From Streptomyces seoulensis (lineage in GTDB: Bacteria; Actinomycetota; Actinomycetes; Streptomycetales; Streptomycetaceae): 64,000 nt of DNA. The notes under the pieces were generated by a model, which saw only the letters and a list, made by a program, of their open reading frames with translations, did not search any database and had not been told where the DNA came from. Position 1 is the first letter of the stretch, and every line of letters starts with the position of its first letter. Made by a program: the position numbers and the translations under genes. Of this stretch, positions 1 to 64,000 are shown one piece after another. The DNA is taken from assembly GCF_022846655.1 (NCBI RefSeq), contig NZ_AP025667.1, positions 186,001-250,000 of the forward strand, given 5' to 3'.

Positions 1-391
1 CGGTGACGTGGGCGGTGGCGGGGCCGCCGTCGATCATGGTGCAGATGCTGTCCGGGGGGACCGGCGCGAAGGTGTCCCGACCCCAGCGGGTGTTCTCGTC
101 GAGCACGCGGCAGGCTTCGGCGGGCTCCGGATGATCACCGGCGGCGGGATGGCAGAACAGTTCCCTCACTCCGTCCCGCCCGGTCCCGGCGCCCTGCACG
201 ACGAGGGTGAGGTGATCGCCGACGCGGTCCTCCGGGAGCGGGGGTGAGGGCATGGCGGGGACGGCACCGGCCGGGGCGGCGGCGAGGCCGCAGAGGAGGG
301 AGGTGAGGGAGGTGAGGGAAGCCGCGAGGGGCGCGAGACCGCGCCGCGGCGGGCCGGACCGGGTCGCCCGGCGGGACAGGAGAGGACTCAT
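1..391 (-). CDS. subtilisin inhibitor-like (SSI family) secreted protein, 3' end outside window
   Basis: Read on the minus strand from ATG at 391, this frame stays open to base 1, giving the first 130 residues of a longer protein. It opens with an arginine-rich n-region and an Ala/Leu-rich segment typical of a Sec signal peptide (about residues 1-45). It continues with LTLVVQGAG, then ELFCHPAAGDHPEPAEAC and ICTMIDGGPATAHVT. The paired Cys spacing, the HP..AC stretch and the GGPATAHVT stretch match the Streptomyces subtilisin inhibitor family, which are secreted dimeric inhibitors of serine proteases. The reactive-site region is at the truncated end, so target specificity cannot be read. The RBS is weak (a G-run about 15 bases upstream). 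Family assignment is from motif memory. Confidence 0.75.
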   Translation of the reverse strand, partial: MSPLLSRRATRSGPPRRGLAPLAASLTSLTSLLCGLAAAPAGAVPAMPSPPLPEDRVGDHLTLVVQGAGTGRDGVRELFCHPAAGDHPEPAEACRVLDENTRWGRDTFAPVPPDSICTMIDGGPATAHVT

Positions 392-591
392 ACCCAGCCC
401 AACGCGCACCCCCCGCGGACGTTGCGCCCACCTGCCGAGACCCTCCGTGGATCTTCCGCGCGCCTCGCCGGGAGAAGCCCTTTGCCCTGCGGGCCTCGCG
501 CCTAGTACCGTGGGGACCGATTGGTGACACCGCGCTTGCCTGTGTCATCATCTGCACGCACCAATCGCGCGCTCGCGTGAGTGGTTGTGCT

Positions 592-682
592 GGAGGCGTC
601 GCCTAGTCCGGTCTATGGCGCCGCACTGCTAATGCGGTTTGGGTCTTAAAGCCCATCGAGGGTTCAAATCCCTCCGCCTCCG
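592..682 (+). tRNA. tRNA-Ser(GCT)
   Basis: A 91-nt class II tRNA. The acceptor stem GGAGGCG/CGCCTCC, a long variable arm, the T arm GAGGG-TTCAAAT-CCCTC and an anticodon loop with GCT are all visible. The discriminator is G and CCA is not encoded. It reads AGC/AGU serine codons. Confidence 0.95.
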
Positions 683-690
683 CCCCTGAT

Positions 691-724
691 CCGAAGCCCC
701 GGTCCACATGGACCGGGGCTTCGG
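691..724 (+). terminator. hairpin terminator after tRNA-Ser(GCT)
   Basis: A GC-rich inverted repeat (CCGAAGCCCCGGTCC / GGACCGGGGCTTCGG) begins 8 bases past the tRNA. There is no long T-tract, as is common in Streptomyces. Confidence 0.7.
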
Positions 725-897
725 CGTTACCGGGGTGGCTCCGGGCCCCGCCCGCCCGATCTACGTTTCGACGTTTCCGCAGGTCAGAGGGGGTGCGGGG
801 AACGGATTTCACATGGCGGCGGCAGTCATGTAATGTTCTTCCTGTCGCCGGGACAGGCCGAAAGGCCAGGGAAACGGAGACGAAAACAAAAGAACAA

Positions 898-970
898 GCA
901 CTCGTAGCTTAACGGATAGAGCATCTGACTACGGATCAGAAGGTTGCAGGTTCGAATCCTGCCGAGTGCA
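898..970 (+). tRNA. tRNA-Arg(ACG)
   Basis: A 73-nt tRNA with acceptor stem GCACTCG/CGAGTGC, discriminator A and anticodon ACG. The A34 of this tRNA is the known substrate of TadA, which is also encoded in this window (23936-24400). CCA is not encoded. Confidence 0.96.
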
Positions 971-976
971 CACAGG

Positions 977-1008
977 CAAGAGGCCCCGCAGAGATGCGGG
1001 GCCTCTTG
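977..1008 (+). terminator. hairpin terminator after tRNA-Arg
   Basis: Perfect inverted repeat CAAGAGGCCCCGCA / TGCGGGGCCTCTTG with a 4-base loop, 6 bases after the tRNA. Confidence 0.75.
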
Positions 1009-1018
1009 CGTTTCGGGG

Positions 1019-1053
1019 CATGCGGAAGAGAAGCGGGGGCGATCTTCCGCATG
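1019..1053. repeat. 11-bp inverted repeat in the tRNA-Arg/secreted-protein gap
   Basis: CATGCGGAAGA (1019-1029) and TCTTCCGCATG (1043-1053) are perfectly complementary around a 13-base G-rich loop, just beyond the tRNA terminator. No gene was recognised in 1009-1289. The dyad could be a second terminator or an operator for the gene at 1290. Confidence 0.5.
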
Positions 1054-1289
1054 GGGGAGAGAGGGGCCAGGGGGCGCTTCGTGCGCCCGTGAGGCGGGGC
1101 TTCGCCCGTGTCGAACAACTGGCTCACAAACTGTGCAAGTTGGCGCAGGCCCGATGGAGATTCTGCAAGTATCCGGGTTGTCATCACCGAACGGCGAGGG
1201 CATGATCACCGAGGCGCCGCAGGCTGCATCCCGCGACGCCTCGCGCAATGAGCAGCACGCCGAATCCCTGATGGCACAAGGAGATACGC

Positions 1290-1706
1290 ATGCCCATCTC
1301 GAACAGCATAAGACGCGCCGCCGTAGTACTGGCGACCACCTCGGCCCTCGGGCTGATCGTGGCGCCGAACGCCTCGGCCAACTGGACGTCGTACATCTCG
1401 AGCTGGGGCCAGGGCGACGAGTCCCGCCGCTGGGCCGACGAGTCGTACTCGCAGCTCCAGTTCACCGGCTGCTTCGTGCAGAACGGGTCCCAGGACGTGA
1501 CCGTCGCGTACTACCGCGACGTTCCGCTCCAGACCGACCCCAAGTACGACTCGAAGACGTTCACCGCGTGCTTCAACGGCGGTACCAGCAACGGAGAGTG
1601 GACCGGTCTGCCGTCCGGTGACTACTACTTCAAGGCCACGGACGTCGGCGGCGGCGGTCTGCTCTTCGTCGACAAGGTGTACGTCGACACCACCCAGGCC
1701 GACTGA
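1290..1706 (+). CDS. small secreted protein of unknown function
   Basis: 138 aa. ATG at 1290 is preceded by AAGGAGA at proper spacing. Residues 1-30 form a clear Sec signal peptide (NSIRR, then a hydrophobic Ala/Val/Leu core, then APNASA), with probable cleavage before NWTSY. The mature part of about 108 residues is rich in Trp, Tyr and Ser. It has two Cys (FTGCFVQNG and FTACFNGG), which could form one disulfide, and a YYFKATDVGGG stretch suggesting a small beta-sandwich. I do not recognise the family. It lies 63 bases ahead of an ABC-type membrane operon, with no strong hairpin between, so cotranscription is possible. Exported antimicrobial, enzyme inhibitor or spore-surface protein are all open. 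Confidence 0.8.
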   Translation: MPISNSIRRAAVVLATTSALGLIVAPNASANWTSYISSWGQGDESRRWADESYSQLQFTGCFVQNGSQDVTVAYYRDVPLQTDPKYDSKTFTACFNGGTSNGEWTGLPSGDYYFKATDVGGGGLLFVDKVYVDTTQAD

Positions 1707-1769
1707 CGTTCCATCACTGAGCGGGCCGCGCGGCCGTGTGCCGCGCGGCCCCGCCGCGACTGGAGAGAC

Positions 1770-3050
1770 GTGACACTTCGCAGTCACCTTCGGATCGGCA
1801 GCCCGCTCTGGCTGGGCCTTCTCATGGTGTGCTTCACCGTCCTCTATTACCTGGACGTGGCCGCCAAGTGGAGCGATCCGCACGGCATCGGATGGGCCCC
1901 CGGAATGGTGGCCATCGCGCTGGGCACCACCGCCTACAGCACGGCCTTCGTGGCTGTGATGGCCGCCTGGGAGGCGGGGCGGCTCACCCGGGGCGGCTTC
2001 TGGGAGCTGGCCCCGGCGCGTACCCGGGCCCATGTGGTCGCACGGCAGCTCTGGCCTGGGGTGACCCTGGCGTGGCTCGCCGCCGTCGCTCCGGTGACCG
2101 TCTCGTTGTTCCAGAACCGGACGGTCCCCGACGGCTGGAGCCTGCTCCCGCTGGTCACGGTCCTCGTCGACCTGGCCTTGTGGGCGGTGGTGGGATTCGT
2201 CGCCGGCAGCAAGGTGAACCCGATGATCGCGGCGCCGGCCCTCGGTGTCCTGTCGTTCCTGCTCGTCTCCACATCCGTCGCCGTCGGTCCCGTGTGGTGG
2301 CGGCACATCGCGGGCATGATCTCCGAGCCCCCGGTCGCGGGGGAGACCTACAGCCTGGCCGCGGCCGCGGTGCCGGTCCTGTTCACCGCCGGTCTGGCGG
2401 GTGCTGCCGTACTCCTCTGGGTCCTGGCGGCGCCGCGGACCGTGCGTGTCGTGGCGGCCGTCGCCCTCGTGGCCGTCGTGACGCTGGGCGCGAGCCGGAT
2501 CGCGGACGGCTGGGGCTACTTCGGCGGCATGCGCACGCAGGCGGTGCCGATGAGCTGTGCCGGCCGGGCGCCCCAGATCTGTGTGGCGGCGTCGAGCAAG
2601 ACGGGTCCCGGGACCCTCCGGGCGGAGGTCGCCCGGACCGTCGAGCGGCTTAGCACCGCCGGTGTCTCCGAACCGCCCGCGAAGGTGGTCGACACGTCGA
2701 CGGAGGGCAGGTACCCGAGGCCCTCCACAGCGAAGACCTGGTACGTCCCGCTGACCACGTCCGCCCGCAAGGGTGAGCTCGGTTACCAGGTGATGCGCGA
2801 CGCCGTCCGCTTCCCCTGCCGGGCGCCGCGGGCGGACTGGGCCCGTGCCGTCCTCGCCTGGGCGGCCGAGCGCACCGGGCAGACGACCCCGTACGAGAAG
2901 GCGCTGCGAGCGGACCCCTTCTTCAACGACCTGGTCTGGCAGAAGGACCGGAAGCAGATCGACGCTGTCCTCGAACTGCCCGAGTCCCGACAGCGCGCCT
3001 GGTTCGCCCACGGCCTCGACGCCGCCTGTACCAAGGGGAAGACCGCATGA
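1770..3050 (+). CDS. polytopic membrane protein with C-terminal extracytoplasmic domain (ABC operon)
   Basis: 426 aa; GTG start behind GGAGAG. About seven hydrophobic segments fill residues 12-243. They are followed by a soluble domain of about 180 residues with four Cys (MSCAGRAPQIC, FPCRAP, AACTKG), which is probably outside the membrane. It overlaps the next gene by 4 bases (ATGA), so the two are translationally coupled, and the third gene is an ABC ATPase. It is therefore probably the large membrane subunit of an ABC-2-like exporter or immunity complex. The N-terminal part looks like ABC-2 permease subunits, but I cannot name the family. The Cys-bearing C-terminal domain is unusual for a simple permease. 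Confidence 0.85.
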   Translation: MTLRSHLRIGSPLWLGLLMVCFTVLYYLDVAAKWSDPHGIGWAPGMVAIALGTTAYSTAFVAVMAAWEAGRLTRGGFWELAPARTRAHVVARQLWPGVTLAWLAAVAPVTVSLFQNRTVPDGWSLLPLVTVLVDLALWAVVGFVAGSKVNPMIAAPALGVLSFLLVSTSVAVGPVWWRHIAGMISEPPVAGETYSLAAAAVPVLFTAGLAGAAVLLWVLAAPRTVRVVAAVALVAVVTLGASRIADGWGYFGGMRTQAVPMSCAGRAPQICVAASSKTGPGTLRAEVARTVERLSTAGVSEPPAKVVDTSTEGRYPRPSTAKTWYVPLTTSARKGELGYQVMRDAVRFPCRAPRADWARAVLAWAAERTGQTTPYEKALRADPFFNDLVWQKDRKQIDAVLELPESRQRAWFAHGLDAACTKGKTA

Positions 3051-3646
3051 CGCTCTGGGTCCGCTGCCGCAGGGCGACGACCACGCTCCCGGCGGGATGC
3101 GCGGCCGCATTCGTGCTGGCCCTGCTGCTCGGGGGGTCGGCCGTGCCGCTGCCCGCCCTGACGCTCGGCGGCTCGGCCACCGTCCAGCTCAGCCAGTTCG
3201 TGCCGATCCTCCTGACGGGGGTGATCGCGCTCTGCCTGGACACCCGGGTCCCGGCGGCTGAGGCCAGCGGCATCCGGAAGGTCCGGCGCCTGGACGCGGT
3301 GCTCGTCCTCGGGGTGATCGCTCTCCTGGAACTGGCGGGCGCCGTGACCTCGGTCGTCCTCGACGAACCGTTCACGCATCCGATGTGGACCCTGGGCCGC
3401 AACACCGCGTGCGCGGCCGGCCTGCTGCTCCTGGTCCGCCCGTGGCTGGGCCGGGCGTCGGTCATGGTCCCCGTGGCCATGGTCTTCGGCGTGGTGCTCT
3501 TCGGCTACCGGATGCCCACCGACCCCTACCCCTGGGGCTTCATCCTGGAGCCCGCCACTTCTCCGCTCGCGGCAGTCGCGTGCGCCGTGATCGCGGCGGC
3601 GGGTGTCATCACCCACGTTCTCGCCGCCCAGAAGGAGGAACTGTGA
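3047..3646 (+). CDS. small membrane protein of ABC operon
   Basis: 199 aa with about six predicted membrane helices (roughly residues 10-32, 46-62, 81-103, 117-134, 137-157, 172-192). Start ATG overlaps the upstream stop (ATGA) and its own stop overlaps the GTG of the ATPase (GTGA), so all three genes are coupled. No catalytic motif is visible. It is most likely a second membrane subunit working with the proteins at 1770 and 3643. Family not recognised. Confidence 0.85.
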   Translation: MTLWVRCRRATTTLPAGCAAAFVLALLLGGSAVPLPALTLGGSATVQLSQFVPILLTGVIALCLDTRVPAAEASGIRKVRRLDAVLVLGVIALLELAGAVTSVVLDEPFTHPMWTLGRNTACAAGLLLLVRPWLGRASVMVPVAMVFGVVLFGYRMPTDPYPWGFILEPATSPLAAVACAVIAAAGVITHVLAAQKEEL

Positions 3647-4389
3647 GCCTTCGCTACGACACCTGTACCTACACCTACGGGCGCAGGAAGCGGCCGGTGC
3701 TGGACGGGTTCACCTACGAGGTGCAGCCGGGGCTCACGGTTCTGCTCGGCCCCAACGGCGCCGGCAAGTCCACCCTGCTGCGGCTGGGCGCCTCCGTCAC
3801 CACCCCCCGGTCCGGCAGCGTGAACCTGGGAAGGCTGAAGGCCGGCAGCCGCGAGTACCGCCGGGCCGTCGCCTGGATGCCGCAGAACATCGCCGCCGTG
3901 CCGTCGCTGACCGCCCGCGAGTACGTCGCGTACGTCGGCTGGCTCAAGGGCATGAACCGCAGCGAGGCGTGGGACGCGGCCCGGGGCGCCCTGCGTCAGG
4001 TGGAGCTGGCCGACAAGGAGGACGAGCGGACCAGTGACGTATCCGGCGGACAGCTCCGCCGCATCGGCGTGGCCGGTGCCCTGGTGCACGGTGCGCGGGT
4101 GCTGCTGCTCGACGAGCCCACGGCCGGTATGGACCCCCGCCAGCGACGCGTCTTCCGGGACCTGCTGCGCGGCCTGTCCGGGGACGTCGCGGTGCTGCTC
4201 TCCACGCACGACGTCGCCGACCTCGCCGAGGAGGCGGACCAGGTGGCTGTGCTGGAGTCCGGCCGGCTGCTCCACTCCGGCACGACGGCCTCGTTCCTCG
4301 CTCACTGCCCGCCCGGCGTGCCCGACGGCCGGATGGCCGAGGGCGCCTACAGCGCGGTGCTCGACGGTTCGCCGGGCTCCCTCATCTAG
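3643..4389 (+). CDS. ABC transporter ATP-binding protein
   Basis: 248 aa. GTG at 3643 overlaps the preceding stop and has GGAGGA 4 bases upstream; the frame stays open further upstream, but that part is out-of-frame gene overlap. Walker A GPNGAGKS is at 36-43, the Q-loop at MPQN about 79-82, signature VSGGQ at 133-137, Walker B VLLLDEP at 153-159 and the switch His in LLSTHD. The single nucleotide-binding domain with a DrrA/CcmA-like layout suggests export or immunity. The partners are the two membrane proteins directly upstream. A 13-bp hairpin follows 22 bases after the stop. The substrate cannot be deduced. Confidence 0.93.
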   Translation: MSLRYDTCTYTYGRRKRPVLDGFTYEVQPGLTVLLGPNGAGKSTLLRLGASVTTPRSGSVNLGRLKAGSREYRRAVAWMPQNIAAVPSLTAREYVAYVGWLKGMNRSEAWDAARGALRQVELADKEDERTSDVSGGQLRRIGVAGALVHGARVLLLDEPTAGMDPRQRRVFRDLLRGLSGDVAVLLSTHDVADLAEEADQVAVLESGRLLHSGTTASFLAHCPPGVPDGRMAEGAYSAVLDGSPGSLI

Positions 4390-4411
4390 TACCTGTGAAA
4401 CACGCCCGAAC

Positions 4412-4445
4412 GCGGAGAGGCCCCGGACACCCGGGGCCTCTCCGC
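4412..4445 (+). terminator. terminator of ABC operon
   Basis: Inverted repeat GCGGAGAGGCCCCGG / CCGGGGCCTCTCCGC with a short loop, between the ABC operon and the convergent marR gene. Confidence 0.7.
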
Positions 4446-4478
4446 TTCGTCGTGTGCGGGGGTCCACCGCCCGCGCCC

Positions 4479-4961
4479 TCAGCCGGACTCCTCCGTCGAC
4501 AGTTCCGCCCGGGACTCGTGGGCCAGGGCCGTCGCCCGGGTGAACCAGTCGGTGATGACGGCCAGTTCGGCCGGGGTGTAGTCCGCGAAGAGGGTCATCA
4601 GGCGGGTGTAGTGGCCGCCGTACGCGGCTTCCACGCGGGACACCGCCGCCGGGACCGCCGCTACGCGGACCCGGCGGCGGTCGGTGGGGTCCGGGCGGCG
4701 GGTGACGTAGCCGGCGCGCTCCAGGCGGTTGAGGATGCCGGTCACCGCGCCGGTGGTGACCTGGGCGAGGGCCGCGAGGTCGCCTGCCGTGAGGAGGTCG
4801 GGGCCGGCCTGGAGGACGAAGCCGAAGCAGGTCAGGTCGGTGACGGTCAGGCCCAGCCGCCGGGCCATCTCCTGCTGGCCGATCAGGTGCGCGGCGATGA
4901 GGTGGTCCATCGCGGTCAGCGCCTCGGCCGGACTCGCGGGCGGGCGGGGCGTGCCGTCCAT
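4479..4961 (-). CDS. MarR-family transcriptional regulator
   Basis: 160 aa; ATG at 4961 with AAGGAAG immediately upstream. It has the MarR winged-helix layout: an N-terminal helical dimerisation part, a recognition region (LTAGDLAALAQVTTGAVTGILNRLE) and the wing DPTDRRRVRV, whose D-x-R-R-R motif is diagnostic. It is divergent from the small membrane protein at 5040 with a 78-bp gap containing repeated GAGA/TCTC half-sites, so autoregulation and control of that neighbour are likely. The ligand is unknown. The C-terminal end is acidic (ELSTEESG). Confidence 0.9.
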   Translation of the reverse strand: MDGTPRPPASPAEALTAMDHLIAAHLIGQQEMARRLGLTVTDLTCFGFVLQAGPDLLTAGDLAALAQVTTGAVTGILNRLERAGYVTRRPDPTDRRRVRVAAVPAAVSRVEAAYGGHYTRLMTLFADYTPAELAVITDWFTRATALAHESRAELSTEESG

Positions 4962-4983
4962 CTTCCTTGATTCCTTAGCTTGT

Positions 4984-5014
4984 GAGATATTCGAGAGGTA
5001 AATCTCTTAGACTG
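4984..5014. promoter_or_regulatory. putative operator/promoter between marR and membrane gene
   Basis: The 78-bp divergent gap is AT-richer than its surroundings. It carries the dyad AGAG-GTAAAT-CTCT (about 4994-5007), flanking GAGAT...ATCTC half-sites, and a plus-strand -10-like TAGACT at 5009-5014. This placement suits a MarR operator that blocks both promoters. Confidence 0.5.
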
Positions 5015-5039
5015 TGAGAGACCTGTAGGAGGCCGTTCC

Positions 5040-5390
5040 ATGAGTCTGTACGACGAGGGTCACACGATCGCCGGGTGGACCGGGTGTGCCATCGCCACCC
5101 TCGGCAGTGGTGTCGTGGGTGCGGGGGTGTGCACGGGGTCCGTTCCGGCTCTCGTGGGCGGAACGGTGATCGTGGCGGCGAGCGTGCTGGTCACCTGGGT
5201 GCTGCACCTCAGCGGGTGGGGCAAGCCGCCGGGTGTGCGGCCGCGTCCGGAGTGGGGTCTGCGGGTGCGCGACACGCAGGCCCGCGGCGGGCATCCGGGG
5301 TGCGTGGGCTGCGCGCTGGCGGGCCGGCGTCCGGACTCCGCGCCCGTGGGGGTCCGTGCCGAATCGATACCTCTGTCTCCGATCGAGTGA
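5040..5390 (+). CDS. small membrane protein, HGxxPAAW-like
   Basis: 116 aa; ATG with GGAGG 7 bases upstream. The N-terminus MSLYDEGHTIAGWTG resembles the actinobacterial HGxxPAAW small membrane family (Gly-His..., then Trp-Thr-Gly). Two hydrophobic helices follow (about 12-32 and 38-58). The C-terminal half is basic, Pro/Gly-rich and contains CVGC. Divergent from the marR gene and probably its target. The role is unknown. Confidence 0.75.
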   Translation: MSLYDEGHTIAGWTGCAIATLGSGVVGAGVCTGSVPALVGGTVIVAASVLVTWVLHLSGWGKPPGVRPRPEWGLRVRDTQARGGHPGCVGCALAGRRPDSAPVGVRAESIPLSPIE

Positions 5391-5456
5391 ACGTGCCCTC
5401 CACCGGCCGAAGTTGCTGATCGGCGTCCCTAGCTTCCGGGGTGGAGGTGATGCTCG

Positions 5457-6455
5457 ATGCACGAGCACGACGACACGACCAGGCTGCCCGAGCGGGGCGC
5501 GATCGACATCGACGACTTCGTGTTCGCGGCCACCGGAGCCCGCGTACGAAGGCTGACCACCCCCGACGGCGAGCACTGGTTCCCGGCCGTGGACGTGGCG
5601 ACGAGGCTCGGGTACGTGAACACGCGGCAGGCACTGCTGCACCATGTTCCGACGGATGGCCACCAGAGTCTCGAAGACTTGGCACGAAGCGTCTATGGAG
5701 AGACCACTTCGCGCAGAATCGCAGGTCACGGGCTCAAGAAGTCCATGCGGATGGTGAATCTGCGGTCCCTGATCCTCCTCGTGAACGGGTGCACCAAGCC
5801 CGAGAGCGCCCCCTTCAAAACCTGGGTCGCCGAAGTCATCGTCACCATCCAGCGCGACGGCACCTACAGCCTCGACCCCGCCCCGCTCCAGACCACTCCA
5901 GGCACCTCCTACGTCATGCCCCGACAGGTAGCCGACGCCATCGTCCGCCTGGAGGAGCGCAACCTGCGGGCCGACGAGGCGCTCGCCGCCGCGCAGGCCG
6001 AGCATCTCGCGCAGATGCGGGAGGCCAACGAGGAGCGTGCCCGCGTCAGCGAGCACCTGGCACGCCAGACCGAGCAGTTGGGCACCCTCGCCCACCGGGT
6101 AGGCGGCGTCCAGGACGTCCTCACCCGCATCGCCGACGCCCTCGACCAGATCGTCGACCGCGTGCGTCCCGCCCAGCCCCCCGAGCCGCAGCAGGCGACG
6201 ATCACCCCTCAGCGCCTCCTCGCCACCTGGCGCGAGCGCAACCTCGTCGTCACCGACGACGTGCACGCCGTCGCCGCCTACCTGGCCCCCGCGCTGGTGC
6301 GCGGCCCGGCCGCCTGTCGGCTGGAGGACGTCGCCACCCGGACCGGCCTCACCCTCGACCGTGTCCACGACTGCGTACGCATGCTGATCAAGCGCGGCTG
6401 CGTACGGCAGACCGGCAGCGCGGCGGACGGGGTTCCCGTCTACACGCTCGCGTGA
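5457..6455 (+). CDS. BRO N-terminal domain (phage antirepressor-like) protein
   Basis: 332 aa; ATG with GGAGGTG 8 bases upstream. Residues about 20-140 form a BRO-N/antirepressor-type domain (WFPAVDVATRLGYVNTRQAL; LILLVNGCTKPESAPFKTWVAEVI). A helical coiled-coil stretch follows (about 155-225, rich in Glu/Ala/Gln, LEERNLRADEALAAAQAEHLAQ), then a C-terminal helix-turn-helix-like domain (LEDVATRTGLTLDRVHDCVRMLIKRG). BRO domains bind DNA and are common in phages and large DNA viruses. No phage structural genes are nearby and codon use matches the neighbours, so this looks like a domesticated regulator. It stands alone between terminators. Confidence 0.85.
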   Translation: MHEHDDTTRLPERGAIDIDDFVFAATGARVRRLTTPDGEHWFPAVDVATRLGYVNTRQALLHHVPTDGHQSLEDLARSVYGETTSRRIAGHGLKKSMRMVNLRSLILLVNGCTKPESAPFKTWVAEVIVTIQRDGTYSLDPAPLQTTPGTSYVMPRQVADAIVRLEERNLRADEALAAAQAEHLAQMREANEERARVSEHLARQTEQLGTLAHRVGGVQDVLTRIADALDQIVDRVRPAQPPEPQQATITPQRLLATWRERNLVVTDDVHAVAAYLAPALVRGPAACRLEDVATRTGLTLDRVHDCVRMLIKRGCVRQTGSAADGVPVYTLA

Positions 6456-6498
6456 AAGAGCCCGAAGTCGCACTCAGAGGATGCGGCTTCGGGCTCTT
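6456..6498 (+). terminator. terminator of BRO-N gene
   Basis: 17-bp stem AAGAGCCCGAAGTCGCA / TGCGGCTTCGGGCTCTT with one G-T pair, starting at the stop codon. Confidence 0.75.
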
Positions 6499-6564
6499 CC
6501 CGTACCGTACCGGGCCCCCTCGCCGGACGGACGATGTCGGCGGCATCTCCTACCCTCACGAGTG

Positions 6565-7437
6565 ATGGCAGCACAGAAGTGGACGTGTACGGGACTGCGC
6601 TGGTCCCTGGAGGGCCCCGCGCTGGTCTGGTCCGGCGGGCGCCGCAGCGCGCTGACCTGGGGGAAGCGGGTCGCCTTCGGCGTGCTCGACGGCACGGCGC
6701 GGCGATGCGTGGGGGCGCGGGGGCACCTGTGCCCGACGAGAACGGCCGTGCCCGGGCGGAGTACGGGCGCCCGCTGCGAGGACTGCGCCCGGCTGGACCG
6801 CGCGCACTCCGTGGCCGCCGACACGATCGCCGACGACCCCCGGCCGTACCGCGTCTATCTGGCCTGGTTCGGGCCCGGTCTGGTCAAGGTCGGCATCACC
6901 GCGGCCGAGCGCGGGTCCGCCCGGCTGCTGGAGCAGGGCGCCGTCTGCTTCAGTTGGCTCGGCACCGGCCCCCTGATGGCCGCCCGGCGCACCGAGGAAC
7001 TGCTGCGGGCCGCGCTCGGCGTCCCGGACCGGATCCCGTACGCCGTGAAGCGCACCGTGAGAGCGTCCCTGCCGGGCGGTGCCGAGGAGCGGGCGGCGGA
7101 GGTGGTGGCCCTGCACGCGCGGGCCGTCTCCCTCGGGAACTGGCCCGAGTCCCTCGTCCCGGCGCCCTGCCAAGTCGTCGATCACATGGACGAGTTCGGA
7201 CTTCAGCGGGCCGGACCCGCCGCGGGCGCCGTCATCGAGCTGGTGGCCGGGGGCCGGGTCGGCGGGGAACTCGTCGCGGCCGCCGGGCCCGATCTGCACC
7301 TGGCCGTCGAGGGGCGCGGGGTGCTCGTGCTGGACACCCGGCTGCTGCCCGGCTGGGAGCTGACCCCAGCTCAGGAGGGCAGCGAAATCACCTTGCCAGT
7401 AAAGGACTTCGGCGCCCGTCAGGACGGCCTTTTCTGA
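6565..7437 (+). CDS. DUF2797 domain-containing protein
   Basis: 290 aa from ATG 6565; an in-frame GTG lies directly before it. The sequence contains the DUF2797 hallmark FGPGLVKVGITAAERGSARLLEQGA, followed by MAARRTEELLRAALGVPDRIPYAVKR, with Cys residues at CVGARGHLCP and CEDC that could bind metal. The molecular function of this family is not established. A -10-like TACCCT ends 8 bases before the ATG and no Shine-Dalgarno is seen, so the mRNA may be leaderless. It lies downstream of the BRO-N terminator as its own unit. Confidence 0.85.
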   Translation: MAAQKWTCTGLRWSLEGPALVWSGGRRSALTWGKRVAFGVLDGTARRCVGARGHLCPTRTAVPGRSTGARCEDCARLDRAHSVAADTIADDPRPYRVYLAWFGPGLVKVGITAAERGSARLLEQGAVCFSWLGTGPLMAARRTEELLRAALGVPDRIPYAVKRTVRASLPGGAEERAAEVVALHARAVSLGNWPESLVPAPCQVVDHMDEFGLQRAGPAAGAVIELVAGGRVGGELVAAAGPDLHLAVEGRGVLVLDTRLLPGWELTPAQEGSEITLPVKDFGARQDGLF

Positions 7438-7521
7438 CCCCCGCCCGGCTCCCACCTGTTTCTCAGCGAAATCACAGACTGCCGAAAGTCTCCTCTCAGT
7501 GGCTGGGGACAAGGTCTCACC

Positions 7522-8262
7522 ATGACCACGACCTCGCCCCAGGGGCGTACCGAACTGCTGAGGCCGGACGGTAGCCCCGTCCGCGTCCTGGTGGTGGACG
7601 ACGAGCTGTCGATCACCGAACTGCTGAGCATGGCGCTCCGGTACGAGGGCTGGCGGATAAGGAGCGCGGGGGACGGGCAGGGCGCGCTGCGCTCGGCCCG
7701 CGAGTTCCGGCCGGACGCCGTGGTGCTGGACATGATGCTGCCGGACATGGACGGGCTGACCGTGCTCAGCCGGCTCCGCCGTGAACTGCCCGACGTACCC
7801 GTGCTGTTCCTGACCGCCAAGGACGCGGTGGAGGACCGGATCGCCGGACTCACCGCGGGCGGGGACGACTACGTCACCAAGCCGTTCAGCCTGGAGGAGG
7901 TCGTGGCCCGGCTGCGCGGGCTGATCCGGCGCTCCGGGGCCACCGACAAGCGCCCCGACTCCGTGCTCGTCGTGGGCGACCTCAGCCTGGACGAAGACAG
8001 CCACGAGGTCTGGCGGGCCGGGGACTCCATCCACCTGACCGCCACCGAGTTCGAGCTGCTCCGCTTCCTCATGCGCAACCCGCGCCGGGTGCTGAGCAAG
8101 GCGCAGATACTGGACCGGGTCTGGTCGTACGACTTCGGCGGGCAGGCGAACGTCGTGGAGCTGTACATCTCCTATCTGCGCCGGAAGATCGACGCCGGCC
8201 GCGAGCCGATGATCCACACCCGGCGCGGGGCCGGCTATCTGATCAAGCCCGCCGTGTCGTGA
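7522..8262 (+). CDS. OmpR-family response regulator
   Basis: 246 aa. Receiver domain at about 20-135 with acidic pair D26-D27, phosphoacceptor D70 (VVLDMMLPDMDG) and K120 (DDYVTKPFS). Winged-helix DNA-binding domain at about 150-243 (LTATEFELLRFLMRNPRRVLSKAQILDRVW). It is the first gene of a coupled operon: its TGA overlaps the GTG of the sensor kinase at 8259. The 84-bp leader contains AGACT-N6-AGTCT (7476-7491), a possible operator. Downstream genes are envelope glycosyltransferases, so the system probably adjusts cell-surface glycans. The signal is unknown. Confidence 0.95.
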   Translation: MTTTSPQGRTELLRPDGSPVRVLVVDDELSITELLSMALRYEGWRIRSAGDGQGALRSAREFRPDAVVLDMMLPDMDGLTVLSRLRRELPDVPVLFLTAKDAVEDRIAGLTAGGDDYVTKPFSLEEVVARLRGLIRRSGATDKRPDSVLVVGDLSLDEDSHEVWRAGDSIHLTATEFELLRFLMRNPRRVLSKAQILDRVWSYDFGGQANVVELYISYLRRKIDAGREPMIHTRRGAGYLIKPAVS

Positions 8263-9854
8263 GGATCGTGCGCCGCGCGCGTACCCCGCGCACCCTGCGG
8301 ACGCGGCTGGTCGTCGCGTCCGTCGTGCTGATCGCCGTGGTCTGCGCGGTGATCGGTACGGTGACCACGCTCGCCCTGCACGAGCACCTGTACCAGCAAC
8401 TCGACGGCAAGGTCCGGGATATCGCCGTACGCGCGGTCGGCCGCCCGCACCCGTCGCCCGTCCCGCTGGACCCGGCCGCCACCGCGCTCGCCTCGGCGGT
8501 GGCCACCGAGAGCCCCGCCGAACGGGTGACCACCCTGCTCACCAGGGGCCCCAACCAGACGCGGACCGTCGCCGCGTACGTGCGCGACGGCGCGATCGTG
8601 TCCGGGGCCGTGTCCGACGAGCAGAAGGACGGCAGCGGCGTCTTCAAACGGATGCGCGCCGAGCGGCTCACCGGCGAGCAGACCGCCGCGCTCGCCACCG
8701 TGCCGAAGGACGGCAGCGCCCACACCGTCCACCTGCCCGGCCTGGGCGACTACCTGGTCCGGTACGCGGTCAGCCGCGACAGCGCCGACCGGTACTACGT
8801 CGCCCTGCCCACCGCCGAGATGGACGGTGTCGTCGACACCCTGGTGCTGGTCGAGGTCTGCGTCACCGTCGCCGGGCTCGTCGCGGCCTCGCTGGCCGGG
8901 ACCGTCATCGTCGGCGTCGCCACCCGCCCCCTGCGCCGGGTCGCCCGCACCGCCACCCGTGTCTCCGAACTCCCCCTGCACTCGGGCGAGGTGAACCTCA
9001 GCGAGCGTGTCCCCGATGCCGAGTGCGACCCGCACACCGAGGTCGGCCGGGTCGGCGCCGCGCTCAACCGGATGCTCGACCACGTCAACGGCGCCCTGCA
9101 CGCCCGCCAGGAGAGCGAGACGCGGGTCCGGCGCTTCGTCGCCGACGCCAGTCACGAGCTGCGCACCCCGCTCGCCTCGATACGCGGCTACGCCGAACTG
9201 ACCCGGCGCGGGCGGGAGACGGTAGGCCCGGACACCCGGCACGCGCTGGGCCGGATCGAGTCCGAGGCGGCCCGGATGACGCTGCTGGTGGAGGACCTGC
9301 TGCTGCTGGCCCGGCTGGACGCGGGCCGCCCGCTCCAGTTCGACCGCACCGACCTGGCCCCGCTGGTCGTGGACACCGTCAGCGACGCCCGCGCGGCCGG
9401 CCTGGACCACACCTGGCGACTCGACCTGCCCGACGAACCGGCGCTGGTGACCGCCGACGCGGCCCGGCTCCAGCAGGTGCTGGTCAACCTGCTGGGCAAC
9501 GCGCGCCGGCACACCCCGCCGGGCACCACGGTCACCGCACGGGTCCGGCGGCAGGGCGAGCGGATGCGCGTACAGGTCGAGGACGACGGTCCGGGCGTCC
9601 CGGCCGGGCTGCTGCCGCACGTCTTCGAGCGGTTCGCGCGCGGCGACTCCGCCCGCACCCGTGCCACCGGGTCCACCGGCCTCGGTCTCGCCATCGTGCG
9701 GGCCGTCGTCACCGCGCACGGCGGCACCGTGGAGGTGGAGAGCGCGCCGGGCCGGACGGTGTTCACCGTGGGGCTGCCCGCGGCCGGGCCGGAGACGGCG
9801 CCGCACTCACAGTCGGGCCACAGCGTCACCACACGGGCGCGACAGGGGAGTTGA
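8259..9854 (+). CDS. sensor histidine kinase
   Basis: 531 aa; GTG overlaps the regulator stop. TM1 at about 17-40, an extracytoplasmic sensor region of about 150 residues, and TM2 at about 194-216. Then HAMP, HisKA with H299 in DASHELRTPL, and HATPase_c with N (LVNLLGNARRHTPPG), G1 (VEDDGPGVP) and G2 (STGLGLAIVRAVV) boxes. It is the cognate kinase of the regulator at 7522. The C-terminal tail is polar and ends in a 13-bp stem-loop that also holds the next start codon. Confidence 0.95.
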   Translation: MRIVRRARTPRTLRTRLVVASVVLIAVVCAVIGTVTTLALHEHLYQQLDGKVRDIAVRAVGRPHPSPVPLDPAATALASAVATESPAERVTTLLTRGPNQTRTVAAYVRDGAIVSGAVSDEQKDGSGVFKRMRAERLTGEQTAALATVPKDGSAHTVHLPGLGDYLVRYAVSRDSADRYYVALPTAEMDGVVDTLVLVEVCVTVAGLVAASLAGTVIVGVATRPLRRVARTATRVSELPLHSGEVNLSERVPDAECDPHTEVGRVGAALNRMLDHVNGALHARQESETRVRRFVADASHELRTPLASIRGYAELTRRGRETVGPDTRHALGRIESEAARMTLLVEDLLLLARLDAGRPLQFDRTDLAPLVVDTVSDARAAGLDHTWRLDLPDEPALVTADAARLQQVLVNLLGNARRHTPPGTTVTARVRRQGERMRVQVEDDGPGVPAGLLPHVFERFARGDSARTRATGSTGLGLAIVRAVVTAHGGTVEVESAPGRTVFTVGLPAAGPETAPHSQSGHSVTTRARQGS

Positions 9855-9887
9855 GAAGAGTCGGTCCCATGCGAACCGACTCTTCTC
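9853..9887 (+). promoter_or_regulatory. stem-loop presenting the start codon of the GT2-GtrA gene
   Basis: GAGAAGAGTCGGT (9853-9865) pairs perfectly with ACCGACTCTTCTC (9875-9887). The 9-base loop (9866-9874) contains the ATG at 9869-9871. It could modulate translation or act as an attenuator between the kinase and glycosyltransferase genes. Confidence 0.6.
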
Positions 9888-11182
9888 CCGGCACCCTCCC
9901 GGCACGGGAGCACCTCCCGGCCACCGCCGCCGGCACCCCCGTGCTGGACGTGGTGATCCCCGTCCACAACGAGGAGAAGGACCTGCGCCCCTGCGTGCTC
10001 AGGCTCCGCGAGCACCTGGCGCGCACCTTCCCGTACGCCTTCCGCATCACGATCGCCGACAACGCCTCCACGGACGCCACCCGGAGGATCGCGGCCGGTC
10101 TGGCGGACGAGTTCGTGGAGGTGGCCGCCTTCCGGCTGGAGCGCAAGGGCCGGGGGCACGCCCTGCGCACGGTGTGGTCCGCCTCGAACGCGCCGGTCCT
10201 CGCCTACATGGACGTCGACCTCTCCACCGACCTCAACGCCCTGCTCCCGCTGGTCGCCCCGCTGATCTCCGGCCACTCCGACCTGGCGATCGGCTCCCGG
10301 CTCAGCCGGACCTCCCGCGTGGTGCGCGGTCCGAAGCGGGAGTTCATCAGCCGGGCCTACAACCTGATCCTGCGCGGCTCGCTCCAGGCCCGCTTCTCCG
10401 ACGCCCAGTGCGGCTTCAAGGCGATCCGGCGCGAGGTGGCCCAGGTGCTGCTGCCGCTGGTGGAGGACACCGGCTGGTTCTTCGACACCGAGATGCTGGT
10501 GCTGGCCGAGCGGGCGGGGCTGCGCATCCACGAGGTGCCGGTCGACTGGGTCGACGACCCGGACTCCACCGTGCGCATCGTGCGCACCGCGACCGACGAC
10601 CTCAGGGGCGTGTGGCGGGTGGGGCGGGCGCTGACCACCGGTTCGCTGCCGCTGGACCGGCTCGCCCGGCCCTTCGGCGACGACCCGCGCGACCGTGAGA
10701 TCACCGACGTCCCGAAGGGGCTGGCCCGTCAGCTCGTCGGGTTCTGCGTGGTCGGCGGGCTGTCGACGCTGTTCTACCTGCTGCTCTACAGCGGCTTCCG
10801 GCAGTTCGGCGGCTCGCAGGCCGCCAACGCTCTCGCCCTGCTGCTCTCCGCGCTCGCCAACACGGCCGCCAACCGGCGCCTGACCTTCGGGGTGCGCGGC
10901 CGCGGCGGCGCGGTACGGCACCAGGCACAGGGCCTGGTGGTCTTCGCCATCGGCCTCGCCCTGACCAGCGGTTCCCTCGCCGCCCTCGACGCGGCCACCA
11001 CCGGCCCCGCGCACACCACCGAACTCGCGGTCCTCGTCGTCGCCAACCTCGCGGCGACCGTCCTGCGCTTCCTCCTCTTCCGCGCCTGGGTCTTCCCGGA
11101 CCGCCGGGACCCCGCGCCGGACCCCATCCCGACGGCTCTCTACGACGAGCCCACCACCATCTCCACGGGGGACCCCCGATGA
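9869..11182 (+). CDS. GT2 glycosyltransferase fused to GtrA-like membrane domain
   Basis: 437 aa. ATG 9869 lies just after the kinase stop; the frame is open upstream but only as a shadow of the kinase. The GT-A domain is at about 25-265, with VVIPVHNEE at the UDP/GDP-sugar site, YMDVDLSTD as the DxD-like metal motif and the DPM1-type QCGFKA. A GtrA-like four-helix membrane domain follows (about 290-415, LVGFCVVGGLSTLFYLLLYS...). This architecture is used to make and flip polyprenyl-phosphate sugars. The next gene, an ArnT-like transferase, would use such a lipid-linked sugar. Its end overlaps that gene by 4 bases. Confidence 0.9.
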   Translation: MRTDSSPGTLPAREHLPATAAGTPVLDVVIPVHNEEKDLRPCVLRLREHLARTFPYAFRITIADNASTDATRRIAAGLADEFVEVAAFRLERKGRGHALRTVWSASNAPVLAYMDVDLSTDLNALLPLVAPLISGHSDLAIGSRLSRTSRVVRGPKREFISRAYNLILRGSLQARFSDAQCGFKAIRREVAQVLLPLVEDTGWFFDTEMLVLAERAGLRIHEVPVDWVDDPDSTVRIVRTATDDLRGVWRVGRALTTGSLPLDRLARPFGDDPRDREITDVPKGLARQLVGFCVVGGLSTLFYLLLYSGFRQFGGSQAANALALLLSALANTAANRRLTFGVRGRGGAVRHQAQGLVVFAIGLALTSGSLAALDAATTGPAHTTELAVLVVANLAATVLRFLLFRAWVFPDRRDPAPDPIPTALYDEPTTISTGDPR

Positions 11183-13413
11183 CCACCCAGTACGACCAGC
11201 CCCCGCAGGCTGCCGAGACGCCACCCGCGCCGCGCGCCTCCTTCGCCCACCGTGTGTGGCGCGGCCGGCCCGAGGACCCGAGCTGGGCCCGCCCGGCCTT
11301 CTGGGCCCTGCTCGCCGCCACCCTCGTGCTGTACCTGTACGACCTGAGCGCCTCCGGATTCGCCAACTCCTTCTACTCGGCGGCCGTCCAGGCGGGCAGC
11401 ACCTCCTGGAAGGCGTTCTTCTTCGGCTCGCTGGACGGCGGCAACGCCATCACGGTCGACAAGCCCTCGGCGTTCCTGTGGCCCATGGCGCTGTCGGTGC
11501 GGATCTTCGGCCTCGGCTCCTGGGCGGTCCTGGTCCCCGAGGTCCTCATGGGCGTCGGCTCGGTGGCGGTCGTGTACGCGGCGGTACGGCGCCGGTCCAG
11601 CGCGGTGGCCGGTCTGGTCGCGGGCGCGGTGCTGGCGCTGACCCCGGTGGCGGCGCTGATGTTCCGGTTCAACAACCCGGACGCGATGCTGGCCCTGCTG
11701 ATGGCGCTGGCCTGCTACTTCACCGTCCGGGCGGTCGAGGACGGGCGGACCCGCTGGCTCGTGTGGGCGGGCGTCGCCATCGGCTTCGCCTTCCTCGCCA
11801 AGACCCTCCAGGCGTTCCTGATCCTGCCTCCGCTGGCCCTCGTGTACGCGGTCTGCGGGCCGGTCCGGCTTCGCAGGCGGCTGGTCCAACTGGGCCTGGC
11901 CACGCTCGCGCTGGTGGTGTCCGGCGGCTGGTGGGTCGCGGTGGTCGAGCTGTGGCCGGCCTCCTCCCGCCCGTACATCGGCGGCTCGCAGCACAACAGC
12001 TTCCTGGAGCTGACCTTCGGCTACAACGGCCTCGGCCGGATCAACGGCGACGAGACCGGAAGCGTCGGCGGCGGAGGCGGCGGCATGGGCGGCGGGGGCC
12101 GCTGGGGTACGACGGGCTGGGACCGGATGTTCGGCGCCGAGGTCGGGGGTCAGGTCTCCTGGCTGCTCCCGGCCGCGCTGATCCTGCTGATCGCGGGCCT
12201 GTGGGCCACCCGGAAACTGGGCCGCGCCTCCGCGACCCGCGCGTCGTTCCTCGTCTGGGGAGGCTCGCTGCTGATCACCATGGCGGTGTTCAGCTACATG
12301 GCCGGCATCTTCCACCAGTACTACACGGTCGCCCTCGCCCCCTACCTCGCCGCCGTCGTCGGCATGGGCACCGGGCTGCTCTGGGAGCGGCGTACCGAGA
12401 CGTGGGCGGGGGTCGCGCTCGCGGCCGCCTCGGTGGCGTCGGGCGCCTGGGGGTACGTGCTGCTCAACCGCACGCCGGACCATCTGCCCTGGCTGAGGTG
12501 GCTGGTGCTGGTCGGCGGGCTCGTGGCGGCGCTCGGGCTGCTGTTCCTCGGCCGCGCACCGAGGAACCTGGCGCTGGGCGCGGCCTCGGTGGGCCTGGCC
12601 GCGGCGCTGGCCGGGCCGACGGCGTACACCCTGAGCACGGTGAACTCCGCGCACACCGGCTCGATCCCGACGGCGGGCCCGGCGGGCGCGAGCATGATGG
12701 GCTTCGGCGGCCGTCCGGGCGGCCGTGGCGAGGGCATGCGCGGCGGCTTCCCCGGCGGGATGCCGGGCGGGCAGAACGCGCAGGGCCAGGGCCAGGGTAA
12801 GGGCCAGATGCCGCCGGGCGGGGCGGGCGGCCAGGGCTTTCCCGGCGGTGGTTTCCCCGGCCAGGGCGGCCAGAACGGCCAGGGCCAGGGGAACGGCCAG
12901 GGCCAGGGCAACGGCCAGGGCCGGCAGAACGGTCAGGGCTTCCCCGGCGGCAACCTCCCCGGCAACACCCGCACCGGCGAAGGCGGCCGCATGGGCGCCG
13001 GAGGCGCGGGCGGCCTGCTCGACGGGGCGAAAGTCTCCGCCGAGGCCGAGAAGCTGCTGAAGGCCGACGCCGACTCCTACACCTGGGTCGCCGCCTCCAT
13101 CGGCTCCCAGAACGCGGCGAGCTACCAACTGGCGACGAACAAGGCCGTCATGGCGATCGGCGGCTTCAACGGCACCGACCCCTCCCCGACCCTCGCCCAG
13201 TTCAAGCGGTACGTCGCCAAGGGCGAGATCCACTACTTCATCGCCGGCGGCGGTATGGGCGGCGGCATGGGCCGAGCCGGTGAGGCCCGCGGCGGCATGG
13301 GCGGCGAGAGCGGCACGGCCTCCGGCATCAGCACCTGGGTGGAGGCCAACTTCAAGAAGGTGACGGTCGGTTCGGCCACCTTCTACGACCTCGCGCAGAA
13401 GAAGGCCGGCTGA
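11179..13413 (+). CDS. ArnT-like (GT39/83) mannosyl/glycosyltransferase with Gly-rich domain
   Basis: 744 aa; ATGA overlap with the preceding gene. The N-terminal two thirds are polytopic with an extracytoplasmic loop after TM1 (FGSLDGGNAITVDKPS) and FNNPDAMLALLMAL, typical of the ArnT/PMT-like family that uses polyprenyl-phosphate sugars outside the membrane. Residues about 500-600 are a low-complexity Gly/Gln/Asn segment. The C-terminus (about 615-744) is a soluble domain (YTWVAASIGSQNAASYQLATNK; AIGGFNGTDPSPTLAQFKRYVAKGEIHYFI). It is the probable terminal enzyme of the regulator/kinase/GT2 operon. The acceptor is unknown. Confidence 0.9.
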   Translation: MTTQYDQPPQAAETPPAPRASFAHRVWRGRPEDPSWARPAFWALLAATLVLYLYDLSASGFANSFYSAAVQAGSTSWKAFFFGSLDGGNAITVDKPSAFLWPMALSVRIFGLGSWAVLVPEVLMGVGSVAVVYAAVRRRSSAVAGLVAGAVLALTPVAALMFRFNNPDAMLALLMALACYFTVRAVEDGRTRWLVWAGVAIGFAFLAKTLQAFLILPPLALVYAVCGPVRLRRRLVQLGLATLALVVSGGWWVAVVELWPASSRPYIGGSQHNSFLELTFGYNGLGRINGDETGSVGGGGGGMGGGGRWGTTGWDRMFGAEVGGQVSWLLPAALILLIAGLWATRKLGRASATRASFLVWGGSLLITMAVFSYMAGIFHQYYTVALAPYLAAVVGMGTGLLWERRTETWAGVALAAASVASGAWGYVLLNRTPDHLPWLRWLVLVGGLVAALGLLFLGRAPRNLALGAASVGLAAALAGPTAYTLSTVNSAHTGSIPTAGPAGASMMGFGGRPGGRGEGMRGGFPGGMPGGQNAQGQGQGKGQMPPGGAGGQGFPGGGFPGQGGQNGQGQGNGQGQGNGQGRQNGQGFPGGNLPGNTRTGEGGRMGAGGAGGLLDGAKVSAEAEKLLKADADSYTWVAASIGSQNAASYQLATNKAVMAIGGFNGTDPSPTLAQFKRYVAKGEIHYFIAGGGMGGGMGRAGEARGGMGGESGTASGISTWVEANFKKVTVGSATFYDLAQKKAG
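12770..12945 (+). repeat. low-complexity GGCCAG-type tandem repeat inside the ArnT-like gene
   Basis: Short imperfect units built on GGCCAGGGC/GGGAACGGC encode Gly-Gln-Gly-Asn runs. It is prone to length variation by slippage. Confidence 0.7.
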
Positions 13414-13435
13414 CCGCGAGCACCTTCGGCCGATA

Positions 13436-13479
13436 ATGCTGTACACCGTATAGTGAAACCGCTATACGGTGTACAGCAT
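13436..13479. promoter_or_regulatory. 18-bp perfect inverted repeat, putative TetR operator
   Basis: ATGCTGTACACCGTATAG (13436-13453), 8-base spacer, CTATACGGTGTACAGCAT (13462-13479). It spans the only gap before the MFS gene, includes -10-like hexamers, and its right arm runs into that gene's ATG (13478-13480). The TetR gene two ORFs on is the obvious candidate ligand. Confidence 0.8.
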
Positions 13480-14917
13480 GTCCGCTCCCGACCTCTCGGC
13501 CCCGCCGCTCCAGCAGGCTCCCCAGGGCCATCCCCGCCGCTGGCTGATCCTCGGCGTGATCTGCCTAGCCCAGCTCACCGTGCTGCTCGACAACACCGTG
13601 CTGAACGTGGCGATCCCCTCCCTGACCGACCGGCTGCACGCGGCCACCTCCGACATCCAGTGGATGATCAACGCGTACTCCCTGGTCCAGTCCGGCCTGC
13701 TGCTCACCGCGGGCAGCGCCGCCGACCGGTACGGCCGCAAGAAGATGCTGATCGCGGGCCTCGCCGTGTTCGGCGTGGGTTCGCTGGCGGCCGGACTCTC
13801 CACCTCCACGGGCCAGTTGATCGCCGCCCGTGCCGGCATGGGCATCGGTGGCGCCCTGCTGCTGACCACCACGCTCGCCGTGGCCATGCAGATCTTCGCG
13901 CCCGAGGAGCAGCCGAAGGCGATCGGCATCTGGGCCGCGGTCAACTCCCTCGGCTTCGCGGCGGGCCCGCTGATCGGCGGTTTCGTGCTCGACCACTTCT
14001 GGTGGGGCGCGATCTTCCTGATCAACCTGCCCGTGGCCGCCCTCGGTCTGGTCGCCGTGGTGGCCCTCGTCCCGGAGTCCAAGGCCACGCGCGCCGTCGG
14101 CGCCTCCGGCCTGCCCGCCCGCCCCGACCTGCTGGGCGCGCTGCTGTCCACGATCGGTATGACCGCCCTGGTCTTCGCGGTCATCTCCGGCCCACACCAT
14201 GGCTGGACCTCGGCCCGCGTGCTCGGCTCCGCGGCCGTGGCGGCGGTCGTGCTGGCCGTCTTCGCGTACTGGGAGAGCCGCACCGAGGAGCCGATGCTCG
14301 ACGTCCAGTTCTTCCGGGACCGCAGGTTCACCGGCGCGGTCGCCGGCGCGGTGCTGATCACCTTCGGGATGGGCGGCGCGCTGTTCCTGCTCACCCAGCA
14401 CCTCCAACTCGTCCTCGGCTACGGCCCGCTGGAGGCGGGAGCGCGCACCGCACCGCTGGCGCTCACCGTGGTCCTGCTCAACTTCAGCGGGGTCTCCGCC
14501 AAGTGGGCGGCCCGGCTGGGCACCCCGGTGGCGATCGCGCTGGGCATGGCGCTGATGGCGGGCGGCCTGGTCTCCATCGCCGAACTGGCCTCGACCGGGT
14601 ACGCCGGGACACTGCTCGGGCTGGTGCTGATCGGCGCCGGGTGCGCGCTGGCCAACCCGGCCATGGCGCACGCCATCATGAGCGCCATCCCGCCGGAGAA
14701 GGCCGGGGTCGGCGCCGGGATCAACGGCACGCTGGCCGAGTTCGGCAACGGTCTCGGGGTGGCCGTGCTCGGCGCGGTGCTCAGCTCCTTCCTGGCCTCC
14801 GGCCGCACCCTGTCGGCCGGGCTGAGCGCCGGGCAACTGGTCGGCTCCGTCGCCGTGCTGGCCGGTGGCCTGGTCGCGGCGGCCCTGCTCAAGCGGGCCC
14901 AGCGCGATGCCGTCTGA
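13478..14917 (+). CDS. DHA2-type MFS drug exporter
   Basis: 479 aa from ATG 13478 (an in-frame GTG at 13469 would add three residues). Fourteen-helix EmrB/QacA-type transporter: motif C-like region LDNTVLNVAIPSL in TM1, motif A DRYGRKK after TM2, and GIGGALLLTTTLA in TM4-5. Proton-driven drug efflux at the inner membrane is expected. No Shine-Dalgarno is visible and the ATG sits at the edge of the operator dyad, so the mRNA may be leaderless and TetR binding should block transcription directly. A tetR gene follows 69 bases after the stop. Confidence 0.93.
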   Translation: MSAPDLSAPPLQQAPQGHPRRWLILGVICLAQLTVLLDNTVLNVAIPSLTDRLHAATSDIQWMINAYSLVQSGLLLTAGSAADRYGRKKMLIAGLAVFGVGSLAAGLSTSTGQLIAARAGMGIGGALLLTTTLAVAMQIFAPEEQPKAIGIWAAVNSLGFAAGPLIGGFVLDHFWWGAIFLINLPVAALGLVAVVALVPESKATRAVGASGLPARPDLLGALLSTIGMTALVFAVISGPHHGWTSARVLGSAAVAAVVLAVFAYWESRTEEPMLDVQFFRDRRFTGAVAGAVLITFGMGGALFLLTQHLQLVLGYGPLEAGARTAPLALTVVLLNFSGVSAKWAARLGTPVAIALGMALMAGGLVSIAELASTGYAGTLLGLVLIGAGCALANPAMAHAIMSAIPPEKAGVGAGINGTLAEFGNGLGVAVLGAVLSSFLASGRTLSAGLSAGQLVGSVAVLAGGLVAAALLKRAQRDAV

Positions 14918-14986
14918 GCCGGGGTGGCTGAGCCGCCCGGACCTGGCAAGGTGTGCGGTGAGCGACGGCCAACGGAGGGAAGCCCG

Positions 14987-15763
14987 GTGGTGAAGGAAGT
15001 CGGCCCCCAAGAGGAGGGCCCCAAGGCCGGGCGGCGCGGCAGCGTCTGGCTGACCGGCAAGGAGCGGCGCGCCCGGGGCGGCCAGCCCTCCGGCCTGGAC
15101 CGGGACCGGATCACCGCGACCTCGGTCGCCCTGCTGGACGCGGAGGGCCTGGACCGCTTCTCCATGCGCCGCCTGGCGGCCGCGCTGAACGTGACCGCGA
15201 TGTCCCTGTACTGGTACGTCGACACCAAGGACGACCTGCTCGAACTCGCCCTGGACACGGCTTTCGGCGAGCTGCCGCTGCCCGACCCCGAGGACGGCGC
15301 GGCCGACTGGCGCGAGCAGTTGCGCACCCTGGCGGTCGACTACCGGGCGATGATGGTGCGCCACCCCTGGCTGTCCCCGATCGCGGGCCGCTTCCTCAAC
15401 ATCGGCCCCAACTCCCTGGCCTTCTCAAGGGTGGTGCAGCAGGTGGTGGGCCGGGCCGGGCTGCCCGCGCACGGGGTCACGGGCGCTATCTCGGCCGTCT
15501 TCCAGTTCGTGTACGGCTACGGCACGATCGAGGGCCACTTCCACGCCCGGATCGCGGACACCGGGCTGAGCGCGGAGGAGTACTTCCAGCAGTCGCTGAC
15601 CGTGGCCACCGAGGTGGCCGGGACCTCCGACGTGATGAAGGAGTCCTACGCCCTGATGGCCGCGCGCGGCGGGGACACGGTCCAGGAGATGCTCGACCGG
15701 GACTTCGCCTTCGCCCTGGACCTGCTGATCGCGGGCATCGAAGCGATGGTGGCCCGCGGCTGA
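14987..15763 (+). CDS. TetR-family regulator
   Basis: 258 aa from GTG 14987 with GGAGGG 7 bases upstream. A basic N-terminal extension of about 38 residues precedes the HTH domain (RITATSVALLDAEGLDRFSMRRLAAALNVTAMSLYWYV, about 41-78). The C-terminal part resembles the TetR_C class, which binds bulky drugs. It follows the MFS exporter gene and presumably binds the inverted repeat at 13436-13479, giving drug-inducible expression of both genes. That pairing is inferred from context. Confidence 0.9.
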   Translation: MVKEVGPQEEGPKAGRRGSVWLTGKERRARGGQPSGLDRDRITATSVALLDAEGLDRFSMRRLAAALNVTAMSLYWYVDTKDDLLELALDTAFGELPLPDPEDGAADWREQLRTLAVDYRAMMVRHPWLSPIAGRFLNIGPNSLAFSRVVQQVVGRAGLPAHGVTGAISAVFQFVYGYGTIEGHFHARIADTGLSAEEYFQQSLTVATEVAGTSDVMKESYALMAARGGDTVQEMLDRDFAFALDLLIAGIEAMVARG

Positions 15764-15803
15764 CCCTTCGCGGGGGTCGGCCACGGGCCACCAGGGTGTC
15801 GCC

Positions 15804-16274
15804 CTACGAGTCGGAGGCGAGCCGGGCCGGGAACCCGCCCGTCGCCACCGGCCCCCACCGCTCGGGCGTGACCCGGATGATGGACTTGCCCTGCTCGGCC
15901 ATGGCCGTGCGGTACTCGTCCCAGTCCGGGTGCTCACCGGCGATGTTCCGGTAGTACTCGACCAGCGGCTCGACGGAGTCCGGGGTGTCCAGCACCTCGG
16001 CCGTGCCGTCGATCTGGACCCAGGGCCCGTTCCACTCGTCGCTCAGCACGATCAGGCTGACCCGCTCGTCCCTCTTGGCGTTCCGGGTCTTGGCCCGCTC
16101 CGGATACGTGGAGGCCACGATCCGCCCGGAGTCGTCCACCCCGCAGGTCAGCGGGGAGCCCTGCGGCGAGCCGTCGGAGCGCCGGGTCAGCAGGATGGCG
16201 CGATGGCGGGGGCGTACGAAGTCCAGCAGTTCCGGCAGGGTCACTTTGGTGTTCGTAGCGATGTTGGGAGCCAT
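15804..16274 (-). CDS. PPOX-class F420-dependent oxidoreductase
   Basis: 156 aa split-barrel protein of the pyridoxamine 5'-phosphate oxidase-like group: HRAILLTRRSDGSPQGSPLTCGVD, ASTYPERAKTRNAKRDERVSLIV and WVQIDGTAEVLD are the family's flavin-pocket strands. Actinobacterial members of this length usually use F420. It lies 25 bases after the YceI gene on the same strand and may be cotranscribed. The substrate cannot be inferred. Confidence 0.85.
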   Translation of the reverse strand: MAPNIATNTKVTLPELLDFVRPRHRAILLTRRSDGSPQGSPLTCGVDDSGRIVASTYPERAKTRNAKRDERVSLIVLSDEWNGPWVQIDGTAEVLDTPDSVEPLVEYYRNIAGEHPDWDEYRTAMAEQGKSIIRVTPERWGPVATGGFPARLASDS

Positions 16275-16299
16275 GCGCCGAGCGTAGGACGTGACCGGG

Positions 16300-17121
16300 T
16301 CAGAGGGCGGGCAGCGCGTCGCCCTGGACCGCCTGGATGTCCAGCTCGATCCGCAGGGTGGTGCCGATGGCGGCGATGCCCGCCTGGAGGACCTGGTTGT
16401 AGTTCATGGCGAAGTCGTCCCGGTGCAGCTCGGCCGTCGCGCGGAACGCGGCCCGCGTGCCGCCCCAGGGGTCGGCGCCGGTGCCGAGGTAGGCGAGGTC
16501 CAGGTCGACCTGCCGGGCGATCCCGTGCATCGACAGCTCGCCGTGCACGGTCCAGCGGTCCGGCCCGGCCTGGCTCAGCCCGGACGAGCGGTAGGTCAGC
16601 TCCGGGTACTTCTCCACGTCGAGGAAGTCGGCCGAACGCAGGTGGGTGTCACGCATCCCGTTGCCCGTGTCGATGGACTCCGCCCGGATGACCGCCTCCA
16701 CGCGGGAGTTCGTGATGTCGTCGGGCGCGATCTCGATGCGCCCGCCGAAGTCGGTGAACCGGCCCCGCACGCTGGAGATGCCCAGGTGCTGGGCGACCGC
16801 GCCGACCGAGGAGTGCACGGGGTCGATGGTCCACGGGCCGGGCGGGGGCAGCTCGCTGCCGCCCTGCCGGGCCAGGGTGACCGCGCCGACCTCGGCCCGG
16901 CCGCTCGCGGTGACCAGGGCGCTGGAGGCGACGGGCGCGTATCCGACGGCGGTCACGATCACCGTGTACGCCCCCGGAGCCAGCGCGGTGTCGTCGCGCA
17001 CCGCGCCCTCGGCGTCGGCCTCGGCCCGCAGCACCTGCGAACCGGTCATGTCGGCCACCGTGACCACCGCGTGCGAGACGGCCCAGCCGTCACGGGTGCG
17101 GATTCTCGCGGTCAGTGCCAT
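16300..17121 (-). CDS. YceI-family protein with N-terminal carboxypeptidase-regulatory-like domain
   Basis: 273 aa; ATG 17121 with GGGAGAAG upstream. Residues about 1-90 form a carboxypeptidase-regulatory-like beta-sandwich (AYTVIVTAVGYAPVASSALV). Residues about 97-270 are a YceI lipocalin-like barrel (WTIDPVHSSVGAVAQHLGISSVRGRF; DFLDVEKYPELTYRSS; VHGELSMHGIARQVDLDL) that in other bacteria binds polyisoprenoid or amphiphilic ligands. No signal peptide is visible. The same repeat type occurs three times at the end of the neighbouring MFS protein, so the two probably share ancestry or a ligand. An 18-bp hairpin separates the genes. Confidence 0.88.
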   Translation of the reverse strand: MALTARIRTRDGWAVSHAVVTVADMTGSQVLRAEADAEGAVRDDTALAPGAYTVIVTAVGYAPVASSALVTASGRAEVGAVTLARQGGSELPPPGPWTIDPVHSSVGAVAQHLGISSVRGRFTDFGGRIEIAPDDITNSRVEAVIRAESIDTGNGMRDTHLRSADFLDVEKYPELTYRSSGLSQAGPDRWTVHGELSMHGIARQVDLDLAYLGTGADPWGGTRAAFRATAELHRDDFAMNYNQVLQAGIAAIGTTLRIELDIQAVQGDALPAL

Positions 17122-17162
17122 GGCGTTCTTCTCCCTGCGCGGTGAGCGCGTGTCTGTCAGGG

Positions 17163-17205
17163 GACCGGCCCGTGGCCCGCACCATCGGCGGGCCACGGGC
17201 CGGTC
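17163..17205 (-). terminator. 18-bp hairpin between MFS and YceI genes
   Basis: GACCGGCCCGTGGCCCGC (17163-17180) and its perfect complement (17188-17205) flank a 7-base loop, starting 8 bases beyond the MFS stop. It should terminate or attenuate MFS transcription before the YceI gene. Confidence 0.75.
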
Positions 17206-17212
17206 GGATGAA

Positions 17213-19735
17213 CTACTCGCCGGGGTGGGCGAGTTCGATGTCGTGACCGTCCGTGCCGGGACCGGCGACGGTCAGCGCGGTGGCCACCGGCGGGTAACCC
17301 GTGGCGATCACGGTGTACTCGCCGCCGTCCAGGTCGGTGAAGGCGTACGCGCCGTCCGCACCGGTGGTGGCGGTGCCGACCACGTTGCCCGCCTGGTCGA
17401 CCAGGGTGACGCGGGCGTCGGCCAGCGGGCCGTGCGGGGCCCGGACGACACCGCTGAGCAGCGCGCCGGTCTCCAGGTCGACCTCCACGCGGGTGACCCC
17501 GGTGGTGGCGACCTCCACGGGCAGCGCACGCGGCCGGTAGCCGCCCGCGTTGACCGCGATCGTCACGGTGCCGGGCACCAGCTCGGTGAACCCGAACTCG
17601 CCCTGCTCGCCGGTCTGCGCGGCGGCCAGCAGATCACCGCGCACGTCGGTGACGACGACCATCGCGTCCTTCACCGGCAGCGCGCTCCCGGCCGCCCGGA
17701 CCACGCCGGTCAGCCCGCTGGTGCCGCTGAGCAGGATGTCGTACGACAGCGGCTCCTCGCCCACCACCACGGTGGACGCCTGCGGCTGGAAGCCGTCGGC
17801 GGAGGCGATCAGCACGTACGAGCCGGTGCCGGGGGCGGCCAGCGTGTAGGAGCCGTCGGCCTGGGCGACCGCGCGGCCGAGCTGGCGGCCGGCCAGCGAG
17901 ATCAGCGTGACCGCGGCCCGCGGGACCGGGGCGCTCTCGGCGCCGCGCACGAAACCGTGCACCGGGGTGCCGCCCGAGGCGCCGGCCTCGCCGGCCATGG
18001 CGACGGCCGTCACCTGCGGGGCGGCCGCGGTGGCCGTGCCGTCGGCCGAGGGAGCGCCCTCGGTGGCGGCGACGGCCATGGCCGGGACCTGCTGGGCCTC
18101 GGCCACCGCGGGGGCGGCGGCCGGGTCGGTGACGGGGGCCTGGGCCTCGGAGGACTGCGCCAGCGCGCCCTTGGTCTTCAGCGGGACCTCCTTGATGAAC
18201 AGGGTGATCAGGAACGCGATGGCGGCGAGCGCACCCGCGATCATGAAGACGTCGGCGATGCCGTGGCCGTACGCGCTCTCCAACAGGTTCCGGATCGGAC
18301 CCGGGAGGCTGTCCATATCCGGGATGGTGTCGGTCGAGCCGGACTTGGCCATCGCGGCCTGGTACTTCGGGCTGAGGGCGCCGATGCCGTCCGTGACGTA
18401 GTGCGTGATCCGGTGGGCCATCACCGCGCCGAGCGCCGAGACGCCCACCGCGCCGCCGAGGGAGCGGAAGAAGGTGACCGTGGAGCTGGCCGAGCCGAGG
18501 TCGGAGGGCGCCACCTGGTTCTGCGTGGCGAGCACCAGGTTCTGCATCATCATGCCGATGCCGAGACCCAGCAGGGCCATGAAGATGGCCATCTTCCAGT
18601 AGTCCGTGTCGTACCGGATGCCGCCCAGCAGGAGCAGTCCGGCGGTGACCAGGACGCCACCGCTGACCAGCCACGCCTTCCAGCGGCCGGTACGGGTGAT
18701 GAACTGACCCGAGACGGTCGAGGAGATGAACAGACCACCGATCATCGGGATGGTCAGGATGCCGGACATCGTCGGGGACTTGTCGCGGGCGAGCTGGAAG
18801 TACTGGCTGAAGAACACGGTGCCGCTGAACATGGCCACACCGACGAACAGCGAGGCGAGCGACGCGAGCGTGATGGTGCGGTTCTTGAACAGGCGCAGCG
18901 GGATGATCGGCTCGCTGGCCTTGGCCTCGACGAGCACGAACAGCGCGCCGAGGACGATCGAACCGGCGACCATCGCGTAGGTCTGCCAGGACACCCAGTC
19001 GTACTTGTCACCGGCGAAGGTGACCCAGACCAGCAGCAGCGAGACGGCGGCCGAGATCAGGGCGGCACCGCCCCAGTCGACCTTGACCTCGCGCTTGACC
19101 ACGGGCAGGTGCAGGGTCTTCTGCAGCACGATCAGCGCGATGACCGCGAAGGGCACACCGACGTAGAAGCACCAGCGCCAGCCCAGCCACGAGGTGTCGG
19201 TGATGACACCGCCGAGCAGCGGGCCGCCGACGGTGGCGACGGCGAAGGTCGCGCCGAGGTAGCCGGAGTAACGGCCACGCTCACGCGGGGAGATCATCGC
19301 GGCCATGACGATCTGCGCCAGGGCGGACAGACCGCCGACGCCGATGCCCTGGACGACACGGCAGGCGATCAGCATGCCGGGGTTCTGCGACAGACCGGCC
19401 GCCATCGAACCGACGACGTAGATGACCAGGGCTATCTGGACGAGCGCCTTCTTGCTGTACAGGTCGGCGAGCTTGCCCCACAGGGGGGTCGCGGCCGTCA
19501 TCGACAGCAGGGCGGCGGTGACGACCCAGGTGTAGGCGGACTGGCCGCCGCCGAGGTCGCCGATGATGTGCGGGAGGGCGTTGGAGACGATCGTGGACGA
19601 CAGGATCGCCACGAACATGCCGAGCAGCAGCCCGGAGAGCGCCTCCATGATCTGCCGGTGGGTCATCGGGGCCTCGTCGGCCCCGCCCCCGTGCTTGGCG
19701 TGAGCCCGCACACCGGATGGTGTGGTCGTTGCCAT
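17213..19735 (-). CDS. DHA2-type MFS exporter with three C-terminal carboxypeptidase-regulatory-like repeats
   Basis: 840 aa, far longer than the usual 500 or so for this family. ATG 19735 has AAAGGAAG upstream. Residues about 25-535 are a 14-helix EmrB/QacA-like transporter (LSSTIVSNALPHIIGDLGG; GKLADLYSKKALVQ; ISPRERGRYSGYLGATFAVA). An Ala-rich linker (about 540-595) leads to three beta-sandwich repeats of about 80 residues, each with the G-x-V-x...A-x-V-T-L...G-x-Y pattern (HGFVRGAES, TGVVRAAGS, SGVVRAPHG). It lies 13 bases after the marR gene. The repeats could bind a carbohydrate, peptidoglycan or a partner such as the YceI protein. A Streptomyces MFS of this build is known to me only as annotation. 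Confidence 0.9.
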   Translation of the reverse strand: MATTTPSGVRAHAKHGGGADEAPMTHRQIMEALSGLLLGMFVAILSSTIVSNALPHIIGDLGGGQSAYTWVVTAALLSMTAATPLWGKLADLYSKKALVQIALVIYVVGSMAAGLSQNPGMLIACRVVQGIGVGGLSALAQIVMAAMISPRERGRYSGYLGATFAVATVGGPLLGGVITDTSWLGWRWCFYVGVPFAVIALIVLQKTLHLPVVKREVKVDWGGAALISAAVSLLLVWVTFAGDKYDWVSWQTYAMVAGSIVLGALFVLVEAKASEPIIPLRLFKNRTITLASLASLFVGVAMFSGTVFFSQYFQLARDKSPTMSGILTIPMIGGLFISSTVSGQFITRTGRWKAWLVSGGVLVTAGLLLLGGIRYDTDYWKMAIFMALLGLGIGMMMQNLVLATQNQVAPSDLGSASSTVTFFRSLGGAVGVSALGAVMAHRITHYVTDGIGALSPKYQAAMAKSGSTDTIPDMDSLPGPIRNLLESAYGHGIADVFMIAGALAAIAFLITLFIKEVPLKTKGALAQSSEAQAPVTDPAAAPAVAEAQQVPAMAVAATEGAPSADGTATAAAPQVTAVAMAGEAGASGGTPVHGFVRGAESAPVPRAAVTLISLAGRQLGRAVAQADGSYTLAAPGTGSYVLIASADGFQPQASTVVVGEEPLSYDILLSGTSGLTGVVRAAGSALPVKDAMVVVTDVRGDLLAAAQTGEQGEFGFTELVPGTVTIAVNAGGYRPRALPVEVATTGVTRVEVDLETGALLSGVVRAPHGPLADARVTLVDQAGNVVGTATTGADGAYAFTDLDGGEYTVIATGYPPVATALTVAGPGTDGHDIELAHPGE

Positions 19736-19748
19736 GGGCTTCCTTTAC

Positions 19749-20240
19749 TTACGTGATCGCGGGTGTACGGGTTTCCTCGGACACGGGGGCGGCCGGTCTC
19801 GGCACTCCGGAGCGGCAGTCGCCGAACGACGCGCGCAGCCGGGTCATGAGCTGGATGAGCTGGGCGACCTCGTCGTCGGTCCAGTCGCTCAGCCGCTCGG
19901 CCATCAGCCGGCTGGTGCGCAGCGACAGCTCCACGAGCTGGTCGTGGCCGGCGGGCGTCAGGCGCAGGATGCGCGAGCGCTTGTCCGCCGGATCAGGCGA
20001 GCGCTCGATCCAGCCGCGTGCGGCGACGTGGGCGACGTGCCTGCTGGTGACCGACATGTCGACGGCGAGCAGCTCGGCGAGCTTGCTCATGCGCATCTCC
20101 TCGTGGCGGCCGAGCAGGGTCAGCACGGCGGCCGAACCGGCCGGGCAGTCGGGCGGGAGGATCCGCCCGATGTCGCGCTTCACGGCGCCGACGGCACTGA
20201 GCTGACGTGCCAGCTCCTCGAACTGCGCCCGCTCGGCCAT
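19749..20240 (-). CDS. MarR-family regulator of MFS operon
   Basis: 163 aa; ATG 20240 with GGGAGGTGTG directly upstream; a longer frame upstream lacks an RBS. MarR winged helix: KLAELLAVDMSVTSRHVAHVAARGWIERS and the wing DPADKRSRILRLT. It is the first gene of a two-gene operon with the MFS exporter (13-bp gap). Tandem TTGC-N5-GCAA dyads upstream are the probable operators, so it likely represses itself and the exporter until a drug or aromatic ligand binds. Confidence 0.9.
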   Translation of the reverse strand: MAERAQFEELARQLSAVGAVKRDIGRILPPDCPAGSAAVLTLLGRHEEMRMSKLAELLAVDMSVTSRHVAHVAARGWIERSPDPADKRSRILRLTPAGHDQLVELSLRTSRLMAERLSDWTDDEVAQLIQLMTRLRASFGDCRSGVPRPAAPVSEETRTPAIT

Positions 20241-20257
20241 CACACCTCCCGTATTCG

Positions 20258-20342
20258 TTGCTTCGGGCAACCATAGAGATACTTGGTTGCTGTAGGCAAA
20301 TAGATCAGTGGCCGACGGCGCAAAAACTTGGCAAAGGCAAGT
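20258..20342. promoter_or_regulatory. three dyads upstream of marR, putative operator array
   Basis: TTGC-TTCGG-GCAA (20258-20270), TTGC-TGTAG-GCAA (20287-20299) and ACTTG-GCAAAGG-CAAGT (20326-20342) lie in the AT-richer gap upstream of the marR start. TTGC...GCAA is the half-site type known for E. coli MarR. Confidence 0.65.
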
Positions 20343-20445
20343 ATTGCGATCGTAAACGCGCAGGTGGGCACGGGCGGCCTGCCCGGCTCTGTCCCCATGG
20401 CCCCGCACTTGGGGCCGGCACCCGGATTCGCTAGTGTCTCGGCTC

Positions 20446-20640
20446 ATGGCTAACACCCAGGGCCCACAGGGCAATTACGACCCCGCAGGCAGCACCCAGA
20501 TGTTCCGCGCGTTCGTCGACGAGACTCCCCCGGTTCGCCAGCAGGAGGCCGCTTCCTCCGGTCCCCGAGTCGGCCTGATCATCGGCGTCATCGTGGCCGT
20601 GGCGGTCGTCGCCGCTGTCGCCTGGCTCGCGCTGAAGTGA
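20446..20640 (+). CDS. small single-pass membrane protein
   Basis: 64 aa: a polar N-terminal part with YDPAGSTQMFRAFVDETPP, then one C-terminal helix (VGLIIGVIVAVAVVAAVAWLAL). Orientation is probably N-in, or it is tail-anchored. A -10-like TAGTGT ends 8 bases before the ATG and no RBS is seen, so it may be leaderless. It lies divergent from the marR operon and convergent with sigN. Conserved in Streptomyces as far as I recall. Function unknown. Confidence 0.75.
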   Translation: MANTQGPQGNYDPAGSTQMFRAFVDETPPVRQQEAASSGPRVGLIIGVIVAVAVVAAVAWLALK

Positions 20641-20645
20641 CCCCC

Positions 20646-20662
20646 GGCTCCGTCCCGGAGCC
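20646..20662 (+). terminator. hairpin after small membrane gene
   Basis: GGCTCC-GTCCC-GGAGCC, 6 bases after the stop. It is short and without a T-tract. Confidence 0.45.
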
Positions 20663-20701
20663 CCATCCGGCGGGCGGTACCTGAACACGCCCGCCGCTCA
20701 C

Positions 20702-20719
20702 GGGAGCCGTACGGCTCCC
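20702..20719 (-). terminator. palindrome downstream of sigN
   Basis: GGGAGCCGTACGGCTCCC is a perfect 18-bp palindrome 65 bases past the sigN stop; it may help terminate transcription. Confidence 0.4.
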
Positions 20720-20783
20720 CGCATGCCCGCGGCCCGCGTCCGCGCCGAAGCGCGCGACACGGGCCGGGCGGGCCTGCCGCCGG

Positions 20784-21743
20784 TCAGTCCGAGACGAGAC
20801 CTTCCCGGAGCTGGGACAGCGTGCGGGTCAGCAGCCGGGAGACGTGCATCTGCGAGATGCCGACCTCCTCGCCGATCTGCGACTGGGTCATGTTGGCGAA
20901 GAAGCGCAGCATGATGATCCGGCGCTCCCGCGGCGGCAGCTTGGCCAGCAGTGGCTTGAGCGACTCCCGGTACTCCACGCCCTCGAGCGCCGTGTCCTCG
21001 TAGCCGAGGCGGTCGGCCAGCGAGCCCTCGCCGCCGTCGTCCTCGGGGGCCGGGGAGTCCAGCGAGGAGGCGGTGTAGGCGTTGCCCACCGCCAGACCGT
21101 CGACCACGTCCTCCTCGGAGACCCCGAGCGCGGCCGCGAGCTCCGGCACGGTCGGGGAGCGGTCCAGGCGCTGGGACAGCTCGTCGCTGGCCTTGGTCAG
21201 CGCCAGCCGCAGCTCCTGGAGCCGGCGCGGCACCCGCACCGACCACGAGGTGTCGCGGAAGAAGCGCTTGATCTCGCCCACGACCGTCGGCATGGCGAAG
21301 GTCGGGAACTCCACGCCCCGTTCGCAGTCGAAGCGGTCGATCGCCTTGATCAGGCCGATCGTGCCGACCTGGACGATGTCCTCCATCGGCTCGTTGCGCG
21401 AGCGGAACCGGGCCGCCGCGTACCGCACGAGCGGGAGGTTCAGCTCGATCAGGGTGTCCCGGACGTAGCCCCGCTCGGGGCTGTCCTCGCCGAGCGCGGC
21501 GAGCCGCAGGAACAGGGAGCGGGAGAGTGTGCGGGTGTCGATCTCCCCGGAGAGCACCGGCAGTTGCGCGGTGTCCTCGGCGGCCGGAGCCGTGTCGGGC
21601 GCCGGTGCCGGGGCGGCGGGGGCGGGCGTGGCGTCGAGGGCCTGAGCGCCCTCGAAGCCGTCGATGACGTCGAGAGCGTCGAGCTTCTGCGGCGCTGCCA
21701 CGGTCTTCGTGAGCACCTTCGAGCTGCCCTGTTCTGCGGACAT
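20784..21743 (-). CDS. sigN: RNA polymerase sigma factor, SigF/SigB group (probable SigN)
   Basis: 319 aa from ATG 21743 with an AAGGGGG RBS. After an Ala/Pro-rich N-terminal 90 residues come region 2 ([35 protein letters not shown]), region 3 ([23 protein letters not shown]) and region 4 ([37 protein letters not shown]). This is a group 3 sigma of the stress/sporulation type. Its tandem position with a close paralogue at 22057 matches my memory of S. coelicolor sigN-sigF, where they act in aerial growth and spore maturation. Which paralogue is which rests on that remembered order. No adjacent anti-sigma gene is present. Confidence 0.85.
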
Positions 21744-22056
21744 GCCACCCCCTTTGGGTCGCGGGACGGTCGCGGCGCACTGCCCTGATCGGACAGCGCG
21801 GCCTTCACCTGAATACCGGAGCCGAAGCCTCGGCAAACGCGCTTCCCGCAGAATGTCACATGTCGGCAACGCGCTGTAGTGACATGTCGACACGTGAGAC
21901 GCCAAGAAGCCCTGGCAGAACGGGGTCTGACGGGCTTTCGGCGCACAATTGCCGACACCGACCGCGCGGCGTGATTCGCTCCTGGCGGTGATCATTCGAT
22001 CCCGCATGCGAACGGGCGCTACCTGCTCTTTTCCGTTCCGTGCTCCCGTGCGCCGG
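21744..22056. promoter_or_regulatory. sigN upstream region with repeats
   Basis: 313 bp without a gene. It contains a direct repeat ACATGTCG (21858-21865 and 21882-21889, 24 bp apart) and an inverted pair ATGTCAC (21853-21859)/GTGACAT (21879-21885), about 110-140 bases upstream of the sigN start. These are likely promoter or operator elements. Confidence 0.5.
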
Positions 22057-22908
22057 TCATGCCTCGATCCGGTTGGCGGACCGGAGCCTCTGGAAGCTCC
22101 GGGCGAGCAGCCGGGACACATGCATCTGGGAGACACCGAGTTCGGCGCTGATCTGCGACTGGGTCAGGTTGCTGTAGTAGCGGAGCAGGAGGATGCGCTG
22201 CTCGCGCTCGGGGAGCTGGACGAGCAGGTGCCGGACCAGGTCGCGGTGTTCCACGCCGTCCAGCGCCGGGTCCTCGTACCCGATCCGGTCCAGCAGTCCG
22301 GGCAGCCCGTCGCCCTCCTGGGCGGCCTCCAGGGAGGTGGCGTGGTACGAGCGTCCGGCCTCGATGCAGGACAGCACCTCCTCCTCGCTGATCCTCAGGC
22401 GCTCGGCGATCTCGGCGGTGGACGGGGATCTGCCGAGCGCGGTGGTGAGGTCCTCGGTGGCCCCGTTCACCTGCACCCACAGCTCGTGCAGCCGGCGCGG
22501 TACGTGCACGGTGCGGACGTTGTCCCGGAAGTACCGCTTGATCTCGCCGACCACGGTCGGCATGGCGAAGGTCGGGAACTGCACGCCCCGGTCGGGGTCG
22601 AAGCGGTCGATGGCGTTGATCAGCCCGATGGTGCCGACCTGGACCACGTCCTCCATCGGCTCGTTGCGGGAGCGGAAGCGGGCGGCGGCGTAGCGCACCA
22701 GCGGGAGGTTGGCCTCGATGAGCGCTCCGCGTACGCGGTTGTGCTCCGGCGTGCCCGGCGTCAGGTTCTTCAGCTCGCCGAAGAGCACCTGGGTCAGGGC
22801 GCGGGTGTCGGCGCCCCGGCGCTTCTCGGGAGGGGGTGTGGCGGAGGGTTCTGGGAGGGTCGCGGGCGCCTCCGCCTGGGGCGGCGCAGTACTGGCCGAC
22901 ACGGTCAA
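22057..22908 (-). CDS. sigF: RNA polymerase sigma factor, SigF/SigB group (probable SigF)
   Basis: About 283 aa. The start is uncertain: TTG 22908 has AGAGG 5 bases upstream, GTG 22902 is 6 bases further in, and TTG 22929 is also in frame. A Pro/Ala-rich N-terminus is followed by regions 2-4 nearly identical in layout to the neighbour ([58 protein letters not shown]). Group 3 sigma factor. Named SigF from remembered Streptomyces gene order, where SigF is needed for spore maturation. It has its own gap upstream and is not coupled to sigN. Confidence 0.82.
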
Positions 22909-23039
22909 CGCCACCTCTTCATCGGTCAATCATCCGTCAAAAGCGGTCATAGCATCACAAGACATGTGCACTGTGTGCAAGCACCGCATAACGCCGTGTT
23001 GGGCCTCAAACGACGCCAATGGATGGATCGAGGCATGCG

Positions 23040-23069
23040 AAAAGCCCCCCGCCGTGGAGGCGGAGGGCT
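23040..23069 (-). terminator. terminator of Dabb gene
   Basis: On the minus strand AGCCCTCCGCC...GGCGGGGGGCT is followed by TTTT, 25 bases after the gene's stop. Confidence 0.7.
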
Positions 23070-23093
23070 CGCGGTCCGGACCGTGGTCCGGGC

Positions 23094-23387
23094 TCAGAAC
23101 TCGTAGTCCGCGATCACCCACGTGGCGAACTGGCGCCACAGGGCGACGCCCGCCTGATGGGCGGGGTGGTCCAGATAGCGCTGGAGGGCGCCGGCGTCCT
23201 CGACGGAGGAGTTGATGGCGAAGTCGTAGGCGATGGGGCGGTCGGTGACGTTCCAGCCGCACTCCCAGGAGCGCAGCTCCTCGATCTGCCCGCCGAGGGC
23301 GCGGAACGCCTCGACGCCCGCTTGGACGCGCGGGTCGTCGCGCTCGACACCCTCGTCGAGCTTGAACAGGACCAGGTGCCGGATCAT
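23094..23387 (-). CDS. Dabb (stress-responsive alpha/beta barrel) family protein
   Basis: 97 aa. MIRHLVLFKLDEG at the N-terminus and AYDFAINSSVEDAGALQRYLDHPAHQ are diagnostic of the Dabb dimeric ferredoxin-like barrel. Family members include olivetolic-acid-cyclase-like and stress proteins, and many have no known reaction. It lies 29 bases downstream of the small membrane gene and is possibly cotranscribed with it. Confidence 0.88.
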   Translation of the reverse strand: MIRHLVLFKLDEGVERDDPRVQAGVEAFRALGGQIEELRSWECGWNVTDRPIAYDFAINSSVEDAGALQRYLDHPAHQAGVALWRQFATWVIADYEF

Positions 23388-23416
23388 GCGACGTACCTCT
23401 TGCTCTTTCGGCCGGG

Positions 23417-23596
23417 TCAGCTCTTCCCGCCGTCGACGACCCAGGTCATGAAGTCCCCGATGGCCCCGGCGGCGTCCGATATGCCCTCGAAGGCTATCTG
23501 GACGTAGTCGGCGGCCTTGGCCGGGTCCGTGATGATCACATACATGGCGAAGCCGACGAGCGCGAACACGACGATCTTCTTGGCGTTCACCGCCAC
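23417..23596 (-). CDS. 59-aa small membrane protein
   Basis: GTG 23596 is preceded by GGGGAGG at 5 bases; a second in-frame GTG lies two codons in. The product MAVNAKKIVVFALVGFAMYVIITDP... has one N-terminal helix and an amphipathic acidic C-terminus (YVQIAFEGISDAAGAIGDFMTWVVDGGKS). A TACACT -10-like hexamer lies upstream on the minus strand. Unrecognised family; probably a conserved actinobacterial microprotein. The frame extends upstream through the tRNA-Ser gene, so the short start is preferred. Confidence 0.75.
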   Translation of the reverse strand: MAVNAKKIVVFALVGFAMYVIITDPAKAADYVQIAFEGISDAAGAIGDFMTWVVDGGKS

Positions 23597-23724
23597 CGCG
23601 GCCTCCCCTGTCTCCTGTGCCCCACGGACCTGCCTGCGGCGGTGAGTGTAGCCGTCACGGGCCTCGGTGCACCCAACAGGGCGCGTGTGATCGGTACTTG
23701 GGGCGGCCGGGGTCGGGACGCACG

Positions 23725-23752
23725 AAGGGCCCCGTCCGTGGACGGGGCCCTT
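23725..23752 (-). terminator. terminator of tRNA-Ser(CGA)
   Basis: AAGGGCCCCGTCC / GGACGGGGCCCTT inverted repeat just downstream of the tRNA 3' end. Confidence 0.75.
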
Positions 23753-23758
23753 CTGAAG

Positions 23759-23843
23759 CGGTAGCGGAGGGATTTGAACCCTCGGTGACTTGCGCCACAC
23801 TCGCTTTCGAGGCGAGCTCCTTCGGCCGCTCGGACACGCTACC
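23759..23843 (-). tRNA. tRNA-Ser(CGA)
   Basis: 85-nt class II tRNA with acceptor GGTAGCG/CGCTACC, discriminator G, anticodon CGA in loop CTCGAAA, and a long variable arm. CCA not encoded. Confidence 0.95.
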
Positions 23844-23935
23844 GAGGGAGACCTTACAGCAAGGTGCCCCATCGGCAGAAATCGATGGCCGACGGCCCTT
23901 CCGGTGACCCTGACAGGGGCCTTCGGGGGGCCTTC

Positions 23936-24400
23936 TCAGCGGCCCCGGAAGAACTCGGTCAGCGGCCGGGCGCACTCCTCGGCGAGCACGCCCTCGACGA
24001 CCTCAGGCCGGTGGTTGAGCCGCCGGTCGCGTACGACGTCCCAGAGCGAGCCGGCCGCGCCCGCCTTGTCGTCGCGGGCGCCGTAGACCACCCGCTCGAC
24101 GCGGGACTGGACCAGCGCGCCCGCGCACATCGTGCACGGCTCCAGCGTCACCACGAGCGTGCAGCCGGTCAGCCGCCACTCGCCGAGCGCGGATGCGGCC
24201 CGGCGCAGCGCCAGCACCTCGGCGTGCGCGGTCGGATCGCCGGTGGCCTCGCGCTCGTTGTGCCCGGTGCCCAGCACCGTGGTGCCGTCCGGGCCGAGCA
24301 CGACGGCGCCCACGGGTACGTCGCCGCCGAGCGCGGCCCGCCCGGCCTCGGCCAGGGCGAGCCGCATCGCGGGACGCCAGGGGTCACGCACCGGGTCCAC
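23936..24400 (-). CDS. tadA: tRNA adenosine(34) deaminase TadA
   Basis: 154 aa, GTG start. CDA-fold deaminase with zinc motif H59-A-E61 ([11 protein letters not shown]) and C89-T-M-C92 ([11 protein letters not shown]). E61 is the proton shuttle. It converts A34 of tRNA-Arg(ACG), whose gene is at 898-970, to inosine. The upstream gene (26-bp gap) is the conserved acidic TadA-associated protein, and tRNA-Ser(CGA) lies downstream. The fold is complete and the length is typical. Confidence 0.95.
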
Positions 24401-24426
24401 GGTTCCTCGGGTCTCGTGCGGAGCGG

Positions 24427-24981
24427 TCAGCGGACGGTCTCCAGTACCTCCGAGGCGCCCAGCGCCTCGGCGATCGTGCCCAGGGCGTCATCGGCGTCCA
24501 GGGCACGCAGCGCCCTCTCGCCGATGCCGAGATCGCCGAGGATCAGGCGGTCGCCGACCGGGCTGTGCGGGACGGCGTCGGCGTCCGAGGACTCCTCGCC
24601 GTCGTCCTCGTCGGACTCGCCGTCCTCCGTGCCGTCGAGGTCCAGGGAGTCCAGGTCCGGCCCGTCGTCGGCGCCGGGCTCGCGGCCCAGCAGCTCATCG
24701 GTGAGCAGCAGCTCCCCGTAGGCGCTCCGGGCGGCCGCGGCCGCGTCGGAGACGTAGATACGGGGGTCCTCCTCCCCGTCCACGCGGACGACCCCGAACC
24801 AGGAGTCCTCCTGCTCGATCAGGACGAGCACCGTGTCCTCCTCCGGCGACGCCTCGCGGGCGAGGTCGGCCAGATCGGACAGGGTCTCCACATCGTCGAG
24901 CTCCGTGTCGCTCGCTTTCCACCCGTCTTCGGTGCGCGCGAGCAGTGCGGCGAAGTACACCGTGACTCTCCCACTGGTCAT
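24427..24981 (-). CDS. TadA-associated acidic protein
   Basis: 184 aa, directly upstream of tadA in one operon. It matches the actinobacterial family annotated as tRNA adenosine deaminase-associated protein: an N-terminal alpha/beta part ([48 protein letters not shown]), then a long Asp/Glu-rich stretch (about 105-145), then a conserved C-terminus ([21 protein letters not shown]). No enzymatic motif is visible. The tight linkage suggests a chaperone, or a regulator that shields tRNA-binding surfaces. Confidence 0.85.
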
Positions 24982-25314
24982 AGGCGTGCCGGTTGGGGGT
25001 CCCCCCGGCGGAGGTCCGGGCGGGAGGGAGCTGATGCGCTCCGGGGTCCGCCCACTGGGAATCGTGGCAGAAACAAGTCGCTCAGGGGACGTCTTCGGCT
25101 CCCTGTGTCCGGCTGTTTCGGTCGTCCGCCGTCAAACGGCCGACCGTGGGTCCGTGAAGGGCTCACCAGCACACCCGCCGCCGCCACCTGCGGATCGTAC
25201 GCGGCGACGCGGGCGCCCACGCACGCCCGTCTCCGCGGCCGCGGGACGGGCGCCGATCATCCTCGCCGGGAGCTTTCCCCGGTGCTTGCTGACAGGACCG
25301 TACGACGGCGGGGG
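24982..25314. other. gap without recognised gene
   Basis: 333 bp between two minus-strand genes. A minus-strand open frame here (24978-25220) lacks an RBS and a credible composition. A GTTTGACGGCGGACGACCG-like dyad region (about 25108-25145) may hold a promoter for the TadA-partner operon. Confidence 0.4.
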
Positions 25315-25566
25315 CTACCAGCGGAACGTTCGCATGCGCATGGCGTGGCGCAGCCGGGCCGCCTTGGCGCGGCGCGGCTGGACCCGGTCGCGCAGTTGCC
25401 GGGCCTCGGCCAGGTCGCGGAGGAACTGGGCCCGCCTGCGCCTGCGTTCGGCGTCCGTCTCGGGTCGCGGGAGCCTGAAGGGCCCGAGCTCCCCGATCGT
25501 CGCCCGGCCGTTCTCCGGCAGGTCTGGCAGGTCAGTCACGGTCTCACCACCCAGGTCGGTCTCCAC
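25315..25566 (-). CDS. basic hypothetical protein
   Basis: 83 aa from GTG 25566, with GGGGG 6 bases upstream. A longer frame from 25674 would overlap the upp start and is less likely. The N-terminal part is acidic ([29 protein letters not shown]). The C-terminal half is a strongly basic helix ([43 protein letters not shown]), suggesting nucleic-acid or membrane contact. Divergent from upp with a 69-bp gap. Conserved in Streptomyces as far as I recall; function unknown. Confidence 0.6.
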
Positions 25567-25635
25567 CGCATTCCCCCGGACGGGCGGTTTGATGCCGACA
25601 CGAGGCACGGGGCGGGCACGGTTACTGTTGAAGAC

Positions 25636-26271
25636 ATGCGTCTCCACGTCGTCGACCACCCTCTGGTCGCTCACAAGCTCACCACGCTGCGCGACCAGCG
25701 CACCGACTCCGCGACCTTCCGCCGTCTCGCCGACGAGCTGGTCACCCTGCTCGCCTACGAGGCCACGCGTGACGTGCGCACCGAGGCCGTCGACGTCCAG
25801 ACTCCGGTCGCGCGGACGACCGGCGTCAAGCTCGCCCGCCCGCGCCCGCTGGTGGTGCCGATCCTGCGCGCCGGTCTCGGCATGCTGGACGGCATGGTCC
25901 GCCTGCTGCCGACCGCCGAGGTGGGCTTCCTGGGCATGATCCGCAACGAGGAGACGCTCCAGGCGGAGACCTACGCCTCCCGTATGCCGGACGACCTCTC
26001 CGGCCGCCAGGTGTACGTCCTGGACCCGATGCTGGCCACGGGCGGCACCCTGGTCGCGGCCATCCGCGAGCTGATCGCCCGCGGCGCCGACGACGTGACC
26101 GCCGTGGTGCTGCTGGCCTCCCCGGAGGGCGTCGAGGTCCTGGAGCGCGATCTCGCGGGCACCCCGGTCACCGTGGTCACGGCCGCGGTGGACGAGCGCC
26201 TGAACGAGCAGGGCTACATCGTCCCCGGCCTGGGCGACGCTGGCGACCGCCTGTACGGCGCCGCCGAGTAG
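25636..26271 (+). CDS. upp: uracil phosphoribosyltransferase
   Basis: 211 aa. Converts uracil plus PRPP to UMP in pyrimidine salvage. Type I PRTase: the PRPP loop [13 protein letters not shown] contains D130, and uracil-site residues lie in the C-terminal [17 protein letters not shown] -10-like TACTGT ends 7 bases before ATG 25636 with no RBS, so the mRNA is probably leaderless. It is convergent with the LytR_C gene across a strong hairpin. Confidence 0.97.
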
Positions 26272-26280
26272 TGACGTGGA

Positions 26281-26305
26281 CGGGGCCGCCCGACGGGCGG
26301 CCCCG
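26281..26305. terminator. bidirectional terminator between upp and LytR_C gene
   Basis: GGGGCCGCC-CGACG-GGCGGCCCC, centred in the 36-bp convergent gap. Confidence 0.75.
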
Positions 26306-26307
26306 GT

Positions 26308-26949
26308 TCAGCAGGTCTTCTTCTTGGCGGTCGTGACCGCCGCGACCTGCTCGGGCGCGGTCAGCTTGGTCACCGCGCTGTCGGCCGCCGGCCGCTGGGT
26401 GAGGGTCTTGAACCCGTCCCCGATGACCAGGTCCAGGGCGGCGCCCTTGCGGGCGGCGTCGGTGCGGCGCTCGGCGTCGGTGAGCTGGGTGCTCAGCACC
26501 GGCAGCGTGCTGTCGAGCGCGGACGCGGGACCGATGAGCATCCCGGTGCCCTTGACCTTCTTGTCGAACTGCTTGTCGGCGTTGCCCACGTCGCCGATCT
26601 TGAAGCCGCGCTTCTTCAGCTCGTCCGCCGTCTGCTTGGCGAGCCCGGAGCGCGTGGTGGCGTTGTAGACGTTCACGGTGATGGTGCCGGGCTTGGGCAG
26701 GGCCTTGACCGGAGCCGCCTTGGCGACCTTGGTGCGGCAGTCCGCCGCGTGGCCGGACACCGAGCCGTCGCCGCCGGTGAAGACGTCGATGAGCTGCAGC
26801 GTGCCCCAGCCGGCGACGCCCAGCGCGGCCACGGAGGCCACGACGGCGGCGACGAGCCTGCCGCGTCGCCGGGGCGGGCGCATCCGAGGGTAGGTGTCCC
26901 CTGTGATCCGGTATTTGCCGCCCATGCCGGGGGGAGTCAGCATGCTCAT
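26308..26949 (-). CDS. LytR C-terminal domain membrane protein
   Basis: 213 aa. A short cytoplasmic basic stretch (RMRPPRRRGR), one TM helix (about 31-52) and then an extracytoplasmic region carrying a LytR_C domain (about 88-180: TITVNVYNATTRSGLAKQTADELKKRGFKIGDVGNAD). The domain accompanies wall-polymer ligases in other proteins, but the LytR-CpsA-Psr catalytic domain is absent here. Its job is therefore likely accessory, in the cell envelope. Confidence 0.88.
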   Translation of the reverse strand: MSMLTPPGMGGKYRITGDTYPRMRPPRRRGRLVAAVVASVAALGVAGWGTLQLIDVFTGGDGSVSGHAADCRTKVAKAAPVKALPKPGTITVNVYNATTRSGLAKQTADELKKRGFKIGDVGNADKQFDKKVKGTGMLIGPASALDSTLPVLSTQLTDAERRTDAARKGAALDLVIGDGFKTLTQRPAADSAVTKLTAPEQVAAVTTAKKKTC

Positions 26950-27068
26950 GAGCGCAGCGTAGTGCGCCGGGGCCGCGATGCCTATTAGATGATCAGTCCA
27001 TCCGGCCTAGCGGAACCCGAAAGGGGTAACCGGCGGGCCGTACGGGTCAGTCGGGCGCGCGGAACGGC

Positions 27069-27365
27069 TCAGCCCAGTTCGAGGACGCGCGCGTGCAGCA
27101 CCTGGCGCTGCTGGAGTGCGGCGCGGACCGCGCGGTGCAGTCCGTCCTCCAGATAGAGGTCGCCCTGCCACTTCACGACATGGGCGAAGAGGTCGCCGTA
27201 GAACGTGGAGTCCTCGGCGAGCAGCGTCTCCAGGTCGAGCTGCTGCTTGGTGGTCACGAGCTGATCGAGGCGGACCGGGCGCGGCGCGACGTCCGCCCAC
27301 TGCCGGGTGCTCTCCCGGCCGTGGTCGGGGTACGGCCGGCCGTTTCCGATGCGCTTGAAGATCAC
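27069..27365 (-). CDS. VapB-like small protein without adjacent toxin
   Basis: 98 aa: MIFKRIGNGRPYPDHGRESTR..., then RPVRLDQLVTTKQQLDLETLL and DLYLEDGLHRAVRAALQQR. I recall this very conserved Streptomyces protein being annotated as a VapB-family antitoxin. The ED-H-R-A pattern in the C-terminal half also resembles ParB/Srx-like folds. No PIN-domain toxin flanks it: the neighbours are LytR_C and a HerA-like ATPase. Its role as an antitoxin is therefore doubtful. Divergent from the HerA-like gene. Confidence 0.75.
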   Translation of the reverse strand: MIFKRIGNGRPYPDHGRESTRQWADVAPRPVRLDQLVTTKQQLDLETLLAEDSTFYGDLFAHVVKWQGDLYLEDGLHRAVRAALQQRQVLHARVLELG

Positions 27366-27495
27366 ACGGAAAGCCTACCGGGCCAGACGTTCCGGGCGCA
27401 GCCATGGCGGCGGAGTGCGACGCTGAAAATGACACGGCAAAGCGGGCATTACGGGGACTACCGGCAGTGGTGGTCACCGGGACAGGGGCCTTGAG

Positions 27496-29067
27496 ATGAC
27501 CGACAGCGCGACCACGCCCGCCGCCGACGGCTCCGGCCCGCCGCAACTGCCCGCCCCGGCCCGCGAGATCGCCGCCGGGTACGCCTTCACCGGCCCCGCG
27601 CTCGACCTCGGCGCGCTGCTGTGGGACGGGGTGTGCCGCCCGGACGCGCAGGTGCGGGTGCCGCTGCCGATGCTCAACCGGCACGGGCTGGTCGCGGGCG
27701 CCACCGGCACCGGGAAGACCAAGACGCTCCAACTGATCGCCGAACAGCTCTCCGCCCAGGGCGTCCCGGTGTTCCTCGCGGACGTCAAGGGCGACCTGTC
27801 CGGCATCGCGCGGCCGGGCCAGGGCGGGGAGCGGGTGAGCACCCGGGCCGCCGAGACCGGGCAGAGCTGGTCGGCGCGGGGGTTCCCGGTGGAGTTCCTG
27901 GCGCTCGGCGGGATCGGCCACGGCATCCCGGTGCGGGCCACGGTCACCAGCTTCGGGCCGGTGCTGCTGTCCAAGGTGCTGGGGCTGAACCGCACTCAGG
28001 AGCAGTCCCTCGGACTGGTCTTCCACTACGCCGACACCAAGGGCCTGGAGCTGATCGACCTCAAGGACCTGCGCGCGGTCGTCGCCTTCCTCACCTCCGA
28101 CGAGGGCAAGCCCGAACTGAAGGGCATCGGCGGGCTGTCCACCGCCACCGCCGGGGTGATCCTCCGTTCGCTGACCGCGTTCGAGGCGCAGGGCATGGCG
28201 GACTTCTTCGGCGAGCCCGAGTTCGACACCGCCGACCTGCTGCGCCTCGCGCCGGACGGGCGGGGCGTGGTGTCCGTGCTGGAGCTGCCCGCGGTGCAGG
28301 ACAAGCCGCGACTGTTCTCCACGTTCCTGATGTGGCTGCTGGCCGACCTCTTCCACGACCTGCCCGAGGTGGGCGACGTGGACAAGCCGAGGCTGGTGTT
28401 CTTCTTCGACGAGGCGCATCTGCTCTTCCACGACGCCTCCGACGCGTTCCTGGACGCCATCACCCAGACCGTGCGGCTGATCCGGTCCAAGGGGGTCGGC
28501 GTCTTCTTCGTGACCCAGACCCCGAAGGACGTGCCCTCCGACGTCCTCGGCCAGCTCGGCAACCGCGTCCAGCACGCCCTGCGCGCCTTCACCCCGGACG
28601 ACCAGAAGGCGCTGAAGGCGACCGTGAAGACCTTCCCCGACTCCCCGTACGACCTGGAGGAACTCCTCACCGGCCTCGGTACCGGCGAGGCGGTGATCAC
28701 CGTGCTCAGCGAGGACGGCGCCCCGACCCCCGTCGCCGCCACCCGGCTGCGAGCGCCGGAGTCCCTGATGGGTCCGGTGGACGCGGGCGAGCTGGACGGG
28801 GCGGTACGGGATTCGCCGCTCCACGGACGTTATGCACAGGCTGTGGACCGAGAGTCGGCGTACGAGAGGCTGGCGGCGGCAGCGGCGGCCCCGCAGCCCC
28901 CCGCCGAACCCGCCCGGAAGCGGGAGAAGGCCCCGGCCGAAGACCCCTCGCTGGTGGAACAGGTCGTCGGCAGCGGCATGTTCAGGTCGCTGGCCCGCTC
29001 GATCGGCAGTCAGCTCGGCCGGGAGATCACCCGTTCCCTCTTCGGTACGGCCCGGCGGAGGCGGTGA
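27496..29067 (+). CDS. HerA-like helicase (DUF853)
   Basis: 523 aa. Walker A GATGTGKTKT at 68-77, Walker B VFFFDEAHLLF, and a sensor region GVGVFFVTQTPKDVP. This is the DUF853/HerA-FtsK superfamily of bacterial ATPases without a known partner nuclease. The C-terminal part has an Ala/Pro-rich linker and a conserved helix (VEQVVGSGMFRSLARSIGSQLGREITRSLFGTARRRR). ATG 27496 has only a weak GGGGCC upstream. It is probably a DNA translocase or stress protein; the function is unproven. Confidence 0.92.
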   Translation: MTDSATTPAADGSGPPQLPAPAREIAAGYAFTGPALDLGALLWDGVCRPDAQVRVPLPMLNRHGLVAGATGTGKTKTLQLIAEQLSAQGVPVFLADVKGDLSGIARPGQGGERVSTRAAETGQSWSARGFPVEFLALGGIGHGIPVRATVTSFGPVLLSKVLGLNRTQEQSLGLVFHYADTKGLELIDLKDLRAVVAFLTSDEGKPELKGIGGLSTATAGVILRSLTAFEAQGMADFFGEPEFDTADLLRLAPDGRGVVSVLELPAVQDKPRLFSTFLMWLLADLFHDLPEVGDVDKPRLVFFFDEAHLLFHDASDAFLDAITQTVRLIRSKGVGVFFVTQTPKDVPSDVLGQLGNRVQHALRAFTPDDQKALKATVKTFPDSPYDLEELLTGLGTGEAVITVLSEDGAPTPVAATRLRAPESLMGPVDAGELDGAVRDSPLHGRYAQAVDRESAYERLAAAAAAPQPPAEPARKREKAPAEDPSLVEQVVGSGMFRSLARSIGSQLGREITRSLFGTARRRR

Positions 29068-29085
29068 CCCGCCCCCGCCATCGCG

Positions 29086-29217
29086 TCAGCGGCGCTCCTC
29101 CTTCGGCGGCCGCTGCCGCTGCCGCTGGGCTGCTTCACCGTCGGGCCGGTGCGGCGCGTTGCGCCTGGCCTCCGCGCGCAGCAGCGCGCGCAGGACCGCG
29201 TAAGGGTCGATGGGCAT
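29086..29217 (-). CDS. 43-aa conserved small protein
   Basis: ATG 29217 with AGGAGG 8-9 bases upstream; TGA at 29086. The product starts MPIDPYAVLRALLRAEARRN and has a Gln/Arg-rich tail (QRQRQRPPKEERR). I recall near-identical short proteins in other Streptomyces. It follows the secreted protein gene by 54 bases and converges with the HerA-like gene. Unknown function; a soluble basic helix is the only visible structure. Confidence 0.7.
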   Translation of the reverse strand: MPIDPYAVLRALLRAEARRNAPHRPDGEAAQRQRQRPPKEERR

Positions 29218-29271
29218 GAGTGTGGTCCTCCTGCTCGGAACTGACAGAGCTGTGCCGACTGCTCGGCTCCG

Positions 29272-29595
29272 TCAGCAGCGCAGGACGACCGTGCGCAGCA
29301 GGGGTGCGGTGGACGGGGGCCGCGTCCGCTCCGGGCCCGCCTTCGCGCCGGGTGGGGCGGGGGCCGGGCCGGGGAAGGGAGCGGTGCGGTCGGGGACCTC
29401 GGCGCGGTGCGGGGCGCGTGCCCCGGAGCGGGCCGGGGTGGCCGGCACGTCGTGCTCGCACTCCTGGACCGAGACCGACACCGGTCCCGCCTGGGCCACC
29501 GCCACATGACCGCCGGGCACCGACAGGGCGAGCAGCAGCACGAGCGCCCGGTACCAGAGCCGGACGCGCGAGACGCGAGGACGTGCGGTGCTCAC
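29272..29595 (-). CDS. small secreted or membrane-anchored hypothetical protein
   Basis: 107 aa from GTG 29595 with GGGGAG 9 bases upstream; ATG 29604 abuts that RBS and is less likely. Signal-like segment (RVRLWYRALVLLLALSVPGGHVAVAQA, about 9-36), then VSVQECEHDVPATP and a disordered Pro/Arg-rich middle. It ends LLRTVVLRC, a terminal Cys motif that I recall as conserved in Streptomyces homologues. Function unknown. Confidence 0.65.
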   Translation of the reverse strand: MSTARPRVSRVRLWYRALVLLLALSVPGGHVAVAQAGPVSVSVQECEHDVPATPARSGARAPHRAEVPDRTAPFPGPAPAPPGAKAGPERTRPPSTAPLLRTVVLRC

Positions 29596-29713
29596 GCAGG
29601 TCATCTCCCCACCGGAAGCCCCCGCTCCGCCTTTGGCCGCCCAGATCCGCCCGCTCGGCGTACGGGAGCGGCGGGAGGTTGACGACCAGGGGGAGCGAGG
29701 GGCGGGTGGGGAG

Positions 29714-30451
29714 TCAGACCGTCTGCGGGATCTCCTTGGCCCGGCTCTTGATCCGGATGGCGGTGATGATCTCGACGATGCCGACGACGATCAGCCACCA
29801 GCCGCCGACCAGTGTCAGCACGGCCACCGACTCGAAGGGGGAGTCGATCAGGACGATGCCGGCGATGAAGGTGACGATGCCGAGGAAGATGTGCCAGCCG
29901 CGGGCGGGCATGTCCTTGTCGGAGATGGCGGCCATGGTCTGGGTGACACCCCGGATCAGCCAGCCGATGCCGATCCACAGGGCGAGCAGCAGGATCGACT
30001 GCATCGGCCCCCGGAAGCAGAGCAGGCCCAGCAGGATCGACAGACCGCCGCTGAGGAAGGCCAGCACCCGCAGCGAGGTCTTCTTGTGCGTGCCGAAGGC
30101 GGAGACCAACTGGAAGACACCGCTGACCAGGAGGTAGAGGCCGAACAGCACGCCTACCGCGAGCAGCGTGACCCCCGGCCAGATCAGCACCAGGATGCCC
30201 AGGATGAGTGAGGCGATGCCGGTGAGCAGGACGACCTGCCAGGCCGCCTTGGAGAGTGCGTGCAGGGGGCCCTCGAGCTGCGAGTCCGGCTCGTGGTGCT
30301 CGCCTGCGGCGCGCTCGCGGTCCTTCTCCATGCGGAGCGGCTCGGGGCCGCCCCGGCCTGCCTCGGGTGCGCCGGGCTGGGCCTGGCCCGCGCCGGCGTT
30401 CGGGTCGTACGGGTGGCCCTGCGTGGGGCCGCCGGTGGGTGGCTCGGTCAT
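29714..30451 (-). CDS. HdeD-family membrane protein
   Basis: 245 aa from ATG 30451. A disordered Pro/Gly/Glu-rich N-terminal 70 residues is followed by six helices arranged as paired hairpins typical of HdeD/DUF308 (AAWQVVLLTGIASLILGILVLIWP; LAFLSGGLSILLGLLCF; FLGIVTFIAGIVLID). Acid resistance is known for E. coli HdeD, but in actinobacteria the role is not established. RBS weak. Confidence 0.88.
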   Translation of the reverse strand: MTEPPTGGPTQGHPYDPNAGAGQAQPGAPEAGRGGPEPLRMEKDRERAAGEHHEPDSQLEGPLHALSKAAWQVVLLTGIASLILGILVLIWPGVTLLAVGVLFGLYLLVSGVFQLVSAFGTHKKTSLRVLAFLSGGLSILLGLLCFRGPMQSILLLALWIGIGWLIRGVTQTMAAISDKDMPARGWHIFLGIVTFIAGIVLIDSPFESVAVLTLVGGWWLIVVGIVEIITAIRIKSRAKEIPQTV

Positions 30452-30508
30452 GTTCCATGCTTGGACCGAAAGAGGACATTCCGCCACTCGGGGGCACCCG
30501 GCCGGCGG

Positions 30509-31111
30509 TTACCCCTTCTTCGGCGGGGCGGCCTTCGCGGCCTTCGCGGCCGCCTTCATCTCCTGCTTGTGCGCCCGCACCTTGGCCAGCGACTCCGGGC
30601 CGGTGATGTCGGCGACGGAGCGGTACGACTTCGCCTCGCCGTACGCCCCGGCGGCCTCCCGCCACCCTTCGGGTGCCACGCCGAGCTGCTTGCCGAGCAG
30701 GGCGAGGAAGATCTGCGCCTTCTGCTTGCCGAACCCCGGCAGCGCCTCCAGCCGCTTCAGCAGCTCGGGCCCGCTGCCGGCGTCCCGCCAGACCGCCTCG
30801 GCGTCACCGTCGTAGTGCTCGACCAGGTACTGGCACATGGTCTGCACCCGCTTGGCCATCGACCCCGGATAGCGGTGCACGGCCGGCTTCTCGGAGAGCA
30901 GGGCCGCGAACTCCTCCGGGTCGCGGGCGGCGATGTCGTGCGCGTCCAGGTCGTCGGTGCCCATGCGGCGCGCGATCGTCTCCGGGCCCTTGAACGCCCA
31001 CTCCATCGGGATCTGCTGGTCCAGCAGCATCCCGGTGAGCGCGGCGAGCGGGCTGCGGCCGAGCAGTGCGTCCGCGTCGGGGTCCTGGGCGAGGTGCAGG
31101 GTGACGTCCAT
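30509..31111 (-). CDS. HhH-GPD base-excision DNA repair protein
   Basis: 200 aa. Helix-hairpin-helix region LKRLEALPGFGKQKAQIFLALLGKQLG, preceded by MLLDQQIPMEWAFKGPETIARRMG as in DNA glycosylase-like HhH-GPD proteins. No Cys4 iron-sulfur loop is seen. The C-terminus is Ala/Lys-rich (MKAAAKAAKAAPPKKG), probably DNA-contacting. It is 24 bases downstream of the siderophore-interacting protein gene and may be cotranscribed from the iron-box promoter. Confidence 0.85.
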   Translation of the reverse strand: MDVTLHLAQDPDADALLGRSPLAALTGMLLDQQIPMEWAFKGPETIARRMGTDDLDAHDIAARDPEEFAALLSEKPAVHRYPGSMAKRVQTMCQYLVEHYDGDAEAVWRDAGSGPELLKRLEALPGFGKQKAQIFLALLGKQLGVAPEGWREAAGAYGEAKSYRSVADITGPESLAKVRAHKQEMKAAAKAAKAAPPKKG

Positions 31112-31135
31112 GCGTCCATGATCCCGTGCGGGGAC

Positions 31136-31852
31136 TCAGTCCGCCCGCCAGTACCCCAGCGCGTGCACACGCGCCTTGGGCACGTTCAGCTCCTTGCGGA
31201 CGTACGAGCCGAGGGCGCGGGTCGTCGCCGTGTCGCAGGCGATCCACACGTACGGGTGCTCGGTGCCGGACAGGACGCCGGGCAGCTCGGCCCGGACCCG
31301 CTCGACGAGGTGCCGGCCCGCCTCCCGGCGCGGTACCTCGCGGATCTCGTGCCGCTCCGGGTCGGCGCCCGAGGGGAGTCCGTCGAGGGTGCCCTCGAAC
31401 CAGACGGTCGCGGGGGCCGAACCCAGTTCCGTGAGAAGGGAGTTGATCGCGGGCAGTGAGGCGGTGTCACCGACCACGAGGACGTGCGAGGGGTCGGGTT
31501 CGGGGCGCTGGAAGCCGGTGCCCTGCACGGTCGCCTCGACGGTGTCGCCCTTCCCGGCCGCGCGGGCCCAGTCCGAGGCGCACCCCTCGTGCAGGGCGAA
31601 CTCCAGGGCGAAGGTGCCGGTCGCGGGATCGGGGTCGACGACGGTGTACGCGCGCTGGTGGGGGCGGCCGTCGTCGGAGAACCACAGGCGGACCCACATC
31701 GTGGGGTGCACCCCGGTCGCCGCGAGCAGCCCGCCGTCGGTCATCCATAGCCGCCGGTAGTCCGGGGTGACGTCCTCGGTGCCGGTCACCGTGAACGTGA
31801 AGTCCTTCGCCCGCAGCAGCTTGAGCACCGCGCCTTCCCAGCCCCGGCCCAT
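31136..31852 (-). CDS. siderophore-interacting protein (flavin ferric-siderophore reductase)
   Basis: 238 aa from ATG 31852 with GGAGAG upstream. FAD-binding motif R67-A-Y-T70, the MWVRLWFSDDGRPHQR segment, and the SIP NAD(P)H domain (HVLVVGDTASLPAINSLL; AWIACDTATTRALGSYVRKELN-type end) are present. These proteins reduce Fe(III)-siderophores in the cytoplasm to release Fe(II). It is divergent from the acylase gene across a 19-bp iron box at 31897-31915, so expression should rise when iron is scarce. Confidence 0.92.
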   Translation of the reverse strand: MGRGWEGAVLKLLRAKDFTFTVTGTEDVTPDYRRLWMTDGGLLAATGVHPTMWVRLWFSDDGRPHQRAYTVVDPDPATGTFALEFALHEGCASDWARAAGKGDTVEATVQGTGFQRPEPDPSHVLVVGDTASLPAINSLLTELGSAPATVWFEGTLDGLPSGADPERHEIREVPRREAGRHLVERVRAELPGVLSGTEHPYVWIACDTATTRALGSYVRKELNVPKARVHALGYWRAD

Positions 31853-31896
31853 CGTCTCTCCGCCCCTCGCGTACGATTCCCTCACCTGTTATGAAG

Positions 31897-31915
31897 TTAG
31901 GCAAGGCTAACCTAA
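31897..31915. promoter_or_regulatory. iron box (DmdR/IdeR-type operator)
   Basis: TTAGGCAAGGCTAACCTAA is a close match to the DtxR-family 19-bp operator TTAGGTTAGGCTAACCTAA, with two mismatches. It lies in the 82-bp gap between divergent siderophore-interacting and acylase genes, so it can control both. Confidence 0.9.
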
Positions 31916-31934
31916 AAGGAAAGGGTGCTCCAGG

Positions 31935-34112
31935 GTGACCACCGAGACCTACCGCGACGCCTGGGGCATCCCCCATCTGCGCGCCACCAGTGCCCGTGAA
32001 CTCGCCCGTGCGCAGGGGCGGGTGACCGCGATCGACCGCGCCTGGCAGGTGGAGGTCGAACGGCATCGCGCCCGGGGCACCTCGGCGTCCTTCCTCGGTG
32101 CCTCCGCCCTGTCCTGGGACGTGCTCGTCCGCCGCGCCCGCCTGGACGACACCGCGAGGCGCTGCTTCGCCGCGCTGGAGAGGCGGGACCCGGAGACGGC
32201 GGACTGGGTCCGCGCCTACGCCGACGGCGTCAACGCGGGCCTGCCCGAAGGGGCCGCGCGTACACCGGAGTTCGCGCGGGTGGGGCTCGCCCCCGGCCGC
32301 TGGGAGCCGTGGACCCCGCTCGGTGTCTGGCTCGGCACGCACATCCTGTTCGCCGGGTTCCCGGCCAAGCTGTGGCGCGAGGAGGCGATACGGCACCTGG
32401 GTCCGGAGGCGGTCGGGCTGTTCGCCACGGACGGCCCCGGCACCGCGGGCAGCAACGGCTGGCTCCTCTCCGGCGCCCGCACCACCACCGGCCTGCCCCT
32501 GATCGCCGGCGACCCGCACCGCTTCCTGGAGGAGCCCGGCGTCTACCAGCAGATCCGCCTCTCCTGCCCCGAGTTCGACGTCACCGGCCTCGCCGTCCCC
32601 GGCGTCCCGGGCATCGCCCACTTCGCCCACACGGGCACGGTCGCCTGGGCCATCACCAACGCCATGGCCGACTACCAGGACCTCTACCGCGAACGCCTCC
32701 GGCGGACGGGCGCGGGGGTCGAGGCCCTGTCCCCGGACGGCGGCTGGCACCGGGCCGCCCGCCATGTGGAGGTGGTGGAGGTCGCGGGGGAGGCGGCCGT
32801 GGAGATCGAGGTGATCGAGACGGAACGGGGGCCGGTGATAGCGGGCGGCCCGGAGGGTCTTGGGGGCCTGGAGGGCGCGGAGACGTCTTCCGCGGGGGTG
32901 CGTGGGCCGGGGGCCGATCCTGGCGACGCATCGTTTCCGGAGCCGTACGGCGAACCCGCCACAGCCGTCGCCCTGCGCTACCCGCCCCGCGTCACGGAAG
33001 ACCTCGGCTTCAGCGCCCTGCTCCCCCTCCTGAGAGCCCGCACCGTCGCCGACGTGGACCGGGCCCTGGACGCGTGGGCCGAGCCGGTCAACGTCGTGCA
33101 GGCCGCCGACACCGAGGGCGCCGTCCTCCACCGGATCGCCGGCCGCGTCCCCCTCCGCTCCCGCACCAACAGCCTCCGCCTGGCCCCCGCCTGGGAGGCG
33201 GGCCACGAATGGCAGGGCTGGCACACACCCCCGTACGCCACCCTGGAGAACGGCGTGGCCGTGATGGCGAACCAGCGCGGTCCCGCCACCCCCCTGGGCG
33301 TCGAGTTCGCCCCACCGCACCGGGCCGAGCGCATCCGCACCCTCCTCGGACAGCGCCCCACCTGGTCCGCCGCCGACCTCCCCGCCATCCACACCGACAC
33401 CCACCTGGCCTCCGCCGCCCCCCTCCTGGACCACCTCGCCGGACTCGACGCCCTCACCCCCGAAGCGACCCGCCTCCGCGAGAGCCTGCTCTCCTGGGAC
33501 CGCCACATGGACGCCGACAGCACCGGGGCGGCGACGTACGCGGCCCTGCGCACGGCGGTCGTACGCCGCCTCGCCGCCCACCCCGCCTTCGCCGCCCTCA
33601 CCGAACCCCCCGCCTATCCCGAGGTCCTCCTCCCCTGGATGTCCCTCACGGCCCGCATCGGCTTCGCCCTCGAACACCTGCTCAAGGCACAGGAGTTGTA
33701 CGGGATCGACCGCCGCGAGACCGTACGCGCGGCCCTGGAGGAGACCGCGGCCGCGCCCCCCGCCGGCCCCTGGTCCGACTCCCACCGAGTGGCCCCCTGG
33801 CGGGCGCTCCCCGAAGGCCCGTACGCGGAACCGGGCTTGGCCGGCGACCACGACTGCGTGAACTGCACGACCGCGGTCCCCGGCATCACCGACCTGGCCG
33901 CCCGAGGCCCCGCCGCCCGCTACGTCTGGGACCTCGCCGACCGCGCCGACAGCCGCTGGATCGTCCCCTTCGGCGCGGACGGCGTACCCGGCAGCCGCCA
34001 CCATCGCGACCAACTCCCCCTGTGGCTCGCGGGAGAACTCGCCCCGGTGGTCACCGACTGGACCCGGCTCACGCTCGAACACTCCGAGATCTCCGAGGAA
34101 ACACATGTCTGA
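31935..34112 (+). CDS. penicillin acylase family Ntn-hydrolase, iron-regulated
   Basis: 725 aa from GTG 31935. Penicillin acylase/PvdQ superfamily: YRDAWGIPHLRA near the N-terminus, autocatalytic junction AGSNGW with predicted nucleophile S173, then GLPLIAGDPHRF and PGVPGIAHFAHTGTVAWAITN. Self-cleavage would give alpha (1-172) and beta (173-725) chains. No signal peptide is visible, unlike most penicillin acylases. The iron box and the downstream siderophore-type acyltransferase (8-bp overlap) argue for amide hydrolysis or deacylation of a siderophore or its precursor, by analogy with PvdQ. Beta-lactam or lactone substrates remain possible. Confidence 0.88.
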   Translation: MTTETYRDAWGIPHLRATSARELARAQGRVTAIDRAWQVEVERHRARGTSASFLGASALSWDVLVRRARLDDTARRCFAALERRDPETADWVRAYADGVNAGLPEGAARTPEFARVGLAPGRWEPWTPLGVWLGTHILFAGFPAKLWREEAIRHLGPEAVGLFATDGPGTAGSNGWLLSGARTTTGLPLIAGDPHRFLEEPGVYQQIRLSCPEFDVTGLAVPGVPGIAHFAHTGTVAWAITNAMADYQDLYRERLRRTGAGVEALSPDGGWHRAARHVEVVEVAGEAAVEIEVIETERGPVIAGGPEGLGGLEGAETSSAGVRGPGADPGDASFPEPYGEPATAVALRYPPRVTEDLGFSALLPLLRARTVADVDRALDAWAEPVNVVQAADTEGAVLHRIAGRVPLRSRTNSLRLAPAWEAGHEWQGWHTPPYATLENGVAVMANQRGPATPLGVEFAPPHRAERIRTLLGQRPTWSAADLPAIHTDTHLASAAPLLDHLAGLDALTPEATRLRESLLSWDRHMDADSTGAATYAALRTAVVRRLAAHPAFAALTEPPAYPEVLLPWMSLTARIGFALEHLLKAQELYGIDRRETVRAALEETAAAPPAGPWSDSHRVAPWRALPEGPYAEPGLAGDHDCVNCTTAVPGITDLAARGPAARYVWDLADRADSRWIVPFGADGVPGSRHHRDQLPLWLAGELAPVVTDWTRLTLEHSEISEETHV

Positions 34113-34725
34113 CGCCATGACCCGACTCCCCGCCCACGAACAGCACATCCCCGACTACGGCACCGTCCGCATCCGCCCCTTGGACCCGGAGACGGACACC
34201 CCGGTGGTCCACGCCTGGGTCAGCGAGGAACGAGCCGTCTTCTGGGGCATGACCGGCCTCACGGAAGCCCAGGTCGGCGAGATCTACACCCACATGGCCA
34301 CCCTCGACACCCACCACGCCCTCCTCGTCACCAAGGACGGCGAACCGGCCGCCCTCCTCCAGACGTACGACCCCGCGGCCGACCGCGTCGGCGAGTGCTA
34401 CGAGGTCCGCCCCGGCGACATGGGCGTCCACCTCCTGCTCGCCCCCGCCGCCCCCGGCGGACACCGCCCCGGCTGGACCTCCGCCCTGCTGACCGCGATG
34501 GCCCAGTACGTCCTGCTGGTGCTGGGCAACAGCCGGATCGTGGTCGACCCGGACGTGCGCAACACCAAGGCCGTCGCCCGCTTCGAGCGCCAGGGTTTCG
34601 CCCCCGGCCCCGAGGTCGTCCTCCCCGAGATCGACCTGCCGGACGTGTACCTGCCCGAGAAGCACGCCCGGCTCGCCTTCCTCACCCGCGAGACCGCCTT
34701 CCCGGAGGCCACCGGTACGGTTTGA
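34105..34725 (+). CDS. siderophore biosynthesis-type GNAT acyltransferase (DesC/AlcB-like)
   Basis: 206 aa; ATG overlaps the end of the acylase gene by 8 bases. Sequence blocks GTVRIRPLDPETDTPVVHAWV, FWGMTGL, GDMGVHLLL and RIVVDPDVRNTKAVARFERQGF match the AlcB/IucB/RhbD/MbtK acyltransferase domain that acylates hydroxylamines or lysine side chains in hydroxamate siderophores. Cotranscribed with the acylase behind an iron box. It is probably a second DesC-like enzyme or a tailoring enzyme; no siderophore synthetase lies nearby, so it would act on a product made elsewhere. Confidence 0.88.
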   Translation: MSDAMTRLPAHEQHIPDYGTVRIRPLDPETDTPVVHAWVSEERAVFWGMTGLTEAQVGEIYTHMATLDTHHALLVTKDGEPAALLQTYDPAADRVGECYEVRPGDMGVHLLLAPAAPGGHRPGWTSALLTAMAQYVLLVLGNSRIVVDPDVRNTKAVARFERQGFAPGPEVVLPEIDLPDVYLPEKHARLAFLTRETAFPEATGTV

Positions 34726-34764
34726 GCGCGCGGCCGCGAACATCCGTAACTGCGGGGGACGAGT

Positions 34765-36513
34765 GTGTTCCGAAGACGGAGGCTGGGCGACGTGCGCGAC
34801 CGTGAACGAGTGCTCAGGCGCGTGCTGTTGGCCACCGTGAGCATGGTCCTGCTCGTCCTCGGCAGCGCGTCCCCCGCCTCCGCGCACGCGGCCCTGCGCA
34901 CGACCGACCCGGAAGACGGAACGATCCTCCAGCGGGCCCCGCGCACGCTGACCCTGACGTACACCGAGTCGGTGGGCCTGCTCACCGACTCGTTCCGCGT
35001 CTACGACCCCGAGAACCACCGCCTGAGCACCGGCCAGGCCGACCACGCCCCCGGCCGGTCGGACACGGTCCGTGTGCCGCTTCCGGCGCGGCTGGCGAAG
35101 GGCACGTACGTGGTGGCGTGGCGCGTGGTGTCCGCCGACAGCCACCCCGTCTCCGGCGCGCTCACCTTCTCGGTGGGCGAGCGCACGGTCACGACGGCCA
35201 CCGCGCCCGGCCAGACGGAGAACCGGACCACCACCAGCCTCTACAACATCGCCCGCTACCTCGCGTACCTCGCCGCGACCGTGCTGCTGGGCGCGGCCGC
35301 GTTCCTCGCGTACTGCCGGCCGCCCCGCCGCGCGCCCCTGCGCCCGCTGTTCCTCGCGGGCGGCGCCACCCTGCTCGGCTCGACGCTCGCCCTGCTCCTG
35401 CTGCGCGGCCCGTACGAGGAGGGCACCGCACCGACGTTCGCGTCCCTGGGCCGCACCCTGACCACCCGGCCCGGTGAACTCCTGCTCGCACGGCTGGCGT
35501 TGCTGCTGGTGGCGGCGGTCTGCGCGGTGTGCCTGCGCCGCTGGGGCGGGGCCGTGCCGCGCCCGGCCGCCCTGACCGCCGGCGCGACCCTGGCCCTGGC
35601 CCTCGCCCTGACCTGGTCGGCAGCCGAACACGCCTCCGCCGGCATCCAGGTCCCGCTGGCCATCGCCTCCACCACCCTCCACCTGCTGGCGACGGCTGCC
35701 TGGCTGGGCGGTCTCGCGGCCCTGCTGCTGACCCTGCGCTCCACGGTGCCCCCGCAGGTGATCACCCGCTTCTCCCGCCTCGCCCTCACCTCGGTGATCG
35801 TCCTGGTGGTGACCGGCGTCTACCAGTCCTGGCGTGGCCTGGGCACCTGGCAGGCGCTCACGGAGACGACGTACGGCCGCGTGCTGCTGGCGAAGCTGGC
35901 GGCGGTGGGGCTGCTGCTGGCGGCGGCGGCGTGGTCCCGCCGGTGGACGGCGCGGCTGGCGGTGCCGGCGGCGAAGATCCTGGAGCCGGCGGGCGGCCCG
36001 GCGCTCCCCGCACCCGCGGTGGCCGACGCACCACTCCCCTTCCGCCACCTGCGCCGCTCGGTCCTGGCGGAGGCGGCGGTCGGTGTGGTGGTCCTGGTCC
36101 TGACGACCCTGCTGACCAGCACCCTGCCGGGCCGGGCGGCAGAAGAGGCGGCGACTGCGGAGACGGGCATCCCGGCCGCCTCGGTCACGACGGTCCCGTT
36201 CGCGGTGGGCGACAGCGGCCACGGCAAGGTCCAGATCACCTTCGACCCCGGCCGCGTGGGCCCGAACTCCGTCCAGGCGGTGGTCTACGGCGCGAACGGC
36301 GCCCTGGCGGCCGTCCCCGAACTCCGCATCACCATGACGCTCCCGGCCCAGCGCCTGGGCCCCCTGGACACCGGGCTCACCGACCGCGGCGGCTACTGGG
36401 CCACGAACTCCTTCGACCTGCCGATCCCCGGCACGTGGACGATGAAGGTGACGGTACGGGTGTCGGACCTGGACCAGGTGACGGTCTCGCGCACGGTACG
36501 GGTGGCACGCTGA
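34765..36513 (+). CDS. CopC-CopD fusion copper protein
   Basis: 582 aa; GTG 34765 with GGGGGA upstream (GTG 34792 is also possible). Signal peptide at about 18-40, so the mature protein begins H41-A-A-L, the N-terminal His Cu(II) ligand of CopC. The CopC beta-barrel continues to about 137, with SADSHPVSG holding further ligands. A CopD eight-helix domain follows (about 155-440), then a C-terminal beta-domain (about 475-580, FAVGDSGHGKVQITFDP; WTMKVTVRVSDLDQVTV). Predicted role: copper import or periplasmic copper handling. A Streptomyces homologue usually sits with DUF461 or Sco genes, which are absent here. Confidence 0.9.
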   Translation: MFRRRRLGDVRDRERVLRRVLLATVSMVLLVLGSASPASAHAALRTTDPEDGTILQRAPRTLTLTYTESVGLLTDSFRVYDPENHRLSTGQADHAPGRSDTVRVPLPARLAKGTYVVAWRVVSADSHPVSGALTFSVGERTVTTATAPGQTENRTTTSLYNIARYLAYLAATVLLGAAAFLAYCRPPRRAPLRPLFLAGGATLLGSTLALLLLRGPYEEGTAPTFASLGRTLTTRPGELLLARLALLLVAAVCAVCLRRWGGAVPRPAALTAGATLALALALTWSAAEHASAGIQVPLAIASTTLHLLATAAWLGGLAALLLTLRSTVPPQVITRFSRLALTSVIVLVVTGVYQSWRGLGTWQALTETTYGRVLLAKLAAVGLLLAAAAWSRRWTARLAVPAAKILEPAGGPALPAPAVADAPLPFRHLRRSVLAEAAVGVVVLVLTTLLTSTLPGRAAEEAATAETGIPAASVTTVPFAVGDSGHGKVQITFDPGRVGPNSVQAVVYGANGALAAVPELRITMTLPAQRLGPLDTGLTDRGGYWATNSFDLPIPGTWTMKVTVRVSDLDQVTVSRTVRVAR

Positions 36514-36518
36514 GCCGT

Positions 36519-37106
36519 ATGCGGACCGACGTCGTGCGGATCGAGGGCACGGACTTCCTGACCACGCTGACCCTGGGCGCCCCCGTCGGCCTCCTGGCCC
36601 TGCACGGCGGCGTGGAGGGCGGCACGGCGGAACTGGCGACGGAGGTGGCGGCCCGCACAGGAGCCACCCTCCTCACCTTCACCCAGCCGACGGGCCCCCC
36701 GGCCCACATCCCGTCCATCCGCATGTCGGCCTGCGCCCCGCTGCGGACCTTCCTGTCCCACGCGACCCTGACGATCTCCCTCCACGGCCACAACCGCCGG
36801 ACGACCCCCCGCACCATCTACGTAGGCGGCTCGAACCGCCCGGCGGCCCGCGTCCTGGCAGCCGCCCTGGCCGACTCGGCCTTCACCCCGGTCACCTCTC
36901 TCGCCGACATCCCCCCGCCGCTGCGCGGCCTGCACCCCGAGAACCCGGTCAACCAGACCCGACTCGGCGGAGTCCAACTGGAACTCCCGGTCCTGGCCCG
37001 CACGACCCACCCTGCTCCGACCGACCCGGAGATCCCGCCGGAGGAGGTCGTGGAGGGGATCGTGGAGGGGGTGGGGGTGTTGCTGGAGAGGGGCGGCGCT
37101 TGGTGA
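36519..37106 (+). CDS. poly-gamma-glutamate hydrolase family protein
   Basis: 195 aa; ATG 36519, 5 bases after the CopCD stop. LLALHGGVEGGTAELATEVAARTGA contains the H-G-G-x-x-E zinc site of the DUF867/phage PghP family. LTISLHGHNR supplies another His, and NPVNQTRLGGVQLELP is a substrate-loop motif. These are zinc peptidases cleaving gamma-glutamyl bonds. No secretion signal is visible. The link with the copper protein upstream is positional only. Confidence 0.8.
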   Translation: MRTDVVRIEGTDFLTTLTLGAPVGLLALHGGVEGGTAELATEVAARTGATLLTFTQPTGPPAHIPSIRMSACAPLRTFLSHATLTISLHGHNRRTTPRTIYVGGSNRPAARVLAAALADSAFTPVTSLADIPPPLRGLHPENPVNQTRLGGVQLELPVLARTTHPAPTDPEIPPEEVVEGIVEGVGVLLERGGAW

Positions 37107-37162
37107 TCTGCCGGGGCGCCCTGACGCGGGCGGAGGCGGAGGAGTACCTGACGAGACACCCG

Positions 37163-37573
37163 CTACGAACCGGGCATCAGCCCGCTCCCGGAGAACTGGA
37201 CGGCGGCCCTGGCGATCATCTTCTCGTCGAGAGGCCGCACGACGGCCCGTAGCTCCCGAGCGCTCCGTTTCGGGAGAGCGTGGAGTACGGCATCCAGATG
37301 CTCACGGAAGCCGACGTCGTAGCAACCGCATTCGCGGATGCCGCAGTCAGACTTCTCCAGCGCGTCCGCGAGCTGCCGGAGCGGCCCGTGGGCCAGTACC
37401 GTCCAGTGCCAGAACGCCGCTTCCGTGGCCTCGGTCCAGCCCCGCTCCCGCTCCAGCCGCCGCAGATCGGCCGTGCAGGAGCCGGAAAGCCGATCGATGA
37501 GCGGAAACCGCCGCCGCACATCCCGACGACCTCGTTGCTCGCCCCGCAGGGCTGACGGGCGCCTACGCGGCAT
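37163..37573 (-). CDS. conserved hypothetical protein
   Basis: 136 aa; ATG 37573 with AAGGGG upstream. Basic N-terminus (MPRRRPSALRGEQRGRRDVRRRFPLIDRLSGSC), then a helical domain with HWTVLAHGPLRQLADALEKSDCGIRECGCYDVGFREHLDAVLHALP. Three Cys (about 76, 81, 83) and a His could bind zinc. I recall homologues across Streptomyces with no assigned function. Convergent with the poly-gamma-glutamate hydrolase gene. Confidence 0.75.
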   Translation of the reverse strand: MPRRRPSALRGEQRGRRDVRRRFPLIDRLSGSCTADLRRLERERGWTEATEAAFWHWTVLAHGPLRQLADALEKSDCGIRECGCYDVGFREHLDAVLHALPKRSARELRAVVRPLDEKMIARAAVQFSGSGLMPGS

Positions 37574-37754
37574 TGCCCCTTTGCTCGTCTGTCATGGCGG
37601 GCAAGCTACAGCCGGAGCCGCCGACCGTGCCAACACTTTTCGGGCCACGGCCCACGCGGCCGGCCGTGGAGGGAGCGTGCGCTCCAACAGCCGACGCTGC
37701 CACCGTCGTTCAGGCTGATCCGAGACTTCACGGATCTCCCGCCCGGCCCCCCAG

Positions 37755-37798
37755 AACGTCGAAGGGCCCCGCTGCAAGCAGCGGGGCCCTTCGACGTT
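37755..37798. terminator. perfect 21-bp palindromic hairpin downstream of tRNA-Ser(GGA)
   Basis: A 44-base perfect inverted repeat, 21-bp arms around an AA loop (core GGGCCCCGCTGC/GCAGCGGGGCCC). Positioned as terminator for the minus-strand tRNA. Unusually long. Confidence 0.75.
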
Positions 37799-37818
37799 AG
37801 TGCCCGGTGAGGCACTGG

Positions 37819-37903
37819 CGGAGGATACGAGATTCGAACTCGTGAGGGGTTGCCCCCAACACGCTTTCCAAGCGTGCGCCCTAGGCCACTAGGCGAATCC
37901 TCC
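37819..37903 (-). tRNA. tRNA-Ser(GGA)
   Basis: 85-nt class II tRNA: acceptor GGAGGAT/ATCCTCC, discriminator G, anticodon GGA, long variable arm. CCA not encoded. Confidence 0.95.
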
Positions 37904-38026
37904 GGGGCAAACATTACATGACCGCGGGGAGTGCTCGCGAACCTCGTTCCCCGAGCTCGGACGGGTGCTCCTCACCGGTTCGAGCGAGGTATCTCGCGGA
38001 GGTCCGGATCGGGTACTCTTTCCGCA

Positions 38027-38112
38027 GCCCCCCACGCGGTGCTATCTGACTGAACTCCCCCAGGGCCGGAAGGCAGCAAGGGTAGGTCGGCTCTGGCAGG
38101 TGCGTGGGGGGC
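38027..38112 (+). ncRNA. ffs: signal recognition particle RNA (small bacterial type, 4.5S-like)
   Basis: An 86-nt region closed by the perfect 11-bp stem GCCCCCCACGC/GCGTGGGGGGC. The conserved apical domain CAGGGCCGGAAGGCAGCAAGGGTAGG contains the GGAA tetraloop and symmetric loop that bind Ffh. TACTCT 9 bases upstream is a probable -10, and CCTTGTTTTT after the stem acts as a terminator. It lies directly before dnaX, its usual place in actinobacteria. Confidence 0.95.
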
Positions 38113-38222
38113 CCTTGTTTTTCCGGGGGCGGGGGCCGGGGACCCGCCTGTGACCTGCACCGGGCTCGGGCCCGCTTCCGCCGCGCGGCCTGTTGTCCGT
38201 GCTCCCCTATAACCTCGTATGC

Positions 38223-40523
38223 GTGTCGTCTCTCGCCTTGTACCGCCGCTACCGCCCCGAGACCTTCGCCGAGGTCATCGGGCAGGAGCACGTAACCGAC
38301 CCGCTGCAGCAGGCGCTGCGGAACAACCGGGTCAATCACGCGTACCTGTTCAGTGGTCCTCGCGGCTGCGGCAAGACGACCAGCGCCCGCATCCTGGCCC
38401 GCTGTCTGAACTGTGAGCAGGGTCCCACCCCCACCCCCTGCGGCGAGTGCCAGTCGTGCCAGGACCTCGCGCGCAACGGGCCGGGCTCGATCGACGTCAT
38501 CGAGATCGACGCCGCCTCCCACGGTGGTGTGGACGACGCCCGTGAGCTGCGCGAGAAGGCGTTCTTCGGGCCCGCGGGCAGCCGGTACAAGATCTACATC
38601 ATCGACGAGGCCCACATGGTCACGTCGGCCGGCTTCAACGCGCTGCTGAAGGTCGTCGAGGAGCCCCCGGAGCACCTCAAGTTCATCTTCGCCACCACCG
38701 AGCCCGAGAAGGTCATCGGGACCATCCGGTCGCGTACGCACCACTACCCCTTCCGGCTCGTCCCGCCCGGCACCCTCAGGGAGTACCTGGGCGAGGTGTG
38801 CCAGAAGGAGGACATCCCGGTCGCGGAGGGCGTGCTGCCGCTGGTCGTGCGCGCGGGCCAGGGTTCCGTGCGTGACTCCATGTCCGTCATGGACCAGCTC
38901 CTCGCCGGTGCCGGTGCGGACGGTGTGACGTACCCCATGGCCACCTCCCTCCTCGGCTACACCGACGGCTCCCTCCTCGACTCCGTCGTCGAGGCCTTCG
39001 CCACCGGTGACGGCGCCGCCGCCTTCGAGGTCGTGGACCATGTCATCGAGGGCGGCAACGACCCCCGCCGCTTCGTCGCCGACCTGCTGGAGCGGCTGCG
39101 TGACCTGGTGATCCTCGCCGCCGTGCCCGACGCCGCCGAGAAGGGCCTCATCGACGCCCCCGCCGACGTCATCGAGCGCATGCAGGCCCAGGCCGAGATC
39201 TTCGGCGCCGCCGAGCTGAGCCGCGCCGCCGACCTCGTCAACCAGGGCCTCACCGAGATGCGCGGCGCCAACTCGCCCCGCCTCCAGCTCGAACTCATCT
39301 GCGCGCGCGTGATGCTGCCCGCCGCGTACGGCGACGAGCGCTCCGTCATGGCCCGCCTCGACCGCATCGAGCGCGGGGTGAACTTCTCCGCGGGCGCCGC
39401 CGCTCCCGCCATGCAGTACGTCCCCGCTCCCGAGGCCCACCCCGGCGCCGCTCCGGCCGCCGCACCCGCCATGGGGGACGGGCCCGCCGTACCGCCCGGC
39501 GGCGGCCCCGCCGCCGCTCGCGCGGCCGTACGGAATCCCGGCGGGCCGGCCAACGCGGGTCCGTCCCACGCGGGTACGGGCAACGCGGGTACGGCCAACG
39601 CGGGTCCGGGGCCCGTCGCCCCGCAGCCCCCGGCACCGACTCCGGCCCCCGCGCCGACTCCGACTCCGACTCCGGCTCCCGCGCCAACTCCTGCTCCCGC
39701 ACAGGAAGCCGCCCCCGCCCCCGGCGCCTGGCCCACCGCCACGCCCGCCGGTGGCGGCCGGCGTTCCGGTGCCTGGCCCACCGCCGCTCCGGCGGGCGGC
39801 CAGCAGCAGCCGCAGGCCCAGCAGGCCCCGCCGAGCCGACCTCAGGCCCCGGCCCCTGCCTCTGCCCCGAGCCAGAGTCAGCAGTCCCAGCCCTCGGCCC
39901 CCGCTCCGGCCGCCCCCGCCCCCTCCGGCGCCCTCGACCCCCGCATGCTGTGGCCGAACATCCTGGAGGCCGTCAAGAACCGCCGCCGCTTCACCTGGAT
40001 CCTGCTCAGCCAGAACGCCCAGGTGACCGGCTTCGACGGCACCACCCTCCAGCTCGGCTTCGCCAGCGCGGGTGCCCGTGACAACTTCTCCGCCAGCGGC
40101 AGCGAGGACGTGCTGCGCCAGGCGCTGGCCGAGCAGTTCAACGTGCAGTGGAGGATCGAGGCGGTCATCGACCCCTCCGGCGGCGGCTCCGCACTCCCGC
40201 CCTCCGGCGGCACCCCGAGCTTCGGCGGAGGCGGGGGCGGCGGCGCCCACGCGAGCACCGGCGGCTACGGCGCCCCCGCGGCGAGCCCCGGCCCCACGGC
40301 CTCCCAGCCGAGCTCCCCCTCCCAGGGCGGCCCCCAGTCCCAGGACCGGTCGGCCCCCGCCCCCAGACCCCCGGCTCCCGAGCCGCCGTCCCCCGTCTCC
40401 CCCGAGGACGACATCCCCGCGGACGACGATCCCGACCTCGACGAGTCCGCCCTCTCCGGCCGCGACCTGATCGTGCGCGAACTGGGCGCCACGGTGGTCG
40501 ACGAGATCTCCCACGAGCACTGA
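38223..40523 (+). CDS. dnaX: DNA polymerase III subunits gamma and tau
   Basis: 766 aa from GTG 38223. Clamp-loader ATPase: Walker A GPRGCGKT at 45-52, zinc-binding Cys (C64, C73, C76, C79), Walker B with DEAH in IYIIDEAHMV, and the sensor region ATTEPEKV. Domain III ends near 385. A long Ala/Pro/Gly-rich linker (about 395-575) contains tandem Pro-Thr-Pro-Ala units. The tau-like C-terminal domain follows (LDPRMLWPNILEAVKNRRRFTWILLSQNAQV, about 578-660), then another Pro/Ser-rich tail. A TATAAC hexamer 9 bases upstream with no RBS suggests leaderless mRNA. Confidence 0.96.
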   Translation: MSSLALYRRYRPETFAEVIGQEHVTDPLQQALRNNRVNHAYLFSGPRGCGKTTSARILARCLNCEQGPTPTPCGECQSCQDLARNGPGSIDVIEIDAASHGGVDDARELREKAFFGPAGSRYKIYIIDEAHMVTSAGFNALLKVVEEPPEHLKFIFATTEPEKVIGTIRSRTHHYPFRLVPPGTLREYLGEVCQKEDIPVAEGVLPLVVRAGQGSVRDSMSVMDQLLAGAGADGVTYPMATSLLGYTDGSLLDSVVEAFATGDGAAAFEVVDHVIEGGNDPRRFVADLLERLRDLVILAAVPDAAEKGLIDAPADVIERMQAQAEIFGAAELSRAADLVNQGLTEMRGANSPRLQLELICARVMLPAAYGDERSVMARLDRIERGVNFSAGAAAPAMQYVPAPEAHPGAAPAAAPAMGDGPAVPPGGGPAAARAAVRNPGGPANAGPSHAGTGNAGTANAGPGPVAPQPPAPTPAPAPTPTPTPAPAPTPAPAQEAAPAPGAWPTATPAGGGRRSGAWPTAAPAGGQQQPQAQQAPPSRPQAPAPASAPSQSQQSQPSAPAPAAPAPSGALDPRMLWPNILEAVKNRRRFTWILLSQNAQVTGFDGTTLQLGFASAGARDNFSASGSEDVLRQALAEQFNVQWRIEAVIDPSGGGSALPPSGGTPSFGGGGGGGAHASTGGYGAPAASPGPTASQPSSPSQGGPQSQDRSAPAPRPPAPEPPSPVSPEDDIPADDDPDLDESALSGRDLIVRELGATVVDEISHEH

Positions 40524-40546
40524 GGCCGCCTCGGGCGAGTGAGCGG

Positions 40547-40599
40547 GCCGACGGCCGAGTGCACCCACATCGGCCGACGGTCGGGTGCACCCCCATCAG
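40547..40599 (+). repeat. tandem imperfect 26-bp repeat downstream of dnaX
   Basis: Unit 1 (40547-40572) and unit 2 (40573-40599) share CCGACGG-N-CG-N-GTGCACCC and CATC, differing at a few positions. Non-coding; lies in the dnaX-purD gap. Confidence 0.6.
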
Positions 40600-40691
40600 G
40601 AGCGCGGCCGACCCCGACCGCCCCGGCACCCCGCCCACGAACCTCAGGCCCCGCCTCACGCGGCGCCCCCGCCCAGGCGCGAGCCTCCCCT

Positions 40692-40708
40692 CGTAGGAAC
40701 CTCCAACT
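40692..40708 (+). promoter_or_regulatory. pur-associated 17-base element upstream of purD
   Basis: CGTAGGAACCTCCAACT differs by one base from the element at 51630-51646 upstream of purS. It ends 33 bases before a -10-like TAGGCT (40742-40747), which itself is 6 bases before the purD GTG. Confidence 0.6.
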
Positions 40709-40753
40709 TCCCCACCCCCCGGTCTTCGGTGACCCGACCGATAGGCTGACCCC

Positions 40754-42022
40754 GTGAAGGTCCTCGTCATCGGCGGCGGCGCCCGCGAACACGCCCTGTG
40801 CCGCTCTCTGTCCCTCGACCCCGACGTCACCGAACTGCACTGCGCCCCCGGCAACGCGGGCATCTCCGAGGTGGCCCAGCAGCACCAGGTCGACGCGCTC
40901 GACGGCAAGGCCGTCGCCGCGCTCGCCGGGGAGCTGGAGGCCGGCCTCGTGGTCATCGGCCCGGAGGCCCCGCTGGTCGCCGGGGTGGCCGATGCCGTGC
41001 GGGAGGCGGGCTTCCCGGTGTTCGGTCCGTCCCGCGAGGCCGCCGTGCTGGAGGGGTCCAAGGCGTTCGCCAAGGACGTCATGGCCACGGCCGGGGTGCC
41101 CACCGCGCGCTCGTACGTCTGCACCACCGCCGAGGAGGTCGCCGAGGCGCTCGCCGCCTTCGGGGCGCCGTACGTCGTCAAGGACGACGGGCTCGCCGCG
41201 GGCAAGGGCGTCGTCGTCACCTCCGACGTCGCGGAGGCCAAGGCGCACGCGGCCGCGTGCGAGCGGGTCGTGATCGAGGAGTTCCTCGACGGCCCCGAGG
41301 TCTCGCTCTTCGCCGTCACCGACGGCGTGACCGTCGTACCCCTCCAGCCCGCGCAGGACTTCAAGCGCGCGCTGGACGGCGACGAGGGCCCCAACACCGG
41401 TGGCATGGGCGCGTACTCCCCGCTGCCCTGGGCCGACCCGGAGCTGGTGGACGACGTGCTGCGCACCGTGCTCCAGCCGACCGTGGACGAGCTGCGCAGG
41501 CGCGGCACCCCGTTCTCCGGGCTGCTGTACGCCGGGCTCGCCATGACCTCGCGCGGTGTGCGGGTGATCGAGTTCAACGCCCGTTTCGGCGACCCCGAGA
41601 CCCAGGTCGTGCTGGCCCGGCTGAAGACCCCGCTGGCCTCCCTCCTGCTCGCCTCCGCCAACGGCACCCTCGCCGACCTGGAGCCGCTGCGCTGGAGCGA
41701 GGACGCGGCCGTCACCGTGGTCGTCGCCTCGCACAACTACCCCGGCACCCCGCGCACCGGCGACCCGATCACGGGCCTGGACGAGGTGGCCGGGCAGGAC
41801 GCCCCCGACGCCTACGTCCTGCACGCCGGGACGAAGCGGGACGGCGACGCCACCGTCAGCGCGGGCGGCCGCGTGCTGTCCGTCACGGCCACCGGCGAGG
41901 ACCTGGCCGAGGCCCGCGAGCGGGCGTACCGCGCGGTCGCCCGCATCGGCCTCGACGGCTCCCACCACCGCACGGACATCGCGGCGAAGGCGGCCGAGGG
42001 AGCCAGGGCCGGCGCGGTGTAG
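40754..42022 (+). CDS. purD: phosphoribosylamine-glycine ligase
   Basis: 422 aa; GTG start. ATP-grasp enzyme joining glycine to phosphoribosylamine, step 2 of purine synthesis. N-terminal MKVLVIGGGAREHALC, the ATP-grasp loop DDGLAAGKGVVV, and metal-binding EFNARFGDPETQ near the end of the grasp domain are complete. The start follows a TAGGCT -10 by 6 bases without an RBS, so it is probably leaderless. Regulated together with purSQL if the shared upstream element is real. A 12-bp hairpin terminates it. Confidence 0.97.
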   Translation: MKVLVIGGGAREHALCRSLSLDPDVTELHCAPGNAGISEVAQQHQVDALDGKAVAALAGELEAGLVVIGPEAPLVAGVADAVREAGFPVFGPSREAAVLEGSKAFAKDVMATAGVPTARSYVCTTAEEVAEALAAFGAPYVVKDDGLAAGKGVVVTSDVAEAKAHAAACERVVIEEFLDGPEVSLFAVTDGVTVVPLQPAQDFKRALDGDEGPNTGGMGAYSPLPWADPELVDDVLRTVLQPTVDELRRRGTPFSGLLYAGLAMTSRGVRVIEFNARFGDPETQVVLARLKTPLASLLLASANGTLADLEPLRWSEDAAVTVVVASHNYPGTPRTGDPITGLDEVAGQDAPDAYVLHAGTKRDGDATVSAGGRVLSVTATGEDLAEARERAYRAVARIGLDGSHHRTDIAAKAAEGARAGAV

Positions 42023-42061
42023 CGACCCCTGCTAGCCACGCGAAGGCACCCCCGATCCACC

Positions 42062-42093
42062 CCAGGCCCCGGACCCCGAAATCCGGGGCCTGG
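42062..42093 (+). terminator. terminator of purD
   Basis: CCAGGCCCCGGA / TCCGGGGCCTGG, 12-bp perfect stem with 8-base loop, followed by CCTTT. Confidence 0.75.
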
Positions 42094-42309
42094 CCTTTGC
42101 CGTCTGTCACCCAGCTCTGACCAAGGCCATTCCATCGAGTGAGCAATGCGCCATCCGGCTGACGGGGGCCGGGGCCCCAACTATGGTGCGGCGCAAGCGG
42201 TCCGGCACTTGGCCCACCGGCATTGCGATGTCAGTGACGGGTGCCACAGTGGGGGAGTGGGCACCGCCAGGACAGCACGCGATCGGCAGGGAGGGGGTGA
42301 GCGTCGCGC

Positions 42310-44076
42310 ATGACCGGAGACGGTGGAGAGCTCGGCGTGAGGGCCGCGCGTTCGCGCGCGCTGGCAGTGCTGCGCGTGCGCAGCCGGGCGCTGGCCGTGG
42401 CGCTGCTGCCCGCGGCCGCCGAGGTGATCCTGCTGACCGGGGGTGCCACGGGCCAGTTCACCGGTCAGGGATGGGACGCGGCCCGCTGGGCGGTCGGCGT
42501 CCTCGCCGTGCTGGTGCTGCTGGCGGCCGCCGGCATGGCCCTGGTCGTGGCCCGCGCGCGCCCCGCCGCGAGCCCCACGGTCCCGGTGTCGGAGCGGTCC
42601 GCCCCCGACCTGTACCGCATGGTGCGCGACCTGGCCGAGCGCCTCGACGTGCCCGCACCTTCCGCGATAGCGCTCACCCCGGACTGCGACAGTTGGCTGG
42701 AGGACCTCACACACCCGGCCCACGCCCCGCCCATCACGCGCTCCCACGACGAGCCGGTGGTACCCGGCGGCCGCCCCGAGAGGCGGATCGCCGTCCCGGC
42801 GCCGGTGCTCGTCATCGGGTCGCCGTTCCTGTGGTGGATGCGGGTCGCGGAGCTGCGCGCGGTGCTCGCGCCGGTCGTCGCCGGTACGGGACCGTCCGCG
42901 GAGCCGGACATAGCCGCCGCCCGCCGCTTCGTACGCGGGCTCGACGCCGCGGTGGCCGTCGCCGACGCGCCGGGCCGCGGCCCGCTGACCCGGGGCGTGT
43001 ACGCGGCTCTCGGCCGATTGGCCCGGCTGCTGCTGCGCGGCTGCCGGGAGCATGCCGCGCTGATGGAGCGCGGGGTCGCCACGGCCGCCGCCGAGCGCGC
43101 CAGGTCGGTGGACTACGGCCCCCGGATCGCCGCCCAGGAGCAGGTCGGGCTGGCGTACGCGGGCTGGGACCGGCTGCTGACCAAGGTGGCGCTGCCCGCC
43201 TGGCGGATGGGCCGCTGGCCCTCCCGGCTGGACGTCGGCGTGGCCGCCGCGCTGACCGAGCTGTCCCGGCGCGACCGGCTGGCCGACGGTTTCGCCGCCC
43301 GGCTCGGCGAGCGTCCCGCGTGCGATCTGCTGGAGGAGCCCGGCGCGGTGGACGAGGCCGTGTCGCTGCTCACCGCCCGCCTCTTCCACGGCGGCCCCGC
43401 CGAGCCGGGCCCCCGCTGGGCGCCGGTGGACTGGCAGGCGTACCCCGAGGAGGTCGTGGACCGCACCTGGCGCGCGGAGGCGGCCCGGCTGCACCGGGTC
43501 CTGGACTCCCTGGGCGTCAGCCCCAGCCTCGACCCCGCCACCCCCGACCCCGGCGGACCCACCCTGGCCCGCGTCCTGGACCACCTCACCGACCACAGCG
43601 CCGAGCCCGTCCCCACGGTCCCGGCCCCCGCCCCACCCCTGGACAGCGCCGACCCGGACCACGATCCGGACCCCGATCCCGCCACCGAGCGCAGCGCGCT
43701 CCTCGCGGCCGGGCTCAGCGCCGCGCTGGCCCGTGAGGAGGGGGCCGCGCCGCAGGGCGCGCGGGCGCAGGGCCCGGACAGCGCGCTGTGGGAGGACGGC
43801 GACCTGCCGCTGTTCCCGCTGCAACCGCCGCGCACGGGACGGGAACTGCTCGCCGCGCACATCACCGCGATGATCTGCTGCGCCGCCGTCGACACCGCCG
43901 GAGCCGCCCCCGGCCTGGACTGGCTGGACGGCCCCACCCTGCTGCTGGACGGCGAGCGCGCCGTCGATCTCGCGCCGAAGGTGCTCAGCCTGATCGAGGA
44001 GGGCGATCCGGGCCCGCTGCGCGCCTGGCTGGCGGAGGCCGGGATACGACCGGAGAAGCCGGTCCGGCTGATCTGA
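42310..44076 (+). CDS. conserved membrane-anchored hypothetical protein
   Basis: 588 aa. Two N-terminal helices (about 27-46 and 60-82) and then a large cytoplasmic-type region. The middle (about 150-330) contains VLVIGSPFLWWMRVAELRAVLAPVVAGTG and a helix-rich stretch with YAGWDRLLTKVALPAWRMG, suggestive of an M48-like membrane peptidase relative that lacks the HExxH motif. It ends in a Pro/Asp-rich linker and a C-terminal domain (LLAAHITAMICCAAVDTAGAA). I do not recognise a family. It lies between purD and purC in an order I recall as conserved. Confidence 0.8.
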   Translation: MTGDGGELGVRAARSRALAVLRVRSRALAVALLPAAAEVILLTGGATGQFTGQGWDAARWAVGVLAVLVLLAAAGMALVVARARPAASPTVPVSERSAPDLYRMVRDLAERLDVPAPSAIALTPDCDSWLEDLTHPAHAPPITRSHDEPVVPGGRPERRIAVPAPVLVIGSPFLWWMRVAELRAVLAPVVAGTGPSAEPDIAAARRFVRGLDAAVAVADAPGRGPLTRGVYAALGRLARLLLRGCREHAALMERGVATAAAERARSVDYGPRIAAQEQVGLAYAGWDRLLTKVALPAWRMGRWPSRLDVGVAAALTELSRRDRLADGFAARLGERPACDLLEEPGAVDEAVSLLTARLFHGGPAEPGPRWAPVDWQAYPEEVVDRTWRAEAARLHRVLDSLGVSPSLDPATPDPGGPTLARVLDHLTDHSAEPVPTVPAPAPPLDSADPDHDPDPDPATERSALLAAGLSAALAREEGAAPQGARAQGPDSALWEDGDLPLFPLQPPRTGRELLAAHITAMICCAAVDTAGAAPGLDWLDGPTLLLDGERAVDLAPKVLSLIEEGDPGPLRAWLAEAGIRPEKPVRLI

Positions 44077-44367
44077 GGCCACCCCCACGAGTGGCCACCG
44101 GACGCCAGGGGTCCCACCCGTGCCCCGGTGTAACGGAGCAGGGTCTTCCACTTCAGGCCAATTCGCAACGAACAGTGACCGGAGTCGTGCGTTATGTGAT
44201 GTGCTGGGACCGGCACGCACATGGCACGGGCATACGACACACGCCCGCACGGCCGAGCGATCCGGCGCACCGAGCACACCCGAGACGGCACGCGACGGCA
44301 CCGGGCCCGGTCCTGGCACCACAGACAACGCCATAAAGGCAACGGGGGCACGAGGGAGGGGGCGTCC

Positions 44368-45876
44368 ATGACCTCGGATCACATCCGCCGCTGGGAGTCG
44401 GGAGCGCTCGCGCACGCCGTCACCGATCCCTTCGGCCAGGGCCCGGTCCCCTGGCTGCGCGGCAGCGAGACCTACTTCGACGACACCGGCCAGGTGGTCC
44501 CCTGGTACGTCGACACCACCCAGCCGGCCACCACCCGGCCCGGCCGTCCCGGCGCACCGCGCGTCCCGGCCCCGCGCTCGGCCGGCCCCGGCCCGCGCTC
44601 GGCCGACGACGTGGGCCGCCAGATCAAGGGGTTCGCGTCCACCGGCGCGGTCGCGCCCGGCGAGGCGATCGACTTCCACATCACGGTCGACCCGCCGCAG
44701 GAGTTCAGCGTCGACATCTACCGGATCGGCCATTACGCCGGTCACGGCGCCGCCAAGATCACCACCAGCCCCCGGCTCTCCGGCATCGTCCAGACCCCGC
44801 CGCTGGCCGCCGACCGCACCGTCTCCTGCCACCACTGGTGGCTGTCCTGGCGCCTGCAGGTGCCCGCGGAGTGGCGTGTCGGGGCGTACGTGGCCGTCCT
44901 CACCACCGCCGACGGCTACCGCTCCCACGTGCCCTTCACGGTCCGCGACGACGAGCCCGCCGACCTGCTCCTGCTGCTCCCCGACATCACCTGGCAGGCG
45001 TACAACCTGTACCCGGAGGACGGCCGTACGGGCGCCAGCCTCTACCACGCCTGGGACGAGAAGGGGGCTCTCCTCGGCGAGGCCGACGCCGCCACCACCG
45101 TCTCCTTCGACCGCCCGTACGCCGGCGCGGGCCTGCCCCTGCACGTCGGCCACGCCTACGACTTCATCCGCTGGGCCGAGCGCTACGGCTACGACCTCGC
45201 CTACGCCGACGCCCGCGATCTGCACGCGGGCCGTGTCGACCCCACCCGGTACCGGGGCCTGGTCTTCCCCGGCCACGACGAGTACTGGTCGGTCCCGATG
45301 CGCCGGGCGGTGGAGGAGGCCCGCGACCGGGGCACCTCGCTGGTCTTCCTGTCGGCCAACACCATGTACTGGCAGGTGGAGTTGTCGCCCTCCGCGTCCG
45401 GGGTGCCGGACCGGCTGCTGACCTGCCGCAAGCGCAAGGGCCCCGGAAAGCCGGTGCTGTGGCGGGAGATCGACCGCCCCGAGCAGCAGTTGATCGGCAT
45501 CCAGTACGCGGGCCGGGTGCCCGAGCCGCATCCGCTGATCGTCCGCAACGCCGACCACTGGCTCTGGGACGCCACCGGTGCCCGCGAGGGCGACGAGATC
45601 CCGGGCCTGGTCGCGGGCGAGGCGGACCGGTACTTCCCGCGCACCGCCCTGCCCGAGCACGAGGAGCGGGTACTGCTCGCGCACTCCCCGTACACCGACG
45701 GCGAGGGCGTCCGGCGCCACCAGGAGACCTCCCTGTACCGCGCCCCGTCCGGCGCCTGGGTCTTCGCCTCCGGCACCTTCGCCTGGTCCCCGTCGCTGGA
45801 CCGGCCCGGCCATGTGGACGCCCGTGTCCAGCGGGCCACCGCCAACCTGCTGGACCGCATCTGCAAGCGGGACTGA
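44368..45876 (+). CDS. N,N-dimethylformamidase beta-subunit-like secreted-type domain protein
   Basis: 502 aa; ATG 44368 with GGGAGGGGG upstream. Residues about 80-180 form a beta-sandwich ([31 protein letters not shown]). The remainder has a glutamine-amidotransferase-like fold with [36 protein letters not shown] and [11 protein letters not shown], as in the dimethylformamidase large subunit. GHDEYW is the signature. No signal peptide. The true substrate is unknown; dimethylformamide itself is unlikely. A 291-bp non-coding gap precedes it. Confidence 0.85.
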
Positions 45877-45946
45877 CCCTGCCACCAGCCCGATCACCGG
45901 CATACGGGAGAATCGAGGCAGTTGGACAGAACCACGGGGAGGAACC

Positions 45947-46846
45947 GTGTCCGGATTCGTAGAAAAGCCCGAGCCGATCCAGGTTCCGGGGCTGGTGCAC
46001 CTGCACACCGGCAAGGTGCGCGAGCTGTACCGCGACGCGGCGGGCGACCTCGTGATGGTCGCCAGCGACCGCATCTCCGCGTACGACTGGGTGCTGCCCA
46101 CCGAGATCCCCGACAAGGGCCGGGTGCTCACCCAGTTGTCGCTGTGGTGGTTCGACCAGCTCCGCGACCTGGCGCCCAACCACGTCATCAGCACCGAGCT
46201 GCCCGAGGGCGCCCCCGCCGACTGGGCCGGCCGCACCCTGGTCTGCAAGTCGCTGGACATGGTCCCGGTGGAGTGCGTGGCCCGCGGCTACCTGACCGGC
46301 TCCGGCCTCGCGGAGTACCGGGAGTCCCGTACGGTCTGCGGGCTCGCGCTGCCCGAGGGCCTGGTCGACGGCTCGGAGCTGCCCGGCCCGATCTTCACCC
46401 CGGCCACCAAGGCCGAGGTCGGCGAGCACGACGAGAACGTCTCCTACGAGGAGGTGGCCCGCCAGGTCGGCCCCGAGACCGCCGCCCAGCTCCGCCAGGC
46501 CACCCTCGCGGTGTACGCCCGCGCCCGTGACATCGCCCGTGACCGGGGGATCGTGCTCGCGGACACCAAGTTCGAGTTCGGCTTCGACGGCAGCGACCTG
46601 GTCCTCGCCGACGAGGTGCTCACCCCGGACTCGTCCCGCTTCTGGCCCGCCGAGACCTATGAGCCGGGCCACGCCCAGCCGTCGTACGACAAGCAGTTCG
46701 TGCGGGACTGGCTGACCGGCCCCGAGTCCGGCTGGGACCGCAAGAGCGAGCAGCCCCCGCCCGCGCTGCCCGAGGAGGTCGTGGCGGCGACCCGCGCCAA
46801 GTACATCGAGGCGTACGAGCGGCTGACCGGCACCCGCTGGTCCTAG
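45947..46846 (+). CDS. purC: phosphoribosylaminoimidazole-succinocarboxamide synthase (SAICAR synthase)
   Basis: 299 aa; GTG 45947 with GGGGAGG 4 bases upstream. [35 protein letters not shown] at the N-terminus, [13 protein letters not shown] and DTKFEFGFD are the PurC signatures for ATP and CAIR binding. It catalyses addition of aspartate to CAIR in purine synthesis. Length typical for actinobacterial PurC. No pur element as clear as those before purD and purS was found upstream. Confidence 0.97.
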
Positions 46847-46854
46847 GACGAGAA

Positions 46855-46882
46855 AAGCCCCCCGGTGAGAACCGGGGGGCTT
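46855..46882. terminator. terminator between purC and tRNA-Gly(GCC)
   Basis: AAGCCCCCCGGT-GAGA-ACCGGGGGGCTT; serves purC and the opposing tRNA. Confidence 0.8.
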
Positions 46883-46890
46883 CTTCATGG

Positions 46891-46963
46891 AGCGGACGAC
46901 GAGGCTCGAACTCGCGACCTCAACCTTGGCAAGGTTGCGCTCTACCAACTGAGCTACGTCCGC
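46891..46963 (-). tRNA. tRNA-Gly(GCC), copy 1
   Basis: 73-nt tRNA, acceptor GCGGACG/CGTCCGC, discriminator T, anticodon GCC. Identical to the copy at 50698-50770. CCA not encoded. Confidence 0.96.
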
Positions 46964-46986
46964 AGTGCGCCGTGGCGCGGAGCCAA

Positions 46987-47601
46987 CTATACCCAACCCC
47001 GGTCCCGTGCGAGACGCACCGCGGTGTGCCGGTTCTCCGCGCCCAGCTTGGTGACGGCCGAGGAGAGATAGTTCCGTACCGTCCCCGGCGACAGCGCGGC
47101 CCGCTCGGCGATCTCCGTGACCGGTGCCCCGTCGGCCGCCAGTTCCAGCACCTCGGCCTCCCGCGCGGTCAGCGGGGAGTCGCCGGCGGAGATCGCGTCG
47201 GCGGCCAACTCGGGGTCGACGTACCGGCTTCCGGCGTGCACGGTCCGGATGATCTCGGCGAGCCGCTCGGCGCTGACCGTCTTCGGGACGAACCCGCGCA
47301 CACCCGCCGCCAGCGCCCGCTTCAGATGCCCGGGGCGCCCGTGCCCGGTCACGATCAGCACCTGGCAACCGGGCAGTTCGGCCCGCAGGGATGTGGCCAC
47401 CCTCACACCGTCGGCACCCGGCATCTGGAGATCCAGCACGGCCACGTCGGGCTCGTGCGCCCGTGCCATCGCCAGCGCTTCGGGCCCGCTCGCCGCCTCC
47501 GCGACGACCAGCAGGTCGTCCTCCAGCGAGAGCAGCGCGGCCAGCGCGCCCCGGATCAGATGCTCGTCGTCGGCCAGCAGCAGCCGCACCGGCCCGCTCA
47601 T
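46987..47601 (-). CDS. NarL/FixJ-family response regulator
   Basis: 204 aa. Receiver with D11-D12, phosphoacceptor D57 (VAVLDLQMPGADG) and K106 (GFVPKTVS); LuxR-type HTH (LTAREAEVLELAADGAPVTEIAERAALSPGTVRNYLSSAVTKLG). ATG overlaps the kinase stop by 4 bases. Last gene of an operon ATPase-permease-kinase-regulator, so it probably controls its own ABC exporter, like DesKR/DrrAB-type units. Confidence 0.95.
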   Translation of the reverse strand: MSGPVRLLLADDEHLIRGALAALLSLEDDLLVVAEAASGPEALAMARAHEPDVAVLDLQMPGADGVRVATSLRAELPGCQVLIVTGHGRPGHLKRALAAGVRGFVPKTVSAERLAEIIRTVHAGSRYVDPELAADAISAGDSPLTAREAEVLELAADGAPVTEIAERAALSPGTVRNYLSSAVTKLGAENRHTAVRLARDRGWV

Positions 47602-48830
47602 GCGGACACCCGGCCCATCGGCACCCGCGCCTCGAGCCGGAACCGGCCCTCGCCGACGAGCCCCGCCGTCAGCGTGCCCTCGACGGCGGCCAGCCGCTCC
47701 CGCAGCCCGACCAGACCGGAGCCGCCGGCCTTCTCCGGTTCTCCGGCGCCGTCGTTCTCCACCGTCAGCACCACATGTCCCTTCCGTGTCACCAGTTCCA
47801 CCGCGCAGTGCCCCGCGTCCCCGTGCCGCAGCACGTTGGTGGCCGCCTCACGCACCACCCAGGCCAGCGCGGACTGCACCGGGACCGGCAACGCCGCGTT
47901 CTCGGCGGTCACCTCGCACACGATCCCCGCAGCACCCAACACACCCTTGGCTCCCGCGAGTTCGGCCACGAGGTCGGCCTCCCGGTAGCCGCGTACGACC
48001 TCCCGCACCTCGCGCTGCGACTCCTGCGCGATGCGCTGGACCTCGATCATCTGCTCCACCGCCTCCGGCCGCCCGCGCCGGGCCAACTGGACGGCCAGCT
48101 CGCTCTTCAGAGAGATCACCGAGAGGTTCCGGCCCAGCACGTCGTGCAGGTCCCGCCCGAACCGCAGCCGCTCCTCCGCCACGGCGAGCCGTGCCTCCAC
48201 CTCCCGGGCCCGCTCGGCTTCCCAGAGCACGGAGAGGGTCCAAGCGCCGCTGCGGCCGGCACCCAGGGCCAGCAGGAAGCCGAAGGCGGCCACGAGACCG
48301 GCGCCCAGGATCCTGCCGCCGCTGTCAGGCTGGACGAGCGCGGTCGCGGTGACCACCACGCCGGCGAGCACGACCACCTTGCGCAGGTAGTCCCGGACCG
48401 GCACCACCAGCGCGTACGGCAGGCCGAACGGCGTCAGCACCGCCCCCAAGGCGAGCCTGGCCGTCACCGCTTCGACACCGTCCACCGCCGCCAGCGCCAC
48501 GATCAGCGCGAGGGCGGCGCCGAGCAGCACCCACGAGCCCCACAGCACCGGACCGGGCTGCCCGGTGCGCCCGAGGTAGCGGCCGAGCGCGGGCCGGATG
48601 AGGCGGTTGGCCTCCACGCACTGCAGCACGGCCACGACGACCAGGGACGCGCCGAGCACGAGCGGCACCGGCCGGTGATGCAGACCGCCGATCAGGGGCA
48701 TCAGCAGCCAGCTCACCGAGAGCAGCCACGGCGTCAGATGCCACATGCCGAGGGTGGTCAGCTCCACCCGCTCCGCCTTGCTCCGCGCCCGCCAGTGCCG
48801 CTCGCGCAGCCCCCGCATCCGGCCCAGCAT
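47598..48830 (-). CDS. DesK-type sensor histidine kinase
   Basis: 410 aa; ATG 48830. About six N-terminal membrane helices (30-190) with almost no extracytoplasmic loop, so it likely senses within the membrane. HisKA_3 with H229 (RFGRDLHDVLGRNLSVISLKSELA) and a HATPase_c end (VREAATNVLRHGDAGHCAVELV; GSGLVGLRERLAAVEGTL). Partner of the regulator at 46987. Lies 17 bases after the permease gene. Confidence 0.94.
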   Translation of the reverse strand: MLGRMRGLRERHWRARSKAERVELTTLGMWHLTPWLLSVSWLLMPLIGGLHHRPVPLVLGASLVVVAVLQCVEANRLIRPALGRYLGRTGQPGPVLWGSWVLLGAALALIVALAAVDGVEAVTARLALGAVLTPFGLPYALVVPVRDYLRKVVVLAGVVVTATALVQPDSGGRILGAGLVAAFGFLLALGAGRSGAWTLSVLWEAERAREVEARLAVAEERLRFGRDLHDVLGRNLSVISLKSELAVQLARRGRPEAVEQMIEVQRIAQESQREVREVVRGYREADLVAELAGAKGVLGAAGIVCEVTAENAALPVPVQSALAWVVREAATNVLRHGDAGHCAVELVTRKGHVVLTVENDGAGEPEKAGGSGLVGLRERLAAVEGTLTAGLVGEGRFRLEARVPMGRVSA

Positions 48831-48847
48831 CCCGTCTCCCCCCGGTG

Positions 48848-49636
48848 TCAGCGGCGCGGTTCCCAGCGGAACCAGCGCCTCGCGGCGAACACTGCCACGA
48901 CCGCCCAGGCCAGCGCGGTCGCCGTGGCGCCCAGTGCCTCGTACGCGCTCAGGTGCCCGGTCCAGCCGCCGCGGACCAGGCGGATCGCCGGGGAGAGCGG
49001 GAGGAGTTCACAGATGTCGGCGAGCCGGTCGGGCATGGCCTCGGTCGGGAACATGATGCCGGAGCCGAGCATGGAGGCGAACACCACCGGCAGCGCGGTC
49101 ACCTGGGCGCTCTCCGCGCTGCGGGTGAAGGAGGCGGTCAGCGCGGCCAGGGCGGCGCTGGTGACCAGCCCGGCCACCAGCCCGAGCAGCGCCAGGTGCG
49201 GTGCCTTCGGCGGGCCGAGACGCAGCAGTGCCGTGCAGCCGGCGCAGAGCAGCAGCGCCTGGGCGAGCCCGAGGGCCAGGGCGGGCAGGGCGGTCCCGGT
49301 GAGGATCTCGGGGTCGGAGAGTTCGCCGGTGCGCAGCCGCTTGAGGACGAGTTCCTCGCGGCGGGCGACGTAGGCGTTGACCAGGGAGGCGTAGACCGCG
49401 AAGAGGAAGGTGAAGCCGACGGCGGCGGGCAGCATGACCGTGCCGACGCTGAGCCCGAGCTTCTCCAGTTCCAGTCGGTCGATGGCCTGCCGTGCGGTGA
49501 AGGGCAGGGTGAGCGGCACGACCAGCGCGGTGAGCACCACACCCTTGTTGCGGCCGAGCAGGGTGAGTTCGGCGCGGGCCAGCGCGCCCAGCCGCCGGGC
49601 CGCTCCGTTTCCGATGGACAGTGCCGTGCCGCTCAT
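48848..49636 (-). CDS. ABC-2 type transporter permease
   Basis: 262 aa; ATG 49636 overlaps the ATPase stop by 4 bases. Six-helix ABC-2 permease: an N-terminal amphipathic helix (LARAELTLLGRNKGVVLTALVVPL), NAYVARREELVLKRLRTGELSDPEILTG in the loop typical of this family, and ITRFSRSAESAQ-like motif TASFTRSAESAQVTALPVVF. Works with the ATPase at 49633 as a drug or lipid exporter. Confidence 0.92.
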   Translation of the reverse strand: MSGTALSIGNGAARRLGALARAELTLLGRNKGVVLTALVVPLTLPFTARQAIDRLELEKLGLSVGTVMLPAAVGFTFLFAVYASLVNAYVARREELVLKRLRTGELSDPEILTGTALPALALGLAQALLLCAGCTALLRLGPPKAPHLALLGLVAGLVTSAALAALTASFTRSAESAQVTALPVVFASMLGSGIMFPTEAMPDRLADICELLPLSPAIRLVRGGWTGHLSAYEALGATATALAWAVVAVFAARRWFRWEPRR

Positions 49637-50571
49637 GCCGCCGCCTCCCGCTCTCCGGCGATCCCGAGGAACGCCTCCTCCAGTGACGCCGACCGCATGT
49701 CCAGGCCGTGCAGCCGCACCCCGGCCCCCTGTGCCCAGGCCAGCACGCCGGTGGCCGACCGCTGGAGCTCGCGGGTGCTGAGCCGGACGGCACGCCCCCT
49801 GATCTTGTGGGCGCAGACGCCGAGTTCGGCCAGCGGAGGCAGGTCGCCGGGGAAGTACCCCTCGGGCAGCCGGAAGGAGATGCTGGCCGGGCGGTCCGCG
49901 GTGACCTCGGCCGGGGTGCCGGAGACGGCGATACGGCCCTCGTGCAGGATCGCCAGCCGGTCGGCCAGGCCCTCCGCTTCTTCCAGATAGTGCGTGGTGA
50001 GCAGCACGGTCGTGCCGGTGTCGCGCAGCGAGCGCACCAACTCCCAGGTGTCCCGGCGGCCTTCGGCGTCCAGTCCGGTGGTGGGCTCGTCCAGGAACAG
50101 CACCTCGGGGTCGCCGAGCAGGGCGAGCGCCAGGTCGAGGCGCCGCCGCTCCCCGCCGGACAACTGCTTGATCCGTACGCGGGTCCGCCCGGTGAGGCCG
50201 ACCCGGTCCAGTGCCTCCGCCCCGGAACGGGCGCCGCTGGTGCAGCCCGCCCACATGCGGACGGTCTCGGCGACGGTGAGGTCGGAGGGGAAGCCGCCCT
50301 CCTGGAGCATCACGCCGGTGCGCGGGCGTACGGCGGCCCGCTCGGCGTAGGGGTCGTGGCCGAGGACCTTCACCCGGCCCCCGGCGGGTTCCGCGAGGCC
50401 CTCCAGCAGTTCGACGGTGGAGGTCTTGCCCGCGCCGTTGGTGCCGAGCAGGGCGAAGATCTCGGCGCGGGCCACGGAGAAGGTGATGCCGCGCACGGCC
50501 TCGAACCCGTCGCCGTAGACCCGCCGCAGATCGGTGACCTCGATCACAGGGGAGTGTGGGGTGCTGTCCAT
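49633..50571 (-). CDS. DrrA-like ABC transporter ATP-binding protein
   Basis: 312 aa. Walker A GTNGAGKT at 43-50, signature LSGGERRR, Walker B EVLFLDEPTTGLD, His switch LLTTHYLEEAEGLADR. The C-terminal extension (about 225-310) is the DUF4162-like domain of drug-export ATPases. First gene of the four-gene operon with permease, kinase and regulator. The ligand or drug is unknown. Upstream lies the second tRNA-Gly(GCC). Confidence 0.95.
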   Translation of the reverse strand: MDSTPHSPVIEVTDLRRVYGDGFEAVRGITFSVARAEIFALLGTNGAGKTSTVELLEGLAEPAGGRVKVLGHDPYAERAAVRPRTGVMLQEGGFPSDLTVAETVRMWAGCTSGARSGAEALDRVGLTGRTRVRIKQLSGGERRRLDLALALLGDPEVLFLDEPTTGLDAEGRRDTWELVRSLRDTGTTVLLTTHYLEEAEGLADRLAILHEGRIAVSGTPAEVTADRPASISFRLPEGYFPGDLPPLAELGVCAHKIRGRAVRLSTRELQRSATGVLAWAQGAGVRLHGLDMRSASLEEAFLGIAGEREAAA

Positions 50572-50662
50572 GGCTCCAGCGTCCCGGCGGTCCGGCCCGG
50601 CCGGCAGTGCGCGGTGTCATCGGCTGCCATGACAAATGTCAGAGCGGGCGGGGGGCATACAA

Positions 50663-50692
50663 AAAAGCCCCGGTCCGAAGACCGGGGCTTTT
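50663..50692 (-). terminator. terminator of tRNA-Gly(GCC) copy 2
   Basis: AAAAGCCCCGGT-CCGAAG-ACCGGGGCTTTT; on the minus strand it ends in T-rich sequence (TTTTTT). Confidence 0.8.
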
Positions 50693-50697
50693 CGCTG

Positions 50698-50770
50698 AGC
50701 GGACGACGAGGCTCGAACTCGCGACCTCAACCTTGGCAAGGTTGCGCTCTACCAACTGAGCTACGTCCGC
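50698..50770 (-). tRNA. tRNA-Gly(GCC), copy 2
   Basis: 73 nt, base-for-base identical to 46891-46963; anticodon GCC. Confidence 0.96.
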
Positions 50771-50849
50771 ACTGCTCCCGACCGGCTCCCACCGATCGGT
50801 GCGAGCACCAGCCTACCTGATCCAAAAGGATGGTCATGACCGGTGCCAG

Positions 50850-50921
50850 AGCGGGTGACAGGAATCGCACACTGCGCCTCCCCCCTGGAAGGGGGGTGTT
50901 CTACTACTGAACTACACCCGC
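50850..50921 (-). tRNA. tRNA-Gly(TCC)
   Basis: 72 nt: acceptor GCGGGTG/CACCCGC, discriminator T, anticodon stem CCCCC/GGGGG with loop CTTCCAG, anticodon TCC. The T arm (GTGTGCGATTCCTGTCAC region) is somewhat irregular, but the overall fold holds. Confidence 0.9.
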
Positions 50922-51078
50922 ACGCTCCGTGGGTTTCGGCCTTCCGGCCTCGCCCCTCGGCGTGTCCCAGACATTAGCCGATCAGCAGGGGGGTTGCGCA
51001 AGTCGGTTCCCCCCGAGGTCAGGTGAACGAGTCTCAGGGCCCGGCGTGCGGAGCCCTGAGGGGTCGTCCCGTACGGGC

Positions 51079-51396
51079 TCAGCGGGCGGCGCTGAACGCC
51101 TCGTAGACCTTCTTGGGGATGCGGCCGCGCGCGGGCACGTCCATCTTGTTCGCCTGGGCCCAGGCGCGGATGGCCGACGGGTCGGGGGCGACCTCGGTCT
51201 GCTTGTACGCCTTGCCGGACCGGGCGCGCTTGCGGCCGGCCTCCACGTAGGGCGCGAGCGCCTTGCGCAGTTTCTTGGCGTTGGTTTCGTTCAGGTCGAT
51301 CTCGTACGACTTGCCGTCGAGTCCGAAGGCGATCGTTTCCGCCGCTTCCGAGCCGTCGATGTCGTCGAAGAGCGTGACCACGACCTTTTGCGCCAC
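51079..51396 (-). CDS. lsrL: Lsr2-like nucleoid protein
   Basis: 105 aa. N-terminal dimerisation domain (MAQKVVVTLFDDIDGSEAAETIAFGLDGKSYEIDLNETNAKKLRKAL) and C-terminal AT-hook-like DNA-binding part (AIRAWAQANKMDVPARGRIPKKVYEAF) with the RGR minor-groove motif. Xenogeneic silencers of this type bind AT-rich DNA. Streptomyces carry two copies; position next to purSQL fits LsrL (SCO4076 in S. coelicolor, from memory). The gap upstream contains AT-rich patches that it might bind. Confidence 0.93.
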   Translation of the reverse strand: MAQKVVVTLFDDIDGSEAAETIAFGLDGKSYEIDLNETNAKKLRKALAPYVEAGRKRARSGKAYKQTEVAPDPSAIRAWAQANKMDVPARGRIPKKVYEAFSAAR

Positions 51397-51715
51397 GGAT
51401 ATCGGTCCCTTCGTGCGGCACGTCGATACGGTTCACCGGCTTCACCGGCAATGACGTGCCGAGTATCGGCTATTGCCAATTCATTTGTACAGTGCGCGGC
51501 AATGAAATGGGAAGCCCCACTGAATACGTCCGCGTGTCCGGACTCAATAGGCATCACGGACGGCCCGCAGAACTTTCCCAGAAATTTCCACCAAGGCCCG
51601 TGTTCGACACCCGATCGTGATGCGGGTCACGTAGAAACCTCCAACTCTACCCGCGTAGAAATTTTGTACGGGTAGTCTGAAGGAACCTGCTCAGCACCAC
51701 ACACCGGGAGTGCCA
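51397..51715. promoter_or_regulatory. lsrL/purS divergent control region
   Basis: 319 bp without a gene. Near lsrL it holds the AT-rich dyad TTCATT...AATGAA (about 51480-51506). Near purS it holds a conserved element (51630-51646), a TCTAC-CCGC-GTAGA dyad (51645-51658) and TACCCG...CGGGTA arms (about 51648-51675), with -10-like TAGTCT at 51673-51678. Confidence 0.6.
51630..51646 (+). promoter_or_regulatory. pur-associated 17-base element upstream of purS
   Basis: CGTAGAAACCTCCAACT, one base different from the purD element at 40692-40708. Here it is extended to the dyad GTAGA-N10-TCTAC. Ends 26 bases before the -10-like TAGTCT and 69 before the purS GTG. Confidence 0.6.
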
Positions 51716-51979
51716 GTGGCACGCGTCGTAGTCGACGTCATGCTCAAGCCGGAGATCCTCGACCCCCAGGGCCAGGCGGTCCAGCGTGCGCTGCCGCGCC
51801 TGGGTTTCACGGGGATCTCGGACGTCCGTCAGGGAAAGCGATTCGAGCTGGAAGTAGAGGGGCCGGTCGACGAGGCCGCGCTCGCCCGCATCCACGATCT
51901 GGCGGAATCCTTCCTCGCCAACACGGTGATCGAGGACTTCACCGTGAAGGTGGAGGAAGTGGCGGGGGCCGCCGAGTGA
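51716..51979 (+). CDS. purS: phosphoribosylformylglycinamidine synthase subunit PurS
   Basis: 87 aa; GTG 51716 with CGGGAG upstream. [31 protein letters not shown] and [12 protein letters not shown] are family signatures. Dimeric scaffold that joins PurQ and PurL in FGAM synthase. GTGA overlap with purQ. Confidence 0.97.
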
Positions 51980-52656
51980 CCGCTCGTATTGGCGTCGTCA
52001 CATTTCCGGGAAGCCTGGACGACCGTGACACCCGGCGCGCCATCACCCTCGCCGGCGCCGAACCCGTCGCGCTGTGGCACAAGGACAAGGACCTGAAGCA
52101 GGTCGACGCCGTCGTGCTGCCCGGCGGTTTCTCCTACGGCGACTATCTGCGCGCCGGAGCCATCTCCCGCTTCTCGCCGGTGATGGAGACCGTCATCGAG
52201 CAGGCGAAGGCCGGCCTTCCGGTCCTCGGAATCTGCAACGGCTTCCAGGTCCTCACCGAGGCGCACCTGCTGCCCGGCGGGATGCTCGGCAACGACCACC
52301 TCCACTTCATCTGCCGCGACCAGAAGCTGCGGGTGGAGAACGCGGAGACCTCCTGGACCGGCGACTACCGCCAGGGCCAGGAGATCCACATCCCGCTGAA
52401 GAACATGGACGGCCGGTACGTCGCCGACGCGTACACGCTCGACGAGCTGGAGGCGGAGGGCCGGGTCGTCTTCCGCTACCTGGACATGAACCCCAACGGC
52501 TCGCTCAACGACATCGCCGGCATCACCAACGAGGCCGGGAACGTCGTCGGTCTCATGCCGCACCCCGAGCACGCCGTCGAGCCGCTGATCGGAACGGGCC
52601 GCACCGACGGCCTCCCCTTCTTCACCTCGATCCTCAAGAAGCTGGTCAACGCATGA
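51976..52656 (+). CDS. purQ: phosphoribosylformylglycinamidine synthase subunit PurQ
   Basis: 226 aa; GTG overlaps the purS stop. Class I glutamine amidotransferase with nucleophile C87 (LGICNGFQ) and the His-Glu pair in [11 protein letters not shown]. It delivers ammonia to PurL. Overlaps purL by 4 bases, so all three subunits are made together. Confidence 0.97.
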
Positions 52657-54911
52657 GCCGGACGCCTCTGGACACGGTCGAAAACGCGGCCGCGACCCCC
52701 GACGTCGAGCTGCCCTGGGCCGAACTCGGCCTGAAGAAGGACGAGTACGAGCGGGTCGTCGAGATCCTCGGCCGCCGCCCGACCGGCGCCGAACTCGCCA
52801 TGTACTCGGTCATGTGGTCCGAGCACTGCTCGTACAAGTCCTCCAAGGTCCACCTGCGCCAGTTCGGCGAGAAGGCGCCGCAGTCCGACGCCATGCTCGT
52901 CGGCATCGGCGAGAACGCGGGCGTGGTCGACGTCGGCCAGGGCTACGCGGTCACCTTCAAGGTCGAGTCGCACAACCACCCCTCCTACGTCGAGCCCTAC
53001 CAGGGCGCGGCCACGGGCGTGGGCGGCATCGTGCGCGACATCATCGCCATGGGCGCCCGCCCCGTCGCGGTCGTGGACCCGCTGCGCTTCGGCGCCGCCG
53101 ACCACCCCGACACCAAGCGCGTGCTGCCCGGCGTCGTCGCGGGCATCGGCGGCTACGGCAACTGCCTGGGCCTGCCCAACATCGGCGGCGAGGTCGTCTT
53201 CGACGCCTGCTACCAGGGCAACCCGCTGGTCAACGCCGGTGCCATCGGCGTCATGCGGCATGAGGACATCCACCTCGCCAAGGCGTCCGGCGCCGGCAAC
53301 AAGGTCATCCTCTACGGTGCCCGGACCGGCGGCGACGGCATCGGCGGCGCCTCGATCCTCGCCTCCGAGACCTTCGACGACGCCAAGCCCTCCAAGCGCC
53401 CGGCCGTCCAGGTCGGTGACCCCTTCCAGGAGAAGCTCCTCATCGAGTGCACCCTGGAGGCGTTCAAGGAGAAGCTGGTCGTCGGCATCCAGGACCTCGG
53501 CGCCGCCGGGCTGTCCTGCGCCACCAGTGAGCTGGCCTCCAACGGCTCCGGCGGCATGACCGTCACCCTGGACGACGTTCCGCTGCGCGACTCCACGCTC
53601 TCGCCCGAGGAGATCCTCATGAGCGAGTCGCAGGAACGCATGTGCGCGGTGGTCGAGCCGGAGAAGGTCGACCGCTTCATGGAGATCTGCGAGAAGTGGG
53701 ACGTCATCGCCACCGTCATCGGTGAGGTGACCGACGGCGACCGCCTGGAGATCTACTGGCACGGCGGCAAGATCGTCGACGTCGACCCGCGCACCGTCGC
53801 CCACGACGGCCCGGTCTACGAGCGCCCCTACGCCCGCCCCGACTGGCAGGACGCCCTCCAGGCCGACGACGCGAACAAGCTGCCGCGTCCCGCGACCTCC
53901 GAGGAACTGCGCGAGCAGGTCATGAAGCTGGTCGCGTCGCCCAACCAGGCGTCGAAGAAGTGGATCACCTCGCAGTACGACCACTTCGTGCAGGGCAACA
54001 CCGTCCTCGCCCAGCCGGAGGACTCCGGCATGATCCGCGTGGACGAGGAGACCGGCCTCGGCGTCGCCATCGCCACCGACGGCAACGGTCGCTACGCCAA
54101 GCTCGACCCGTACACGGGTGCGCAGCTCGCGCTGGCGGAGGCGTACCGGAACGTGGCGACGACCGGCGCGAAGCCGCTCGCCGTCTCCGACTGCCTGAAC
54201 TTCGGTTCGCCCGAGGACCCGGCCGTGATGTGGCAGTTCGCGGAGGCCGTGCGCGGTCTGGCGGACGGCTGCCTCCAGCTCGGCACCCCGGTGACCGGCG
54301 GCAACGTCTCGCTGTACAACCAGACCGGCGAGGCCGCCATCCACCCGACCCCGGTGGTCGCGGTGCTCGGCGTCATCGACGACGTGGCCCGGCGCACCCC
54401 GGTCGCCTTCCAGGAGGAGGGGCAGCTCCTCTACCTCCTGGGTGACACCTCCGAGGAGTTCGGCGGCTCGGCCTGGTCCCAGGTCGTCCACGACCACCTC
54501 GGCGGCCTGCCCCCGAAGGTCGACCTGGAGCGGGAGCGGCTGCTGGCCGAGATCCTCATCTCCGCCTCCCGCGACGGCATGGTCGACTCCGCGCACGACC
54601 TCTCCGACGGCGGTCTGATCCAGGCCGTGGTCGAGTCGGCGCTGCTCGGGGAGAAGGGCGCGCGACTGATCGTCCCGGACGGTCTGGACGCGTTCACCTT
54701 CCTGCTGTCGGAGTCGGCGGGCCGCGCGCTCGTCGCCGTGCCGCGCTCGGAGGAGCTGCGCTTCACCGACATGTGCGGCGCGCGGGGCCTTCCGGCCACC
54801 CGCATCGGTGTCGTGGACGGTGACTCGGTCGAGATCCAGGGCGAGTTCGGCCTCTCCCTGGCCGAGCTGCGCGAGGCGCACGAGAACACCATCCCGGCCC
54901 TGCTGGCGTGA
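52653..54911 (+). CDS. purL: phosphoribosylformylglycinamidine synthase subunit PurL
   Basis: 752 aa small-type PurL. ATG overlaps purQ; the frame extends upstream only as a purQ shadow. [47 protein letters not shown] and a second duplicated AIRS-like half with [22 protein letters not shown] are present. It uses ATP and ammonia to convert FGAR to FGAM. Complete. Confidence 0.98.
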
Positions 54912-54970
54912 TGACCGCGGACGGCTCCCGCCCCACCCGGGCGGGGGCCGTCCCGGCATAGGGTCGCCCC

Positions 54971-55726
54971 ATGCCCCCGGCGAAGAAGCGTGCCCGCAAG
55001 TACGACCCCCTGAGGACCCGCACGGCCGTGCTCGCACAGCTCGGCGCGGTACGGGAGGCCGTCGCCGGCCTCGGCCCCGATCAACTCGCCCTGCCCACAC
55101 GGCGGGACGGGATGACCGTCGGGGAGCTGGCCGCGCAGGTGACCGCCTGCGTCGCGGCCGTACGGCAGGCGCTGGAGCGGCCGGCGCAGTTGAAGCAGAC
55201 GCTGCCGCTCACCCGGTGGCCGCTGCGTGCGCCCGTCGCCTTCACCCCGGCCCCGGCCGACCTGGCCGCCGCCGAAGCCGATCTGCGCGCCCTGCTGGCC
55301 GACCACCCCGGCAGTCCGCTCGTGGACACCGGCGCGGGTGTGCTGCCGCTCAACGAGTACCTGGTCACCCGTGCCGTCGAGCTGGTCCTCGCCGCGGACG
55401 ACCTGTCCGACGCCGTACCCGGACTCGACGTGCCCCAGGACCGGCACGCCCTCGCCGCCGCGACCCGGCTGCTCGCCGACGCCCTCGCCGACAAGGCGCC
55501 CGGCGGCTCCACCGAGGTGCGGGTGCCGCCGTACGCGGTGGTGCAGTGCGTCGAGGGCCTGAGGCACACCCGGGGCACCCCGCCCAACGTGGTCGAGACC
55601 GATCCGCTCACCTGGGTCCGCCTCGCCACCGGCCGCCTGACCTGGGCGGACGCCCTCGCCCGCGCAGAGGTGTCGGCCAGCGGGGAGCGCGCCGACCTCT
55701 CCGGCCTGCTGCCGCTGCGGTCGTAG
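54971..55726 (+). CDS. sterol carrier family protein
   Basis: 251 aa. Lys/Arg-rich start (MPPAKKRARKYDP), a DinB/maleylpyruvate-isomerase-like four-helix part (about 15-160, with LPLNEYLVTRAVELVLAADDLSDAV), and a C-terminal SCP-like domain (VPPYAVVQCVEGLRHTRGTPPNVVETDPLTWVRLATGRLTWADALA). The actinobacterial family is named after the SCP2-like end. The substrate and role are unknown. Its position between purL and purF is conserved in Streptomyces as I recall. Confidence 0.85.
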   Translation: MPPAKKRARKYDPLRTRTAVLAQLGAVREAVAGLGPDQLALPTRRDGMTVGELAAQVTACVAAVRQALERPAQLKQTLPLTRWPLRAPVAFTPAPADLAAAEADLRALLADHPGSPLVDTGAGVLPLNEYLVTRAVELVLAADDLSDAVPGLDVPQDRHALAAATRLLADALADKAPGGSTEVRVPPYAVVQCVEGLRHTRGTPPNVVETDPLTWVRLATGRLTWADALARAEVSASGERADLSGLLPLRS

Positions 55727-55762
55727 CCGGAACCCCGGCGGCTCCCCGTACGTCGAACCGGC

Positions 55763-56224
55763 ATGGACCGGCACACGCAGCGCATGACACTGACCGTGGC
55801 CGCCGCGCTCGTACCGCTCGCGGTGGCCTGTGGGAACGACACCGCCGACACCGGCAGCGGCTCGGTGGCCCCACCGCCGAAGCTCACCGGCACCGACTGG
55901 CGGGTGGACAGCGTCACCGAGGGCGGCACCACGCACCGCGCCCCCGCGGCCGCCCGCATCCGCATCGACGACGAGGGCCGCGCGACCGGCAACCTCGGCT
56001 GCAACACCTTCTCCGCGCCCACCACCGTCGACGGCGGCCGGATCGACTTCGGCACCCTGCGCACGACCCGGATGGCGTGCGACGAACCCCGGATGACCTT
56101 CGAACGCGCGCTGACCCGCGCCCTCGACTCCGGGGCGCTGACCGCGCGTACCGACGACGGGGCGCTGACCCTCACCACGGGCGAGGGAGGGCGCGTCCAG
56201 CTCACGCCGAGCGCGTCCGAATGA
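55763..56224 (+). CDS. META-domain lipoprotein (HslJ-like)
   Basis: 153 aa. Signal with lipobox L-A-V-A-C23; the mature part carries the META domain (LTGTDWRVDSVTEGG; GRATGNLGCNTFSAPTTVDGGRIDFGTLRTTRMACDEP). Two Cys (CN, AC) match the family disulfide. HslJ-type proteins contribute to novobiocin or heat resistance in E. coli; its role here is not known. ATG 55763 has no strong RBS. Confidence 0.88.
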   Translation: MDRHTQRMTLTVAAALVPLAVACGNDTADTGSGSVAPPPKLTGTDWRVDSVTEGGTTHRAPAAARIRIDDEGRATGNLGCNTFSAPTTVDGGRIDFGTLRTTRMACDEPRMTFERALTRALDSGALTARTDDGALTLTTGEGGRVQLTPSASE

Positions 56225-56424
56225 TGTGCGACACCTCACTCAGGACAGGGCCCCACAGGCCCCAGGAGCGCTCACCTGAGCCCCACCTGTCCGTGACCGC
56301 CTCGCACGCACCTCTCTGACCTGCGTAAACGCAGAATCAACCAAGGTGATCGCAAGCTCAGGTTCGGCGAGGGCTACGTATCCCCAATTCGGCCCAGCGG
56401 TCGGCCTCGCCTACACTCGGAGGC

Positions 56425-57954
56425 GTGCCACGTGGTGACGGTCGACTCAATCACGATCTGCTTCCCGGCGAAAAAGGCCCCCAGGACGCTTGCGGCGTCT
56501 TCGGTGTCTGGGCGCCGGGTGAAGAGGTCGCAAAGCTCACGTACTTCGGGCTCTACGCCCTCCAGCACCGGGGTCAGGAATCCGCGGGAATCGCGGTCAG
56601 TAATGGCTCCCAGATCCTCGTATTCAAGGACATGGGCCTGGTTTCCCAGGTCTTCGACGAAACCTCGCTCGGTTCGCTCCAGGGTCATATCGCGGTCGGA
56701 CACGCCCGCTACTCGACCACCGGAGCCTCCGTGTGGGAGAACGCCCAGCCGACGTTCCGCGCCACCGCGCACGGTTCGATCGCGCTCGGCCACAACGGCA
56801 ACCTGGTCAACACCGCCCAGTTGGCGGAGATGGTCGCCGACCTGCCCAAGGACACCAACGGCCGCTCCACCCGTGTCGCGGCCACCAACGACACCGACCT
56901 GCTGACCGCGCTGCTCGCCGCGCAGGTCGACGAGGACGGCAAGCCGATGACCATCGAGGAGGCCGCCCACGCGGTGCTCCCGAAGGTCAAGGGCGCCTTC
57001 AGCCTCGTCTTCATGGACGAGCACACCCTTTACGCCGCCCGTGACCCGCAGGGCATCCGCCCGCTGGTCCTCGGCCGGCTGGAGCGCGGCTGGGTGGTGG
57101 CCTCCGAGTCCGCCGCCCTCGACATCTGCGGCGCCTCCTACGTCCGCGAGATCGAGCCGGGCGAGTTCATCGCCATCGACGAGAACGGTCTGCGCAGCTC
57201 CCGGTTCGCGGAAGCGAAGCCCAAGGGCTGTGTCTTCGAGTACGTGTACCTGGCCCGCCCGGACACCGACATCGCCGGCCGGAACGTGTATCTGTCCCGC
57301 GTCGAGATGGGCCGCCGCCTGGCCAAGGAGGCGCCCGCCGAGGCCGACCTGGTCATAGCGACCCCGGAGTCCGGGACCCCGGCCGCGATCGGTTACGCCG
57401 AGGCGTCCGGCATCCCCTTCGGCAACGGCCTGGTGAAGAACGCCTACGTCGGCCGGACCTTCATCCAGCCCTCGCAGACCATCCGCCAGCTCGGCATCCG
57501 GCTGAAGCTGAACCCGCTCAAGGAAGTCATCAAGGGCAAGCGCCTGGTCGTCGTGGACGACTCCATCGTGCGCGGCAACACCCAGCGGGCCCTGGTCCGC
57601 ATGCTGCGCGAGGCGGGCGCCGCCGAGGTCCACATCCGGATCTCCTCGCCCCCGGTGAAGTGGCCCTGCTTCTTCGGCATCGACTTCGCCACCCGCGCGG
57701 AGCTGATCGCCAACGGCATGACGATCGAGGAGATCGGCACCAGCCTGGGCGCCGACTCGCTCGCCTACATCTCCATCGACGGGATGATCGACGCGACCAC
57801 CATCGCCAAGCCGGACCTGTGCCGCGCCTGCTTCGACGGTGAGTACCCGATGGACCTGCCCGACCCGGAACTGCTCGGCAAGCAGTTGCTGGAGACCGAG
57901 CTGGCGGCCGGAACCGCCACCACCGCCGCGGCCGACGCCATCCGGCGTCCCTGA
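56425..57954 (+). CDS. purF: amidophosphoribosyltransferase
   Basis: 509 aa; GTG 56425. Transfers glutamine ammonia to PRPP, the committing step of purine synthesis. Propeptide 1-22, catalytic C23 (DACGVFGVW), glutaminase residues YFGLYALQHRGQESAG and HNGNLVN, PRPP motif VVVDDSIVRGNT, and C-terminal CxxCF (CRACF). -10-like TACACT lies 8 bases before the GTG. GGAGG sits only 2 bases before it, so leaderless start is more likely. The 17-base pur element was not seen upstream. Confidence 0.97.
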   Translation: MPRGDGRLNHDLLPGEKGPQDACGVFGVWAPGEEVAKLTYFGLYALQHRGQESAGIAVSNGSQILVFKDMGLVSQVFDETSLGSLQGHIAVGHARYSTTGASVWENAQPTFRATAHGSIALGHNGNLVNTAQLAEMVADLPKDTNGRSTRVAATNDTDLLTALLAAQVDEDGKPMTIEEAAHAVLPKVKGAFSLVFMDEHTLYAARDPQGIRPLVLGRLERGWVVASESAALDICGASYVREIEPGEFIAIDENGLRSSRFAEAKPKGCVFEYVYLARPDTDIAGRNVYLSRVEMGRRLAKEAPAEADLVIATPESGTPAAIGYAEASGIPFGNGLVKNAYVGRTFIQPSQTIRQLGIRLKLNPLKEVIKGKRLVVVDDSIVRGNTQRALVRMLREAGAAEVHIRISSPPVKWPCFFGIDFATRAELIANGMTIEEIGTSLGADSLAYISIDGMIDATTIAKPDLCRACFDGEYPMDLPDPELLGKQLLETELAAGTATTAAADAIRRP

Positions 57955-57997
57955 GCCGCGCCGTCCGAGCCGTACGACAGGAAAGTTCTCTCACGTC

Positions 57998-59068
57998 ATG
58001 TCCTCTGAGACCACGGGTGCCAGCTATGCCAGCGCGGGCGTCGACATCGAGGCGGGCGACCGCGCGGTCGAGCTGATGAAGGAGTGGGTGAAGAAGACCC
58101 GTCGCCCCGAGGTCCTCGGCGGCATCGGCGGCTTCGCCGGCCTCTTCGACGCCTCCGCCCTCAAGCGCTACGAGCGCCCGCTGCTCGCCTCCGCCACGGA
58201 CGGCGTCGGCACGAAGGTCGACATCGCGCGCCGCCTCGGCGTGTACGACACGATCGGCCACGACCTGGTCGCCATGGTCATGGACGACATCGTGGTGTGC
58301 GGCGCGGAGCCGCTGTTCATGACCGACTACATCTGTGTCGGCAAGGTCCACCCCGAGCGGGTCGCCGCGATCGTCAAGGGCATCGCGGAGGGCTGTGTGC
58401 TCGCCGGGTGCGCCCTGGTGGGCGGCGAGACCGCCGAGCACCCCGGTCTGCTCGGCCCGGACGACTTCGACGTGGCCGGCGCCGGCACCGGCGTGGTGGA
58501 GGCCGACCGGCTGCTGGGCCCCGACCGCATCCGCTCGGGCGACGTGGTGATCGCCATGGCGTCCTCCGGGCTTCACTCCAACGGGTACTCCCTGGTCCGC
58601 CACGTCCTGCTGGACCGGGCCGGGCTGGCGCTGGAGAGCGAGGTCGCCGAGTTCGGCCGCACGCTCGGCGAGGAGCTCCTGGAGCCCACCAAGATCTACT
58701 CGCTGGACTGCCTGGCGCTGACCCGCACCACCGAGGTGCACGCCTTCTCGCACATCACCGGCGGCGGCCTCGCGGCCAACCTGGCCCGGGTGATCCCGGA
58801 CGGGCTGTACGCCACCGTGGACCGCTCGAGCTGGACGCCGGGCCCGGTCTTCGACCTGGTCGGCCGCAGCGGCGACGTGGAGCGGCTGGAGCTGGAGAAG
58901 ACCCTCAACATGGGCGTCGGCATGATGGCCGTCGTCCCGGCGGAGTCCGCCGACGCCGCGCTGACCACGCTGGCCGACCGGGGCGTCGAAGCCTGGGTGG
59001 CCGGCTCGATCGCCGAGCGCGGCGAGCAGGAGAGCGCCGCCGGACTCGTCGGCGACTACGCGGTCTAG
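57998..59068 (+). CDS. purM: phosphoribosylformylglycinamidine cyclo-ligase (AIR synthase)
   Basis: 356 aa; ATG 57998, 43 bases after purF. YASAGVDIEAGDRAVELMK, ATDGVGTKVDIA, DDIVVCGAEPLFMTDYI and GGETAEHPGL are AIRS signatures. Converts FGAM to AIR with ATP. Cotranscribed with purF. A 12-bp hairpin follows. Confidence 0.98.
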   Translation: MSSETTGASYASAGVDIEAGDRAVELMKEWVKKTRRPEVLGGIGGFAGLFDASALKRYERPLLASATDGVGTKVDIARRLGVYDTIGHDLVAMVMDDIVVCGAEPLFMTDYICVGKVHPERVAAIVKGIAEGCVLAGCALVGGETAEHPGLLGPDDFDVAGAGTGVVEADRLLGPDRIRSGDVVIAMASSGLHSNGYSLVRHVLLDRAGLALESEVAEFGRTLGEELLEPTKIYSLDCLALTRTTEVHAFSHITGGGLAANLARVIPDGLYATVDRSSWTPGPVFDLVGRSGDVERLELEKTLNMGVGMMAVVPAESADAALTTLADRGVEAWVAGSIAERGEQESAAGLVGDYAV

Positions 59069-59103
59069 CCCGGCCGCCGGCCGGCTTCCGGACAGCACAG
59101 AAG

Positions 59104-59130
59104 CCGGTCGGTGGCAGTGCCACCGACCGG
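59104..59130. terminator. bidirectional terminator between purM and DUF3073 gene
   Basis: CCGGTCGGTGGC-AGT-GCCACCGACCGG, perfect 12-bp stem in the convergent gap. Confidence 0.75.
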
Positions 59131-59166
59131 TCTTCCGCTGCTCGTTGCAGGATGCTCAGTGCAAGG

Positions 59167-59418
59167 TCAAGCGCCGCGACGGTGCTGTGAGGGACCGTCG
59201 TCCTCGTCCTCGTCGTCGTCCTCATAGAGGTCGGCGTAACGGGAGTAGAGGTCTTCCTCGTCGTCCTCATCCTCTTCGAACGGCTCGCTGTTCGGCGGCT
59301 GGTTCGAAGTTGATGCGCCCAGTTCACTGGCCAGACGCGACAGATCAGTCCCACCGCTGTTGTACTTCAGCTGGCGGGCGACCTTCGTCTGCTTGGCCTT
59401 GGCCCGGCCGCGCCCCAT
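59167..59418 (-). CDS. DUF3073 acidic small protein
   Basis: 83 aa; ATG 59418 behind GAGGGGG. Basic N-terminus MGRGRAKAKQTKVARQLKY, then NSGGTDLSRLASELG, then a long Asp/Glu-rich tail (EEDEDDEEDLYSRYADLYEDDDEDEDD). This bipolar composition is diagnostic of DUF3073, present in nearly all actinobacteria. The basic head could contact RNA or DNA; function unknown. Confidence 0.92.
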   Translation of the reverse strand: MGRGRAKAKQTKVARQLKYNSGGTDLSRLASELGASTSNQPPNSEPFEEDEDDEEDLYSRYADLYEDDDEDEDDGPSQHRRGA

Positions 59419-59775
59419 GGCTCGACCCCCTCGGTGACGGGGCTCAACGGCCCCAGAGTCTGACACGCGTTCATGATCCGAAACGGACTCCCCGTAGAGA
59501 GGCCGGTCCGTAGGGCTTCCACGGTACCTGAGCCCGCGCCCATACGGTACGTCGCCCGCAGCACGCGCGTGTGCACAGGACCCACGAGGAGCCCTGTCCT
59601 CGCTGGTCAATGGCGATTTTAACCACTTATCGGGGTACGACCCGCCGACGGAAGTGACAGTTCTCTCCAAGTTGCCCCCGACGGGTACCGCCGGGGGCGG
59701 CGAGCGCCCAGCCGGACGCGGCCCGGACGCACTGCCGGGACCGCCTCCGGGTGACTGCTTCCCCCGGCGTGTCGG
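59419..59775. other. gap between DUF3073 and vdh
   Basis: 357 bp with no credible gene. It holds the vdh terminator (59674-59698) and an AT-richer patch GGCGATTTTAACCACTTATCGG (about 59610-59632) that may contain the DUF3073 promoter. Confidence 0.5.
59674..59698 (-). terminator. terminator of vdh
   Basis: GCCCCCG / CGGGGGC with an 11-base loop, 78 bases after the vdh stop on the minus strand. Confidence 0.5.
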
Positions 59776-60870
59776 TCAGTGTGCCGCGCGGGCCTCGGCC
59801 ATCCGCTGCTCGGCGATCCGGTCGGCCGCGGCGGCGGGCGGAACCCCGTCCGCCTTCGCACGTGCGAAGATCGCCAGCGTGGTGTCGAAGATCTTCGCGG
59901 CCTTCGCCCGGCACCGCTCGAAGTCGAAGCCGTGCAGCTCGTCGGCGACCTGGATCACCCCGCCCGCGTTCACCACGTAGTCCGGCGCGTAGAGGACGCC
60001 CCGGTCCTGGAGGTCCTTCTCGACACCGGGGTGGGCGAGCTGGTTGTTGGCCGCGCCGCACACCACGGAGGCGGTGAGCACCGGCACCGTGTGGTCGTCC
60101 AGCGCCCCGCCGAGCGCGCAGGGGGCGTAGATGTCGAGCCCCTCCAGCCGGATGAGGGCGTCGGTGTCGGCGACCCGGCGCACACCGGGGTGGGCCTCGG
60201 TGATCCGGTCCACGGCCTCCGCGCGCACATCGGTCACCACGACCTCGGCACCCTCCGCCAGGAGATGCCCGACCAGATGCCGGCCGACCTTGCCGACGCC
60301 CGCGATGCCGATCACGCGGTCCCGCAGCGAGGGGTCGCCCCACAGGTGCTGGGCCGAGGCGCGCATGCCCTGGTAGACGCCGAACGCGGTGAGCACCGAG
60401 GAGTCGCCCGCGCCGCCCTGCTCGGGCGAGCGTCCGGTGGTCCAGCGGCACTCGCGGGCCACCACGTCCATGTCGGCCACGTAGGTGCCCACGTCGCACG
60501 CGGTGACGTAGCGGCCGCCCAGCGAGGCGACCATGCGCCCGTAGGCGAGCAGCAGCTCCTCCGTGCGGTCCCGCTCGGGGTCACCGATGATCACGGCCTT
60601 GCCGCCGCCGTGGTCGAGACCGGCCATGGCGTTCTTGTACGACATCCCGCGCGCGAGCTGGAGGGCGTCGGCCACGGCCTCGGCCTCGCTCGGGTACGGG
60701 TGGAAGCGCGTGCCGCCGAGCGCGGGGCCCAGCGCGGTGGAGTGGATGGCGATGACGGCCCTCAGGCCGGTGGCGCGGTCCTGGCAGAGCACGACCTGCT
60801 CGTGGCCGCCCTGGTCCGAGCGGAACAGGGTGTGCAGGACATCTGCGGTGACGCCGGTTACCTCGGTCAC
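59776..60870 (-). CDS. vdh: valine (branched-chain amino acid) dehydrogenase
   Basis: 364 aa from GTG 60870 with AGGAG 8 bases upstream; length equals the S. coelicolor enzyme as I recall. Glu/Leu/Phe/Val dehydrogenase family: K79 and K91 in [16 protein letters not shown] are substrate-site lysines; NAD-binding [25 protein letters not shown] and [17 protein letters not shown] are conserved. Oxidatively deaminates valine, feeding branched precursors to lipids and polyketides. Confidence 0.96.
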
Positions 60871-61119
60871 TGTGGTGACTCCTGTGTAAGAAGCGGCGGG
60901 CGGGGCCGGAGCCCCTGGGGGTTCCCCCCACACTTTTGGTGGCGGGGGATGCTGGCGGGGTGCTGCCACGCGGCCGTTGGGCCGCAAGGCTGAGCGTAGG
61001 GCCTGGGCCGGGCCCGCGACCGGCACCCGCCGAGGATCACCCGCAGGTGCGACGCGCGGGCGCTGCCGTGGCACGATTCGCAGTGGTTGCGAGGTGGCCC
61101 CGACGGGGAGGGAGCAGGC

Positions 61120-61962
61120 GTGCCCGAGGTGTCCTCCATGGTCGTCCCCTATGCCGCCTACCTGCGCGTCTACGAGCCGCTGGCCGCCTTCCCGGAGCCG
61201 GAGCGCGACCACTGGACGCGCTACGCCCGCCGCCCGGACCGCCCCACCTACCAGGACGAGCTGCGCCGGGCGCTGGCCGACCTGCTGCCCACCCCGCCCG
61301 TGCCGGTACCGGTGCACGAGAGCGCCGACGCGTTCGTGCTGGAGCGGGACGGCGTGGTGTGCGTCTGCCCCTGGCGGACCCGGCTGCGCGGCTGGCAGGC
61401 GCTGGCCGGGCTCGGCGAGGAACTGCCCCCGCCGGTGCTGGACGCGGCGCTGCCGCCCCTGGTGCGCGACCAGGCCGCCCAGGACTACGAGCGCTGGCTC
61501 GCCCGCAACCCCGACGCCCGCCCCTGGATCCGCGGCGCGAGCTGGCAGATCCCGCTGGCCTGGTTCGTGCTGGTCGCCGACGAGGAGCGCCGCTTCGAGC
61601 CGCGCAGCGGCGAGATCCCGCCGATGCTCCGCTACCGCACGCAGATGGTGCAGGCCCGGCGCCGGGTGGCGCGGTCGCTGCGCACCCTCAGGGACACGGT
61701 CGGGGAGAGCCCGCTGATCGACGGCGTGCTGGACGTCGGCCGCTGGCTGGAGGAGTTCCACCCGCGCTCGGTGGTCGAGCTGGACTACGGCGGCCTGGTG
61801 CACGCGGTGCCGGCCGGGACGCTGCGGGAGGACCACTCCGCGGCGGACGTGGCCGAGGGCATCGACGCGCTGCGCCGGGGCGACGAGAGCGCCGCGAGCC
61901 GTGTCTACGGACGTCTGGCGGCCCGCTGGCGGTCGGTGCGGGACCTGCGCTCGGCGAACTGA
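61120..61962 (+). CDS. conserved hypothetical protein between vdh and bldC
   Basis: 280 aa; GTG 61120 with GGGGAGGGA upstream. Soluble and rich in Arg, Leu and Trp: [22 protein letters not shown] at the N-terminus, [70 protein letters not shown] and [12 protein letters not shown] near the end. I recall it as highly conserved in actinobacteria but without a domain name. Divergent from vdh by 249 bp. Confidence 0.85.
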
Positions 61963-62493
61963 GCCCTCCCGAAGTGACGTACGTCACGGTCGAAATGGCT
62001 TCGAACAGCGTACGGTCTACGGAACTTGGACCGTTTGACGGGGCGTTGGCCTCGAACCGGGCTTTTGCCTCATTGGGTGATGGACGGCACTTACACGGCC
62101 CTTGCGTCTCTTGCCACTCCTCGTGCCAAAATAGGACAAGGAGTCCGGGGAGGACTCTGTCTGCCCATCTGTGCTCCACTATGGGCGGATTCTCCGCATT
62201 GCACGCTTTGGGGGGCCTTGCGGCTCCCGATCGCCATGTGACTGATCGTCACGTCGGCGTGACTGTCCGCTATGGCATGGTCCATCGGCTTCCGTCGTGG
62301 ATGAACACCTGGGAGGGCAATTCCATCGGTTTGGCCGACGCGGCTGGACAGATGGTGTAGTTGTAGTGCCGAGGACAAGCCGTTCGTCCTATAACCGACT
62401 CGACTCGCGTCCGCCATTTCGGGCAACGCGGGTCAAGGTGCAGAATTTAGAGGAAAGAACCGAGAAGGTTCGGTTCTCCCGAGGAGGCCGCTC
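61963..62493 (+). promoter_or_regulatory. bldC upstream region
   Basis: 531 bp without a gene, lower GC than the surrounding genes. It contains GTGACGTACGTCAC (61974-61987), GAGTCC-GGGGA-GGACTC (62141-62157), GTGAC-TGATC-GTCAC (62238-62252) with a further GTGAC (62259-62263), and a hairpin beside the RBS (62456-62477). A -35/-10-like pair TTGCCA/TAGGAC (15-bp spacer, 62111-62137) could be a promoter. Confidence 0.6.
62456..62477 (+). promoter_or_regulatory. 5' UTR hairpin next to bldC RBS
   Basis: AGAACCGA-GAAGGT-TCGGTTCT, perfect 8-bp stem, 3 bases ahead of the GAGGAGG Shine-Dalgarno (62481-62487). Could affect bldC translation or mRNA stability. Confidence 0.6.
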
Positions 62494-62700
62494 ATGACCG
62501 CTCGCACCCCTGATGCCGAGCCGCTGCTGACCCCGGCTGAGGTCGCCACCATGTTCCGTGTCGACCCCAAGACGGTCACGCGGTGGGCGAAGGCCGGCAA
62601 GCTCACGTCGATCCGCACGCTCGGCGGGCATCGCCGCTACCGCGAGGCGGAGGTCCGCGCTCTGCTCGCGGGCATCCCGCAGCAGCGCAGCGAGGCCTGA
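62494..62700 (+). CDS. bldC: developmental regulator BldC
   Basis: 68 aa; ATG 62494 with a strong GAGGAGG. MerR-like winged helix without effector domain: LLTPAEVATMFRVDPKTVTRWAKAGKLTSIRTLGGHRRYREAEVRALL. BldC binds DNA cooperatively on direct repeats and holds back entry into development in Streptomyces. Sequence appears complete. A 13-bp hairpin with six T follows. Confidence 0.97.
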   Translation: MTARTPDAEPLLTPAEVATMFRVDPKTVTRWAKAGKLTSIRTLGGHRRYREAEVRALLAGIPQQRSEA

Positions 62701-63145
62701 ACAACTGAATAACAGGGCAAAACGACCGGCCCCCCAACCGGCCGAAGCGCCCGAACCCTAGCTCCACACGACGCGGGACCTGCCCCAACAGGCCCCATGC
62801 CCACGCCGGACGAAGTCCGAAAGCACGTGGCACCGGGTGCGTCGTCGATCGCGCTGGACTCCGCCGGGTCCAGCGCGATCTTTTTTGTGCGCTCACGGGC
62901 GCCTGCCGGCCCCCGCGTGAGCGGCCTTGTCGGAGTCTGGGGAGGGCCGCGGGAAGTCCCGCGCGCCGCCTCGCCCGCAGCCCCCGCGCTTGTCTCACGA
63001 GCCCCGTGGGGCACCTCGGGGGCGGGTGCAATTGCACATATTAAATTGACCTGTTGTAGGGCAGTGGTAAGAACCCGGGTTTCGAAAACTCATGCCGTGA
63101 CTCCCGTCACACGCCAGGGTCCTTGTTGTTCCGCCCACCGGTGGG
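62701..63145. other. gap after bldC
   Basis: 445 bp with no credible gene apart from the bldC terminator. It includes an AT-rich pocket (63030-63075) with TTGACC and TAAGAA hexamers about 16 bp apart on the plus strand, which could be a promoter for an unseen RNA. Confidence 0.5.
62847..62886 (+). terminator. intrinsic terminator of bldC
   Basis: GATCGCGCTGGAC / GTCCAGCGCGATC (13-bp perfect stem, 8-base loop) followed by TTTTTT; a textbook rho-independent signal, uncommon in this GC-rich genome. Confidence 0.92.
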
Positions 63146-63325
63146 TTATTGGCGCTCGTCCGCCCCATCGTCCGCCGTACGAACGGGTGTTGGGGTGGCG
63201 TCCATGGCCAGCCGCAGCAGGCGGTGGCAGACGGGGCAGTGGCGGGTGCGGTGCCGGTAGGACGAGGCGGCCGCCAGATGCGCCCTCAGGAGCGCCCGTG
63301 TCTCGTGCCGGGCCGATGCCGCCAT
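63146..63325 (-). CDS. 59-aa CxxC protein (DUF6274-like)
   Basis: ATG 63325 with GGAGG 6 bases upstream; TAA at 63146. The product MAASARHETRALLRAHLAAASSY... has CPVC followed by HRLLRLAMD, a possible half zinc site. I recall close relatives named DUF6274 in Streptomyces. Strong RBS and clean composition support a real gene. Function unknown. Lies between bldC terminator and tRNA-Asp. Confidence 0.75.
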   Translation of the reverse strand: MAASARHETRALLRAHLAAASSYRHRTRHCPVCHRLLRLAMDATPTPVRTADDGADERQ

Positions 63326-63428
63326 ACGCCACCTCCGCAGGCCGCACAGGGGAAGCGGGGCCTGTCTTCTGGGTACCGGCGGGACGTGACCCCGTCAAGG
63401 GCGCGGGTGGGCAGCCCAGGAACGGCGG

Positions 63429-63455
63429 AAGGGCCCCCGGAATCCGGGGGCCCTT
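63429..63455 (-). terminator. terminator of tRNA-Asp
   Basis: AAGGGCCCCCGGA / TCCGGGGGCCCTT inverted repeat just past the tRNA 3' end on the minus strand. Confidence 0.75.
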
Positions 63456-63464
63456 CTCTTACTG

Positions 63465-63539
63465 CGGTCCTGACGGGATTTGAACCCGCGGCCTCCACCT
63501 TGACAGGGTGGCGAGCACTCCAAACTGCTCCACAGGACC
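63465..63539 (-). tRNA. tRNA-Asp(GTC)
   Basis: 75 nt: acceptor GGTCCTG/CAGGACC, discriminator G, anticodon stem CCACC/GGTGG with loop CTGTCAA, anticodon GTC. CCA not encoded. Confidence 0.95.
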
Positions 63540-63635
63540 ATCTGGTGCCTCGCTCCGCTTTCCGCGTTGCGCTGCGAGAAGGACTGTACAGGAGTCTGGG
63601 GGCGCAGGTCGAACTCACCCAGCGCAGCGGCTCCG

Positions 63636-64000
63636 CTACGGTACGGCGGCGTCGATCGCCTTCACGATCCGCTTGTCGGAGACCGGGTGAGCGGTGCCCA
63701 GCGCGTGGGCGAAATAGCTGACCCGCAGCTCCTCGATCATCCAGCGGATGTCCAGCACCTGCCGGGGTACCGGGCGCCCCTTGGGGAGCTGCTCCAGCAG
63801 CCAGGCGTACTCGTCCCGCATCTCGTGGACCTTCTGCATCCGGGTGGTGTCCCGCTGGACGTTCGTCGGCATCTGCTGGAGGCGCCGGTCGGCGGCCACC
63901 AGGTAGCGCATCAGATGCGGCAGCCGCGCGATGCCCGCCCAGGTCACGAAGCCGGGCTTGACCAGCGCGTCCAACTGCTGCCGTACGTCCGCCAGGTTGG
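63636..64000 (-). CDS. hrpA: ATP-dependent RNA helicase HrpA, C-terminal end
   Basis: Partial, start outside the window. The visible 121 residues (DVRQQLDALVKPGFVTWAGIARLPHLMRYLVAADRRLQQMP..., VLDIRWMIEELRVSYFAHALGTAHPVSDKRIVKAIDA) match the C-terminal DUF3418 end of HrpA DEAH helicases. It ends 96 bases before the tRNA-Asp 5' end. Position after bldC fits my memory of Streptomyces gene order. Confidence 0.9.
   Translation of the reverse strand, partial: NLADVRQQLDALVKPGFVTWAGIARLPHLMRYLVAADRRLQQMPTNVQRDTTRMQKVHEMRDEYAWLLEQLPKGRPVPRQVLDIRWMIEELRVSYFAHALGTAHPVSDKRIVKAIDAAVP

Follow-up and report, generated by a model that had tools for sequence, protein, structure and literature searches.

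The analysed window is a 64,000-nt stretch of Streptomyces seoulensis DNA (contig NZ_AP025667.1, positions 186,001 to 250,000), and the following features were identified in it:

30509-31111, minus strand: HhH-GPD DNA-repair gene, equivalent to SCO4047 (TIGR03252, 325.6 bits), a synteny marker outside the system
31136-31885, minus strand: desJ, siderophore-interacting FAD reductase, DesF paralogue (PF04954/PF08021; synteny with SCO4048)
31897-31915, plus strand: DtxR/DmdR1-type iron box in the divergent promoter region (17/19 to consensus; box found in 79 of 80 related loci)
31935-34112, plus strand: desG, Ntn hydrolase of the S45 penicillin-amidase fold, predicted N-hydroxy-N-succinylcadaverine desuccinylase (PF01804, 511.1 bits)
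34105-34725, plus strand: desH, DesC/AlcB-type GNAT, predicted N-hydroxycadaverine acetyltransferase (PF13523, 152 bits)

This locus is desJGH, orthologous by synteny to S. coelicolor SCO4048-4050 and already described in 2025 in a paper on the S. coelicolor DmdR1 regulon (PMC12161575, cited here and below from excerpts), where SCO4048, SCO4049 and SCO4050 are named desJ, desG and desH and the adjoining SCO4047 is likewise described as an HhH-GPD gene. The order HhH-GPD/desJ/desG/desH agrees with SCO4047-4050, the S. coelicolor side being taken from the printed description and the synteny being checked through S. violaceoruber (locus L067), in which all four genes were found in the same arrangement (identity of 72% for DesJ, 72% for DesG, 68% for DesH and 83% for the HhH protein), with a box of 18/19. 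The rule for desGH, as worded in the excerpts of PMC12161575, is a PF01804 gene and a PF13523 gene at most 1 kb apart; in the window the two genes overlap by 8 bp, the promoter region holds the box and the host carries desABCD. Gene content and order, the HhH-GPD neighbour, the predicted DmdR1 control and the separate desABCD locus are therefore the same as in S. coelicolor, whereas the species differs and a CopC/CopD gene lies here directly 3' of desH, SCO4051/4052 being described as an epimerase and a dehydrogenase (PMC12161575, excerpts). The desJGH operon is also mentioned in a primer (PMC12165377, excerpt), and desG and desH are reported to be down under salt (PMC13011467, excerpt).

The genome is a single contig of 6.54 Mb. 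A desEFABCD-like run, with its own box before desA, was located at C1:985-992 kb, about 0.77 Mb from the window; desE, desF, desA, desB and desD have Pfam support, and desC was named by its position and its 43% identity to DesH. Of the genome's four NIS synthetase domains, none falls within the window, in agreement with the original prediction that no siderophore synthetase is nearby, and the other three were found at C1:4.435, 4.437 and 4.948 Mb.

The box, TTAGGCAAGGCTAACCTAA, was scored against the 19-bp DtxR/DmdR consensus, and no match of its level occurred in 100 shuffles of the window. The pattern TTAGGNNAGGCTNNCCTAA was retrieved with zero mismatches at three sites in the genome, namely the window box, a site 54 bp upstream of desA and a site upstream of a DUF2470 gene; admitting up to two mismatches, six forward and six reverse matches were obtained genome-wide, versus one and none for the pattern read backwards. 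Conservation was evaluated on the best 80 of 582 matches, all named Streptomyces, a sample biased to close relatives. Among these best 80 of 582, a box of 15-18/19 was found in 79 loci, the missing one (L024) being a contig edge, and elsewhere in the loci no site exceeded 12/19. The predicted location of a DtxR-type box between a siderophore reductase and an acylase/GNAT operon, whose genes all have Pfam matches, is therefore borne out, and iron control of DmdR1 type may be inferred from sequence for desJGH in the window strain.

In the same best 80 of 582 loci, DesH was next to DesG in 79 (L059, the missing one, is again a contig edge), the HhH gene was present in 76 and the CopC/D gene in 71. 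A divergent DesJ was retrieved by tblastn (E 1e-8) in 64 of them; at this threshold it was not found in 15 of the 79 readable loci, the sixteenth lacking locus being the contig edge L024, and these 15 loci still carry the box. The core unit is consequently the box with desGH, and the trio of reductase, acylase and GNAT behind the box was rejected as the unit. As for desJ itself, its product matches PF04954 (71.2 bits) and PF08021 (43.1 bits), and its start is perhaps the ATG at 31852 and not the GTG at 31885, the IrtA reductase domain aligning from residue 12, an ATG. Loss of desJ is reported to raise desferrioxamine (DFO) B in S. coelicolor (PMC12161575, excerpts), and we propose DesJ to be an optional ferrioxamine reductase. 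On the whole, the desJGH locus is ordinary for Streptomyces.

DesG matches PF01804 over the whole domain, at a score far above the cutoff of 21.3 bits. The motif SNGW starts at residue 173, so that by alignment S173 corresponds to beta Ser1, the predicted nucleophile, as had been proposed from the sequence; Ser-Asn at residues 173-174 was present in 119 of 119 alignment rows (matches spanning more than 500 residues, L042 of the 80 named loci being excluded), and a beta strand starts at S173 in the predicted structure (mean pLDDT 86.8). Inspection by eye of the N-terminus revealed no hydrophobic segment, unlike in the other two S45 proteins of the genome, which is consistent with the cytoplasmic-looking acylase lacking a signal peptide that had been predicted. 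The best PDB sequence match was chain 35sz ('Penicillin acylase family protein'), and the best structural matches (VIA-align structure comparison) were glutaryl acylases, an AHL acylase precursor and D-succinylase. PvdQ, a periplasmic fatty-acyl acylase, is an S45 Ntn hydrolase tied to siderophore maturation. DesG as a PvdQ was nevertheless rejected, scoring 20.1 bits on the NCBIfam PvdQ equivalog model against a cutoff of 950. PvdQ has Phe-b24 (named in the title of 4BTH), DesG Arg-b24.

Pocket residues of DesG were located by alignment. R196 (b24), Y204 (b32) and H229 (b57) are invariant, being Arg, Tyr and His in all 119 rows (113 distinct), and an alignment with 23 further S45 proteins from actinobacteria showed neither Arg-b24 nor His-b57 in any of them (31 loci gave 26 usable frames, 3 DesG-like and 23 others, after L152, L171, L178, L180 and L181 were dropped). 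In simulations of the class III glutaryl acylase 4HSR, seven beta-chain residues hold cephalosporin C (R24, Y32, H57, H70, H178, N242 and Y467), of which DesG retains by alignment four (R24, Y32, H57 and N242) and departs at three, b70 being Asn instead of His, and H178 and Y467 aligning with Asn386 and Arg657. DesG shares with this class III glutaryl-7-ACA acylase (4HSR/4HST), whose known substrates are glutaryl- and aminoadipyl-cephalosporins, the S45 Ntn fold and 34% identity over 510 residues of the beta chain. In a class I acylase, b57 is a glutaryl-contacting Arg (Arg255, with Ser199 as b1). With the Cupriavidus D-succinylase (7EA4/7EBY), which by name strips succinyl groups, DesG has in common the S45 fold (656 residues at 24% identity) and Arg-b24, but His-b57 is missing there and the substrates, in the portion of the source consulted, are D-amino-acid derivatives.

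These residues bear on the original desG proposal, as relayed in the excerpts of PMC12161575, that DesG moves phenylacetyl (aryl) groups onto desferrioxamines to give arylated caps. Although the S45 fold does include the phenylacetyl-accepting penicillin G acylases, E. coli PGA has Phe at b24, and in place of this hydrophobic phenylacetyl pocket DesG presents Arg-b24 and His-b57. Since the latter pair matches the acyl pocket of a glutaryl acylase and is absent from the 23 other S45 proteins, the predicted pocket favours desuccinylation over phenylacetyl transfer, and we regard arylation as improbable. The Arg-b24/His-b57 signature was not found in print within the literature searched (open-licence papers, by titles and abstract openings), and through it the desuccinylase model can be tested directly.

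DesH has DfoC as best PDB sequence match, and together with DesC and the DfoC N-terminal domain it belongs to one family of acyltransferases; DesC is described as acting on N-hydroxycadaverine (PMC12161575, excerpts). The description of the overlapping gene as a DesC/AlcB-like GNAT is thus supported by its PF13523 match. Nonetheless, DesH forms a clade of its own, and its placement within the DesC clade was rejected, the two lying on opposite sides of a branch with support 100/99 (tree of 11 and 3 sequences).

In S. coelicolor, according to the excerpts of PMC12161575, a desG mutant makes about 1000-fold less DFO B and a desH mutant 16-fold less, DFO E going up in both cases and complementation bringing DFO B back. 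DFO producers without desGH are reported, in the same excerpts, to make uncapped DFOs only. The authors of that paper propose desuccinylation of N-hydroxy-N-succinylcadaverine (HSC) by DesG, followed by acetylation of the resulting compound by DesH; an enzyme assay of DesG or DesH was not found in the open-licence papers searched by titles and abstract openings. Our own contribution to this scheme consists of the anatomy, box, orthology and pocket described above and of the co-occurrence given below, the two enzymatic steps following the published proposal. We estimate at roughly 80% the probability that desJGH is an iron-controlled (DmdR1-type) accessory desferrioxamine locus working with the distant desABCD, in which DesG and DesH exchange the cap from HSC to N-hydroxy-N-acetylcadaverine (HAC) to give DFO B. 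DesC would mostly make HSC, and DesD on its own would join three units of it into DFO E; cytoplasmic DesG would take the succinyl group off HSC, regenerating N-hydroxycadaverine, DesH would acetylate the latter to HAC, and HAC would cap the chain, resulting in linear DFO B. The deacylation/reacylation cycle first suggested for this locus is in outline retained, having been anticipated in print, but its substrate and stage are not: what is proposed to be processed is a biosynthetic monomer, from N-succinyl to N-acetyl N-hydroxycadaverine, and not a finished or foreign siderophore. DFO B is in clinical use as an iron chelator, and the published role of DesGH is to switch between this capped product and cyclic DFO E.

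Co-occurrence of DesG (call at E < 1e-90) and DesD (E < 1e-200) was evaluated in 199 genomes of the genus: 113 have both, none has DesG without DesD, 42 have DesD without DesG and 44 have neither (Fisher 2e-20, relatedness not being corrected for). No DesD score fell in the wide interval between 3.2e-219 and 4.3e-98. Of the DesG calls, the weakest (2.6e-98) comes from G001, whose genome is 79% complete and gives a partial match; some others of the 113 calls are also partial matches, mostly in fragmented assemblies (e.g., G046, G050 and G117). Two DesD-less genomes, G012 and G083, gave intermediate DesG scores (4.8e-68 and 4.8e-41) and were scored negative because only fragments are present, namely, in G012, desJ in pieces and an initial portion of desG, and in G083, abutting 3' ends of desJ and desG plus a desH-like frame; no box of at least 14/19 was found at either remnant locus. 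Counting these remnants as DesG, 2 of 115 would be without DesD.

Such a distribution is difficult to reconcile with the idea, part of the original prediction, that acylated xenosiderophores are used, the desGH pair trimming and re-acylating imported (xeno)siderophores from which the reductase then frees iron. A scavenger would serve non-producers, yet every DesG call in the 199 genus genomes is accompanied by DesD and only remnants occur in two DesD-less genomes; in addition, desJ is dispensable to the locus, and the mutants shift endogenous DFO B versus E (PMC12161575, excerpts). Although 64 of the best 80 of 582 loci have a reductase gene next to desGH and the enzymes look cytoplasmic, we consider this cycle very unlikely.

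The cap exchange on endogenous desferrioxamine also agrees with the loci outside the genus. In a class sample of 394 genomes, 354 after removal of 40 genus members, DesG was matched (1e-40) in 36, of which 31 have DesD (1e-140). In 26 of these 31, DesG and DesD share a contig and are at most 9 kb apart, as read by eye; desABCD-G-H are consecutive in G491 (L145), and G384 (L146) combines desABCD with a separately boxed desJ/desGH divergon, the boxes scoring 18/19 and 16/19. DesH was present in 9 of 10 such loci read for it, and in the tenth, G228 (L172), with DesG beside DesD, it was not found in the 1.5 kb after desG. Some non-Streptomyces desGH loci are without a good box (none of at least 14/19 in L143 and L145; 15/19 in L144), and in G128 a 17/19 box precedes a second DesG that has no DesH.

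Five DesG genomes of the class sample are without DesD, and one of them, G368, gives a weak match of 34%. The other four (G258, G316, G407 and G507) encode an intact, full-length DesG of 45-50% identity that keeps the pocket residues, but DesH is absent next to it and the genome gives no PF04183 (NIS synthetase) match, which indicates that DesG would not be used only for desferrioxamine. In G258, G316 and G407, at least two of the genes around DesG (MarR-GNAT, histidine kinase, amine oxidase) recur next to DesG in G390 or G344, two genomes which have DesH in the corresponding slot and a synthetase elsewhere; this suggests that DesH accompanies the synthetase and that DesG can remain. The three copies group with the DesH-bearing ones of G390 and G344 in one clade (100/100), G507 being unplaced in a tree with long branches and unresolved deep forks. 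The dN/dS ratios between orphan and DesH-bearing DesG (about 0.37-0.55 in all ten pairs) give no sign of relaxed constraint, although G+C-rich synonymous sites make them a weak guide. Orphan DesG genomes were not found in print in the open-licence literature searched by titles and abstract openings.

These genomes leave room for a further reading, compatible with the cap exchange, in which DesG is a broader N-succinyl/dicarboxyl amide hydrolase that most hosts have enlisted for desferrioxamine and some have kept for another purpose. Arg-b24, common to D-succinylase and class III glutaryl acylase, points in the same direction, but only four of the 394 genomes in the class sample are of this kind and the retention could be recent, so that we advance it as a tentative possibility only. 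Just as tentatively, DesG might represent a clade of cytoplasmic S45 dicarboxylic-acyl (succinyl/glutaryl) hydrolases marked by Arg-b24 and His-b57, some actinobacteria keeping an intact member although DesH and all NIS synthetases have been lost. If this were true, desuccinylation by DesG would have a second role beyond siderophores, and the cap exchange of desferrioxamine may have been recruited from that role. The orphan DesG genomes are an independent place to seek another substrate.

Intact DesG, the predicted desuccinylase, with its pocket residues kept, was found at four loci (L139, L140, L141 and L142, from genomes G258, G316, G407 and G507, respectively), none of which carries an adjoining gene for the predicted acetyltransferase DesH, and no NIS synthetase match was retrieved from these four genomes. 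At three of the loci the flanks of DesG mark the same slot as in G390 and G344, where DesH is present. DesG adjoins the synthetase DesD in G228 (L172), DesH not being found in the 5.2 kb of sequence covered at this locus; residues b55–60 of this DesG are identical to the same stretch of PDB chain 35sz.

Additional copies and sites were located as follows:
G128:C2:1897381-1899450 (L149), second DesG, ≈62–64% identical
G000:C1:3693599-3693617 (L096:5600-5618), perfect iron-box pattern match, own genome
G000:C1:4435500-4437614 and 4948223-4948912, three additional NIS synthetase domains, own genome

The second DesG of G128, with no accompanying DesH, has an iron box (17/19) immediately upstream and a divergent isochorismatase-family gene. 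The perfect match of the own genome precedes a gene for a DUF2470 protein, whose listed start is 13 bp further downstream, with a TetR-type gene adjoining; the pattern search (≤2 mismatches) gave no site near the three synthetase domains.

Remnants of both desJ, the reductase gene, and desG were observed in two genomes without DesD, G012 (L147) and G083 (L148). In the latter, the 3' ends of desJ and desG abut, and the shared promoter region is therefore gone.
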